The position numbers were made by a program, and so were the translations under genes. A stretch of 48,600 bases of DNA, taken from assembly GCA_020628085.1 (NCBI GenBank), contig JAHDFQ010000011.1, positions 1 through 48,600 of the forward strand. The letters run 5' to 3'. This DNA is from Saprospiraceae bacterium. Lineage in GTDB: Bacteria; Bacteroidota; Bacteroidia; Chitinophagales; Saprospiraceae. The notes under the pieces were generated by a model. It was not told where the DNA came from. It searched no databases and worked only from the letters and a program-made list of their open reading frames with translations. Within the stretch, counting starts at the first letter, position 1. Every line of letters begins with the position of its first letter. Below are positions 1-48,600 of the stretch, in pieces.

Positions 1-8
1 TAGATAAA

Positions 9-2753
9 ATGAATCTATATTTCGGACTCGAACTAGACGATATGTGCTATCCTTTTAGTCAACAGAATTTGACTGGAACGAGTGTAGTCAATACTCAAGA
101 ATTGCTTCATTTTTTTGAAGATCATTTGGGCTTATCTGGACATCCTACCAATAACGAACACCTCCGCATAGAACAATATAGACAAATACTCATTCATTAT
201 TTAGATACTTATGGGACTGCTTTTTATAGCCGATCTTTTGATGCCGATCAATTTGCTACGGCAAATGAATTACTAAAAAGAAGGGACGAATTAGTTTTAG
301 AGGGTTGGGATTTTTCAGTAAATGATGACACACCCGAACGCCTTCAGGTCTTGGCAATAATGGAAGCACACATTCAGCAAACCAACCAAGATTTTATAGA
401 TAAAAAAGCCAATAAACGAGCTTTAACAGACGGATTTGCCGATCGTTTTAGAACAGTATTAAAGGAATTACCATTTAAAAAGCAACCAATTGAGAAAATA
501 TTTATCAACGAACCTTTAGAACTATTATCGTCTCATATACACCAATTATTTTCGATTTTGAAAGAAAAAGGGGTTCAGATTTCCTCTATCTATAAACAAG
601 AACATACTAAAACGCCATCAACAGATTTAGAAAAATGGCAATTTGCCTTAGAAAATAAAACCCCAAAACAAACACTAACGGGTGATGGTAGTTTGGTGAT
701 TATCAAAGGAAAACGAGAAACACAGTTGGCGAGTTATCTATCTAAAATTTTAGTACAAGACACTGAATTTAGACCGCTATGTATTATTCCTGAAAAAAAT
801 AGAGCCCTAGATAATGCCCTAATCCAAGAAGGATTACCCAGTTTAGGTATTTTATCCGCATCTTCTGCTCGTCCTAGCCTACAATTACTCAAATTGGTCA
901 CAACATTTTTATGGAATCCGATTGACCCCTACAAAATATTGGAATTTGTATCGTTAACCATTAAGCCACTGCACGATGAATTAGCAAGAAGAATAGCTCA
1001 GCAAATGGCAAGAACACCAGGTATATTGAGCAGTAGTTGGAACGCTATGATTGCTCGGTTTTTTGAAGAATTAGAAGAACGGGCAAAAGTAGATACTCGA
1101 ATTGATGTTCAACAAACTCGTTTTCAATATAATTTCTGGTTTCGACGAACTCGATACAATACTAATCAAGGTGTTCCAAAGGAAGATGTAACGGATATTT
1201 TCTTTTATATAAGTCAGTGGGCTTTTCAAGAGTTTGAAGACGGAGGAAGCGTCAATTCTTCACTTATTGTATTAAGTGAGCAAGCTAAACGGATTCAAGA
1301 CTTGGTGGAAACTTTACCTGATGCACAAACACATTTGTCTGCCTTAGAATTGGAGCGAATTGTCCGAACTATTTATGAACCTTCACCCGTTGTCTTTAAC
1401 GAAAGAGCGGTTGGACATTTACCTTATGTGTATAATCCAAGTGCGATTACGACCGCTGCGGATGAAGTTTTATGGTGGAATTTTACACATTATGACCCAG
1501 GTCATTTCTTCTCTTGTTGGTACACGAATGAAATTGATTATTTGAATAAACAGGGTATAGTTTTAGAAAGTCCTGTCCAGAAAAATCAACGAGGTTTATG
1601 GCAGCGTAAACGACCTATTTTATTAGCCAAAAATCGATTGATTTTGGTGATACCAGAAATGGTAAATGGTAAAGAAATACAACCACATGCTTTAAAAGGG
1701 GATTTGGAAGCGGCTTTTGATAATTTTGAATTGATTGAGTTTGATATCAATACCGAAAAAGGAAAAGCACAGTTTGAACAGTATATTAGTGTTCCTTATA
1801 AAACAGCTTTATCGCCTCGTCAATTGGGACAGCCTGTTTCGTTTATTAATGTCAATACACCTGAATTAGGACAACGTGATTATGAGACGTTTACCAGTTT
1901 AGAATCGTTGTTTTACTATCCGTATCAGTGGGTTTTCCGTTATAAAATAAAACTCATTAAATCGTCGATTTTAAGTATTGTTCCTGACGTGACTTTAATG
2001 GGAAATTTATCGCATCGGTTTTTTGAATTATTATTAAAAGAAGACATCACTAATTGGACGAAAGAACAAGTGGAGGAATGGATTGATTCAGAAGCACCTC
2101 GATTATTTGCTCGGGAAGGTGCAACGATGTTGATGTATGGGCGAGAGCCAGAACGTTTGGCTTTTTTAAATCGAGTGAAATATGCTGCTTGGAGTTTGGT
2201 GTATATGATTCAATCCAATGGTTGGAGGGTAATGTCAACAGAAATGAATTTGGACGGCGCATTAAATTTGACACCCATTCGAGCAAAGGCAGATGTAGTG
2301 CTTGAAAAAGGCGATCAACATGTGGTCATCGACTTAAAATGGCGAGGGGCAAAGCGCCGAGAGTTACTCATAAAAAATGAAGAAGATTTACAGTTAACCA
2401 TGTATGCACGTCTGGTTACGGACGATGATCGAATTGCAGATACGGCTTATTTTATTATTGAAAACGGTAAAATGATTGCTCGCAGTAATCAATCTTTTAC
2501 ACAAGCATTGGCGGTTACTCCAGATAGTGATTTGATGGATGTACAGCATCGAATGTGGACAAAAATCAATCAAACCTACCAATGGCGAATCGATCAATTG
2601 CAACAAGGAAAAGTGGAAATTAGAACCGAACAAACCTTATTAGATTTGGAAGATATTTATGCTGAAGAAGGTGAATTGTTTGATATTTTAGAAATGAAAA
2701 GTCGGAATGCGCCTTTTGATGATTATAAAACGTTGATAAATTTAGTGGAGTAA
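9..2753 (+). CDS. PD-(D/E)XK nuclease family protein (AddB/RecB C-terminal nuclease type)
   Basis: A 914-residue protein whose C-terminal part carries a RecB/AddB-type nuclease core: Asp762, the IDLKW strand with Asp775 and Lys777, then Gln795 and Tyr799 in a DLQLTMYA helix. This family (PDDEXK_1) cuts DNA in AddAB/RecBCD-like end resection. The N-terminal 700 residues look like the degenerate helicase-like part of Bacteroidota AddB-type proteins; I see no Walker A motif and no four-cysteine Fe-S cluster. The frame stays open to the window edge (only two codons precede the ATG), so the start at 9 is plausible from protein architecture but a longer gene cannot be excluded. An AddA/UvrD-like helicase would be expected just upstream, outside the window. 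The domain call is firm; the exact pathway role is inferred. Confidence 0.8.
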   Translation: MNLYFGLELDDMCYPFSQQNLTGTSVVNTQELLHFFEDHLGLSGHPTNNEHLRIEQYRQILIHYLDTYGTAFYSRSFDADQFATANELLKRRDELVLEGWDFSVNDDTPERLQVLAIMEAHIQQTNQDFIDKKANKRALTDGFADRFRTVLKELPFKKQPIEKIFINEPLELLSSHIHQLFSILKEKGVQISSIYKQEHTKTPSTDLEKWQFALENKTPKQTLTGDGSLVIIKGKRETQLASYLSKILVQDTEFRPLCIIPEKNRALDNALIQEGLPSLGILSASSARPSLQLLKLVTTFLWNPIDPYKILEFVSLTIKPLHDELARRIAQQMARTPGILSSSWNAMIARFFEELEERAKVDTRIDVQQTRFQYNFWFRRTRYNTNQGVPKEDVTDIFFYISQWAFQEFEDGGSVNSSLIVLSEQAKRIQDLVETLPDAQTHLSALELERIVRTIYEPSPVVFNERAVGHLPYVYNPSAITTAADEVLWWNFTHYDPGHFFSCWYTNEIDYLNKQGIVLESPVQKNQRGLWQRKRPILLAKNRLILVIPEMVNGKEIQPHALKGDLEAAFDNFELIEFDINTEKGKAQFEQYISVPYKTALSPRQLGQPVSFINVNTPELGQRDYETFTSLESLFYYPYQWVFRYKIKLIKSSILSIVPDVTLMGNLSHRFFELLLKEDITNWTKEQVEEWIDSEAPRLFAREGATMLMYGREPERLAFLNRVKYAAWSLVYMIQSNGWRVMSTEMNLDGALNLTPIRAKADVVLEKGDQHVVIDLKWRGAKRRELLIKNEEDLQLTMYARLVTDDDRIADTAYFIIENGKMIARSNQSFTQALAVTPDSDLMDVQHRMWTKINQTYQWRIDQLQQGKVEIRTEQTLLDLEDIYAEEGELFDILEMKSRNAPFDDYKTLINLVE

Positions 2754-2784
2754 ATTTAAAATTCAAACTTCGTTTATTAAGTAA

Positions 2785-2818
2785 AATAGCCGTTTATTCC
2801 TATAAATAAACGGCTATT
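2785..2818. terminator. Bidirectional intrinsic terminator between convergent genes
   Basis: A perfect 14-bp inverted repeat (2785-2798 with 2805-2818) encloses a 6-nt loop, with A/T-rich flanks. It sits between the stop of the nuclease gene (plus) and the stop of the coiled-coil gene (minus), the expected place for a shared terminator. Neither side has a long uninterrupted U-run, so strength is uncertain. Confidence 0.8.
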
Positions 2819-2844
2819 CTGTTAAACGTATCTTTCTAAAAATA

Positions 2845-3846
2845 CTATTTCAGCGTACATGTTCCGCTTCCTGCTAGGTAGCCTTCGTTGTACACTTCAA
2901 GCTCATACGTTCCTTTTTGAAAAGGTACATTTGGTGCCCAATCCATACAATAAAAACCATCTGCATCAGCAAGGTCGTAATCAATATCTTTGATTTGTGT
3001 GTAACGGATTTCTTCTCCTGTTCGAGTATTGGTAAATACGCCAGAACCCATTTCTTCAATTGCCATCGTTTCGCCAACAGGATTAATAACTCGTATCATA
3101 AAGCGTTCTTTGCCAGAACCTGCCAATTTATTAGGCGTTGTATTGAAACAAACTTTTAACTGATCGACGTTTTTGGCGTATGTTTTCATAACCGCTTTTC
3201 CTGATTTTTTGATAGTCCAGCCCGTTGCAGTAACGCCTTTAACCTTCACGACAGAAGCAAAATCTACCTTAGTCGTTAAATCTTCTTTAATGACTTCTAA
3301 TTCTTCTTTTTCTGATACTAGAACTTTCTTTTCAGATGTTAAATTCGAAACATTGGTACGCTCAATATTAAGGTCTTCTGTCAACTTAGTTTTGTCTTTG
3401 TTTAGATTGACATTTGCATCAGCGAGTTGCGCATTTTGCTCTTTCAAAGCTTGGATTTCAGCTAAATATTGACTCGTTTGAGAACGTAGGGTCGCCAATT
3501 CATCTTTAGCGGAGGCTAAATTTCGTTTATTTCGTTTGTTAGAACTCAATAAACTATCCACCTTATCTTTTTGGGCTTTCAATTCTTCTTTTTGACCCTC
3601 AATTAGTGCATTCAATTCTTCGTTATCACCCTTCATTTCATCTAAATCAGAAAGGGCGGTGTGATAATCTTCTTCCAATTCCGTTTTTAAAGCCATCACT
3701 TCTTCTAGTTCCATGGCTTGAGATTTGAGCTGCTTATCTTGGTTTACTTTATTGAATAGAAGGAAAGCAATTAGACCTAATAATAGGACTCCAATCACAA
3801 TTGCTACTGCGGTTATTCTTTGTTTAGAATCATTTGAATCCGTCAT
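2845..3846 (-). CDS. Membrane-anchored coiled-coil protein of unknown function
   Basis: 333 residues. A short polar N-terminus is followed by one hydrophobic segment (about residues 12-31), which should act as an uncleaved anchor. Residues about 35-195 are a heptad-rich coiled coil with many Glu, Lys, Leu and Asn. The C-terminal 130 residues look like a compact beta-rich domain with Trp/Gly/Cys positions (CFNTTP, FYCMDW, ending GSGTCTLK). The topology suggests a periplasmic stalk carrying a globular head. Similar architectures are scattered through Bacteroidota as hypothetical or SMC-like proteins, but the SMC label reflects the coiled coil only. I do not recognise the head domain. The gene seems to be monocistronic, with 292 bp of AT-rich DNA upstream. 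Confidence 0.75.
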   Translation of the reverse strand: MTDSNDSKQRITAVAIVIGVLLLGLIAFLLFNKVNQDKQLKSQAMELEEVMALKTELEEDYHTALSDLDEMKGDNEELNALIEGQKEELKAQKDKVDSLLSSNKRNKRNLASAKDELATLRSQTSQYLAEIQALKEQNAQLADANVNLNKDKTKLTEDLNIERTNVSNLTSEKKVLVSEKEELEVIKEDLTTKVDFASVVKVKGVTATGWTIKKSGKAVMKTYAKNVDQLKVCFNTTPNKLAGSGKERFMIRVINPVGETMAIEEMGSGVFTNTRTGEEIRYTQIKDIDYDLADADGFYCMDWAPNVPFQKGTYELEVYNEGYLAGSGTCTLK

Positions 3847-4138
3847 AATTTCTTTTTTTGGTTGAATAATGGTTTCGTATTATGTTTAATTTAGTACATT
3901 TTTGATGTAATTATAATACGATTTATGGGCTTCATGTAGTATGAATAGGCTAGGCGTCTTTATTTTATTAGTACAAATTTAACATTTAAAATACATATTT
4001 TATAAATGATGCCTAAGTAGTTTTACCATCAACTTATATTATGCAATATAAATATGTTTTGAACCTTTTGCATCCATGAAAACAAGGAATTTATAAAGTG
4101 AAAACCCTGATTTTATACATGAAAAATGAGTATTGAGC
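3847..4138. other. Intergenic region upstream of the coiled-coil gene
   Basis: 292 bases of very AT-rich DNA. The only signal I can point to is a minus-strand -7-like box, TAAATTTG (3974-3981 on the plus strand reads CAAATTTA), about 130 bases upstream of the coiled-coil start. No TTG lies 20 bases upstream of it, so it is a weak promoter candidate. No RNA structure or small gene was seen. Confidence 0.3.
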
Positions 4139-5356
4139 CTAATAAACGGAATAAATGATCTTTTTACGTCCAATATTTCCCGATTCATCACGGGCAACAA
4201 GATCTATCTGAAAGGCACTTCTATCATCAGATTGAAAATAAAAATTGGGTGCGGTAGTTTTAAAACGGGTATATTCACCACTTTTCCAAAAAAGCTGAGG
4301 TGTGAAAAACGGTTTATCAGCAATCATTACAGAACTATTTGGCAGGACTTGATAATATAAGTTTATTTTTCGTCGTATCCTACTGGCTTTAATATACGAA
4401 ATAATGACATCATTATAAATAAGAGTTGGTACAATGGAATGGGTCGACTGAATGACATTACTAGGTGAAAAAATCAAACTATCATACAATATAAATGATT
4501 GATTTAGATTATCAAATATATTGAGTTTGTCAATATCAATTAACATAACGGTCTGATCGCTACAATTGGTTTTTGTGAAGGATGTGGCACGATGTTGAGG
4601 TAGTAAGGTTTTATAATCTGTTTCTTTAAGTGATTTTCTTTGATTTAAAACGCCTTCAAAAAAAGCTTGATTTCCCAGATATGTACAATCATAAGGTACT
4701 TTAAACATAAATAAATTATCAAAACCAGCATTCGTCATGACATCACTAACCGACATCGAAATATCTGCTTTTACAAACCGACCTTTTTTATCTTTTATTT
4801 GAATAACAGGTTCAACCTTAGATCGTTTGGCAACGTTTGGATTTCTCGTTTTTAATGAAATGTTCAACTGTTCTTTTTTTAGAATTGAAGTTTTTCGAGT
4901 GCTTTGTTCCGTTGTTGGAAGTGGTTCAAAATCGCTATAAATTGGAATAGATATTTCAGCCAAGTTTAGAATTGATTTGGTTGGGGTATCGAATACTTGA
5001 ATAACTAAATTATAATAATTTGAGGCTAACTGATAAGGAATATCAATTTGACCCGATTGTCGCAACGTTCCTTCGGATGAAATAAATTGAGAATGTATTA
5101 TTTTTTGAGCTGCGTCTGAAAGGCTAATTTTTAACTGTATAGATTGATTTAAAAATTTATTGGATTGAAAAATAGTAAAATACACCCGTTCACCTGTAAC
5201 GTAAAACCCTTTATCCAAATGCACATACATTTTATCTGCTTCATTGGTCAATTCAGTCGCTTTCAATGAATTGAAACTTGTTAATAGAAAAAGTATAGTG
5301 ATACAACAGAGAACATTTATTTTAAATATACATTGATGTTGGTATTGATTATTCAT
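4139..5356 (-). CDS. Exported MG2-like (macroglobulin-type) domain protein, short form
   Basis: 405 residues with a hydrophobic signal peptide (about residues 13-34, cleavage near LKATE). Residues about 43-140 match the MG2-like beta-sandwich seen in Bacteroidota surface proteins, starting with the typical YVHLDKGFYVTGERVYF strand pair. The extreme C-terminus (PQLFWKSGEYTRFKT to the end) resembles the closing beta-domain of the same proteins, where it usually reads like a 'YWNP..' segment followed by a DxxG turn. Family members are usually much longer and often end in a TonB plug or carboxypeptidase-regulatory domain; here both are missing. The gene starts 8 bp after the stop of the STN-domain gene, so the two are probably co-transcribed and translationally linked. 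Role unknown; periplasmic or surface location is inferred. Confidence 0.65.
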   Translation of the reverse strand: MNNQYQHQCIFKINVLCCITILFLLTSFNSLKATELTNEADKMYVHLDKGFYVTGERVYFTIFQSNKFLNQSIQLKISLSDAAQKIIHSQFISSEGTLRQSGQIDIPYQLASNYYNLVIQVFDTPTKSILNLAEISIPIYSDFEPLPTTEQSTRKTSILKKEQLNISLKTRNPNVAKRSKVEPVIQIKDKKGRFVKADISMSVSDVMTNAGFDNLFMFKVPYDCTYLGNQAFFEGVLNQRKSLKETDYKTLLPQHRATSFTKTNCSDQTVMLIDIDKLNIFDNLNQSFILYDSLIFSPSNVIQSTHSIVPTLIYNDVIISYIKASRIRRKINLYYQVLPNSSVMIADKPFFTPQLFWKSGEYTRFKTTAPNFYFQSDDRSAFQIDLVARDESGNIGRKKIIYSVY

Positions 5357-5364
5357 ATTTGGGT

Positions 5365-6039
5365 TTATTTAGACATAAAAATTTTGATGACTCCACTGCT
5401 ATATACATCAATAGCTTGCTCGACAGTTTGATAGAAAGGATGTTCCACTTTTAAAATATATTGCCCTGCCACAAGACTGATTCGAGCCAGACCTTTTTTA
5501 TCACTATGATCGGTTTCACTGTTGTAATAGACGCTTACTTTTGCACCTCGAATAGCCTTTTGATCTTGTTGTATAATTTTTATTCGTAGGTCAGCATAGT
5601 CATCAGCACCAAGTAGATTATATTGACCAATTTTGAGCATATTACTATTCAAAGTTGATTGATTAGAATCTGAAAATCGTTGATAATGAAGTGCCGTCTG
5701 TTCTGTTTCTACTACATTTTTGGGAAGAATAACGATAGCATAATCTCTATAATTCAAAAAATCCAAATCACTAAATGCAAGAATATCAGCAACTATTTCT
5801 GGAATGTCTGAATGTGTATATTTCTTTGAAAATGATCGAGTTGGGAGCGTTGATTTTTCGTAATAAACAGACCAGTGTGTTGTGTTTTCAATATATTGAA
5901 ACATTTCTTCCATGGTTTGATCGATAAATTCCATAGAATATCGCTGCTCTGACGGAATTTGAGAACATAAATATACTGGTATAAAAAGCATAAAAAAGTT
6001 GCACCACCAACATTTTTGAATGTTGAAAAAGGGATTCAT
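5365..6039 (-). CDS. Exported STN plus carboxypeptidase-regulatory-like domain protein, no TonB barrel
   Basis: 224 residues. An N-terminal hydrophobic stretch (about 10-26) looks like a signal peptide. Residues about 34-105 resemble an STN domain (secretin/TonB short N-terminal domain): amphipathic TMEEMFQYIENTT helix, then a beta-hairpin and a DIPEIVADIL helix. Residues about 150-222 resemble a carboxypeptidase-regulatory/PEGA beta-sandwich (IRGAKVSVYYN, then AGQYILKVEHPFYQ). In Bacteroidota this pair normally forms the N-terminus of FecA-type TonB-dependent receptors that talk to an anti-sigma factor. Here the protein stops before any plug or barrel, and an MG2-like protein follows 8 bp later. 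It may be an independent periplasmic sensor or carrier, or a remnant. No FecI/FecR genes are nearby. Confidence 0.6.
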   Translation of the reverse strand: MNPFFNIQKCWWCNFFMLFIPVYLCSQIPSEQRYSMEFIDQTMEEMFQYIENTTHWSVYYEKSTLPTRSFSKKYTHSDIPEIVADILAFSDLDFLNYRDYAIVILPKNVVETEQTALHYQRFSDSNQSTLNSNMLKIGQYNLLGADDYADLRIKIIQQDQKAIRGAKVSVYYNSETDHSDKKGLARISLVAGQYILKVEHPFYQTVEQAIDVYSSGVIKIFMSK

Positions 6040-6194
6040 AATTTAGTATTACTACATGATTGCGTAACCAAATAAAATGTGGTGTGTATGAGTAGCTAAA
6101 AGGAGTGGTAGATTGATTCTACATATTTATAATACGCAAATATAATATTTTTTATTATCAAAAAGGTGTTTTTTTATTTTGAAAGATATAAATA
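6040..6194. other. Upstream region of the STN/MG2-like gene pair
   Basis: AT-rich DNA ahead of the STN-domain gene. A minus-strand -7-like box TATATTTG (plus-strand CAAATATA at 6137-6144) lies about 100 bases before the start codon. The position 20 bases further upstream has no TTG, so only the -7 element is supported. Confidence 0.3.
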
Positions 6195-6297
6195 GGGGAT
6201 GTATGGCAAATTATCGTTTTAATTTGCTACGGAGGCACTAAGGCGCAGAGTCTTAAATAGCTATACACTTTCTAGCGCGATAATTTGTTATACACCC
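6195..6297. repeat. Palindrome-flanked short element with phased 'GGCACTAAGGCGCAGAG' core
   Basis: About 103 bases bounded by near-perfect inverted arms: 6195-6216 and 6278-6297 pair over roughly 20 positions with two mismatches and one bulge. The interior contains a G-rich stretch at 6231-6250 (GGAGGCACTAAGGCGCAGAG) that resembles short phased repeats found scattered in Bacteroidota genomes. The base composition differs from the AT-rich surroundings. It lies 20 bp beyond the stop of the flippase gene and upstream of the STN gene. It has no coding capacity, and a MITE-like or REP-like mobile repeat is the best guess. Confidence 0.5.
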
Positions 6298-6317
6298 AAA
6301 CAGGAGTAAAGAAGCTA

Positions 6318-7577
6318 TCATTTCCAAATCTCACCAAGTTTCCCCAAATAGTACAAATAAATTGCACTAAGCACTAAACCAATTATACCAAACCCAATGA
6401 CGGCATCTAATGCTAAACAGCACAAACCCATAGCGATCAAAATGCCAGCTTGACCAATAAATAAAATGATATTGTACAATAATTGAGCTTTAAGTTTGAG
6501 TTTTATATCAATTAAATAAGTAAGTGGATGGGAGATAAATTTGATGAAAATCCAAGGCATCAACCAACTGGCATATAAGCCCGAGATGCGATATGATTCT
6601 CCGAAGGCAAATGCAAAAATGTGTTCCCCAAAGAAAAAGGCAATCAAACCAGGAACGACACTAATCAATATCATATATTTTAGAGTGGATCGGCTTAAAT
6701 CCTTTAAAGCTGTTCCACCTAAGTGATGTGCTTTTGTTGCTTTTTCGTAATAAACCGTACTCACACTACCTCCAATTAAATTGATGGGCGCGTATAACAC
6801 ACGACGAGCAATATTGAAAAAACCAACGGTAGCTTCACCAAAGTATCTTGGTAAAATCAAAAAGGGTGCTTCGGAAGCTAGTGTATTAAACCAGTTTCCT
6901 GATACCCCATATTGTATAAATTGTTTATAATTTTTAGCGGATTGAAGGACTTGTTTTTGATTAAAATACCAATGTTTGGGTAACTCACTACTCCAAAAAG
7001 CGATCATGAAATGCACGATTTGACCTGCTACTAAACCAATTATCAATCCCCAAAGATGATATCCCATTAGACCTAAAATCAAAGAAAAAATGACGGTTAC
7101 TAACGACTGCGCAAAACGAGATGTAGAAATAGATTTATACTTTTGAAGACGATTGAGCCAAAATCCTAATGGCATAATAATACCTTCTACAAACACACTA
7201 ATAGGTAATAAAAGTAAAATATCATCTAAACCTGTATCGACCTCAGGATAAACAATAGGCATCCAAATACTTGAAAGTAGAGCTAGGAGTAAAGTGAAAA
7301 ATCCGACCAAAACATTGATAGATAGACATAAATTCAGCACCTGAACTGCTTCTTGATCCGTTTTAGGGAGAACGATTGCTGCCTCATAACCCCCATTAGT
7401 TATTAAACGTAGCAATAAACTTATAGAAAAAAAGATACCCCAAAGACCTATATATTCTTCGGGGTATATTCTTGTATAGGCAAACATCGCCAGAATACTA
7501 ATGATTTGACCGCCTCCCACACCGAGCATCAATGTACCTACATTTTTGAGATAATCAGAGCGGAGGAGCTGCTTCAT
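6318..7577 (-). CDS. Wzx-like polysaccharide flippase (MOP/MATE superfamily)
   Basis: 419 residues, almost entirely hydrophobic, with about 12 predicted membrane spans starting at residue 14. The N-terminus (YLKNVGTLMLGVGGGQIISIL, then FAYTRIYPEEYIGLWGIFFS) is typical of the polysaccharide biosynthesis flippase family (RfbX/Wzx), including the position after the first helix where the edge of the second span contains a Y-x-P-E-E-Y motif. Such proteins flip undecaprenyl-linked oligosaccharides across the inner membrane. The start lies 9 bp after the stop of the saccharopine dehydrogenase gene, so they share a transcript although their functions are unrelated. No glycosyltransferase cluster is adjacent; the only glycosyltransferase in the window is 39 kb away. 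Confidence 0.85.
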   Translation of the reverse strand: MKQLLRSDYLKNVGTLMLGVGGGQIISILAMFAYTRIYPEEYIGLWGIFFSISLLLRLITNGGYEAAIVLPKTDQEAVQVLNLCLSINVLVGFFTLLLALLSSIWMPIVYPEVDTGLDDILLLLPISVFVEGIIMPLGFWLNRLQKYKSISTSRFAQSLVTVIFSLILGLMGYHLWGLIIGLVAGQIVHFMIAFWSSELPKHWYFNQKQVLQSAKNYKQFIQYGVSGNWFNTLASEAPFLILPRYFGEATVGFFNIARRVLYAPINLIGGSVSTVYYEKATKAHHLGGTALKDLSRSTLKYMILISVVPGLIAFFFGEHIFAFAFGESYRISGLYASWLMPWIFIKFISHPLTYLIDIKLKLKAQLLYNIILFIGQAGILIAMGLCCLALDAVIGFGIIGLVLSAIYLYYLGKLGEIWK

Positions 7578-7586
7578 AAATTTTAA

Positions 7587-8921
7587 TTATAGATCAATTT
7601 CTTTTTCTATAAACTCAACGCCATATTCTTTTAACTCTTCCAAGACGGGTTCATAGACTTGTTTCATTACTGGAATATTAACGCCTGTTGTTTTGATTTG
7701 ACCTTGCATCACTAAACGTACAAAAATACCCATAGGTAAACCTACTAAACGTGCCATGGCCGTATCAGTAGCGTCTACGCCTTTTAAAACCAATGTTGAG
7801 ATCAGACATTTTTTCTTACCTTTTAGTTTGTATTCAAACTCATGCTGCATGATAATCATGTCCTTATCCGTTTTCTTCAATTTCCATTTATCCAATAGTA
7901 ATTCTTCTAAAATTAAAGCAGGTGTCGCATTGGGTAAGTTGATTTTTTTCTTGCGGAATAAACCGAGCCACTCTAGCTTTTGCATGACTTCTGAATTGGG
8001 TTCTTCTCGTATTAAATGTGCAATTTTTTCCTTTACTGAATTACCTGGTTCATCACTCGTAAAGGCTTCCATTAAAGCATGATAGGTCAATTTTTCAGAA
8101 TCCAATATAGGATAAGTACCGTTGGTTAATCCAATTTTGACCAAAGCAGCCCAAGCATCGCAAAAGCCTTTTGCTCGGATTGTTCCCCTAAGAATATTTG
8201 GTATATCTTTTAGACCGTAGACCTCTCTGTATAACAATGAATCTCTATTGGCATACACTTCATATTCGCCCATTCCTTGTATATCAACGGGTCGATATTT
8301 AGTAAATAATCGTCGATATGGAATATATTTGTATTTTCCACCTTCTAAATATTGAGCTGTTCCACGTCCTGCGGTTACTACATTTCTAGGATTCCAAGTA
8401 AATTTATAATGCCAAGGATTGTCATCACTTTCAGGCGCAATTAACCCTCCAGTATAAGAACGAAAAGCGGTTAATTTTCCACCATTTTCCTTGATTTCTT
8501 CAATTTTTTGCATAGCCGACATGTGGTCAATTCCTGGATCAAGCCCCATTTCACCCATGAAAATTAAATTATTTTCACGAGCTTGATTTCCCAATTGATA
8601 CATTTCTTTTGAAACATAAGATGCCGTAATCAAATGTTTTTTTAGACGTATACAATCTTTTGCAACTTCTAAGTGTAAATGCGCAGGCAACAGTGACACC
8701 ACGACATCTGCACGTTCAATTAATTCTTTTCGGTCATTGACTTTCATGACATCTAACCAAGTTGACCGACCGTTTGGATGACCGTTCACTTTTGATTCAG
8801 CTAGTTGAGGATCAGCATCAGCAACAGTCACAAACCATTGAAATTCTTGTGCTTTTTTTAATACATAATTGATTAGAGCAATAGAGGAGCGACCTGCACC
8901 AATAATTAAAATATTATTCAT
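7587..8921 (-). CDS. Saccharopine dehydrogenase (glutamate-forming type, Lys9-like)
   Basis: 444 residues, the usual length of LYS9-like enzymes. The N-terminus is a Rossmann fold with the nucleotide motif IIGAGRSS (residues 5-12). The central LITASYVSKEM and EMGLDPGIDHMSAM segments are hallmark sequences of glutamate-forming saccharopine dehydrogenases, followed by the SYTGGLIAPES catalytic-domain strand. The reaction interconverts saccharopine with glutamate and 2-aminoadipate semialdehyde using NAD(P). In Bacteroidota this is usually a lysine-degradation enzyme, though the sequence does not fix the direction. It is first in a two-gene unit with the downstream flippase. Confidence 0.9.
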   Translation of the reverse strand: MNNILIIGAGRSSIALINYVLKKAQEFQWFVTVADADPQLAESKVNGHPNGRSTWLDVMKVNDRKELIERADVVVSLLPAHLHLEVAKDCIRLKKHLITASYVSKEMYQLGNQARENNLIFMGEMGLDPGIDHMSAMQKIEEIKENGGKLTAFRSYTGGLIAPESDDNPWHYKFTWNPRNVVTAGRGTAQYLEGGKYKYIPYRRLFTKYRPVDIQGMGEYEVYANRDSLLYREVYGLKDIPNILRGTIRAKGFCDAWAALVKIGLTNGTYPILDSEKLTYHALMEAFTSDEPGNSVKEKIAHLIREEPNSEVMQKLEWLGLFRKKKINLPNATPALILEELLLDKWKLKKTDKDMIIMQHEFEYKLKGKKKCLISTLVLKGVDATDTAMARLVGLPMGIFVRLVMQGQIKTTGVNIPVMKQVYEPVLEELKEYGVEFIEKEIDL

Positions 8922-9261
8922 TGTATTTAGGTTTAGACCTTTGTGTTCAAATGAATGAATGCAAAGCGTATAGAAATCTATATTTTATTGTTCGACATTG
9001 ATTTTTAGAAACATATTGATTTGACAAATTGGTTTTATCAATAGTGTTTCTTAAATTTTCACAATAATAAATGATTGTATCAGATTATACTACTTTTATA
9101 CAATTAAGTTTGAAAATATTGCAATGATCTAGTAGTTGTTCTATTGATTTTGAATAAATTGATGACCGATCTATTCTGAAAATGTAATTATCTTGACTTT
9201 CAATGGTGTGTAATTAATAGTTGAAAATCTAGCTTTTTGCAAGGACTAATAATACCAAAAT
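8922..9261. other. Divergent intergenic region
   Basis: 340 bases of AT-rich DNA between the diverging saccharopine dehydrogenase and small membrane protein genes, so promoters for both strands must lie here. On the plus strand a TAAGTTTG box occurs at 9105-9112, without a TTG at the 20-base spacing. On the minus strand the nearest box (CAAAGCGTA on the plus strand, 8962-8970) has one base too many in its centre. No hairpin terminator, RNA gene or small ORF is convincing. Confidence 0.3.
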
Positions 9262-9939
9262 ATGAATGCTTTTTACGGCTTAGCTAAGTGGAAACAATGG
9301 ACGATTGCCATTTTAATGCAATTGGTTTTGCTAGCAATTATTATATTAAGTACAGGATTATATTTAAAATTTCCATTAAGTTTGGTAGGAATAATATTTA
9401 TTGTTCCATTGATGCAATTTTTAGGAACTCCGTTCAATCGACTGGTGGGAATTTTTGATTATGTATCTCCAATGTTATTAATATTTACGCCATATAAAGA
9501 CCGTATTGATTTACATAACGGGACAACCTTCGACTATTTGATGGTTTTGAGGAAATACAAAATGGGCGCACCAATTCGTTCAAAAATATTAGAATATTAT
9601 ATAGAGGGATTACTAGAAATCATTAACCGCTTGGAAAAAGGACAACTTGCTTCCGATAAAAATATTAGTGGTACGTCGTATTTTTTTAGCGATCAAACAG
9701 CAGAAAGACTTGGCTTTACGGTTATTCAACCTCCTTTTTCTGAACGGATCAATCTATATTTGAATTTTGTAGATTTAATTTTGATGTATTCAATTGGACA
9801 AGGAAGGTTAGCTATTCCTAATATGAAAAATATTAAGAAAGCTACGATTACGCCCGAAAGACTCATCAGTAATAAATTGTATTTGCAAAATTTACATCAA
9901 TATCTTAAAAATAGAAATAGGGCTTTAGTTACAACCTAA
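9262..9939 (+). CDS. Two-span membrane protein of unknown function
   Basis: 225 residues. Two hydrophobic segments (about 14-33 and 38-56) form an N-terminal membrane hairpin; the remaining 165 residues are soluble and rich in Ile, Leu, Arg and Lys. Visible landmarks are LGTPFNRLVGIFDYVSPMLL after the second span, an FDYLMVLRKYK segment and a basic C-terminus. I do not recognise a family. Its last 15 bases overlap the end of the convergent cytochrome c peroxidase gene, so the two stops sit within each other. Base composition matches the surroundings. It is probably real given its length, hydrophobic profile and lack of a competing gene. Confidence 0.65.
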   Translation: MNAFYGLAKWKQWTIAILMQLVLLAIIILSTGLYLKFPLSLVGIIFIVPLMQFLGTPFNRLVGIFDYVSPMLLIFTPYKDRIDLHNGTTFDYLMVLRKYKMGAPIRSKILEYYIEGLLEIINRLEKGQLASDKNISGTSYFFSDQTAERLGFTVIQPPFSERINLYLNFVDLILMYSIGQGRLAIPNMKNIKKATITPERLISNKLYLQNLHQYLKNRNRALVTT

Positions 9940-11271
9940 CTGACTACTTGAAAGCGGATCATTATTTGGAAAACAATTACCCGACAAAACACGTTCTGGA
10001 ACATATCTATCCAAGTTATCATCTCTCAAACTATGGGTTAAAAAGTGTGTAATGGCATCAATTTCAGAATCGCTTAAATTTAAAGGTTCAAATCCCGACA
10101 ATTGACTTTCCATAACGATAGGATTTTGGGGAACGGCTTTGTTTTTGTAATCAATAATGTCCCGAATCGAAGTGAAGTTAGAACCGTGTCCGTAAAATGG
10201 ACTATCTGCTAAATTATATAATTGTGGTACTTTAAATTTATACATATCTTCTGGTCGACCTGTAAAGCCTCCACGTCCTAAATTTGCACTACTGGTAGGG
10301 GTGGACATTAAGATTTCATCTTCTTCACACATAAAAAGTCCCATCAATCCAATTCCATGAAACTCCATAGAATTTAGTGCTGGACCTGTATGACATCTAA
10401 AACATTTAGCTTCGTCGAAAAATAAAATCGCACCAACCTTTTCTTTTTCTGTCATAGCATTTTGGTTACCTTTCAACCATTGTTGGAATGGTGCTTGGTT
10501 GGATAAAATAGTACGTTCATAAGCGGCTATAGCTAAACCTGCAAATTCTTTGGTATACCGTTCAGACTCATGAATTTCTGGAAAAGCCCGATCAAACAGT
10601 TCTGTATAACCCAAAGAATCTAATAATTCTGGTGTTACACCAAGCCGATGAACACCCAGTCCTGCAATGGCTTGAATTTCCAAACCTTCATACCCCAAAT
10701 GATTGGTTGCAATAGGAGTTCCTTCTTTCCACATCGCCTCCGTACCTGTATTCAAACCCGTAGCTCCAAATTGTCCATTCCATAATTGATTGACTTGATA
10801 CGCTCCATTCATAGCGGTAGGCGTTCGAATCGGTTGAACATCGACCATATTATCTGGATATAGACTTCCTTTTTCTCGTCCTTCTCCGTTGATACCAAAA
10901 CCTACGCCACCTTCGCCGATTCCTTGAGCACGCCCCGCTTGAAAACCAGCACCAGCAAAATGGCAAGATGCACACGAAAAATTACCCTTTGAAATTTCTT
11001 GTTTAGGATCGATGGCTAGACCCGTTTCATGGTAGAGTAATTTACCTAATTTGACTTTTTCAACAGTGATTGGATTTTTAGGGTCTTGTGGAATAGAGAC
11101 AAAGTCAGTACTGCTAGGTTGTTCAAAAAAAGACAGGGTTTGATCTGGAGAAGCAGAGCGTAGTACTTCTTCTAATTTTGTATCTTGTTCATCAATGATA
11201 TTATTTTCCTCAGTGGCACAGGATGCTAAAAACAGACAAAGAAGTATGGGATAAGCCAGTCGAATTCTCAT
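9925..11271 (-). CDS. Di-haem cytochrome c peroxidase family lipoprotein (CcpA/MauG type)
   Basis: 448 residues. The N-terminus is a lipoprotein signal with lipobox LASC (Cys18), so the protein is lipid-anchored. Two c-type haem sites are present: C100-A-S-C103-H104 and C290-F-R-C293-H294, spaced as in bacterial cytochrome c peroxidases. The conserved peroxidase stretch LGKLLYHETGLA precedes the first haem. The family reduces H2O2 with electrons from c-type cytochromes in the periplasm; MauG-like relatives oxidise protein side chains. A 16-residue Gly-rich insertion after the first haem site (GEGGVGFGINGEGREKG) is typical of Bacteroidota members. The gene follows ilvA by 66 bp with no clear terminator, so read-through from the ilv operon is possible. 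Confidence 0.9.
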   Translation of the reverse strand: MRIRLAYPILLCLFLASCATEENNIIDEQDTKLEEVLRSASPDQTLSFFEQPSSTDFVSIPQDPKNPITVEKVKLGKLLYHETGLAIDPKQEISKGNFSCASCHFAGAGFQAGRAQGIGEGGVGFGINGEGREKGSLYPDNMVDVQPIRTPTAMNGAYQVNQLWNGQFGATGLNTGTEAMWKEGTPIATNHLGYEGLEIQAIAGLGVHRLGVTPELLDSLGYTELFDRAFPEIHESERYTKEFAGLAIAAYERTILSNQAPFQQWLKGNQNAMTEKEKVGAILFFDEAKCFRCHTGPALNSMEFHGIGLMGLFMCEEDEILMSTPTSSANLGRGGFTGRPEDMYKFKVPQLYNLADSPFYGHGSNFTSIRDIIDYKNKAVPQNPIVMESQLSGFEPLNLSDSEIDAITHFLTHSLRDDNLDRYVPERVLSGNCFPNNDPLSSSQLGCN

Positions 11272-11337
11272 AATAAAGATATAATATTACCGAAAAAGTG
11301 TAACACTATATTCATCTAACAATAAGAATGCCTATTT

Positions 11338-12576
11338 TTAAATGAGCATTTCAAAAAGCATAGGATTGGCATTAAGCGACTGAAAATCAATATTGTTTTC
11401 GTGCATTTTTTTTGTCAACGCATTGTAATCTTCCTTTTTTCGTAATTCTATACCCACTACAGCAGGGCCAGAACTCCTATTATGTTTTTTTGTATATTCA
11501 AAATAAGCAATGTCATCATTTGGTCCCAAAATAGAAAGAAACTCTAACAATGCTCCTGCACGTTGAGGAAAACGTATAATAAAATAGTGTTTGAGTCCTT
11601 CATAGAGTAGTGATCGCTCCTTTATTTCTTCTGTTCTTGTAATATCATTGTTCCCACCACCGATCACACAGACCACATTTTTACCTTTTATTTCTTCTTT
11701 ATAATAATCCAAAGCAGCAATGGACAGCGCACCCGCAGGCTCTGCAATAATGCCTTCCTCGTTGTATAATTGTAGGATAGTCGAACAGACTTTTCCTTCA
11801 GGAATCAATACTATATCTTCAACGACTTTCTCACAAATTTGAAAGGTTAAATCGCCTACTTTACGGACAGCCGCACCATCTACAAATGAATCTATACTAT
11901 CTAAGACAACTGGTTCACCTTGCTTTCGAGACATATACATAGCAGGCGCACCCTTAGGCTCTACGCCGATAATTTTCGTCTGTGGACTCATTTGTTTGAA
12001 GTAACTCCCTAAACCAGAAGCTAGTCCGCCACCTCCAATAGCTACGAATATATAATCAATAGGCGTATGACTATCTTCTATAATTTCTAAACCAACGGTA
12101 CCTTGTCCTTCTATGGTTTTAGGATCGTTGAAAGGATGAATAAACGGTTTGTTTTGAGCTTCTGATAGTTCTAAAGCAGCTTGATAAGCATCATCAAACG
12201 TATCACCTGTTAGCACTACTTCAACACTCTCTTTTCCAAAGAATTTGACTTTATTGACTTTTTGTTTTGGAGTAGTATTAGGCATATATACTATACCTTT
12301 TACGCCTAATTTACGACAAGCCAGGGCAACGCCTTGTGCATGATTTCCTGCACTTGCACATACAACACCATTAGCTGTGAAAGCGGAATCAAGTGTAGAT
12401 ATTTTGTTGTATGCACCTCTGATTTTGTAAGAACGTACAACCTGTAAATCTTCACGTTTAAATGAAATATTGGCATCATAAATCTCAGAAAAATTAAGAT
12501 TTTGAAGCAAAGGCGTGTGTGTAACAATCGTTCTCAAACGAACTTTTGCTTTGTAAATATTTTCTACACTAATCAT
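11338..12576 (-). CDS. ilvA: Threonine dehydratase (threonine ammonia-lyase), IlvA
   Basis: 412 residues. This PLP enzyme converts threonine to 2-oxobutanoate, the first committed step to isoleucine. The PLP lysine is Lys51 in SYKIRGA, the phosphate-binding loop is AIGGGGLASGLG, and CASAGNHAQG is the typical substrate-region motif. After about residue 325 there is a single ACT-like regulatory domain (YFIIRFPQRAGALLEFL). That makes it shorter than the 514-residue E. coli enzyme with two such domains and closer to the roughly 420-residue single-domain form. It is the last gene of the ilv operon, 95 bp after ilvC, and that gap is filled by an imperfect palindrome. Confidence 0.95.
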   Translation of the reverse strand: MISVENIYKAKVRLRTIVTHTPLLQNLNFSEIYDANISFKREDLQVVRSYKIRGAYNKISTLDSAFTANGVVCASAGNHAQGVALACRKLGVKGIVYMPNTTPKQKVNKVKFFGKESVEVVLTGDTFDDAYQAALELSEAQNKPFIHPFNDPKTIEGQGTVGLEIIEDSHTPIDYIFVAIGGGGLASGLGSYFKQMSPQTKIIGVEPKGAPAMYMSRKQGEPVVLDSIDSFVDGAAVRKVGDLTFQICEKVVEDIVLIPEGKVCSTILQLYNEEGIIAEPAGALSIAALDYYKEEIKGKNVVCVIGGGNNDITRTEEIKERSLLYEGLKHYFIIRFPQRAGALLEFLSILGPNDDIAYFEYTKKHNRSSGPAVVGIELRKKEDYNALTKKMHENNIDFQSLNANPMLFEMLI

Positions 12577-12579
12577 GGT

Positions 12580-12668
12580 AACGTGTTAATGTGCGCATGA
12601 GTTCACGCGTTCATGTTCGTACATTACTTGCACGTTAACACATGAACACATGAACACCCGAACACGTT
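12580..12668. repeat. Long imperfect palindrome built from degenerate 8-9 bp units
   Basis: The ilvC-ilvA gap is almost fully occupied by a sequence that folds on itself. 12580-12587 pairs perfectly with 12661-12668, and the intervening arms pair over most positions up to a loop near 12620-12630. Each arm is a string of short related units, such as GTTCATGT on the left and ACATGAAC twice on the right (12640-12655). It is richer in G+C than its flanks and has no coding capacity. It may be a REP-like or minisatellite-derived element inserted between operon genes, and could act as an mRNA-stabilising or processing hairpin. Confidence 0.6.
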
Positions 12669-12671
12669 TCT

Positions 12672-13718
12672 CTAATTATTCTCAGGACGAAGTCCACGAA
12701 CGACACGACCTGCTTGCCACATTTCGCTTTCGTGTAATTCTGCCAATTCTTTATCTAATTTTTCACGGTAGTCTGGTTGACTATTGGAGTCAATAGAACG
12801 CTGTGCCTCTTCACCCGAAGCAACGCTGTCATATAAATCCTTAAAAACAGGAGCTACGGCATCACGGAATTTATTTTTCCAATCTAAGGCCCCACGCTGA
12901 GCAGTGGTTGAACAATTGGCATACATCCAGTCCATCCCATTTTCTGCTACTAAAGGCATTAATGATTGCGTTAATTCTTCCACAGTTTCATTAAAAGCTT
13001 CGCTAGGAGAGTGTCCCCTTTTTCGTAATTCATTGTATTGTGCTTCAAAAATACCTTGGATACAACCCATGAGTGTTCCACGTTCACCAGTCAAATCACT
13101 ATATACTTCCTTTTTGAAATCTGTCTCAAATAAATAACCTGATCCGATACCCACACCCATCGCAACGACACGATCAAATGCACGACCTGTTGCGTCTTGG
13201 AAAATAGCATATGATGAGTTTAGCCCTCGTCCTTCTAAAAACATTCTACGTAAACTCGTACCAGAACCTTTAGGTGCTGCCAATATTACATCAATATCAT
13301 CAGGAGGAATGATACCTGTGCGCTCTTTGTAAGTAATACCGAAACCATGAGAAAAGTACAGTGCTTTTCCTTTTGTTAATAATGGTTTGATGGTTGGCCA
13401 TACCGCAATTTGTGCGGCATCAGATAATAAATATTGAACAATGGTTGCTTTTTCAACTGCTTCTTCAATAGAAAATAATGTTTCACCTGGAACCCATCCA
13501 TCAGCAACGGCTTTGTCATACGATGCAGAAGGACTGCGTTGTCCAACGATAACATTGAATCCGTTATCTCTTAAATTTAATGATTGACCTGGCCCTTGAA
13601 CACCGTAGCCAATAATTGCAATAGTTTCGTCTTTGAGCACCTCTAGTGCTTTTGATAATGGGAATTCTTCACGGGTAACGACATTTTCTTCGACGCCACC
13701 AAAATTCATCTGTGCCAT
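12672..13718 (-). CDS. ilvC: Ketol-acid reductoisomerase, IlvC
   Basis: 348 residues. It converts 2-acetolactate or 2-aceto-2-hydroxybutyrate to the dihydroxy acids with Mg2+ and NADPH, in isoleucine/valine synthesis. The Rossmann motif is GYGVQG (residues 37-42). The coenzyme loop GQRSPSASYDKA carries an Arg and several Ser, consistent with NADPH. The Mg-binding DLTGERGTLMG helix and the ANCSTTAQRGALDW segment of the knotted domain are present. The GYGVQGPGQSLNLRDNG form is the Bacteroidota variant, intermediate in length between class I (about 330) and class II (about 490) enzymes. It lies 42 bp after the metzincin-like gene. Confidence 0.95.
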   Translation of the reverse strand: MAQMNFGGVEENVVTREEFPLSKALEVLKDETIAIIGYGVQGPGQSLNLRDNGFNVIVGQRSPSASYDKAVADGWVPGETLFSIEEAVEKATIVQYLLSDAAQIAVWPTIKPLLTKGKALYFSHGFGITYKERTGIIPPDDIDVILAAPKGSGTSLRRMFLEGRGLNSSYAIFQDATGRAFDRVVAMGVGIGSGYLFETDFKKEVYSDLTGERGTLMGCIQGIFEAQYNELRKRGHSPSEAFNETVEELTQSLMPLVAENGMDWMYANCSTTAQRGALDWKNKFRDAVAPVFKDLYDSVASGEEAQRSIDSNSQPDYREKLDKELAELHESEMWQAGRVVRGLRPENN

Positions 13719-13760
13719 AATATTGTTTTTAATTTAATTGTTGTCTTAATTGGTTGTGTA

Positions 13761-14630
13761 TTAATTATGTTTACTTTTTTTCATTTGAATAGTATGTGTT
13801 TTTCCTCTTCCTTCCTTCTCTTCTCGCTCTTCCATGATTTTCTCTTTGTTGACTTTAGGATCATAAAAGTTAAATGCAGCATCCCATTGTGTCCATCCAA
13901 TTCTAGCGGCAGTGACCTCGTCAATTTCTAATGATTCTTGATTATTCCAAGTATTTATCATAATTGAATTAGGATATTCTTCTAAGGCTTTTTTTCCACT
14001 TTCTTCTGTTTGACTTTTACCTTTTTCGTAATATAAATCCCACGCACCAAATTGATGTAGCATTTCATGAGAAATAACATACTGGTTTGTCAACATACCG
14101 TATGTACTTTTACAATAGATAACAGCAAGATCCATATCTTTCACCGACCAATAATTATAAGCGTGACTTCTGTTATTACTTTTTACAAAGATGACAACCT
14201 TCAATTTTTCTTCTGAAAGGTCAAATCTATTTTCATCTAAAAACTGATCAAAATCATCATAATTTATCTCATTCATGATTTTCTTAATTGTCCTCTTAGG
14301 ACTTGTTCTTCTTGGAACTTCTTCCAAATAAACTACAGATTTATTATCCATAAAGAAGTACTCGTTGTCAAACTCCAAATCTTTATCCCAATAACTCGCT
14401 TCGGTTGATAGCCATTCTTGACTGTTTATAAGTTCTTTATAATAGTAGTCAATTTCTTCCTCCTCCCAACTATCGTGTTTAGTATCAATAAAGAAAGAGA
14501 GAATGTGTACCTTATTAGTCAAGGACATATATTCCTTAATTTTGGAAGGTTTATATCCTTGTCCATATAAAATACTAGAACTTACGGTAAATAAAAAAAC
14601 TGATAAAATGGTTAAACCTTTAATATTCAT
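13761..14630 (-). CDS. Secreted metzincin-like zinc metalloprotease inside the ilv operon
   Basis: 289 residues with a signal peptide (about 1-23, cleavage near LYGQG). The motif HEMLHQFGAWD at 188-198 fits the metzincin signature HExxHxxGxxD, with His188 and His192 as zinc ligands, Glu189 as the general base and Asp198 as the third ligand. A downstream SIMI at about 222-225 could supply the Met-turn. The C-terminus is a charged tail rich in Glu, Lys and Arg. I do not recognise a named peptidase family. It lies 36 bp after ilvN and 42 bp before ilvC on the same strand, so it should be carried by the ilv transcript, although nothing links an exported protease to branched-chain amino acid synthesis. 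Activity is inferred from the motif. Confidence 0.75.
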   Translation of the reverse strand: MNIKGLTILSVFLFTVSSSILYGQGYKPSKIKEYMSLTNKVHILSFFIDTKHDSWEEEEIDYYYKELINSQEWLSTEASYWDKDLEFDNEYFFMDNKSVVYLEEVPRRTSPKRTIKKIMNEINYDDFDQFLDENRFDLSEEKLKVVIFVKSNNRSHAYNYWSVKDMDLAVIYCKSTYGMLTNQYVISHEMLHQFGAWDLYYEKGKSQTEESGKKALEEYPNSIMINTWNNQESLEIDEVTAARIGWTQWDAAFNFYDPKVNKEKIMEEREEKEGRGKTHTIQMKKSKHN

Positions 14631-14666
14631 ATAGTGAAACTATTTTTATAATTTTTGATGCTTGTT

Positions 14667-15209
14667 CTAATTCAATTCCGCTTCCTTTTCCAATGATTTC
14701 AAGTATTCATTTAACTGTTCCATTGGTTTAGTAACGGCAACCCGTCCAGAACGTACAAATTCGTAAATACCTAATTTTTCCAAATCACGAAGTAATGCAT
14801 TCGTTTCTTCTACATGACCCGTTTTTTCAATGATAATATAATCGGGTTCGATGCTCAAAATGCGAGCATTATGCGAACGAATGATCGCCTCGACGGTATC
14901 ACCTTCCGCAAAAATGGAAGAAGGAACTTTATACAAAGCAATTTCTTGATAAACGATTTCTCGATTATTATAATAGAATGCTTTCAATACATCAACTTGC
15001 TTATCAATTTGTGCCACCAATTTTCGGACTTGCGTTTCCGTCACATTGACCACAATCGTAAAGCGATACACATCTTTCATGGATGCTTCTGACGTATTTA
15101 AACTCTCAATGTTGATATATCGGCGGGTAAATACTGATACGATCCGATTTAATAAACCGACTTTATTTTCCGAAAAAATCGAGATCGTATATTCTTTATT
15201 TTTTTCCAT
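14667..15209 (-). CDS. ilvN: Acetolactate synthase small (regulatory) subunit, IlvN/IlvH
   Basis: 180 residues, the normal length for this subunit. The N-terminal ACT domain (about residues 5-80) opens with YTISIFSENKVGLLNRIVSVFTRR, containing the glycine-loop region that binds valine in relatives. A second half (about 90-175) corresponds to the C-terminal domain of IlvH-type subunits. It activates the IlvB catalytic subunit and confers valine feedback inhibition. It follows ilvB by 141 bp, the longest gap inside the operon; that gap is AT-rich and I see no promoter or terminator in it. Confidence 0.95.
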   Translation of the reverse strand: MEKNKEYTISIFSENKVGLLNRIVSVFTRRYINIESLNTSEASMKDVYRFTIVVNVTETQVRKLVAQIDKQVDVLKAFYYNNREIVYQEIALYKVPSSIFAEGDTVEAIIRSHNARILSIEPDYIIIEKTGHVEETNALLRDLEKLGIYEFVRSGRVAVTKPMEQLNEYLKSLEKEAELN

Positions 15210-15350
15210 AACAATGGATTATTTTTTCTTAAAATGAACGTTTGCAAATCATCAAGCAGCTCTAGCAAATATTAAATCATTAAATTGAATGTCGCTCCAA
15301 GAATTATTAAAACACTAAGTCATTCTTTCAATTAAAGCATTTGTAAAAAA

Positions 15351-17096
15351 CTACTCTAAACGAATTTCGCTCACCGAACAACCACTAGGAATCATCGGAA
15401 ATACATTTTCTTCTTTTTCGACCATTACATGTAAGATATACGGGCCATCAAAGTTTAGCATTTCCTGTACAGCACTTTCCAACTCATCAGTATGTGTAAT
15501 TTTCTTTCCAGTAACTCCAAAGCCTTCGGCAATTTTGATGAAATCTGGGTTTTGTAATTCTACGGCAGAATAGCGTTTGTCAAAAAACAACTGTTGCCAT
15601 TGTCGAACCATACCTAAGAAATTATTATCCAAAATAACGATCTTTACACCAACATTATATTGCGAACACATGCCCAATTCTTGCAAAGTCATTTGAAAAC
15701 TCCCATCACCAATAAAAGCAACGACTTCTCGTTCTGGCTGAGCATACTTAGCACCAAAAGCAGCAGGAAGTCCATAACCCATCGTACCAGCGCCACCAGA
15801 ACTAACCCATTGATTAGTAGAGAGATAGTTGTAATAGCGAGCTGCCATCATTTGGTGCTGACCAACATCCGTTGTGACAACGGCTTGCCCTTTAGTTTGA
15901 TTAGAAACTTCATGGATGACTTGTCCCATTCTGATTTGACCTTTGGAATTAGGACTTAAATCACGCTCGATGACTTTTTCTTTTTCAATACGGGCACATT
16001 CATGAAATTCCGATAACCATTCGGGGTATTCTTTCTGATTAACCAAAGGTAGAAGTGCTTCTAAAGCTAATTTTGCATCGGAATGTAAAGGTACATCTGC
16101 TTTTACATTTTTATTTATCTCTGAAGAATCAATTTCAATATGAATAACTTTGGCTTGTTTTGCATATCGACTCAAATCACCTGTAACGCGATCATCGAAA
16201 CGCATCCCTATGGCAATCAGCACGTCACATTCATTGGTTTTAATATTTGGACCGTAATTTCCATGCATACCTAACATGCCTGTATGTAATGGATGATCGG
16301 ATGGAATTGAAGATAAGCCATGAATGGTACAACCTAAAGGGATTCCCGTTTTTTCTACAAAAGCTTTGAACGCATCTTGTGCATGAGCAATTTGAATACC
16401 GTGACCAGCCAGAATAAATGGCTTTTTAGCACTATTGATAAGTTCAGCAGCATCTCTTACGGATCGCATTGAAGGTTTTGCTAATGGTTGATAAGAACGA
16501 ACAAATTTTAGAGGATTATATTCAAAATCCAACATTCCCAACTGTGCATCTTTCGTAATATCAATCAAAACAGGCCCTGGGCGTCCAGAATTTGCGATAT
16601 AAAATGCTTTAGCAAAAACTTCTGGAATTTCTTGTGCATTGATAATCTGATAATTCCATTTTGTGATGGAGGTCGTACAACCGATTACATCTATTTCTTG
16701 AAAAGCGTCAGATCCTAATACATGGCTGAAAACTTGACCCGTGATGGCAACCATCGGAACGGAATCCATCATGGCATCAGCAATTCCAGTAATCAAATTC
16801 GTAGCACCTGGTCCAGATGTAGCCATACAGACACCCGTTTTACGAGTGACACGTGAGTATCCTTCAGCAGCGTGTGTCGCACCTTGTTCGTGGCGTGGCA
16901 AGATGTGATTCAATTGGTCTTGATAATAATATAGTTTATCATAAACAGGCATGATTGCGCCGCCAGGATAACCAAAAATAGTATCAACACCTTCTGCGAT
17001 CAGACATTTTAAAACAGCTTCTGCACCATTAATAGTATCTGTTTTATTTATAACGTTGGAAGTCATCGTATTGGACTTCATATTAGAATCTTTCAT
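15351..17096 (-). CDS. ilvB: Acetolactate synthase large (catalytic) subunit, IlvB
   Basis: 581 residues. A thiamine diphosphate enzyme that condenses two pyruvates, or pyruvate with 2-oxobutanoate, for valine/leucine and isoleucine synthesis. The catalytic Glu70 lies in [13 protein letters not shown]. The [13 protein letters not shown] motif, the central FAD-binding domain and the ThDP motif GDGSF...NN (in [14 protein letters not shown] to [13 protein letters not shown]) are all present. Several Met codons lie in the first 11 residues (1, 6 and 11), so the exact start is uncertain by up to 10 codons. It lies 36 bp after ilvD. Confidence 0.96.
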
Positions 17097-17132
17097 ATTA
17101 ATATTTTCTTTAAGCTATACTAACTAACGGGA

Positions 17133-18815
17133 CTAAAACTCATCAGTTACACAGCCTTCACTTGCAGAGGATACTGTTTTGCTATATTTTCTTAAAATTC
17201 CACTACTAGCAGGAATTTCTGGAGCTGTCCAATTGGCTTGTCGTTTAGAAATTTCTTTCTCCGATAAATCAACATTCAGTACATTTTGTTTGGCATCAAT
17301 AATGATTTTATCCCCATCTTCAAGTAAAGCAATCATGCCACCAACTTGTGCTTCAGGAGTAACATGTCCCACCACAAAACCATGTGTTCCACCCGAAAAA
17401 CGTCCATCGGTTATCAATGCTACAGAATTGCCTAGACCTGCGCCCATAATAGCTGATGTTGGTTTGAGCATTTCTGGCATTCCAGGCGCTCCTTTAGGTC
17501 CAGAGTATCGAATGACAATGACATGACCCATTTTAATCTCTCCATTAGCAATAGCTGTGTTCGCGGCTTTTTCAGAGTTAAAAACTTTTGCTGTTCCTTC
17601 AAAAACTTCTCCTTCTTTTCCTGTAATTTTAGCAACGGATCCTTCAGATGCAATATTTCCATATAAAATCTGTAAATGACCTGAAGCCTTAATTGGATTT
17701 GAGAAAGGGTAGAGGACTTTGGTAGATAAATCAATCGGATCAATATCGGCTAAGTTTTCAGTAACTGTTTTTCCAGTAACCGTCAAACAATCACCATGTA
17801 AATAACCTTCGTCCAACATATAGCGCATTACTGCTGGTGTTCCACCGACTTTAAATAAATCCTCCATTACAAATTGTCCACTTGGTTTTAAATCTGCCAA
17901 GAATGGAGTTTTATCACTAATTCGTTGAAAATCATCAATAGTAATATCAACATCAACTGATTTGGCCATGGCAATAATATGTAAAACAGCATTGGTCGAG
18001 CCACCTAAAACCATGATTAACGAAATAGCATTCTCAAATGCCTTTTTCGTCATAATGTCTCGTGGTTTGATATCATTTTCAAGTAAGTACTGAATAGCAT
18101 CACCTATCCGTCCACATTCTTCTTTTTTATTAGAACTAACGGCTGGATTTGAAGAGGTGTGTGGTAAACTCATACCAAGCGCTTCGATTGCAGATGCCAT
18201 GGTATTAGCCGTATACATTCCTCCACAAGCACCTGGACCGGGGCAAGCTTTTTGAATAACTGCTTTGAAATCATCTTGAGTTATTGAACCGGCAATTTTT
18301 TGTCCCAATGCTTCAAAAGCAGAGACGATGTCCAGTTTTTGATCGTTATGACAACCTGGTGCGATTGTTCCTCCATAAACAAGTATACTTGGTCGGTTTA
18401 GTCTACCTAGAGCCATAATAGCACCAGGCATATTTTTATCACAGCCAACGACTGTTACTAACCCATCATACCATTGAGCAGAGGCAACCGTTTCAATAGA
18501 ATCTGCAATAATATCCCGTGATGGCAATGAAAAGCGCATTCCAGAAGTTCCCATAGAAATACCATCACTCACACCAATGGTATGAAAAATTAATCCAATC
18601 AATTCTTGACGATTAACGCTAGCTTTTATATCTTTTGCTAGATCATTCAAGTGCATATTACATGGATTACCTTCCCATCCAGTACTAACAATACCAATTT
18701 GTGGTTTCTTTAAATCTTCTGTACTCAAACCAATAGCATGAAGCATGGCTTGTGCTGCTGGTTGTGTATCGTCTTGTGTAACGTGTTTGCTATATTTATT
18801 TAATTCTTTACTCAT
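17133..18815 (-). CDS. ilvD: Dihydroxy-acid dehydratase, IlvD
   Basis: 560 residues. An Fe-S enzyme that dehydrates dihydroxy acids to 2-oxo acids, the third common step of isoleucine/valine synthesis. The three likely cluster cysteines are Cys52 (NPCNMH), Cys125 (GCDKNMPG) and Cys197 ([10 protein letters not shown]). The [14 protein letters not shown] segment holds the conserved active-site serine. It is the first structural gene of the operon and is preceded by the leader peptide and attenuator at 18857-18988. The 5' region after the terminator (18816-18856) carries no obvious Shine-Dalgarno sequence, as is usual in Bacteroidota. Confidence 0.96.
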
Positions 18816-18856
18816 TTTATTTTAAAGTAGTTCTTGAAAATCAATCATGTGACCTA

Positions 18857-18900
18857 AACAAAAAAGCCGTTCTCAACTAAATGAGAACGGCTTTTTTGTT
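18857..18900 (-). terminator. Attenuator terminator upstream of ilvD
   Basis: A perfect 19-bp stem, 18857-18875 with 18882-18900, and a 6-nt loop. Its GC-rich core (GCCGTTCTCA paired with TGAGAACGGC) runs on the transcribed strand into TTTTTTGTTT, so it is a strong intrinsic terminator in the ilv direction. It lies between the leader-peptide stop (20 nt upstream) and ilvD (41 nt downstream), not at the end of an upstream gene. That placement marks it as an attenuator. Confidence 0.9.
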
Positions 18901-18922
18901 AAATGTTTAACACCTATCCTCA
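18882..18922 (-). promoter_or_regulatory. Antiterminator alternative to the ilv attenuator
   Basis: The transcript segment UGAGGAUAGGU, which starts at the leader stop codon (18922 down to 18912), can pair with GCCGUUCUCA, the first arm of the terminator (18891 down to 18882): ten pairs including three G-U, with one bulged A. The two structures exclude each other. A ribosome reaching the stop codon would cover the antiterminator arm and let the terminator form. A ribosome stalled on Ile/Val codons would leave it free. Base pairing is read from the sequence; the mechanism is inferred by analogy with ilv attenuators of enterobacteria. Confidence 0.7.
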
Positions 18923-18988
18923 TTGCATTATTGGTACAATAATGACAACGACAATAATAATAACATTTACAATAAAGTTTGCTTGCAT
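18920..18988 (-). CDS. ilv operon leader peptide
   Basis: A 22-codon ORF with ATG at 18988-18986 and TGA at 18922-18920. Residues 6-20 read IVNVIIIVVVIIVPI; the whole peptide has seven Ile and six Val and no Leu. This composition and position (followed by a strong terminator and then ilvD) are the marks of a branched-chain amino acid attenuation leader, comparable to IlvL of E. coli, which in addition contains Leu codons. Lack of Leu codons fits an operon without leu genes. The ORF is too short for normal gene finders. A hairpin of 8 bp (18926-18944) lies within codons 15-21. Confidence 0.88.
   Translation of the reverse strand: MQANFIVNVIIIVVVIIVPIMQ
18926..18944 (-). promoter_or_regulatory. 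Hairpin inside the leader-peptide codons
   Basis: A perfect 8-bp stem with a 3-nt loop (CATTATTG, TAC, CAATAATG on the transcribed strand) overlaps the last Ile/Val/Pro/Ile codons of the leader. It sits immediately before the antiterminator arm. It may work as a pause hairpin that synchronises polymerase and ribosome; this role is inferred. Confidence 0.5.
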
Positions 18989-18992
18989 GGCA

Positions 18993-19023
18993 CAAATATG
19001 AATCTTCTTTTTGAGTATTGCAA
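18993..19023 (-). promoter_or_regulatory. Putative ilv operon promoter, possibly leaderless
   Basis: On the minus strand, TTG (19023-19021), 20 bases, then CATATTTG (19000-18993), one base off the Bacteroidota -7 consensus TAnnTTTG. The spacing is identical to three other strong candidates in this window. The last G of the -7 box is only 5 bases from the A of the leader ATG, so the predicted transcript start falls at or within a few bases of that ATG, and the leader peptide would be read from a leaderless mRNA. Confidence 0.6.
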
Positions 19024-19092
19024 GTTTTAAAGAATAAAAAATTACAATATTTGCCAAATAGAGAAAAGGACACTAATATGATAAACGAGCTA

Positions 19093-19123
19093 TTGACAGA
19101 TGTTTTTAATTTTTATATATTTG
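19093..19123 (+). promoter_or_regulatory. Consensus Bacteroidota promoter for the structured RNA
   Basis: TTG (19093-19095), 20 bases, then TATATTTG (19116-19123), a perfect TAnnTTTG match. The predicted start is near 19128-19131. No protein gene on this strand begins for about 1 kb, while a structured RNA ending in a U-run follows directly. The element diverges from the ilv promoter, with about 70 bp between the two -33 elements. Confidence 0.8.
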
Positions 19124-19128
19124 TCGCA

Positions 19129-19354
19129 AGCGGATTGAGTTCCGTAATAAAGACCATCCAGTATCAAAACATATTTGGCTCTAACACTTATAAAATTGGG
19201 GATAGTCTCAAGGTAACTATGGCGGGCTTCAAGCTGTTGACTTGTCCAGCTTTCCGAGCAATCGGAACAAGAAGATTACAGAACGACGTTGGCTACTCCA
19301 ACCATGTCATTTTCGGGAACCAAACATCCTTGATATTTGGGTGCGTCTTTTTTG
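19129..19354 (+). ncRNA. Structured RNA, candidate 6S-like (about 225 nt)
   Basis: Begins just after a consensus promoter and ends in TTTTTT (19348-19353). The ends form a long closing helix: 19149-19154 with 19345-19350, 19155-19161 with 19337-19343, and 19162-19166 with 19331-19335, broken only by single-base bulges. Beyond an internal loop the rod continues with 19171-19178 paired to 19320-19327 (one mismatch). The centre holds further local hairpins: 19202-19206/19216-19220, 19231-19236/19247-19252, 19252-19257/19262-19267 with a GCAA tetraloop, and 19288-19292/19298-19302. The base composition is more GC-rich than the flanks. A rod-like fold of about 200 nt with open internal loops suits 6S RNA, and Bacteroidota have a known 6S-Flavo type. 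I cannot confirm the family from memory; another sRNA class is possible. Confidence 0.7.
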
Positions 19355-19369
19355 TTTATATGAATTCCA

Positions 19370-20005
19370 TTAAAATTTTGGTGGAATGACATTTTTAAAA
19401 TGACCATTCATCTGCGCCTTCTTTCGCAGTAATTCCATTTCACGAACGACAGGAATTAAGCTTTCCAAATGTTTTAACATGTAAATTTGTCGCTCTTTTT
19501 CAGATGAAATAGACAATAGTTTATATTCCTGTTCTAAAGAAAATCCTACATGATGTGCCATATCGAAAGTAGAAAAGCTAGTGGGACTTTGAGGAACAGA
19601 TTTTTCTATATTTAGTATTCTAAACAAATCAATAATCTTCTTTAGAATGCTATCATACATCAAAATATCGCCATTGTTTAGATTTTTGAGGCGTTCTATA
19701 TCTGCACCTGCATATAATTTATTGGGCGCAACAGAATAAAATTCTTCAATTTTAAAGACCCCAATTCCTTTGGTTTTGATATCCATTTCACCATTATCAC
19801 CAACCTTACTAATTTCTTCAAGTCGTAGTTCTGTACCAAAAGTAGACACTTTATTATCAATGAAAGCAGGAATACCAAAGGTCACTCCATTTTGGTCACA
19901 TTCTCGAACGAGTTGTTTATATCTAGGTTCAAAAACATGAAGATTTAGGCTTTCACCAGGGAAAACAACCAGTTTTAAAGGAAATAAAGGCAAAAAATCA
20001 GTCAT
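19370..20005 (-). CDS. LON substrate-binding (N-terminal) domain protein
   Basis: 211 residues formed by a single LON N-terminal domain: FLPLFPLKLVVFPGESLNLHVFEPRYKQLVREC at residues 4-36 is the classic opening (LPLFPL, VVFPG, LHIFEPRY). A helical C-terminal half (about 115-205) ends with charged residues. There is no ATPase or Ser-Lys protease domain, so it is a stand-alone member of the family found in many bacteria, probably a substrate adaptor or sensor; its function is not established. It ends 16 bp beyond the U-run of the convergent RNA gene. Confidence 0.88.
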   Translation of the reverse strand: MTDFLPLFPLKLVVFPGESLNLHVFEPRYKQLVRECDQNGVTFGIPAFIDNKVSTFGTELRLEEISKVGDNGEMDIKTKGIGVFKIEEFYSVAPNKLYAGADIERLKNLNNGDILMYDSILKKIIDLFRILNIEKSVPQSPTSFSTFDMAHHVGFSLEQEYKLLSISSEKERQIYMLKHLESLIPVVREMELLRKKAQMNGHFKNVIPPKF

Positions 20006-20145
20006 ATATTTTTATAGAATCTTATTGTTCTCAATCTAATTTATTATTTTACAACAATATTTTAACCAACATGTTTGTTTGGATAAAGTCGAAAGTTAAG
20101 AACAAATTCGGAATAATCAATTTAGATTACTCAAAATCGAAAACC

Positions 20146-23100
20146 ATGGAAAACAACACCTTCTTTAAAACGCCAATCCTTGGCTTTTTATTCATTGTAT
20201 TCTGTTGCCTCATGCAATTTGCTTGCAATAAACAACAGGAAGCCAAACAAATGTCCGCAGAAGCATACAATTATATATATGCACATACATCTGGAACAAT
20301 TTCTAAGGCTGATCCAATTCGAGTTCGTTTTACAAAACCAGTCGTCGCAGATTCATTATTGAATACACTGGTATCATCCAATTTATTAAGTTTTAATCCG
20401 AGTATAAAAGGTGAAAGTCGCTGGGAAAATAGCCAAACGTTATTGTTTGAGCCAACAGGGAAATGGGCTTCAGGAGCAAATTACATAGCCAAACTTAAAT
20501 TGGCAACTCTATTTGATGATGTTCCAAAGTCGTCTTCAAATATAGAGTTTGATTTTAAAATCATTGAGTTGGTTTATGATGTAGACATTAAAGGATTGAG
20601 CGCTATTAATAAAAGTGATTTGTCAAAGCAAGAACTAGAAGGTGTTGTCAACGTGTCCGATGTTGTAGAATCTGAAAATATTGAAAAAATTATTTCAGCA
20701 AAACAAGGAAATCGAGATTTACCTATTCGCTGGAATTTCAATTCTTCTAAAAATAAGCACACCTTTTATGTGACAGATATTCGTCGGGAACAAACACAAG
20801 ATGGTGAAATTACAATTAATTGGAATGGAAGTTCTATTGACGTAGAAACCAAAGGAAGTCAGACTTACTCCGTTCCTGCTTTGAATAATTTTAAGGTAAT
20901 GAAAACGGATATATTTCAAGGAGCGGAACAGTACTTGAGTGTTCATTTTTCTGATCCATTATTACAAAATCAAGAAGTGAAAGGCCTGATCCAATTGGGT
21001 AGTTTGTCCGATGATGACTTACGGTTTGATATTGAAAATAATATTTTAAAAATATATAGTACTACTCGTTTAGTGGGAGATTATAAATTAATTGTTCGAG
21101 AAGGGTTGAAAAATTCTAACGGAATGAAAATGAGGGATTTGAGTGAATGGAACTTGACTTTTATGGACGTTAAGCCTGCTGTTCGATTAGTTGGACAAGG
21201 GGTTGTAATGCCAAACTCCGATGGTTTGATCTTTCCATTTGAAGCAGTGAGCCTAAATGCCATTGATGTCGAAATATTCAAGATTTTTGACAATAATATT
21301 CTTCATTTTCTACAATCCAATAATTTACAAGGCTCAAATAATTTAGAACGCGTTGGTAGAATTATCTTTCAGAAAAAAATAGAATTAAAAGACATTGACC
21401 CCAAAGCACAATTCTATAATTGGAGACGATATGCTATCAATTTAGCCGACCTCATCGAGACTGACCCAAATGCTATTTATCAAGTACGCATTGGTTTTAA
21501 GCCAAATTATTCTACTTATGTATGTGACAAAAATAAAAACAATAGCGAAAACGAAAATGTGGAAGATGACTATTACGAAGGAGATTATTTTGGGGATGAA
21601 TACTATGATGAAACCTTAGCTTTTGATCGTGAAGAAGAATACACGAGTATTTGGGGCGGCTATTATGGAGTCGCTGGCTATTATCGTGGTTTTAATTGGA
21701 AACATCGCCAAAATCCATGTTATCCTGCTTATTACAACTACGAAAATTTTGTTCGTAGTAACGTCATCGCTTCTAATTTGGGTTTAATTGCCAAGGGTGG
21801 AGACGATGGTTCAGTTATGGTTGCCGTTTCCGATATTAAAACAACACAACCTGTTTCGGGTACAAATTTACTGTTTTACGATTATCAAAATCAGCTGATA
21901 AAATCTATTAAAACAGATTCAGAAGGGATGGCAGAAGTCCAATTGAATCGTAAGCCGTTCGTTGTTGTTGCAGAAAAAGGATTACAAAAAGGCTACCTTA
22001 AAATGGGTGATGGCAATGCTCTATCATTAAGTAAATTTGATGTTGCAGGGGCTCGCTCGCAAAAGGGATTAAAAGGATATATTTATGCCGAACGAGGCGT
22101 TTGGCGACCTGGCGATTCTATTTATTTGAACTTTATTTTAGAAGATGAAAACCGGCAATTACCATCTAATTATCCCGTTTCTCTAGAAATGTATGATCCT
22201 CGTGGACAGTTGCAGTATAAAACTACAAGTTCTGATAATATTAACGGATTATATGGATTTACCACTCAAACGAACGTAGATGATCCCACTGGAAACTGGT
22301 CAGTTAATATCAAAGCTGGTGGAGCATCTTTTAATAAAACACTAAAAATTGAAACCGTTAAACCCAATCGTTTAAAGATCAAACTAGATTTTGGTGAAGG
22401 TGATTTGATGACTGATGCTAATGGAAAAATCAACGGACAATTGGAATCTAAATGGTTGCATGGCGCACCTGCGAAAGGTTTAAAAGCAAAAGTAGAAGTG
22501 CAATTAGGGGATAAAAACACACGGTTTGAAAATTATAAAAACTATGTTTTTGATGATCCTACAAGAAGTTATCGTAATCAAAATGCTAAAGTTATTTTTG
22601 ATGAAGAACTCAATGAAAATGGTCAGGCTACCATAAATACAGACGTTTCTTCTACCTACGCAGGTAAAATGCGAGCTAATTTTAAAGTTCGGGTCTTTGA
22701 AAAAGGCGGAGATGCTAGTATCAATACATTTTCCAAAACATACAGTCCGTATAGTGCTTATGCAGGTATAAATATTCCGCAAGACAAATACGGTCAACGT
22801 CGTTTAAAGGTTAAAGAATCAACACCGATTGACTTGGTAGTCGTTGATGCCGAAGGAAAACCATTAAGTGGAAAAGCAGTTAGTGTAGGTTTATATAAAA
22901 CAAATTGGCGGTGGTGGTGGGATCGAAGTTCAGATAATGTTTCTCGATATAATTCTAATAATCATATCGGTTCCTTACAAAAAGAATCATTGGTTACTCA
23001 AAATAATGGAAAAACAAAATGGAATGTTAAAGTTGATACTTGGGGACGATATTTAGTTCGTGTTTGTGATGAGGAAACAGGGCATTGCGCAGGTGCTTAT

Positions 23101-25806
23101 TTTTATGCAGGAAATCCATGGAGCGACGGAGAGGTCAATCGAGAGCAAGCATCTATTTTGGCTTTTTCTGCTGATAAAGAAAAATATAATGTTGGTGAAA
23201 CAGTTCAGTTGAAAATTCCAACTGGCGAAGCAGGAAGAGCATTGATTTCCATAGAATCGGGTTCAAAAGTAATAGAAACTTATTGGATGGATGCCAAGAA
23301 AGGGGAGAACACCTTTAGTTTTTATGTGACTCCAGAAATGACGCCAACTGTATATGCCAATGTGAGTTTGATACAACCTCATGCACAGGTTAAAAATGAT
23401 TTACCTATACGAATGTATGGTGTGATTCCCATAAATGTTGAGGATAAAGAGACCAAATTATATCCTAAAATTCAAATGCCTGACGTGCTTAAACCTGAAC
23501 AAAAAGTTCAAATTAAGGTCTCCGAAGATAATGGAAAAGCGATGGCATATACTATAGCAATGGTGGATGATGGATTATTAGATTTGACAAATTTTAAAAC
23601 ACCTGATCCGTGGAATACTTTTTATGCACGAGAAGCTTTAGGTGTCAAAACGTGGGATTTATACGATCAGGTGTTGGGTGCTTTTGGTGGTGAACTAGAA
23701 AGCGCACTAAGTATTGGTGGTGATGGTGAAGAAGTACAATCTCCTGAGGGCAAAAAAGCAAATCGTTTTGAACCCGTCGTACGACATTTAGGACCTTTTT
23801 ATTTAGAATCTGGTTCAACGGCAACCCATGAAATCGTGATGCCCAATTATGTAGGCTCGGTTCGGACGATGATCGTTGCTGCAAACAAAGGAGCTTATGG
23901 AAACATGGAAAAAACAACTGCTGTTCGTAAACCATTAATGATCTTAGCAACCTTGCCAAGAGTCATCGGTCCTGGTGAATCTCTAGCATTACCCGTTAAT
24001 GTTTTTGCAATGGAAGATAAGGTCAAAAATGTTGAAATTACGGTAGAGGAGATTAGTGGATTAGTTGATTTTGATGGTACTAACCAACAGAGCATTCAAT
24101 TTTCTAAACCCGACGATCAAATTGTAGATTTTGCTTTAAATGTTGGAGAACAAGTCGGAATCGCTACCTTTAAAATCACTGCAAAAGGTGGGGGCGAAGT
24201 AGCATCGCAAGAAATTGAAATAGACGTCCGAAATCCAAACCCTTACATTACAAATGTAGAACGTTCAGTTGTCAAGGGTGGTGAAGACTGGACTACTAAT
24301 TTTGAACCAGTCGGTATGAAAGGTACAAATACAGGCATCTTAGAAGTGTCTAATTTACCGCCCATTGATCTAGGTAAACGCCTAGATTATTTGTTGCGGT
24401 ATCCGTATGGTTGTCTAGAACAGACGACTTCCAAAGGTTTTCCATTGCTTTATTTAGACCGTTTAGTAGAATTGACCGATCAGCAAAAAACAGAAGTGCC
24501 TAAAATTATTGATGCGACAATTGAACGACTCAGACGTTTTCAACAAAGCGATGGAAGTTTATCCTATTGGCCAACGAGTCGTCGTTATTACAATGGCTGG
24601 GCAGGTAATTATGCTGGTCATTTTTTAGTCGAAGCGAAAAAACTAGGCTATACCGTTCCTGATTTATTCTTTGATCGTTACATTAAATTTCAAAAGAAAT
24701 ATGCCCGTAAATGGGATCCTGAAACCAATGCTATGGGTATGTATCGACACAATAGTGATTTAGAACAAGCCTACCGATTATATATTTTAGCAGCCGCTCA
24801 ACAACCTGAATATGGTGCGATGAATCGTCTACGAGAGATGCCAAAACTATCCAATTCCTGTAAATGGCGTTTGGCAGCCGCTTATGCGGTAAGTGGAAAA
24901 CCTGAAGTAGCACAACAAATTATTGACGATTTAAGTAAAGAGGTCGATAACTACACCGAATTGTCCTATACATTTGGATCAAGTTTACGTGATCGAGCAA
25001 TGATAATTGAAACCTTAGTCATATTAAACGATCAAGCAGGTGCAATGGAATTGGTAGAAGTGATTTCTGATCAAATTTCTAGTAATCGTTGGTGGAACAC
25101 TCAAGCCTTAGCTTTTTCTTTTGTCGCTATTGGAAAATTAATTGGGGATAAATCCCTGCAAAAAGGATTCAATTTTTCCTATCAAATAGGAAATGAACCC
25201 ATCGTTAATGCGGGTTCTGAAAATCCGTATATGCAGATAGAAGTACCGATTGACGGAACAAATAACCGAAAAGTATCTGTTACCAACCCCAATAATAATG
25301 TCTTGTTTGCTCGATTGATTACAACGGGACAACCCTTAGTGGGCGATCAAAATTCGACCTCTAGTCATTTAGAAATTTCGGTTCAATACAAAGATATGAA
25401 TGGTGGTTTGATTGATCCCCAACAAATAGCTCAAGGTACAGATTTTATAGCTGAAGTGAACGTTACTAATCCAGGTTCTAAAGGTAAAGATTACAAAGAA
25501 ATGGCATTGACTCAAATATTCCCTTCTGGTTGGGAAATTATCAATAGTCGGATGGATAATCTATCAAATAATGAAGTGAACGACAACGCTAATCAGTATA
25601 CCTATCAAGACATTAAAGATGATCGGGTAAATACTTTTTTTAATGTTCGACAAAATAAACAACAGACGTATCGTATTCAACTCAATGCTGCTTATGAAGG
25701 ACGATTTTATTTGCCAACGACGGCTTGTCAAGCCATGTACGATAATACGATCAGTGCAAGCAAGGCAGGAAAATGGGTAGAAGTAGTGATGCCAGGTGCA
25801 TTATAA
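20146..25806 (+). CDS. Alpha-2-macroglobulin family lipoprotein with thioester
   Basis: About 1886 residues from the ATG at 20146. This start is preferred over the in-frame ATG at 20071 because it puts a lipoprotein signal at the N-terminus (hydrophobic 10-26, lipobox QFAC with Cys27). The protein is a chain of macroglobulin beta-domains; an MG2-like domain (GYIYAERGVWRPGDSIYLNF) lies near residue 640-670 and the MG7/alpha-2-macroglobulin core follows at about 1200. The thioester motif YGCLEQTTS has Cys1423, then an alpha-helical TED domain rich in Trp/Tyr. Such proteins trap proteases covalently at the bacterial surface. An acidic Tyr-rich insert (about residues 465-510) is a Bacteroidota feature. 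Unlike the common arrangement, no pbpC follows; alkD does. Confidence 0.92.
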   Translation: MENNTFFKTPILGFLFIVFCCLMQFACNKQQEAKQMSAEAYNYIYAHTSGTISKADPIRVRFTKPVVADSLLNTLVSSNLLSFNPSIKGESRWENSQTLLFEPTGKWASGANYIAKLKLATLFDDVPKSSSNIEFDFKIIELVYDVDIKGLSAINKSDLSKQELEGVVNVSDVVESENIEKIISAKQGNRDLPIRWNFNSSKNKHTFYVTDIRREQTQDGEITINWNGSSIDVETKGSQTYSVPALNNFKVMKTDIFQGAEQYLSVHFSDPLLQNQEVKGLIQLGSLSDDDLRFDIENNILKIYSTTRLVGDYKLIVREGLKNSNGMKMRDLSEWNLTFMDVKPAVRLVGQGVVMPNSDGLIFPFEAVSLNAIDVEIFKIFDNNILHFLQSNNLQGSNNLERVGRIIFQKKIELKDIDPKAQFYNWRRYAINLADLIETDPNAIYQVRIGFKPNYSTYVCDKNKNNSENENVEDDYYEGDYFGDEYYDETLAFDREEEYTSIWGGYYGVAGYYRGFNWKHRQNPCYPAYYNYENFVRSNVIASNLGLIAKGGDDGSVMVAVSDIKTTQPVSGTNLLFYDYQNQLIKSIKTDSEGMAEVQLNRKPFVVVAEKGLQKGYLKMGDGNALSLSKFDVAGARSQKGLKGYIYAERGVWRPGDSIYLNFILEDENRQLPSNYPVSLEMYDPRGQLQYKTTSSDNINGLYGFTTQTNVDDPTGNWSVNIKAGGASFNKTLKIETVKPNRLKIKLDFGEGDLMTDANGKINGQLESKWLHGAPAKGLKAKVEVQLGDKNTRFENYKNYVFDDPTRSYRNQNAKVIFDEELNENGQATINTDVSSTYAGKMRANFKVRVFEKGGDASINTFSKTYSPYSAYAGINIPQDKYGQRRLKVKESTPIDLVVVDAEGKPLSGKAVSVGLYKTNWRWWWDRSSDNVSRYNSNNHIGSLQKESLVTQNNGKTKWNVKVDTWGRYLVRVCDEETGHCAGAYFYAGNPWSDGEVNREQASILAFSADKEKYNVGETVQLKIPTGEAGRALISIESGSKVIETYWMDAKKGENTFSFYVTPEMTPTVYANVSLIQPHAQVKNDLPIRMYGVIPINVEDKETKLYPKIQMPDVLKPEQKVQIKVSEDNGKAMAYTIAMVDDGLLDLTNFKTPDPWNTFYAREALGVKTWDLYDQVLGAFGGELESALSIGGDGEEVQSPEGKKANRFEPVVRHLGPFYLESGSTATHEIVMPNYVGSVRTMIVAANKGAYGNMEKTTAVRKPLMILATLPRVIGPGESLALPVNVFAMEDKVKNVEITVEEISGLVDFDGTNQQSIQFSKPDDQIVDFALNVGEQVGIATFKITAKGGGEVASQEIEIDVRNPNPYITNVERSVVKGGEDWTTNFEPVGMKGTNTGILEVSNLPPIDLGKRLDYLLRYPYGCLEQTTSKGFPLLYLDRLVELTDQQKTEVPKIIDATIERLRRFQQSDGSLSYWPTSRRYYNGWAGNYAGHFLVEAKKLGYTVPDLFFDRYIKFQKKYARKWDPETNAMGMYRHNSDLEQAYRLYILAAAQQPEYGAMNRLREMPKLSNSCKWRLAAAYAVSGKPEVAQQIIDDLSKEVDNYTELSYTFGSSLRDRAMIIETLVILNDQAGAMELVEVISDQISSNRWWNTQALAFSFVAIGKLIGDKSLQKGFNFSYQIGNEPIVNAGSENPYMQIEVPIDGTNNRKVSVTNPNNNVLFARLITTGQPLVGDQNSTSSHLEISVQYKDMNGGLIDPQQIAQGTDFIAEVNVTNPGSKGKDYKEMALTQIFPSGWEIINSRMDNLSNNEVNDNANQYTYQDIKDDRVNTFFNVRQNKQQTYRIQLNAAYEGRFYLPTTACQAMYDNTISASKAGKWVEVVMPGAL

Positions 25807-25809
25807 ACG

Positions 25810-26484
25810 ATGCGAATGAATACTTATTTAAATGAAAGTAAATCACTTTTTGAGCTACATTCAAATACTGAAAATGCAGAGAAGATGGCGCAGTATATGC
25901 GCCATCAATTTGAGTTTTATGGAATAAAAGCACCTTTACGGAAAGAATTGTTAAAGGAACTAGAACAAAAGCAAGGACGTCTTAAAGGGTCGGATTTGAT
26001 GGAGTTTGTACAAGCCGCTTGGGAAGAACCACAGCGAGAGTTACAATATCTAGCCATGGATCGGATGGATAAGGTAAAACGTCAATTAAATCTTGATTTT
26101 TTATCTATTTTGGAATACTGTATTGTCCACAAATCTTGGTGGGATTCGGTAGATTGGTTGGCTATCAATGGAATTGGAACTATACTTAAAAAACATCCTA
26201 AATACATTCAGAAATATAACGAAAAATGGATTAGTTCTGATAATATTTGGTTGAATCGAACAGCTATATTATTTCAATTGAAATACAAAGATCAAACGAA
26301 TATTGATTTGCTATTTTTTAATATCTTGGCAGTTTCAAATTCCAAAGAATTTTTTCTTCAAAAAGCCGCAGGTTGGGCACTCCGACAACTATCAAAATCC
26401 AATCCTTTATTAGTAAATGATTTTATTCAAAACCATATTTTACCACCATTAACTGTTCGTGAAGGAAGTAAATATTTAATATAA
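25810..26484 (+). CDS. alkD: AlkD-type DNA glycosylase (HEAT-repeat)
   Basis: 224 residues, all alpha-helical HEAT-like repeats. The key AlkD residues are present: Trp111, Asp115, Arg150 and Trp189 in the motifs KSWWDSVDWLA, IWLNRTAILFQ and KAAGWALRQ. Counted from the in-frame Met3 (25816) these become 109, 113, 148 and 187, the same numbers as in the B. cereus enzyme, which may favour that start. The family removes N3- and N7-alkylated purines from DNA. The first ATG is only 3 bp after the stop of the alpha-2-macroglobulin gene, so it is likely co-transcribed and translationally coupled, although the functions are unrelated. Confidence 0.9.
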   Translation: MRMNTYLNESKSLFELHSNTENAEKMAQYMRHQFEFYGIKAPLRKELLKELEQKQGRLKGSDLMEFVQAAWEEPQRELQYLAMDRMDKVKRQLNLDFLSILEYCIVHKSWWDSVDWLAINGIGTILKKHPKYIQKYNEKWISSDNIWLNRTAILFQLKYKDQTNIDLLFFNILAVSNSKEFFLQKAAGWALRQLSKSNPLLVNDFIQNHILPPLTVREGSKYLI

Positions 26485-26965
26485 AAGGCTTGTTGAGTAA
26501 ATACCTGACCCGATGATTTTAAAGTCTTTGAGTAAAGTTCAATTTTAATCTTCATATACATCGTTTATTCGTTTTGAAAAAAGTTAAAATCTTTAAAAGA
26601 AAATTTTAGTGATTATTGTAGTATTGTGACGGCACATCTCTAAATGTATTGAATTTGACATATTTATATAAAAAACATATATTGATGTAATTTTCTGACT
26701 AAAACTTCGTAATTAATAATGTTTATGTGTATGTTTGCGATACCGATTGCTTCCCTCATAAACATTATCTGTTATGCTACTTTATAGAACATTATGAGCA
26801 AAACAACAATAATGTAATTCCATAATATCTCAGTTGTAATTATTAAAAAAAATACGGATTTCTAGGATTAACACTTTCTAGTTAATCAATTCGTGCAGCG
26901 AATTATATCAGTACGGAAATCTACTTTGTACACCTTTACTAATTATTTTAATTTATATAGTAAAC
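26485..26965. other. Long AT-rich upstream region of the SprB-repeat protease
   Basis: 481 bases without a gene. A plus-strand -7 box TATGTTTG (26730-26737) is a perfect TAnnTTTG match, but the base triplet at the 20-base spacing is TCG rather than TTG; it would give a 5' untranslated region of about 220 bases. Very short ORFs occur (18 codons or fewer) with no support. No clear terminator for alkD was seen. Confidence 0.35.
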
Positions 26966-29900
26966 ATGAAGAATATTTTACCCCTCATTTTTAGTCTTCT
27001 GTTTGTTACGTCCTTATTTTCACAAGAAAAAATTAAGACGACACACACACATAAACACGGCAGTAATCATCATACTTGTGGATTCGATCACAAACTGAAT
27101 GAATTAGAAAAAAAACATCCAGAATTGATCCAAATTCACAAAGAATATGTGAGTAAAATTATCCCGCAATTAGTAAAAGAACGATCAGAAAATCGATCAC
27201 AAGCGGTTTTAAATGTACCAGTAGTTTTTCATGTGATTCATAACGGTGAATCAGAAGGAACTGGACAAAATATTTCAGATCAACGTATTTTCGACCAATT
27301 AGCGACTTTAAATGAAGATTTTGCGGCATTAAATGCTGATTTTGCACAAACACCTGCACGGTTTGCGGATGCAATTGGTAATCCAGAAATTAATTTTTGT
27401 TTGGCAGTTGTTGATCCACAAGGAAATCCTACTAACGGTATCACTAGACATCAATTTTCTAACACTTCAGATGCAAATGTGGAAAGTGTGATTAAACCTA
27501 GCACGTCTTGGGATCCATTTCGGTATTATAATATTTGGACTTTAGCCATTCCTGGAACATCTGCAAATGGTGGTGTTACTGGTTATGCTTATTTACCATA
27601 TAATGGAACAATTGGAAATACGTCTACGGATGGTTCTGTTTTGGATTATCGTTTTACAGGTGGAGGTGAGTCTACTTTGACACATGAAACAGGACATTAT
27701 TTAGGACTTTTCCATACTTGGGGAAGTGGTGGATGTAATGCTGATGATGGTTTTTCTGATACGCCAGATCAAGCGGAAGCAACTTCTGATAGTGGATGGT
27801 TTAGTTGTGCAAACAATTACCCTCCTGGACCTAATTCTTGTGGTGAAGAACACATGTATGTGAACTATATGGACTATGCCTCTGAAACCTGTAGTTCTTC
27901 ATTTACCAATCAACAAATAGCTGTCATGCGAGCCGTTTTGCAAGGAGCAACAGCGAATCCTACTTCAGGCCCTTGGGGTAGTCGTGCTGGATTGTTATCG
28001 GCTGCTAATAGTGTCGCTTCCTGCGATAACCCTGGCGGTGGTGGAGGGGGCGGTGGCCCAGTTGTTTTCAATAATGACGTAGGAGTCGTAGAAATTATAA
28101 GCCCATCGGGTACGGCATGTGGAAATGGAGAAATAACACCCGTGATAGAATTACAGAACCAGTTTGGTGAAAATAACCTTACTTCTGCTAGAATTCGTTA
28201 CCGATATAATGGAACAAATGGCCCTAATTTTAACTGGACAGGAAATCTTCCTAAAGGAGCAACTGAAACAGTAACCTTACCATCCTTTACAGCTCCCGAT
28301 GCCGGGTTTACCTTTGAAGTCACCGTAAGTAATCCAAATAATCAACCTGATGAATGGGGCTTCAATGATGAGGAAGAAGTATTAGTTGGCATTAATAATC
28401 CTCAACCTGCCCCTTTACTCGAAGATTTTGAATCAATCAATTTTGAACCAACACCATCTGGTTTAACAACCATTAATTTTGATAACGATCCATTTACATG
28501 GCAACTTGCTTCTTTTGTATCAGGTTACGGTGTAGGTACGGGTTGTGTGTATTTTAATAATTTTGAAGGAAACCCAAGTTTTAACCCTGAAGGGACATCC
28601 GATGCTTTAGTCACACCTCCGCTGGATTTCACAAATATTGAAAATGCAGAATTGACTTTTGATGTTGCACATGCACCTTATAGTATTCAGTATGTTGATG
28701 GTTTAGAGGTTCGTATCTCAACAGATTGTGGCTCAACCTATAGCGATCAAGTCTATTTTAAAGAGGGAGATGAATTGAATACCACAGGTGGATATTTAAG
28801 TTTCTTTTTTTCACCAACTATGGGGCAGTGGCGTACAGAAACTATTGATTTAAGTGCTTATAACGGTATGGAAACGGTAAGTATCTCTTTTATTAACCAT
28901 TCAGGCTATGGAAATAGTATTTACTTAGATAATATAAATATTGGAACAGGTTGTACAGCTTCTGTCTCTTTTGAATCAGAAAATATAACGTGTAGTGACG
29001 CCTGTGACGGTTCAATAGATTTGAATATATCTGGTTTTGAAGAAACTTATACGGTCACTTGGAGCGATAATATTGGTTCACAAGAAAGTATAGAATCTGC
29101 ATCAAATTTATGTGCAGATAATTATAACGTAACAGTCACAGACGGTGATGCTTGTCAATTCATAGAAACCATTACCTTAACTCAGCCTGCTGGAGTTGAA
29201 ACAAGTGGCTATAGTTTACCTGAAACTTTTTTTGGTGGAAACGATGGTCAAGGTGCTGTTTATGGTTTTAGTGAAGATATTTCAGATTTTACCTACACTT
29301 GGAGCAATGGTGCTTCAACACCTGTTTTAACTAATTTAGCACCAGGAACATATTATGTGACTATTACTGCTGACGGACTTCCTTGTCCCAAGATTGATTC
29401 ATTGGTTATTGAACCCTACGATTGTAGTGCTTTTATTGGAACCATAACAACTCAACATGCTACATGTAATGGTGCATTTGACGGACAAGTTTCTGTGGAT
29501 ATAGATGGAGGTGTTACACCTTATTTTTATGAATGGTCTAATAATTTTATTGGAGCGTCTCATTCTAATTTTGCGGCTGGCGAATATACGGTTACTGTAA
29601 CAGATAGAAAGAATTGTGTCTATATTGAAACAGTGTTAATAGAAGAACCCGACCCTTTGAGTGTTGAAGTAGAAATAACACCAGAAACAGCTTTTGAATC
29701 GGCGGATGCAGCCATAAATGTTATTGCTTCGGGTGGAAATCCAGATTATACCTACAATTGGAGTAACCAACAGTCAGGTGCAACCATTCAAAATTTAATT
29801 CCATCAACCTATACCGTAACCGTAACAGACGCAAATGAATGTACATTGGTGGAAACCATTACTATTGATGCTATTGCTTGTTCAGGAATTGAATTGCTTA

Positions 29901-32900
29901 TAGAAACTACCGATGTTAACTGTAATGGTGATTCCAATGGTTCAGCGGAATTAGCGGTGTTTTTTGTAGATGAAAGTGCTGGAGACGATTACACTATTCT
30001 TTGGAGTAATGGTAGTAGTGATGTTAACATTGATAACCTAAGTGCAGGCAATTACTCTGTAGAAGCATTTTATGGTGGCGGATGTTCAGAAATAGCAGAA
30101 GTAACCATTGAAGAGCCCGATGAAATTCTTGTTAATACAACTTTGTCCAACGAATCCTTTGTAAACGGCAATGATGGTTCAATAGAACTTAATATTGAAG
30201 GTGGAAGTGGAGATTATTCATATGAATGGAGTAATGAAGCGGATCAAGCAGCTATAAATGGACTAGCACCCGCAACGTATACCGTAACAATTACTGATAC
30301 GAACGGATGTTCAACTATAGAAATGATAACGATTGAAGCATACGATTGTGGGAATTTTGGTTTAGACAACCTTGTAATAAACACAACTTGTTATGGTGAA
30401 TTGAACGGTGGCGCAACTGTTGGAGCGAATGCAGGAACAGAACCGTATGCTTTTGAATGGAGCAACGAAAGTACCACTAATAGTATTGAAAATGTTGCAG
30501 CAGGTGATTATACGCTTACTGTTACAGATGCTAGTGGTTGTGCTGATATTATGGAAATTACGATTCCAAGTTTTGAAGAAATCACTTTGACAGTTGAAGT
30601 GACCGCAGAAACAGAGGAAGAAACAAATGATGGTACGATCATTCCAACGGCTTCTCCTGATGGAAATTATACGTATACGCTACTAAATGAAACAGGTGAA
30701 ACAATTGTAGATTTTGAAAATTTAGAACCTGGTATTTATTCAGTCACTGCAATTGATAATGAGAATGGATGTACCGTAACAGAAGAAAATATAGTAGTTG
30801 ATTCCGCTTTCAATCCTTGTTCAAGTTTTAGTCTAAACAGTCAACAAATTGAAGTGGCTTGTTTTGGTGAAAATACAGGTTCAATAGAATTAATCCTAGA
30901 AGGAGGCGAAATGCCTTATACCATTCTTTGGGATAGTGATGCAACGACAAGTATGATCGAGAATCTGGGTTCAGGAATATATGAAGTTACTATTTCTGAT
31001 GCTATTGGCTGTTCTTTTGTTCAAAATTTTGAAATTACTGAACCAAGTCTATTGACATTAGAACTAACGGGTGTTAACGAAACCTATCAAGATTTTAATG
31101 ACGGGGCTGTTGATCTATCAGTAGAAGGTGGAGTTCCACCTTATTCTTACGAGTGGAATAACGAAAGTACAGATGAAGACCTAGAAAATTTAAGTCCGGA
31201 TACCTACCAAATAGTAGTGACAGATGCGAATGGTTGCTCCACAGAAGGTGAGGTTGTTATCGAAGCAGGAATCAATCCTTGTTTAGGATTTGAAGTGGAG
31301 TTTGAAACAACAAATGCTACCTGTAATGGTAGTCAAGACGGTTCCATTAGTTTGTTGACCACCAATGGAAATGCACCGTTTACGTATACTTGGTCAAACG
31401 ATGCCACAGAAAGTTCTATCGAAGGGTTATCCGCTGGAATGTATGAAGTTTTGATTGAAGATGAACTCGGTTGTTCAACCAATCTAAACATTATGATTGA
31501 TGAACCCAATCCAATTGTAATTGAAGCAACCGTTAACAATCAGTCGGCTGTGGGCGTCAATGATGGTTCAATTAGCTTAGAAGTTTTTGGCGATGCTGCT
31601 TTATACAATTATGAATGGAGTAATGAGGAAAATAACTTTCAAATAACTAATTTAGAACCAGGAACATATTCCGTTACCGTTTCAGATAATTTGGGTTGTT
31701 CGACAGAAGCGACATACGAGATCATTAGTTTTGTTGATTTATGTGTAGGTTTTGATGTGGCTTTGGAAGCTCAAAATATTAGTTGTAACGGTGCGCAGGA
31801 TGGTTCTATAACGTCTACTATTAGTAGTGGAACAGGGCCATTTATATACAACTGGTCAAATGACGTAACAGAATCTGCTGATCTCACAAATTTAGATGCT
31901 GGACCATATCAGTTGATTTTATCAGATGCAAACGGTTGTTCAGCAGAATCGAGCATTGCTATTTTTGAGCCTGAACCAATTGAGGTTTTCTTTACGGTTG
32001 AAGACCAAACCAGTACCAATTCAATGTTAGACGGTGCTATTGATCTTGAGGTTACGGGTGGAGTAGAACCCTATACCTACGAATGGTCTAATAACGCTGA
32101 TTCTCAAGATATTAATGAACTAGCAGGTGGTGAATATTCGATTACCATAACGGATGCAAATGAATGTACTTACATAGAAACGATTTTAGTTGGTGTTTTA
32201 GAGCCAGATTGTACGGGTTTTGAAGTATCTTTTGATGTGACAGATGTCAGTTGTATGGGTGAAAGTGATGGTGCAGTTAATATTATTCCGATGGGTGGTA
32301 TGCCTCCTTATGAAGTGGAATGGCAGAATCCGTTGAGTGGTTTATCACAAAGTAATTTATCGGCAGGAGCATATTTAGTAGTGACAACTGATGCTTTTGG
32401 TTGTTCTAATCAATCTGAAATCATGATCGAAAGTCCAGAAGAGTTGGAAGTAGTGGCTATCGGATCAAATGGTGCGTGTGGACAAGACGGCTTCGCACAA
32501 GCCATAGTTAGTGGAGGAACAGCACCATATTCATACAATTGGAGTAATGGCGAAACGACAAGTTCTATTTCAGATGTAGTGATGGGAATGTATATTGTTA
32601 GTATCACGGATGATAATGGTTGTATAACTGAAAGTTTTGTAGAAATCGGTTCAGAAACAGAAGTTACTGAATTTATGATGGATGCTACTTCGGTTTCTTG
32701 TAATGGTGGTAGTGATGGTGCCATCGACTTAGAACCTATGACAACAGATATAGAATTGACTTATGCATGGAATACAGGAGCATCAACCAGTTCTATCGAA
32801 AATTTAGAACCAGGCGTATATACTGTTTTCATTACAGATGAATTTGGTTGTAATTACGTGATTTCTCAGACCATCAATGAACCACTTGCACTAATGGGTT

Positions 32901-33367
32901 CTATTTTAATTGACAATAATGATAATGGATTTGATTCTGCGGTTTGTATTGTTGAAGGTGGAACGCCTCCATATCAATATCAATGGAGTGATGGATCAAC
33001 GGGTGTTTTTGTTGAAGGAACAGACTTGAATAATTATACTACAACGGTAACAGATGCAATGGGTTGTTCAACAGTTGCAATTGTAAATTTGACTAGTTCA
33101 CAAGAAATAGAAATATTCAATGACGTTGCGATTTTCCCGAATCCTACAACTCGGTTTCTACAAATCGAAGCTAATGTATCTATTAGTGAAAAGACAACTT
33201 TACAACTCTATAATTTATTGGGACAAACAGTTATGACTGAAACGTTTGAAGATTCAACTATTTCCAAGCGATTGGACGTTTCTAATTTAAGTCAAGGTAC
33301 TTATTTCTTACAATTAAGTACTTCTAAAGGACAGTTTACTAGTAAAGTATTAATCATGAATAATTAA
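26966..33367 (+). CDS. T9SS-exported M43-type metalloprotease with SprB-like repeats
   Basis: 2133 residues. Signal peptide 1-19 (ends SLFSQ). The His-rich propeptide (about 20-80) is followed by a pappalysin-type (M43) catalytic domain: HETGHYLGLFH at 240-250 supplies His240, His244 and His250 plus Glu241, and Met302 in NYMDY is the Met-turn; many Cys surround it. A Gly-rich linker (about 355-365) leads to a beta domain and a jelly-roll (MAM-like) domain at about 485-670. Then come 18 SprB-like repeats of about 75 residues (670-2045) with WSN, SAGxYxVTVTDxxGC signatures. The last 80 residues are a type A T9SS sorting domain (IFPNPTTRFLQIEA to SKVLIMNN). The protein is expected at the cell surface or outside; adhesion or biopolymer breakdown is inferred. 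Confidence 0.93.
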   Translation: MKNILPLIFSLLFVTSLFSQEKIKTTHTHKHGSNHHTCGFDHKLNELEKKHPELIQIHKEYVSKIIPQLVKERSENRSQAVLNVPVVFHVIHNGESEGTGQNISDQRIFDQLATLNEDFAALNADFAQTPARFADAIGNPEINFCLAVVDPQGNPTNGITRHQFSNTSDANVESVIKPSTSWDPFRYYNIWTLAIPGTSANGGVTGYAYLPYNGTIGNTSTDGSVLDYRFTGGGESTLTHETGHYLGLFHTWGSGGCNADDGFSDTPDQAEATSDSGWFSCANNYPPGPNSCGEEHMYVNYMDYASETCSSSFTNQQIAVMRAVLQGATANPTSGPWGSRAGLLSAANSVASCDNPGGGGGGGGPVVFNNDVGVVEIISPSGTACGNGEITPVIELQNQFGENNLTSARIRYRYNGTNGPNFNWTGNLPKGATETVTLPSFTAPDAGFTFEVTVSNPNNQPDEWGFNDEEEVLVGINNPQPAPLLEDFESINFEPTPSGLTTINFDNDPFTWQLASFVSGYGVGTGCVYFNNFEGNPSFNPEGTSDALVTPPLDFTNIENAELTFDVAHAPYSIQYVDGLEVRISTDCGSTYSDQVYFKEGDELNTTGGYLSFFFSPTMGQWRTETIDLSAYNGMETVSISFINHSGYGNSIYLDNINIGTGCTASVSFESENITCSDACDGSIDLNISGFEETYTVTWSDNIGSQESIESASNLCADNYNVTVTDGDACQFIETITLTQPAGVETSGYSLPETFFGGNDGQGAVYGFSEDISDFTYTWSNGASTPVLTNLAPGTYYVTITADGLPCPKIDSLVIEPYDCSAFIGTITTQHATCNGAFDGQVSVDIDGGVTPYFYEWSNNFIGASHSNFAAGEYTVTVTDRKNCVYIETVLIEEPDPLSVEVEITPETAFESADAAINVIASGGNPDYTYNWSNQQSGATIQNLIPSTYTVTVTDANECTLVETITIDAIACSGIELLIETTDVNCNGDSNGSAELAVFFVDESAGDDYTILWSNGSSDVNIDNLSAGNYSVEAFYGGGCSEIAEVTIEEPDEILVNTTLSNESFVNGNDGSIELNIEGGSGDYSYEWSNEADQAAINGLAPATYTVTITDTNGCSTIEMITIEAYDCGNFGLDNLVINTTCYGELNGGATVGANAGTEPYAFEWSNESTTNSIENVAAGDYTLTVTDASGCADIMEITIPSFEEITLTVEVTAETEEETNDGTIIPTASPDGNYTYTLLNETGETIVDFENLEPGIYSVTAIDNENGCTVTEENIVVDSAFNPCSSFSLNSQQIEVACFGENTGSIELILEGGEMPYTILWDSDATTSMIENLGSGIYEVTISDAIGCSFVQNFEITEPSLLTLELTGVNETYQDFNDGAVDLSVEGGVPPYSYEWNNESTDEDLENLSPDTYQIVVTDANGCSTEGEVVIEAGINPCLGFEVEFETTNATCNGSQDGSISLLTTNGNAPFTYTWSNDATESSIEGLSAGMYEVLIEDELGCSTNLNIMIDEPNPIVIEATVNNQSAVGVNDGSISLEVFGDAALYNYEWSNEENNFQITNLEPGTYSVTVSDNLGCSTEATYEIISFVDLCVGFDVALEAQNISCNGAQDGSITSTISSGTGPFIYNWSNDVTESADLTNLDAGPYQLILSDANGCSAESSIAIFEPEPIEVFFTVEDQTSTNSMLDGAIDLEVTGGVEPYTYEWSNNADSQDINELAGGEYSITITDANECTYIETILVGVLEPDCTGFEVSFDVTDVSCMGESDGAVNIIPMGGMPPYEVEWQNPLSGLSQSNLSAGAYLVVTTDAFGCSNQSEIMIESPEELEVVAIGSNGACGQDGFAQAIVSGGTAPYSYNWSNGETTSSISDVVMGMYIVSITDDNGCITESFVEIGSETEVTEFMMDATSVSCNGGSDGAIDLEPMTTDIELTYAWNTGASTSSIENLEPGVYTVFITDEFGCNYVISQTINEPLALMGSILIDNNDNGFDSAVCIVEGGTPPYQYQWSDGSTGVFVEGTDLNNYTTTVTDAMGCSTVAIVNLTSSQEIEIFNDVAIFPNPTTRFLQIEANVSISEKTTLQLYNLLGQTVMTETFEDSTISKRLDVSNLSQGTYFLQLSTSKGQFTSKVLIMNN

Positions 33368-33432
33368 TGATGAACTCATAAATGTTTGAACAAAAACAGG
33401 AGTTCATAACAATTTATAATTCCTCAGATAAG

Positions 33433-33460
33433 AATTAGAGTGAATTGATTCACCCTAATT
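33433..33460 (+). terminator. Imperfect terminator hairpin after the SprB-repeat protease
   Basis: A 13-bp stem with one mismatch (33433-33445 with 33448-33460) and a tight loop, followed by TTTCTCTTC. It lies 66 bp after the protease stop codon and upstream of the stronger shared terminator. Confidence 0.55.
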
Positions 33461-33479
33461 TCTCTTCAATATTACCAAC

Positions 33480-33519
33480 AAAAAAATCCATTCCGAAGGA
33501 TATCGGAATGGATTTTTTT
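33480..33519. terminator. Bidirectional intrinsic terminator
   Basis: A perfect 16-bp stem (33480-33495 with 33504-33519), an 8-nt loop and A/T-runs on both sides, between two convergent giant genes. It can end transcription from both directions. Confidence 0.88.
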
Positions 33520-33581
33520 ATCTATTGAATTAAAACCTTAAGAAAAATAAATAAAGATCAAATAATGATATTGACAAGGGG

Positions 33582-33616
33582 TTAAAACCACCTTGAAAAC
33601 TTTTGTTTGGTTTTAA
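33582..33616 (-). terminator. Weak hairpin just beyond the T9SS type B protein gene
   Basis: A 9-bp inverted repeat (33582-33590 with 33608-33616) with a 17-nt loop, about 20 bp beyond the stop of the minus-strand gene. It has low GC content, so it may be incidental or a processing site. Confidence 0.3.
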
Positions 33617-33634
33617 AATCCTTCAAATTAAATT

Positions 33635-36600
33635 TTACTTTAATAATGTAATATTTCCTTGTTTATAATATTCTTCACCATTAAAACAAGTCACTTCAAG
33701 ATAATATCCAAAAACATCGGGTGGTAGTTGTTTGCCTTCAAATGTCCCATCCCAACCTTGATCTTTAGAAAAGGACTCAAATACTTTTTGTCCCCAACGA
33801 TTAAAAATAGATAATCGCATTTCTTCAATCGGTTGACCATTCACAAATAAAACATCATTAATATCATCACCGTTTGGTGAGAAAGAATTTGGAATAAATA
33901 CATAAGGTTGATCGCAAGTAGAAGGAATCACAACAACTTCGTAAGTAGCCGTTCCAACACAGCCATTTTCATCTTGAACACCTACAATAAAGTTTGTGGT
34001 CACGTCAGGGGTAGCAACTGGTGTTGCGCTAAACGGATCATTTAAAAACATTTCTGGAGCCCACTGATAAATGATGTCTTCATTTTCAACCAATCCTTCC
34101 ACATACAACTGAATGGATTCTCCTTCCACAATGGTATCTTTTTCCCCTTCTATATTAATAAAAACAGATAAATCCTGAACTTCCACTTCTATATTTTCAG
34201 TAATTTCACACCCATGTTGATTCACTGCGTTTAAACTAAAAACGGTATTCGCTTCTGGTGTTATTGCAGCCATTGGTGTACCCTGACCTTCAATAACCAA
34301 AGAAGAAGGCTGCCACTCATAAGTCAGCTCATCTAGTAAATCTAAATTCATGGCTTCTAATATAAACGTATCACCAACACATGTAATTTCTGAATTAATA
34401 ATGTCAATGTCAACACCTAAATTCACCACACTAATACTATCAATATTTTCACATCCATTAGAACCGATCGCTTGTACATAATACGTTGTGGCCTCCTGTG
34501 AAGTCATTACTTCTTGTTCAATTTCAGTTCCTAAAATCGTTGAGAAATCAGAATTATCTGACCAAATAATATCATTCGTTGGGTTGGTTAAAGCTGTTAA
34601 TGTAGCTTCTTCCTCACAAATAGGATCACTATCATCAATGTTTAATTCAGGTAAATCTGCAATAACAACTGCTACGGAATCAGTATATTCACAAATACCT
34701 AATCCATCCAAGTTCGTGATGGTTACATTATAAATAGTATTTTCTGTAATAGTTGCTAATGGATTGATTGCGGTTCCATCGTCTAAAGTGTTAGAAGGAT
34801 TCCAGTTATAGGTTAAATTACCTTGTGCATTGTCGTTCAAATTCACAGATTGGGCTTCACAGGCAACAACCGTCCCTGGAAGGAAATCTAAGTCTACGGT
34901 TTCTACTTCTACAGTAACAGTTTCGATGATTTCACAATTATTAATCCCATTAAATGCAGTGATCGTTACGGTATATTCTGTTGTTTCCGAAGGTGAAGCC
35001 GATGGATTCATGGCATTAGGATTGGTCAAATCAGTTGCTGGACTCCATTGATATAGAAATGATGAATTACCATTTGGGTTTAATGCAACGGGTTCATTTG
35101 CACATGTTTGTACCGTTGGCGTCATAAAATCAATATCTATTAACTCCACATCGTATTCAACAACTTGAGCCAAATCAAACTCACAACCATCCACAGTTGT
35201 TACCACTAAATCCGCATTAAAACTTTGTGCTTCGTCAAAACTAATACTAACTGTTTGTTCGTTGGAAGTTGTACCGTCACTAAAAACCCAATCCCAAGCA
35301 ACTATTTCTGAATTTCCGTAAATAGTACCACCAATAAATTCTACGGTCAAACCATCTTGACATTCAATACTTTGAGTTGTAAACTCAGGATCTTCTAATC
35401 CTTCCGATACCTCAAATGTTACGGTTTGTTCTGTTCCACATCCCGTATTGGGATCAAAAATACTCACTACATAGGTGGTTGTATCTATCAAATTGATGGT
35501 TGGCATAGGTGAATTTGGATTATTCAGACCAGTACTTGGCGTCCATGTATATTCATAATTGACATTTCCATTTGTATTCAAAGTAGTTGTTTCTCCAAAA
35601 CACAAAATCATCGTTTCTGGAATATCCAATTCTAAAATACTAAAATCAACCAACTGTGTATTGGTAGCGGTACAACCATCAGCAGCCGTAACAACGAGTG
35701 TTACTTCCACTTCTTCACTCATATCTAATGCAGTTGAAAAAGTGGTTCCTGTAGCCGTGCTATCCGTTCCATAACTCCATTCATAGGAAACAATATCACT
35801 ACCAGAATAGGTAGAAAAAGCCTCAAAATCAAGTGCCGCTAAATCTACACATTCTGTATAATTCCATTCAAAATCAGCATTTAATAAATCTTCTTCACGA
35901 TCAAAACTCACTTCTCTTTCAACTTGACAACCATTGAAATTAGTAATGGTTACGCTGTATAAAGTTGCTTCGGTGGCTGTTGATAAAGGATTTGCTAAAG
36001 TTGGATCATTGACGGCATCAACAGGTTCCCATTGGTATGTAAGCGATGGATTTCCATCTGGATATAAACCAAACGGATCAGCACTACATCTGAATTGATT
36101 CGCTTGAAGCGCATCTGTATTGATGATATAGTTAGACAAATCAAAAGGTAGCTGTGCTTGTGCGGTACAACCTTCATCGGTGGTGACCATTAAATTAAGT
36201 CCGTCAACATTATCGATTGGAAAATCAATCGTTGGATTTTGATCCGTCGAAGTGATACCATTTCCGAAATCCCATAACCAACCAACAACATTTCCTTGTA
36301 ACGCTTGCGTTGCATCTATAAATGTCAAGGTAGCAGAATCTCCACAAGAAACAATTTCTACATCAAAAGCAGGGTTTGCAACCTGATATGGAATCTGTAT
36401 TTCCATCTGAAAATCATCTAATTCACATGGCAATCCCTCAATAGGTGAAAGGGTCACCAAGTATGTTCCTGGTATACCGTAAGTATAGGAAGCAGTCGCA
36501 CCTGTTCCAGAACCAATACCGTCACCAAAATCCCACTGATAAAAATCAGCATTCAAATGTGGGTTCGTAAATGTCAAATCAAACCCTTCACAATCTTGAA

Positions 36601-38761
36601 CAATATCAAATCCTGTTGGGGCAGTATCTGTCAACACAAATAAATCGGTAACAATATCTTCTTCACAACCAAATTGATTGCTTACATTTAAGGTGTAGGG
36701 TTGCTCACCTGCAACGGGTAGATCAATGGTCGTATTTTGGCTAGTTGGATCAGCAATATTGGTATCTGTAATCCATGAAAATTCAATTTCATCTAGCAGA
36801 TCCGTATTTTCAAACCCAATATTGATTTGATCGCCGACACAAGCCACATCAGGAGTATTTAAGTCTAAATTAATAGTTCCACCAACAACGGTAATACTGT
36901 CCAAAAAACTACAACCTAACTCATCAATTGCAGCTAAATAATAGGTGTTGCTCCCACCTTCACTTACTGTAATTTCTGTGTCTGCATCAAATACAGTTTG
37001 AAAGTTACCTTCTGTACTCCAGTTTAATGAAATAACGGCGTTACTATCCGAAACAATGGTGAAATCTTCTGAACAATACGTCGTATCGGGTGTCAAAATT
37101 TGACCTCCATTTTCTTGAATTTGTACCATCACCCGAAAACCTCCAGTGCAGTTATTTAACGTATCGGTTATGGCTACTTCATAAATAGTTGTTTCTGACG
37201 GTGTAGCCACTGGATTTGGTGAATTAGGATTATTTAAGGTTGCTGCGGGTGACCATTCATACGTGATATTAGCACTTGTAAATGGATTATTGTTGATACT
37301 TACAGAGGCATTTGGACAAATAGTAAGCGTGTCTACAATAGCATCATTATCCAAAATAGAAGCGTCAAATGTTTCAGAAAAAGTTTCCGAACACCCATCA
37401 ACAGCAGAAGCCACCAATGTCAAGGTCAATTCATCTAAATCAGTAATGGAGAATGTAGGGTTTTCTTCTGTAGAAGTTTGACCATCGCTCAATGTCCAAG
37501 AATAACTACCAATTTCTGAAAAACTATCGAATGAAGTATTGGAAGCAGCAACAATTAAGCTATCCACACAATCCAATACTAAATAATTAAATTGAGGTGT
37601 TAAAGTCGATTCTTTTAAATAAATCGTCTGAACCAATGTATCAGAACAGGCACTACTTGGTTCTGCAATTAAAGTGATATCATAAAAACCAGTATCAGGA
37701 TATGTATACGTGGGTTCAAAAGCAGTAGAAGTTGAATCAGGATGATTCGGATCACCAAACATCCATAGAAAATCATCCGCATTAGTACTAACGTTTATAA
37801 AATCAACTGTCAAATCTTCACATTGTGCTAGTGGATTTCCAACGATTGGATTAACCGCCAAACAACTTCCAACATTGTACTGAAAATCTCGTCTGTTGGT
37901 CGCAATCAACTCTCCGTCTCTATATTCTTCGATACAAACTCCTACCACAAACTGTCCAATTGTATTAGGTGTTCCCGTCAATAAACCTGTATTAGAATCA
38001 ATGGTTAATGCATCCCCACCTAGCAAATTGTTAACATCGTATGGTGCTGCCCAGACCACTTCGTCGTAAGGCGGCGGTAATGGTGGTTGAGGTTGATTGT
38101 TTATAAAATCTCCACCTTGCAGTGGCGTACAAAGACTATATACCAAGGAATCGCCATCAATATCAGTAGCGGAATGATCGAAAGAAATGGGTTCGTTGAC
38201 ACAAATAAATAGGGGAGGCCAATCTCTAAATTTAGCTCCCGAATTACATTCTAAGATAGCTTCTTCGGTCAGTATAGCTTGGAAAGTTGCTCCTGTATTG
38301 GTTGGATCAACAATGTTTGTAATGGTTTGATTTCGACAACATCTTTGATAGGCAAAATTATATCCACCTTGTGTAAAAGGTAAAGAAACTACCCGTCGAT
38401 ACGTCGTTGTATGTACACAAACATCACCTGGGACGAACAGACATGAATCCGATAAAATTGGAGTCAGTGTATCATTATTCATCAAGGGCAACATTAAGGA
38501 ATCAATTAAACCACCGTTAGAATTAAAAATTCCGATGGCAGCAGGGTCATCAAACACGGCAAGAGGATCAGCATAGAAACAATCTCGATATACCGTTAAA
38601 GTAATTTCATATTGATCGCTACCCAAACAGGTATAATTCATCTCTCCACCGATTATGTGAGAGGCTTTAGATTCAGATGTAAAAATAAAGAGTATCAATA
38701 CGACAAAAGCAAATAGTCGAGTCGTTTGATAGAGTGTGTTTTTGATTGAAAATTGATTCAT
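33635..38761 (-). CDS. Giant T9SS type B surface protein with PKD and YxWxP modules
   Basis: 1708 residues. Signal peptide about 1-33 (ends ESKAS), then an N-terminal domain opening with HIIGGEMNYTC, common to Bacteroidota gliding-associated proteins. The body alternates about six PKD-like domains (WxFGDG or variants WDFGNG, WVFSDG) with about seven beta-modules carrying YxWxP followed by NPNSPNP and TTxYxVxI, each ending near a Cys. The last 95 residues (PNSFSPNGDDINDVLF, IFNRWGQKVFES, GYYLEV, GNITLLK) are the gliding motility-associated C-terminal domain (CHU_C), the type B sorting signal of the T9SS. Likely a cell-surface adhesin. It is last in a unit after the PorE-like and PorP/SprF-like genes; PorP/SprF-like proteins are usually partners of type B cargo. 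Confidence 0.92.
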   Translation of the reverse strand: MNQFSIKNTLYQTTRLFAFVVLILFIFTSESKASHIIGGEMNYTCLGSDQYEITLTVYRDCFYADPLAVFDDPAAIGIFNSNGGLIDSLMLPLMNNDTLTPILSDSCLFVPGDVCVHTTTYRRVVSLPFTQGGYNFAYQRCCRNQTITNIVDPTNTGATFQAILTEEAILECNSGAKFRDWPPLFICVNEPISFDHSATDIDGDSLVYSLCTPLQGGDFINNQPQPPLPPPYDEVVWAAPYDVNNLLGGDALTIDSNTGLLTGTPNTIGQFVVGVCIEEYRDGELIATNRRDFQYNVGSCLAVNPIVGNPLAQCEDLTVDFINVSTNADDFLWMFGDPNHPDSTSTAFEPTYTYPDTGFYDITLIAEPSSACSDTLVQTIYLKESTLTPQFNYLVLDCVDSLIVAASNTSFDSFSEIGSYSWTLSDGQTSTEENPTFSITDLDELTLTLVASAVDGCSETFSETFDASILDNDAIVDTLTICPNASVSINNNPFTSANITYEWSPAATLNNPNSPNPVATPSETTIYEVAITDTLNNCTGGFRVMVQIQENGGQILTPDTTYCSEDFTIVSDSNAVISLNWSTEGNFQTVFDADTEITVSEGGSNTYYLAAIDELGCSFLDSITVVGGTINLDLNTPDVACVGDQINIGFENTDLLDEIEFSWITDTNIADPTSQNTTIDLPVAGEQPYTLNVSNQFGCEEDIVTDLFVLTDTAPTGFDIVQDCEGFDLTFTNPHLNADFYQWDFGDGIGSGTGATASYTYGIPGTYLVTLSPIEGLPCELDDFQMEIQIPYQVANPAFDVEIVSCGDSATLTFIDATQALQGNVVGWLWDFGNGITSTDQNPTIDFPIDNVDGLNLMVTTDEGCTAQAQLPFDLSNYIINTDALQANQFRCSADPFGLYPDGNPSLTYQWEPVDAVNDPTLANPLSTATEATLYSVTITNFNGCQVEREVSFDREEDLLNADFEWNYTECVDLAALDFEAFSTYSGSDIVSYEWSYGTDSTATGTTFSTALDMSEEVEVTLVVTAADGCTATNTQLVDFSILELDIPETMILCFGETTTLNTNGNVNYEYTWTPSTGLNNPNSPMPTINLIDTTTYVVSIFDPNTGCGTEQTVTFEVSEGLEDPEFTTQSIECQDGLTVEFIGGTIYGNSEIVAWDWVFSDGTTSNEQTVSISFDEAQSFNADLVVTTVDGCEFDLAQVVEYDVELIDIDFMTPTVQTCANEPVALNPNGNSSFLYQWSPATDLTNPNAMNPSASPSETTEYTVTITAFNGINNCEIIETVTVEVETVDLDFLPGTVVACEAQSVNLNDNAQGNLTYNWNPSNTLDDGTAINPLATITENTIYNVTITNLDGLGICEYTDSVAVVIADLPELNIDDSDPICEEEATLTALTNPTNDIIWSDNSDFSTILGTEIEQEVMTSQEATTYYVQAIGSNGCENIDSISVVNLGVDIDIINSEITCVGDTFILEAMNLDLLDELTYEWQPSSLVIEGQGTPMAAITPEANTVFSLNAVNQHGCEITENIEVEVQDLSVFINIEGEKDTIVEGESIQLYVEGLVENEDIIYQWAPEMFLNDPFSATPVATPDVTTNFIVGVQDENGCVGTATYEVVVIPSTCDQPYVFIPNSFSPNGDDINDVLFVNGQPIEEMRLSIFNRWGQKVFESFSKDQGWDGTFEGKQLPPDVFGYYLEVTCFNGEEYYKQGNITLLK

Positions 38762-38777
38762 TGCTAAATTATATGTT

Positions 38778-38858
38778 CATCACTGTAAAGTGATGGTGTT
38801 AGTTTAAAACGGATTAGAGAGTTGTTAGTGAAGAGGTCACTCAAGTGAACTCTTCACT
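38778..38858 (-). other. Two hairpins between the PorE-like gene and the adhesin gene
   Basis: In the 106-bp gap, 38778-38784 pairs with 38789-38795 (7 bp, 4-nt loop) and 38827-38840 pairs with 38845-38858 (14 positions, one mismatch). Neither is followed by a U-run in the direction of transcription, so they look like intercistronic processing or mRNA-stability structures and not strong terminators. They could allow different expression levels of the adhesin and the upstream membrane genes. Confidence 0.5.
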
Positions 38859-38867
38859 CTACTTTTA

Positions 38868-41324
38868 CTATTTTGATCTAATTTCGATAATTTCTACGCG
38901 TCTTTCTTTCGATGCGGAAGTGCTATAAATAGAATTTTTCCGATCTGAAAGATTATCACTTACGCCTGATGATGCTGAATTTTCACCAAAAGGAACTTCT
39001 GTTAATGTCAATTGTTGGTTGTTGATATATTTCATTAATGCGCCGTCATTCCATCTTTGAAAATGGTTTCGTACACTAGAAATACGTCTTTTCGTCAATG
39101 CCTTATTATAATCACTTTTTGCTCTTGGACTGGCAAAACCTTTTACTTTAATTTCAACAGATTCGCCTTGTTCTAAAAATCGTAACAATTGAGTTGTAAA
39201 CTGATCTAAGGTTTCTTTTCCTGTGCGGACTTGATTTTCAAAAAACTGTTCAATTTCTGTATCCGTACTATATTTTTCGTCGGATGTTAGTCCTTTTCCA
39301 TACTCGTTTTTGAAAGTCGATTTTCTAGCATAATAGGCATCAAAAGACTGTCCATAAGTTTTTTGAGTGGTGGTGTTACGTGTATTGGAATCTGGTTGAT
39401 CATTATCGAAATATAACGGTAACGGTAAGTAACCATCCAAGGTTACTTTAGAAACAGGAACAATAGCTGGGGCTTTTTCTTTTTTCAAAAAGAATCGCTT
39501 TTCAATATTTCCACTATCAACTAATGATGACGGATCTAACATAATCGTATCAGACTGATAACCTGCTTTACTGGCGATCAACATATATGCCGTTTGAGGT
39601 TTTAATTCAAATTTGAAATCATTGTTGGTTGGGTTGCGCTGATTTTTATTTTGATTACTTGTAACTTCAATTAATTGAACTTCTGTGCCTGATAGAGCTG
39701 TCCTATTTTCGTTATAAACGAGGGCATTTAATAGTAATGGTTCAGGCGATTCTTTAGGAACTTGATTTAAAAACAACTGTATTTCCTGATTCGGATTTGA
39801 TTGAATTGTCGCTGTACTAATTTTCTTTTTAGCCGTGGTAAATCCATCCTTTTTAGCGACTAATTCGTAGTTGTTATCAGGTTCTATTTGAAAAGAAAAC
39901 GTATTACTTTTTTCATTGTATAGTACATCGACTTGTTTGCCTTTCTCATCATTTAGCATCACTTTTACCCCAACTAAATTGGACATGTTTTTCTCGTCCA
40001 ATGTAACTACATCAACATCAAGCATTTTTAAACCTAGTTCAACCGAGTAAATATCATTACAACAAGCTTCTTTAGATGCTTCAATATAGGCAGAACCTAA
40101 ACGATTGGATGAAAAATAGGCTGTTGATCCGTCAGAATTAACACTATAATAAATATCATTAAAACTACTATTGATAGGCGTCGCTAAGGGGGTCGGTGCT
40201 AACCATTCTCTATTTTGCTTTTGGGTTTGGTAAATATCATAACCACCCAAAGTAGGATAACCCGTCGTTGAAAAATAGAGTATGTGTTTTTTAGAATCGT
40301 AAAAAGGCGTAATTTCGTCCGAAATCGTATTAATCGCTTCTACATTTTGTGCTTGTCCATAAGTTCCGTCTTCATTAATGAAAGCAAACCAAATATCCAT
40401 ACCACCTTTTCCGTTGGGGCGATCAGATGCAAAATAGAGTATTTCTTTTCCGTTTGGACTTGTACCAACACTTGGTTGCGTATGTGTATAGGCAGGAATA
40501 TTGATAAATTCAGGTAGTTTTTGTTCGTTCGTCCATGTTCCTTTGTTGGTACGACTGCGTGAATAAATTGCACATTTTATATCTGTCACATTAATATATT
40601 CACAGACGGTATAATACATTTTTGTACCTTTAGTGTTAAACGCTGTATGGGCGGTATGTGATCGTTTTTTATTAAAATCATGTTCCATAACTTCTCCACG
40701 TTCTCCTTTAACAGACGTTAATACTTTGGAAATATGTCTTTTGGGAGTATATTCATCCACGTCATTTTCAAAGCGATCTGAGGTATAATATAAAGTGTCG
40801 TTGCGTTCAATAGCACCAAAATCTGAAAAAGGCGTATTGATGTCTTGACCTAATTGTTGTACTGTCAAATTATCATTGGTCATTTCTAATTGTTTGATTG
40901 CCCATTTACAATCTTCTAGGTGTTTTCTAGATGCTAAGATCAGATCATTTTCAGATGGATTTGTTTTTAAAAACTGATCGAAGGAAAGTGCTGCTGCTTC
41001 ATATTTTCCAAGTTGTTTTTGGATAGTTCCCAACCAAAAATGAGCCGTTGGGAAATCTTTTGCTTTTTTAGAAGTTAGAACGGATGTGTAGGCGGTTTCT
41101 GCCGTTCTGAAAGCGTCAAATTCTCTAGCTGCTTCAGCATATTTGAAGTTCAGAAATGGGATAGTATTATCCATCTCCATAGCTTCTCCATATCGTGTTA
41201 GGGCTTCATAATAATTACCTGTTTGGTATGCCTTATCACCAGCCAAAACGTAATCTCTAATTTGTTGTGCGGATAGACTACAAGTTAGAAATACAGCCAA
41301 AATGGTCAATATATTTTTTGTCAT
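38868..41324 (-). CDS. PorE-like OmpA-family protein (TPR, PD40 propeller, CRD, OmpA)
   Basis: 818 residues from the ATG at 41324, chosen because it begins the signal peptide MTKNILTILAVFLTCSLSAQ; an upstream in-frame ATG at 41405 would overlap the porP/sprF gene and bury the signal. Domain order: TPR repeats (about 24-160), a PD40/WD40-like beta-propeller (about 170-430, with repeated YFxSxRxxGxGGxDI motifs such as YFASDRPNGKGGMDIW), two carboxypeptidase-regulatory domains (about 440-630), and a C-terminal OmpA domain (about 700-815) with GFASPRAKSDYNKALTKRR, whose Asp and Arg bind peptidoglycan in the family. This order matches PorE of Porphyromonas gingivalis, which links the T9SS to peptidoglycan. 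It lies 65 bp after the porP/sprF-like gene. Confidence 0.88.
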   Translation of the reverse strand: MTKNILTILAVFLTCSLSAQQIRDYVLAGDKAYQTGNYYEALTRYGEAMEMDNTIPFLNFKYAEAAREFDAFRTAETAYTSVLTSKKAKDFPTAHFWLGTIQKQLGKYEAAALSFDQFLKTNPSENDLILASRKHLEDCKWAIKQLEMTNDNLTVQQLGQDINTPFSDFGAIERNDTLYYTSDRFENDVDEYTPKRHISKVLTSVKGERGEVMEHDFNKKRSHTAHTAFNTKGTKMYYTVCEYINVTDIKCAIYSRSRTNKGTWTNEQKLPEFINIPAYTHTQPSVGTSPNGKEILYFASDRPNGKGGMDIWFAFINEDGTYGQAQNVEAINTISDEITPFYDSKKHILYFSTTGYPTLGGYDIYQTQKQNREWLAPTPLATPINSSFNDIYYSVNSDGSTAYFSSNRLGSAYIEASKEACCNDIYSVELGLKMLDVDVVTLDEKNMSNLVGVKVMLNDEKGKQVDVLYNEKSNTFSFQIEPDNNYELVAKKDGFTTAKKKISTATIQSNPNQEIQLFLNQVPKESPEPLLLNALVYNENRTALSGTEVQLIEVTSNQNKNQRNPTNNDFKFELKPQTAYMLIASKAGYQSDTIMLDPSSLVDSGNIEKRFFLKKEKAPAIVPVSKVTLDGYLPLPLYFDNDQPDSNTRNTTTQKTYGQSFDAYYARKSTFKNEYGKGLTSDEKYSTDTEIEQFFENQVRTGKETLDQFTTQLLRFLEQGESVEIKVKGFASPRAKSDYNKALTKRRISSVRNHFQRWNDGALMKYINNQQLTLTEVPFGENSASSGVSDNLSDRKNSIYSTSASKERRVEIIEIRSK

Positions 41325-41389
41325 CGGTTTAAGATTAAAATGCGTGTTTAATTGTTGTAATTGGATTATTTTAAAATCAAAATAATTAC

Positions 41390-42445
41390 TTAGTAGATTG
41401 GACATTGTTTAAAAGCAGGTAAGGATTTTAAATTAAATATTCTATACATAATAGCTAGTTCTGGACCACCTTGTCTATTGGTTGCACGTTGAAATTCAGA
41501 TACATTTATATCATAACTCAAGCCAAATAACCAACGATTGTAGTGTAATTCTACGTTTGGTGAAAAAGCATCATTAAACGAGTTGAATCGCATACTCACA
41601 CCCAGTTGAATGGCTAAATCATCTAAATTTTCGTTCTTTTTTAAGTGTAATCGACCTGCAATACCTAATAAATTTTCGTTATAATCTTGCTGAAATTGAA
41701 ATAAAGCACGTCCGACAATATCAAATCGTTGTTTGAGCATAAAAGTAGCTTCACCAAAAATATTTATGCGACTAGCTAAATCAATAGGTTGATTTGCGTA
41801 GAAATTGACTGAAGGGGAGTTGATGTGAAACATAGCTACACCTAAATCTATTCGGGTTCTTTTTCTTGGAACTTGATAATGATAATTCAAACCAGCCGAA
41901 AAATCGAGGTAAAAAATCGAATTATCTCGTCCTGTATCTTCTTCACCTGTTGGTAGCGCAGAACTAAATAACTCACCATTAAATTGAGTATTGGTCGTCA
42001 AACCACTATCATCAAAAGCACGATTGGCAACCCCTAAACTTGTTCCTACTGAAAGAAAACTTTTTTGCGATAAACGGTGTGTATATGCTAGGTTTAAAGC
42101 AATATTGGTTAGGCTTAAATTACCGTCACCTGCCTGATCGTAGTTAAATAAAAGTCCAAGTCCAAATGCGCTGTTGTCCATACCTTCACGGAAAACTTTC
42201 ATGTCATAAGCACCTGAAAATGTGGTATATCCAGTTGGAACATTGCCCCATTGATTTCTATAATTTCCTACAAAACGTTGATCGCCTTGAAAAACACCTG
42301 TTCGTGCAGGATTGAGGTTCAAAGGTGAATGATAGAACTGTGAAAAGTGAATGTCCTGAGCACGACTTTCAGTAGTAGAAAATAGAGCAAACAGGCAAAA
42401 GAGTACAAATAATTGGTAGTTTCGTTGATTAAAATACTTATTCAT
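41390..42445 (-). CDS. PorP/SprF family outer-membrane protein
   Basis: 351 residues from the ATG at 42445, selected because it gives a normal signal peptide (about 1-30, ending ESRAQ); an in-frame ATG at 42484 adds 13 residues without a reason. After cleavage it starts DIHFSQFYHSPLNLNPARTGVF, the hallmark of PorP/SprF proteins, and alternating hydrophobic strands suggest a beta-barrel with a final aromatic-rich strand (RIFNLKSLPAF). Such proteins hold type B T9SS cargo at the cell surface; SprF is needed for SprB surface display. Here the gene is first in the unit with the PorE-like and adhesin genes. A strong promoter candidate lies at 42701-42731, leaving a 5' untranslated region of about 250 bases. 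Confidence 0.92.
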   Translation of the reverse strand: MNKYFNQRNYQLFVLFCLFALFSTTESRAQDIHFSQFYHSPLNLNPARTGVFQGDQRFVGNYRNQWGNVPTGYTTFSGAYDMKVFREGMDNSAFGLGLLFNYDQAGDGNLSLTNIALNLAYTHRLSQKSFLSVGTSLGVANRAFDDSGLTTNTQFNGELFSSALPTGEEDTGRDNSIFYLDFSAGLNYHYQVPRKRTRIDLGVAMFHINSPSVNFYANQPIDLASRINIFGEATFMLKQRFDIVGRALFQFQQDYNENLLGIAGRLHLKKNENLDDLAIQLGVSMRFNSFNDAFSPNVELHYNRWLFGLSYDINVSEFQRATNRQGGPELAIMYRIFNLKSLPAFKQCPIY

Positions 42446-42887
42446 AGGAAATTGATAGTTTATCAGTTTAAGAGTAACGTTCATGTTGATTCTATATTGA
42501 ATACTCCAAAACAGAGTTATTCCACATAGAATATTCTTTTATTTTCATTCAAGGCATGGGGGGAATCAAACAAAAAAGACGAGTCCTTTTGTTCTTTACT
42601 GTTATATCCTGCGTAAGCTAAAGGGAAATGGAATACAGAACACTTGAATTAATGTGTAGATTCCAAAATGAAAGGTGTTTTAAATTTTGCTAAGCTGATG
42701 CAAAGTTATATTAAATAAATTTGGTTATCAAGATTAATAGGGACTTTATATCAACTTTTTTTTAATACTTTGCTCTGAATAAAGAATTACAACAACTTAG
42801 CCAAAAATGATTTGGATTGAAATATTTAACTTTTGCATTTCCTGAAAAAAAGGTATAGATTGCGATGTAAACTATATTACTACATAT
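42446..42887. other. Divergent intergenic region of the porP/sprF unit and class V enzyme gene
   Basis: 442 bases. It contains the minus-strand promoter described separately and a fairly GC-richer stretch near 42555-42620 with GGGGGG and a run of AAAAAAG, which lies inside the untranslated leader of the porP/sprF unit. For the plus-strand gene the best box (TAACTTTTG, 42827-42835) has an extra base in its centre. No ORF or terminator was seen. Confidence 0.35.
42701..42731 (-). promoter_or_regulatory. Promoter of the porP/sprF-porE-adhesin unit
   Basis: On the minus strand TTG (42731-42729), 20 bases, then TAACTTTG (42708-42701), a perfect TAnnTTTG match. The predicted start is near 42695, about 250 bases before the porP/sprF ATG, a long leader that could hold regulation. 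Confidence 0.7.
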
Positions 42888-44132
42888 ATGAGTACTAGAA
42901 GAAATTTTATTAAATACTTCGGAATGTTTAGTTCTGGGGTATTTATTGACCGATATATTGATGTTGACAACGATTATCCTATTTTAGATGAACGACAGTT
43001 TGACTGGGCTAAAATTAAAAATTATTTTCCTATAAAAGACTATCCGTTCATTCATTTGAATAGTGGAAGTGCAGGTGTTATGCCCCAACAAGTCGTAAAA
43101 GCTTTGGTACGCCACATCACAGAAATGAATTCTAAGCCACCCTACGAAGCTTGGAAGGATTGGCAAGAAATTAAAGCAGTCAATAAATCAGATTTGGCTA
43201 ACCAATTAGGAGTTCAATCGGATGAACTAGCTGTTTTGAGAAACACTACTGAAGGTCTAAATAATCTCATTTTTGGTATTCCATTGCAAGCAAAAGATGA
43301 AGTAGTAGCTGCAACGCATGATTATCCGTTTGTCATCAATGCACTTGAACAACGTGTACAAAGGGATCAGGTTCATTTTACAAAACTAGATATAAATTTG
43401 ACAGATGCCACTGATGAAGAAATTGTTGCGAACTATAGAAATGCGGTCACTGAAAAAACTAAAATTTTAGTTTTAACCCATATTACTCACCGTGAAGGTC
43501 GCATTTTACCTATCAAAGCGATTAGTGATGCATTACAAAAATATGATGTAAAAATCATTTTGGATGCAGCACATTCTTTCGCTCATTTTCAATATAAATT
43601 ACCCAATTTAGGTGTTGATTTCATGGCAACGAGTTTGCACAAATGGCTCAATGCACCACACGGAACAGGGCTTTTGTACATTAAAAAAGAACGTATTAAA
43701 GAAATATATCCACTTTTATCCGCAGATGCAACACGAACTGATTTTATGGATAAATTTGAATATTTAGGGACACGCGCTTTCCACCAAGAAATCGGTATCA
43801 CCGCAGCTTTGATGTTTCAGAAATTTGTAGGAGAACAGCGAAAAGAAGAACGATTGCAACATTTGAAACAATACTGGACAGATCAGGTGAAAAACTTGGA
43901 TCGGGTTTACTTTTGTACGCCTTTGAATCCTCAACAGTCTTGTGCCATTGCTTCTTTTAAAATGGACGGAGTGCATAATTTGCTTGGAAAATTAAAAAAA
44001 GATTATAAAATACACGCTAAATCTGTAGGTACGGATAAAGGAGCATTTATACGAATTACCCCTAATATTTTTACTTTGGAACGTGATTTGGATGTGTTGG
44101 TTGATGCAATTCATCAAATACACAAGTCTTAG
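42888..44132 (+). CDS. Tat-exported class V aminotransferase-fold PLP enzyme
   Basis: 414 residues. The N-terminus MSTRRNFIKYFGMFSSGVF fits a Tat signal (S-T-R-R-x-F-I-K). The rest is a class V aminotransferase (isopenicillin N epimerase/cysteine desulfurase-like) fold: HLNSGSAGVMP near 56-65, RNTTEGLN at 118-125 for the PLP phosphate, Asp226 and His229 in DAAHSFA, and the Schiff-base Lys252 in SLHKW. The substrate cannot be told from sequence. Periplasmic PLP enzymes are less common, and the Tat signal suggests it is folded with its cofactor before export. It is followed after 15 bp by a VanZ-like gene, so co-transcription is likely. Confidence 0.87.
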   Translation: MSTRRNFIKYFGMFSSGVFIDRYIDVDNDYPILDERQFDWAKIKNYFPIKDYPFIHLNSGSAGVMPQQVVKALVRHITEMNSKPPYEAWKDWQEIKAVNKSDLANQLGVQSDELAVLRNTTEGLNNLIFGIPLQAKDEVVAATHDYPFVINALEQRVQRDQVHFTKLDINLTDATDEEIVANYRNAVTEKTKILVLTHITHREGRILPIKAISDALQKYDVKIILDAAHSFAHFQYKLPNLGVDFMATSLHKWLNAPHGTGLLYIKKERIKEIYPLLSADATRTDFMDKFEYLGTRAFHQEIGITAALMFQKFVGEQRKEERLQHLKQYWTDQVKNLDRVYFCTPLNPQQSCAIASFKMDGVHNLLGKLKKDYKIHAKSVGTDKGAFIRITPNIFTLERDLDVLVDAIHQIHKS

Positions 44133-44147
44133 ATTTATAATAATCCC

Positions 44148-44963
44148 ATGTTGACAATCATTGAATGGCTCAAAGGTCATCGTTTCTTGAATATAATTTT
44201 TCTTTTACTTTATTATGTTTTAGTAGTGCTGCCACACGAGCAGGTAGGGCTTTGGACGGTGGATGTTTTTGGACATTTGCCTCGAGATACCTACAATTTA
44301 ATTATTTTAGCCATTGCCATTACTTGTTTGGCATTATATACAGTGCCTTGGTTGTTGAACGTTCGGCATTGCTCCACTTGGAAGCGACAGAGTTTTTATT
44401 TATTAGCTACCATTGTTCTTGCAGCTTATACGATGACCAATTTATTTGTGGTTAATATTGAAGTAGTGCATTTTGTACAATATGGTATTTTTACCATTCT
44501 TTGTTACCCACTCATTGGAAATTATAGTTTGGTATTGATTTGGACAACTCTAGCAGGCTCGTTAGACGAAGCCTACCAATATTTTTATCTTTCTCCCGAT
44601 CGAACGGATTATTATGACTTTAATGATGTGATTACGAATTTGATCGGTGGAGCTTTTGGATTGGTTTTTTTACGTAGTTTTGAAATTACAGGAAAATATA
44701 TAGACTTTGCTAGTTTTACTAAAACTAAAACGTTTTATATGTTGATCGTACTTTCTCTCTTATTTACGATCATTATCAATACCGCTGTTCTTGATGTTTA
44801 TAAAACGGAAACTTCTGAAGCACTCTATTATTTGGTCAAAAAGACACCACAGGGTTGGTGGTCAGTTGTTCATCCCAATGTGACGTTTCATATTATGCAG
44901 CCATTGGAAGGGGTAATGGCAACGATAATCTTATGGATATTTTATAGAAAGTTAGGTGAATAA
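44148..44963 (+). CDS. VanZ-like family membrane protein
   Basis: 271 residues with about seven hydrophobic spans. The stretch HFVQYGIFTIL followed by SLDEAYQYF, then RTDYYDFNDVITNLIGGAFGL, carries the VanZ-type pattern: an H/Y in a membrane span, the DE..Q motif and R..D..D..xN.xG near the next span. The namesake VanZ gives low-level teicoplanin resistance, but most homologues have no proven function and may act in cell-envelope processes. It lies 15 bp after the Tat-exported PLP enzyme and ends at a strong shared terminator. Confidence 0.75.
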   Translation: MLTIIEWLKGHRFLNIIFLLLYYVLVVLPHEQVGLWTVDVFGHLPRDTYNLIILAIAITCLALYTVPWLLNVRHCSTWKRQSFYLLATIVLAAYTMTNLFVVNIEVVHFVQYGIFTILCYPLIGNYSLVLIWTTLAGSLDEAYQYFYLSPDRTDYYDFNDVITNLIGGAFGLVFLRSFEITGKYIDFASFTKTKTFYMLIVLSLLFTIIINTAVLDVYKTETSEALYYLVKKTPQGWWSVVHPNVTFHIMQPLEGVMATIILWIFYRKLGE

Positions 44964-45001
44964 AAAAACACCTAATGAACTTCAATTCATTAGGTGTTTT
45001 T
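44964..45001. terminator. Bidirectional intrinsic terminator
   Basis: A perfect 16-bp stem (44964-44979 with 44986-45001), 6-nt loop, with A-run on one side and T-run on the other, between the convergent VanZ-like and TerB-like genes. Confidence 0.9.
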
Positions 45002-45019
45002 CATACTCAAAAAAAAGAT

Positions 45020-45496
45020 TTATACTTCTTCTTCTGGTTCAGCGATTGGCGTAAGCATATCCAAACCTATTAAATCACCTTCTTCTTTGCTGATCGCTCC
45101 AAAACGCAAGAACCCACCTGAGGCTTTTGCTACATGTTCTGCAAAAGAGGTTAAAGATTTATATACGTGATAATCTACGGGAGTATTCAATTTAGCTAAA
45201 ATAGGATTAAGTTCCGCTAATTTAGCTTCTATTTGAGTCGTTCGTTCAGCAACATCATTTGGTAAAGCGATAATGTATGAATCCAAACGCTCTGCATAGT
45301 CTTGACCAACTCTCTCATAAAATTCATGTAAATCATTTGGGCTAGCGTATGATCTAATCTTTGTTAGTTTTTCTGCCCACTCTTTTTCTTCTGTATCAAT
45401 ATTTCCATCTGCCCCTGCAATGTATATGGTAATATAGGAGATAGAATTGACCAATTTTTCGATTTCTTGTTCTGTTAGTTGTTCGAAGTATTCCAT
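45020..45496 (-). CDS. TerB-like conserved protein of unknown function
   Basis: 158 residues, mostly helical and acidic, without signal peptide or membrane span. The early segment IYIAGADGNIDTEEKEWAEKL (about 27-47) resembles the TerB-like tellurite-resistance/Mg-binding fold, in which DGxID followed by an E/K-rich helix is typical. The C-terminus has a conserved-looking GGFLRFGAISKEEGDLIGLDMLTPI, which I recall from unnamed Bacteroidota proteins. No tellurite-resistance genes are nearby. Likely cytoplasmic; function unknown. A -7-like box TATATTTG (plus-strand CAAATATA at 45531-45538) lies 35 bp upstream, with no TTG at the 20-base spacing. Confidence 0.65.
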   Translation of the reverse strand: MEYFEQLTEQEIEKLVNSISYITIYIAGADGNIDTEEKEWAEKLTKIRSYASPNDLHEFYERVGQDYAERLDSYIIALPNDVAERTTQIEAKLAELNPILAKLNTPVDYHVYKSLTSFAEHVAKASGGFLRFGAISKEEGDLIGLDMLTPIAEPEEEV

Positions 45497-45588
45497 TAAT
45501 TTATAGGTTGATATTTTTCAAAATGTAGTGCAAATATATTGAATAATTGATTGAGATGATTGTTTTTCAAATCTTTTTTGAGATAGAC

Positions 45589-46422
45589 TTAAAATGCTCT
45601 CAACATTCGATCTTTATCATTTAGGTCTTTTCGAATTTTAAAGCGATGTATATCTTTTTCAATGAGTAGTTTACCTACTTTTCTAGCGTTAAATTCATTT
45701 AATTCAAAGAATAATTGACCATGTTTAGTTTTTTTCTTTAGGAAAAATTTAGCAATAACTTTATAAAAAAGCAAAGGATCACCTTTCGAAAACAGAGCTA
45801 TATGAGGTTCATACTTCAATACCCAATCGGGCATTACATGTCGTTCAGTGCTAGCGATATAAGGCGGATTACTCACAATTACATCAAAATCAGGTAGAAA
45901 ATCCCATTTATTAGTGTTCAAAATATCAATTTTTCTGAAATGTACCATGCAATCCAACTTTTTGGCATTTTCTTTAGCGACCGTCAAAGCATCAGAACTG
46001 ACATCCAAAGCCCAAACTTCCACTTTAGGCAAATGCTTTTTCAATGCTATCGGAATACAACCTGATCCTGTCCCAATATCCAATAACTTAATATTAGATT
46101 GGTTAGGTGTACTTTTGATGATCCAATCAACCAATTCTTCTGTCTCTTGCCTCGGAATTAAAACGGATGGATTGACCTTTAGTTTAAGCCCGAAGAAATC
46201 TGCTTGTCCTAAAATATATTGGATTGGTTCTTTGCGAAGCAATCGCTCGGTATAATTTAATAATTGCTGCGCTTGTTTATCGTTAAAATTCCCTTTTTTA
46301 TTTCGGTTGGTCACCATAAAAGCATCCTCAAACAAAATCTGAGTGATACTCGCTCCTTCAGCTATTCCATAAACAGCGCAAAGGGCGTTTTGAATAATTC
46401 TATATGCTTTTTTTATTTCCAA
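45589..46422 (-). CDS. prmC: Peptide chain release factor N5-glutamine methyltransferase, PrmC
   Basis: 277 residues. PrmC methylates the GGQ glutamine of RF1 and RF2 using S-adenosylmethionine. The helical N-terminal domain (about 1-90) holds PIQYILGQADFFGLKLKV; the catalytic domain has the SAM motif LLDIGTGSGCIPIAL and the NPPY substrate motif (SNPPYIAS). The ATG overlaps the end of the upstream glycosyltransferase gene by 10 bp, so the pair is translationally coupled. Confidence 0.94.
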   Translation of the reverse strand: MEIKKAYRIIQNALCAVYGIAEGASITQILFEDAFMVTNRNKKGNFNDKQAQQLLNYTERLLRKEPIQYILGQADFFGLKLKVNPSVLIPRQETEELVDWIIKSTPNQSNIKLLDIGTGSGCIPIALKKHLPKVEVWALDVSSDALTVAKENAKKLDCMVHFRKIDILNTNKWDFLPDFDVIVSNPPYIASTERHVMPDWVLKYEPHIALFSKGDPLLFYKVIAKFFLKKKTKHGQLFFELNEFNARKVGKLLIEKDIHRFKIRKDLNDKDRMLRAF

Positions 46423-47534
46423 ATGTGATGTATTGTCTTTTGTATATTTTTTTCGTTGGAATATGTTTGTTCTAATATTTGACGTCTAAGTTGTATACTT
46501 TTTTCGTTAAAATCAATGGATATTAAGCGATTGATTATTTTGATAATATCAGTTGAGTTTTTACAAATACAACACAATTGTTCTAAACCAGTTTCGCTCA
46601 CCATCAAATCATTTGCGATACAATGTCGCCCATTGAATAAAGCCTTTAGCAATTTCAGTTTCATACCAGCTTTTTGAAACGTCCACAAAAAATGAATATG
46701 AGCGTTCTGAACCAATTGATTCAGTTCTTTATCTGACGGATTGATAGACAAAGATACATTCATTTGTTGATTCACAGATTGTATCAATTTTTTATTGGGG
46801 TTTCGACCCGCTACAACAATTGGGAAGTTGACTTTTGGCGCAATTTCCTCAACTAAATATAAAGCGGCTCTTTCATTATCAGACACCGACAAATTTCCAT
46901 GAAATAATAAATAGGCTCCCTTTCCTTTTTTTGTTAATATATCTTCGTCAGGATGAAAAGGTGGAACATAGACAGTATTCGGATGTTGTTTAGAGTAATA
47001 ATGAGCATCACTTTTAGACAATGAAATAATTAAATTTGCATGAGTCGTCATTTCAAGTTCAAATTGGCGAAGTTTCCAACTTTCTAGTTTAAAATAGAGT
47101 TTCTTGAGCGGATTATTTTCTAAGTTGGCTAAATTGGTATAATATTGCCACTCTATATTATGCGTTCGGACTATTTTTTGTCGATTTTTAAGTTTAGGAT
47201 GAGCTATATAACGACAGGTGTGTTGACCTTCAAAAAAAATCGGGTGTTGATCTTGTGTCAATCGCTTTAATAATGCGTCAGAAGTTCGAGACTCAACAAT
47301 AAAAGGTCGTTTTTTGAATTGATCTACGATTTTTAACGGTCTAGGATAATAATAAACTTGGTCACACCATTGTTCTAATTGAGGATTAGGTTGCCGATTT
47401 CCATATTGAAAAGCATGTAAAATAATACGTACTCCAGCTTTTGCTAATGCTTTTAAATGATAATAGACCACAATAACACCTCCATAATTGGGAGGGTAGG
47501 GAATATCAAAGGCGATGATGTGCAAACTTTTCAT
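46413..47534 (-). CDS. GT-B fold glycosyltransferase, family 4-like
   Basis: 373 residues. The N-terminus (LHIIAFDIPYPPNYGGVIVVYYHLKALA) is the typical GT4 acceptor-side opening with the P-x-x-GG motif, followed by RTHNIEWQYYTNLA. The C-terminal half contains LLFHGNLSVSDN (nucleotide-sugar side strand), IVVAGRNP and an AGMKLKLLKALFNGRHCIAND segment at the donor site; the usual E-x7-E pattern is altered. The substrate is unknown. It overlaps prmC by 10 bp, is transcribed away from the RlpA gene, and has no other sugar genes next to it. Confidence 0.85.
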   Translation of the reverse strand: MKSLHIIAFDIPYPPNYGGVIVVYYHLKALAKAGVRIILHAFQYGNRQPNPQLEQWCDQVYYYPRPLKIVDQFKKRPFIVESRTSDALLKRLTQDQHPIFFEGQHTCRYIAHPKLKNRQKIVRTHNIEWQYYTNLANLENNPLKKLYFKLESWKLRQFELEMTTHANLIISLSKSDAHYYSKQHPNTVYVPPFHPDEDILTKKGKGAYLLFHGNLSVSDNERAALYLVEEIAPKVNFPIVVAGRNPNKKLIQSVNQQMNVSLSINPSDKELNQLVQNAHIHFLWTFQKAGMKLKLLKALFNGRHCIANDLMVSETGLEQLCCICKNSTDIIKIINRLISIDFNEKSIQLRRQILEQTYSNEKNIQKTIHHIWK

Positions 47535-47548
47535 GAAAAAACAAGATA

Positions 47549-47579
47549 TTGAATTTTCTGAAATGATTCGTTACTTTTG
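47549..47579 (+). promoter_or_regulatory. Promoter of the RlpA-SPOR gene
   Basis: TTG (47549-47551), 20 bases, TACTTTTG (47572-47579), a perfect TAnnTTTG match with the same spacing as the other candidates. The predicted start is near 47585, about 26 bases before the ATG at 47611. Confidence 0.75.
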
Positions 47580-47610
47580 GAGTAATTAAGTTGAATTGAA
47601 TAACATTATT

Positions 47611-48585
47611 ATGAGAACACAATATATACACAGTCTATTTATAGTAACTTTTCTGGTTTTAACAATGGGACTAAACGCCCAAATTGGAATGGCAGGCTAC
47701 TATTCTGATGAATTTCAAGGTGCAAAAACAGCGAGTGGAGATTTGTATGACATGGATGCTTTTACAGCTGGACACAAAGATATTCCTTATGGAACGTTCA
47801 TACGAGTGACACGATTAGATAATAAAAAAAGTGTCGTTGTGAGAGTCAATGATCGTGGTCCATTTTATGATGGAGTAGTGGTCGATTTATCAAAAGCGGC
47901 CGCCCGTAAATTAGGTATGCTGAGAGATGGAAAAGTAGAGGTCAAAGTAGAAATCGTTGATAAAAATAAAGAAAATCCGATTGAAAAAGTGGCTGATATT
48001 ATTGCAAAACCACCTAAAACACAATCGGTTGATAAAGAAATAATCAATAAAGCTCCAAAAAAAGAACCTACTCCTAAAGTTGAGCAACCATCTGATCGAA
48101 AGGAAGAAGTTGTGGTTGTTGTACCTAAACAAACGCCTAAAAAAGAAACGAAACCCAAACCAAATCCTATCACAAAAACAGAAAAAAAAGTAACCTCATC
48201 AACTCCTCAAAAAAGTTTACCGTCCAGCGGTTTTACACCAAAAGGAATTCCAGAAGGCAATGAACTGGTGACGGGAAAAAATTATAAAAAACATGATTTA
48301 TATCATATTCAACTAAGTCGACCCAAGAAAAAAGGTTTTGGTGTACAAGTTGCTTCTTTAAGTTCTTACGAAAATGCCATTCAATACGTGGCGGACTTAC
48401 AAGGAAAATGGTTTGATAATGTCCTAATTAGCATTGAACCTCGTGATAATGGAGATAGTGTTTATAAAATTATTTTAGGGCCGTTCGATGATCGTGATTC
48501 TGCGGATTATTATAAAAAGAATGCAAAAAAACGCTATAAAATTGATGGTTTCGTAGTAGATTTGGGTGTGTTACAGTATCATTAA
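47611..48585 (+). CDS. RlpA-like double-psi beta-barrel protein with C-terminal SPOR domain
   Basis: 324 residues from the ATG at 47611; a TTG five codons earlier is less likely. Signal peptide about 1-24 (ends GLNAQ). Residues about 30-115 form a double-psi beta-barrel of the RlpA type (GYYSDEFQGAKTASGD, then VVRVNDRGPFYDGVVVDLS), with the NDRGP motif and its Asp as in septal lytic transglycosylases. A Lys/Pro-rich low-complexity linker (about 125-225) leads to a SPOR domain (about 245-320) that binds denuded peptidoglycan at division sites. Likely a septal cell-wall hydrolase or binding protein. It ends 15 bases before the window edge. The linker has many Lys-Pro-Thr units and is probably extended. 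Confidence 0.9.
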   Translation: MRTQYIHSLFIVTFLVLTMGLNAQIGMAGYYSDEFQGAKTASGDLYDMDAFTAGHKDIPYGTFIRVTRLDNKKSVVVRVNDRGPFYDGVVVDLSKAAARKLGMLRDGKVEVKVEIVDKNKENPIEKVADIIAKPPKTQSVDKEIINKAPKKEPTPKVEQPSDRKEEVVVVVPKQTPKKETKPKPNPITKTEKKVTSSTPQKSLPSSGFTPKGIPEGNELVTGKNYKKHDLYHIQLSRPKKKGFGVQVASLSSYENAIQYVADLQGKWFDNVLISIEPRDNGDSVYKIILGPFDDRDSADYYKKNAKKRYKIDGFVVDLGVLQYH

Positions 48586-48600
48586 CACCTAAAGTGAAGA

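Follow-up and report, generated by a model that had tools for sequence, protein, structure and literature searches.

The window, a 48,600-nt stretch of DNA from a Saprospiraceae bacterium, carries a run of isoleucine and valine biosynthesis genes on the minus strand, in the order ilvD-ilvB-ilvN-(ORF without a family match)-ilvC-ilvA (Table 1). Taken together, the identified genes of the run account for Ile and Val synthesis, and no leu gene adjoins them. The N-terminus of the ORF between ilvN and ilvC resembles a signal peptide by eye. A short Ile/Val-rich leader ORF and a strong hairpin precede ilvD. The next gene upstream encodes a LON-domain protein (PF02190) on the same strand and ends at 19370. 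Because 470 nt separate this end from the hairpin, the leader is probably transcribed from a promoter of its own. Further away, on the plus strand, the window encodes a bacterial alpha-2-macroglobulin of 1911 aa (20071-25806); the gene after it, at 25810-26484, encodes a member of the DNA-alkylation-repair family (PF08713).

Table 1. Features of the ilv leader region, genes of the ilv run, and further leaders of the same genome.
Feature	Position	Strand	Evidence or remark
-33-like element CTTG	19021..19024	-	20 nt before the -7 box; motif match only
-7 box CATATTTG	18993..19000	-	TAnnTTTG consensus, one mismatch
Leader ORF MQANFIVNVIIIVVVIIVPIMQ, then stop	18920..18988	-	direct reading, codon enrichment, counterparts in relatives
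Protector hairpin, 1:2-type	18914..18957	-	Ile/Val codons pair with antiterminator strand (folding)
Antiterminator strand AATGAGGATAGGT	18912..18924	-	partner 18891-18880, 12 bp, -12.2 kcal/mol
Terminator 5' arm AACAAAAAAGCCGTTCTCA	18882..18900	-	reading, folding, covariation
Terminator 3' arm with U-run TGAGAACGGCTTTTTTGTT	18857..18875	-	reading, folding, covariation
ilvD, dihydroxy-acid dehydratase, first structural gene	17133..18815	-	NCBIfam TIGR00110, 735.8 bits (cut-off 618)
ilvB, acetolactate synthase large subunit	15351..17096	-	TIGR00118, 729.4 bits
ilvN, acetolactate synthase small subunit	14667..15209	-	TIGR00119, 107.1 bits (cut-off 56.9)
ORF, 289 aa	13761..14630	-	no NCBIfam or Pfam match
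ilvC, ketol-acid reductoisomerase	12672..13718	-	TIGR00465, 321.6 bits
ilvA, threonine ammonia-lyase	11338..12576	-	TIGR02079, 636.7 bits
His leader (hisG), L209	contig C14		MIFQQLHHHHFHLVAWAR
Phe/Tyr leader (pheA), L208	contig C4		MLFLTCSSFYFCFYFIYGRP
Trp leader (trpE), L206	contig C280		MNLNTYTNCWWHNLTP

Leader ORF, terminator and promoter

The leader ORF consists of ATG, 21 further codons and TGA. Its 22 codons include seven for Ile, six for Val and none for Leu, with the main Ile/Val run at codons 9-18. The chance of at least 13 Ile/Val among about 22 codons is approximately 8e-7 against the protein background of the window and 3e-6 against intergenic base composition, so that p is on the order of 1e-6. 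The terminator sits 41 nt ahead of ilvD, and all 19 positions of its stem are paired around the loop TTTAGT. Folding of the 136-nt strand yields -50.9 kcal/mol (z = -9.3), a value equalled by none of 200 shuffles. The evidence for the stem comes from direct reading and folding, because a generic promoter/terminator scanner did not include the ilv terminator in its output list.

The antiterminator strand pairs with the first terminator arm better than expected from shuffled sequences (z = -2.8, p = 0.015; p = 0.007 in a repeat; overall about 0.01). The original prediction had described a 22-codon leader with seven Ile and six Val codons and a perfect 19-bp intrinsic terminator, and both were confirmed. 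It had also placed the stem 20 nt after the leader and had the antiterminator arm begin at the leader stop codon. The short gap and the pairing with the first terminator arm stand, but the stop codon lies 19 nt before the stem and the paired strand begins at 18924, two nucleotides earlier than the stop codon.

The Bacteroidota sigma-A consensus is TTTG / TAnnTTTG (PMC7366714), and the -7 box is assigned to positions -12 to -5 in a Flavobacterium psychrophilum transcriptome study (PMC9723704). Because of this assignment, the motif predicts a transcription start at 18988, which is the A of the leader AUG. An upstream sigma-A box with a spacing of precisely 4 nt to the leader AUG is found in the window (18988-19000), at the trpE leader of the same genome (L206, near 1978) and at the leader start of a relative's pheA (L122). 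Leaderless leader mRNAs are thus predicted from sequence at these three sites, and may possibly occur there.

Competing helices and the stall-position switch

Three alternative helices can form in the leader RNA. These are the protector hairpin, the antiterminator helix between the stop-codon strand and the first terminator arm, and the terminator helix between both terminator arms. The antiterminator and terminator are mutually exclusive, and this competition is conserved by covariation. For the protector hairpin, a codon-order test gave z = 2.0 in the window leader and a mean z of 0.8 over 46 leaders, which suggests that most short leaders favour it, unlike the long leaders before ilvE in Pedobacter and Chitinophagaceae.

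To model the switch, a ribosome was placed at each codon in turn, its edge assumed to lie at +15 nt, and the RNA that it did not cover was folded. With the A-site at codons 9-17, 12-15 antiterminator pairs are formed, and 13 at codon 18. None is formed with the ribosome at codon 22 or at the stop codon, which locates the switch between codons 18 and 22. In this occupancy folding, a stall at the control codons thus leads to the antiterminator, and a ribosome at the stop codon to the terminator. Once the RNA is complete, the terminator invariably has the greater stability and is thermodynamically far stronger than the antiterminator. For this reason, the switch must be kinetic and decided during transcription. 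The choice is likewise made during transcription in textbook attenuators.

Occurrence and coevolution in relatives

For comparison, 80 ilvD loci from other genomes were used, several of which are MAG contigs. The leader-terminator unit is present in 42 of these loci, either upstream of ilvD or preceding an ilvE-like gene, under analyst-chosen detection thresholds that differ slightly between scripts. The hosts include Saprospiraceae, Flavobacteriaceae, Cyclobacteriaceae, Chitinophagaceae, Pedobacter and one Ignavibacteriae MAG. Within 450 nt before ilvD, an ORF rich in Ile/Val/Leu codons with a terminator behind it occurs in 27/80 loci and in none of 800 dinucleotide-preserving shuffles, a null that does not model shared ancestry. 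An independent phylum-wide draw found the unit in 19/69 ilvD upstream regions, and in 12/15 in one family outside the class of the window. Many Bacteroidota genomes do not carry the unit at ilvD.

The leaders precede the first gene of the run, which can be ilvD or ilvE, with ilvE assigned by TIGR01122 at two loci. The control set of other genes gave 16 matches in 187 and is therefore not a clean negative. Its matches are probably true leaders, because the matching units precede ilvE-like genes (two confirmed by TIGR01122); 12 of the 16 were listed and inspected. In several Saprospiraceae ilv leaders (e.g., L003, L010, L015, and L006), a conserved GGTATATA string directly follows the antiterminator strand.

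The arms of the competing helices coevolve. In 29 of 36 ilvD units, antiterminator pairing is better than in 95% of shuffles. Across 42 non-redundant units, antiterminators prefer their own terminator arm, with a mean of -14.1 kcal/mol compared to -9.3 kcal/mol with the arms of other species. Not one of 20,000 permutations matched this preference (z = -11.6), in a test that compares pairing across species and treats related units as independent. The antiterminator of the window is only moderately specific, its own arm ranking 9th of 42. In 16 hand-registered units, both competing helices show compensatory changes, each at 6/8 positions. The counts were taken from a hand-registered table because MAFFT alignments of the units mis-registered the antiterminator in several rows; this table is biased towards structure, and the registration-free permutation test is the cleaner evidence. 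The original prediction had proposed alignment of ilvD upstream regions from related Bacteroidota to look for conserved Ile/Val leader ORFs and covarying terminator/antiterminator arms. Both were found, with Leu codons also contributing to some of the leaders.

Judged from few counted loci, the amino acids of the leader seem to follow the genes of the operon. The Leu-free leader of the window precedes Ile and Val genes. Leu-rich leaders are found in L081 and in Pedobacter L073 and L077, where leuA is apparently located downstream in the same direction, a linkage for which contig identity was inferred from numbering. In the Pedobacter locus L073, a Leu-rich leader (915-1176) precedes ilvE and a separate Ile-rich leader precedes ilvD in one cluster, as also observed in L077-L080.

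The genome of the window encodes additional leaders, each followed by a terminator, before hisG, pheA and trpE. Their antiterminators are less clear in the same shuffle test (p = 0.03, 0.06, and 0.11, respectively), those of the Phe and Trp leaders being weak. Relatives likewise have His leaders before hisG and Phe leaders before pheA. No leader was seen upstream of leuC, leuA and thrA in this genome.

Attenuation and its alternatives

Ribosome-mediated attenuation is a textbook mechanism. In the E. coli ilvGMEDA and ilvBN leaders, a peptide rich in pathway residues is combined with alternative 1:2, 2:3 and 3:4 hairpins and a terminator before the structural genes. The window shares the pathway-rich leader, the alternative hairpins and the terminator. 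It differs in the absence of Leu codons from the leader, in the gene order ilvDBN-CA, and in its Bacteroidota sigma-A type promoter with a predicted start on the leader AUG.

We consider it highly probable (about 0.93) that a ribosome-mediated transcription attenuator of the classic trp/ilv type controls the ilvDBN-CA run. The translation-coupled ilv attenuator put forward in the original prediction is supported by the conserved leaders, the coevolving arms and the stall-position switch. By this mechanism, a ribosome would start on the leader AUG as the AUG leaves RNA polymerase. With ample Ile-tRNA and Val-tRNA, it would reach the stop codon and cover the antiterminator strand, so that the terminator hairpin forms and transcription ends before ilvD. 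Under Ile or Val shortage, the ribosome would stall at codons 9-18, breaking the protector hairpin and leaving the antiterminator strand free to capture the first terminator arm, and transcription would continue into ilvD. If the leader is not translated, the protector hairpin and the terminator should both form, resulting in low basal expression. The anatomy, its conservation and the coevolution are direct results of the analysis, and ribosome stalling, termination and the amino-acid response are inferred.

The hairpin could instead only terminate upstream transcription, with the Ile/Val-rich ORF as a by-product of AT-rich DNA. The terminator does lie between two same-strand genes, and the region is approximately two-thirds A+T, which favours ATT codons. 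Nevertheless, this explanation is very improbable given the distance to the end of the upstream gene, the joint occurrence of leader and terminator in over half of the comparison loci, their absence from shuffled ilvD upstream regions, and the coevolution of the antiterminator arms with the terminator. A metabolite-binding riboswitch or a T-box with an intrinsic terminator, in which the ORF would be incidental, also fits the presence of a terminator and of an alternative structure upstream of it, and a weak riboswitch candidate before ilvD has been proposed in Veillonella (PMC8632094). However, no Rfam family, including RF01692 and RF00506, exceeded its gathering threshold at default settings in the window or any of 15 loci used for comparison, and at permissive thresholds the best match in the window was Thr_leader with 32.8 bits against a cut-off of 55. 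The unit alignment contains no conserved aptamer-like core besides short antiterminator-linked strings; what is conserved is an ORF with pathway-matched codons together with competing arms. A riboswitch or T-box is therefore extremely improbable. In addition to attenuation, the terminated RNA of approximately 130 nt might double as a trans-acting small RNA, or the peptide might have a function of its own, as in the precedent of rnTrpL / peTrpL in S. meliloti (PMC7298713). We regard such an added role as unlikely, and a conserved function of the peptide is at odds with the leader peptides of relatives, whose sequences vary without constraint except in the Ile/Val run.

A likely earlier survey is reportedly that of Lopatovskaya et al. 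2010 (Mol. Biol. 44:128). The Rfam family Bacteroid-trp (RF01692; listed in PMC2864571) is also a leader-peptide RNA in Bacteroidetes, but it is trp-specific and is not matched by the ilv leader; against this family, the trpE leader of the same genome reaches 35.8 bits, short of the cut-off of 49. The authors of the 2021 F. psychrophilum transcriptome report strong clues to attenuation by leader peptides ahead of operons for amino-acid biosynthesis, and 5' elements that are conserved at pheA and at hisG, whereas the main text names no ilv element and contains no coevolution analysis (PMC9723704). In the same species, the leader MTTNTIIIIISIIIRSFE and a terminator were found before an ilvE-like gene (L051). 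Branched-chain attenuators outside the Proteobacteria reportedly include the Corynebacterium ilvBNC leader and a Leu-rich attenuator of S. aureus (PMC10272879, PMC11857589, PMC5794164); these belong to other phyla than the window and are likened to it by description only. A search of the open-access literature found no description of a Bacteroidota ilv leader element, which does not prove its absence. The novelty implied by the original prediction is nevertheless weaker than it had suggested, since leader-peptide attenuation in Bacteroidota was already represented by RF01692 and F. psychrophilum. The ilv element is a well-supported addition to a known attenuator class that is little documented in this phylum.

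A mechanism best known from Proteobacteria would thus be conserved, with coevolving RNA arms, in a core biosynthetic pathway of a phylum whose mRNAs do not carry classical Shine-Dalgarno sequences. The aligned units are a first basis for an Rfam family, and the element would offer Bacteroidota genetics a simple switch that responds to amino acids. It would also allow study of how translation and transcription are coupled when Shine-Dalgarno sequences are absent. More tentatively, Bacteroidota may use Shine-Dalgarno-independent attenuation in general (ilv, his, phe, and trp in the present case), with some leaders being leaderless from a 5' AUG and some operons carrying two units in series. Two leader ORFs in series, each with its own terminator, precede one operon in L013 (2320-2629), L043 (2525-2998) and L048 (2714-2998). 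Tandem leader/terminator units are also found in L214, 700 nt before ilvD, and at pheA in L123 and L126. Together with the leaderless leader ORFs, tandem attenuators (L013, L043, L048 and L214) are possible newer features of the class. If they operate as such, read-through of stacked units would need two successive starvation decisions.
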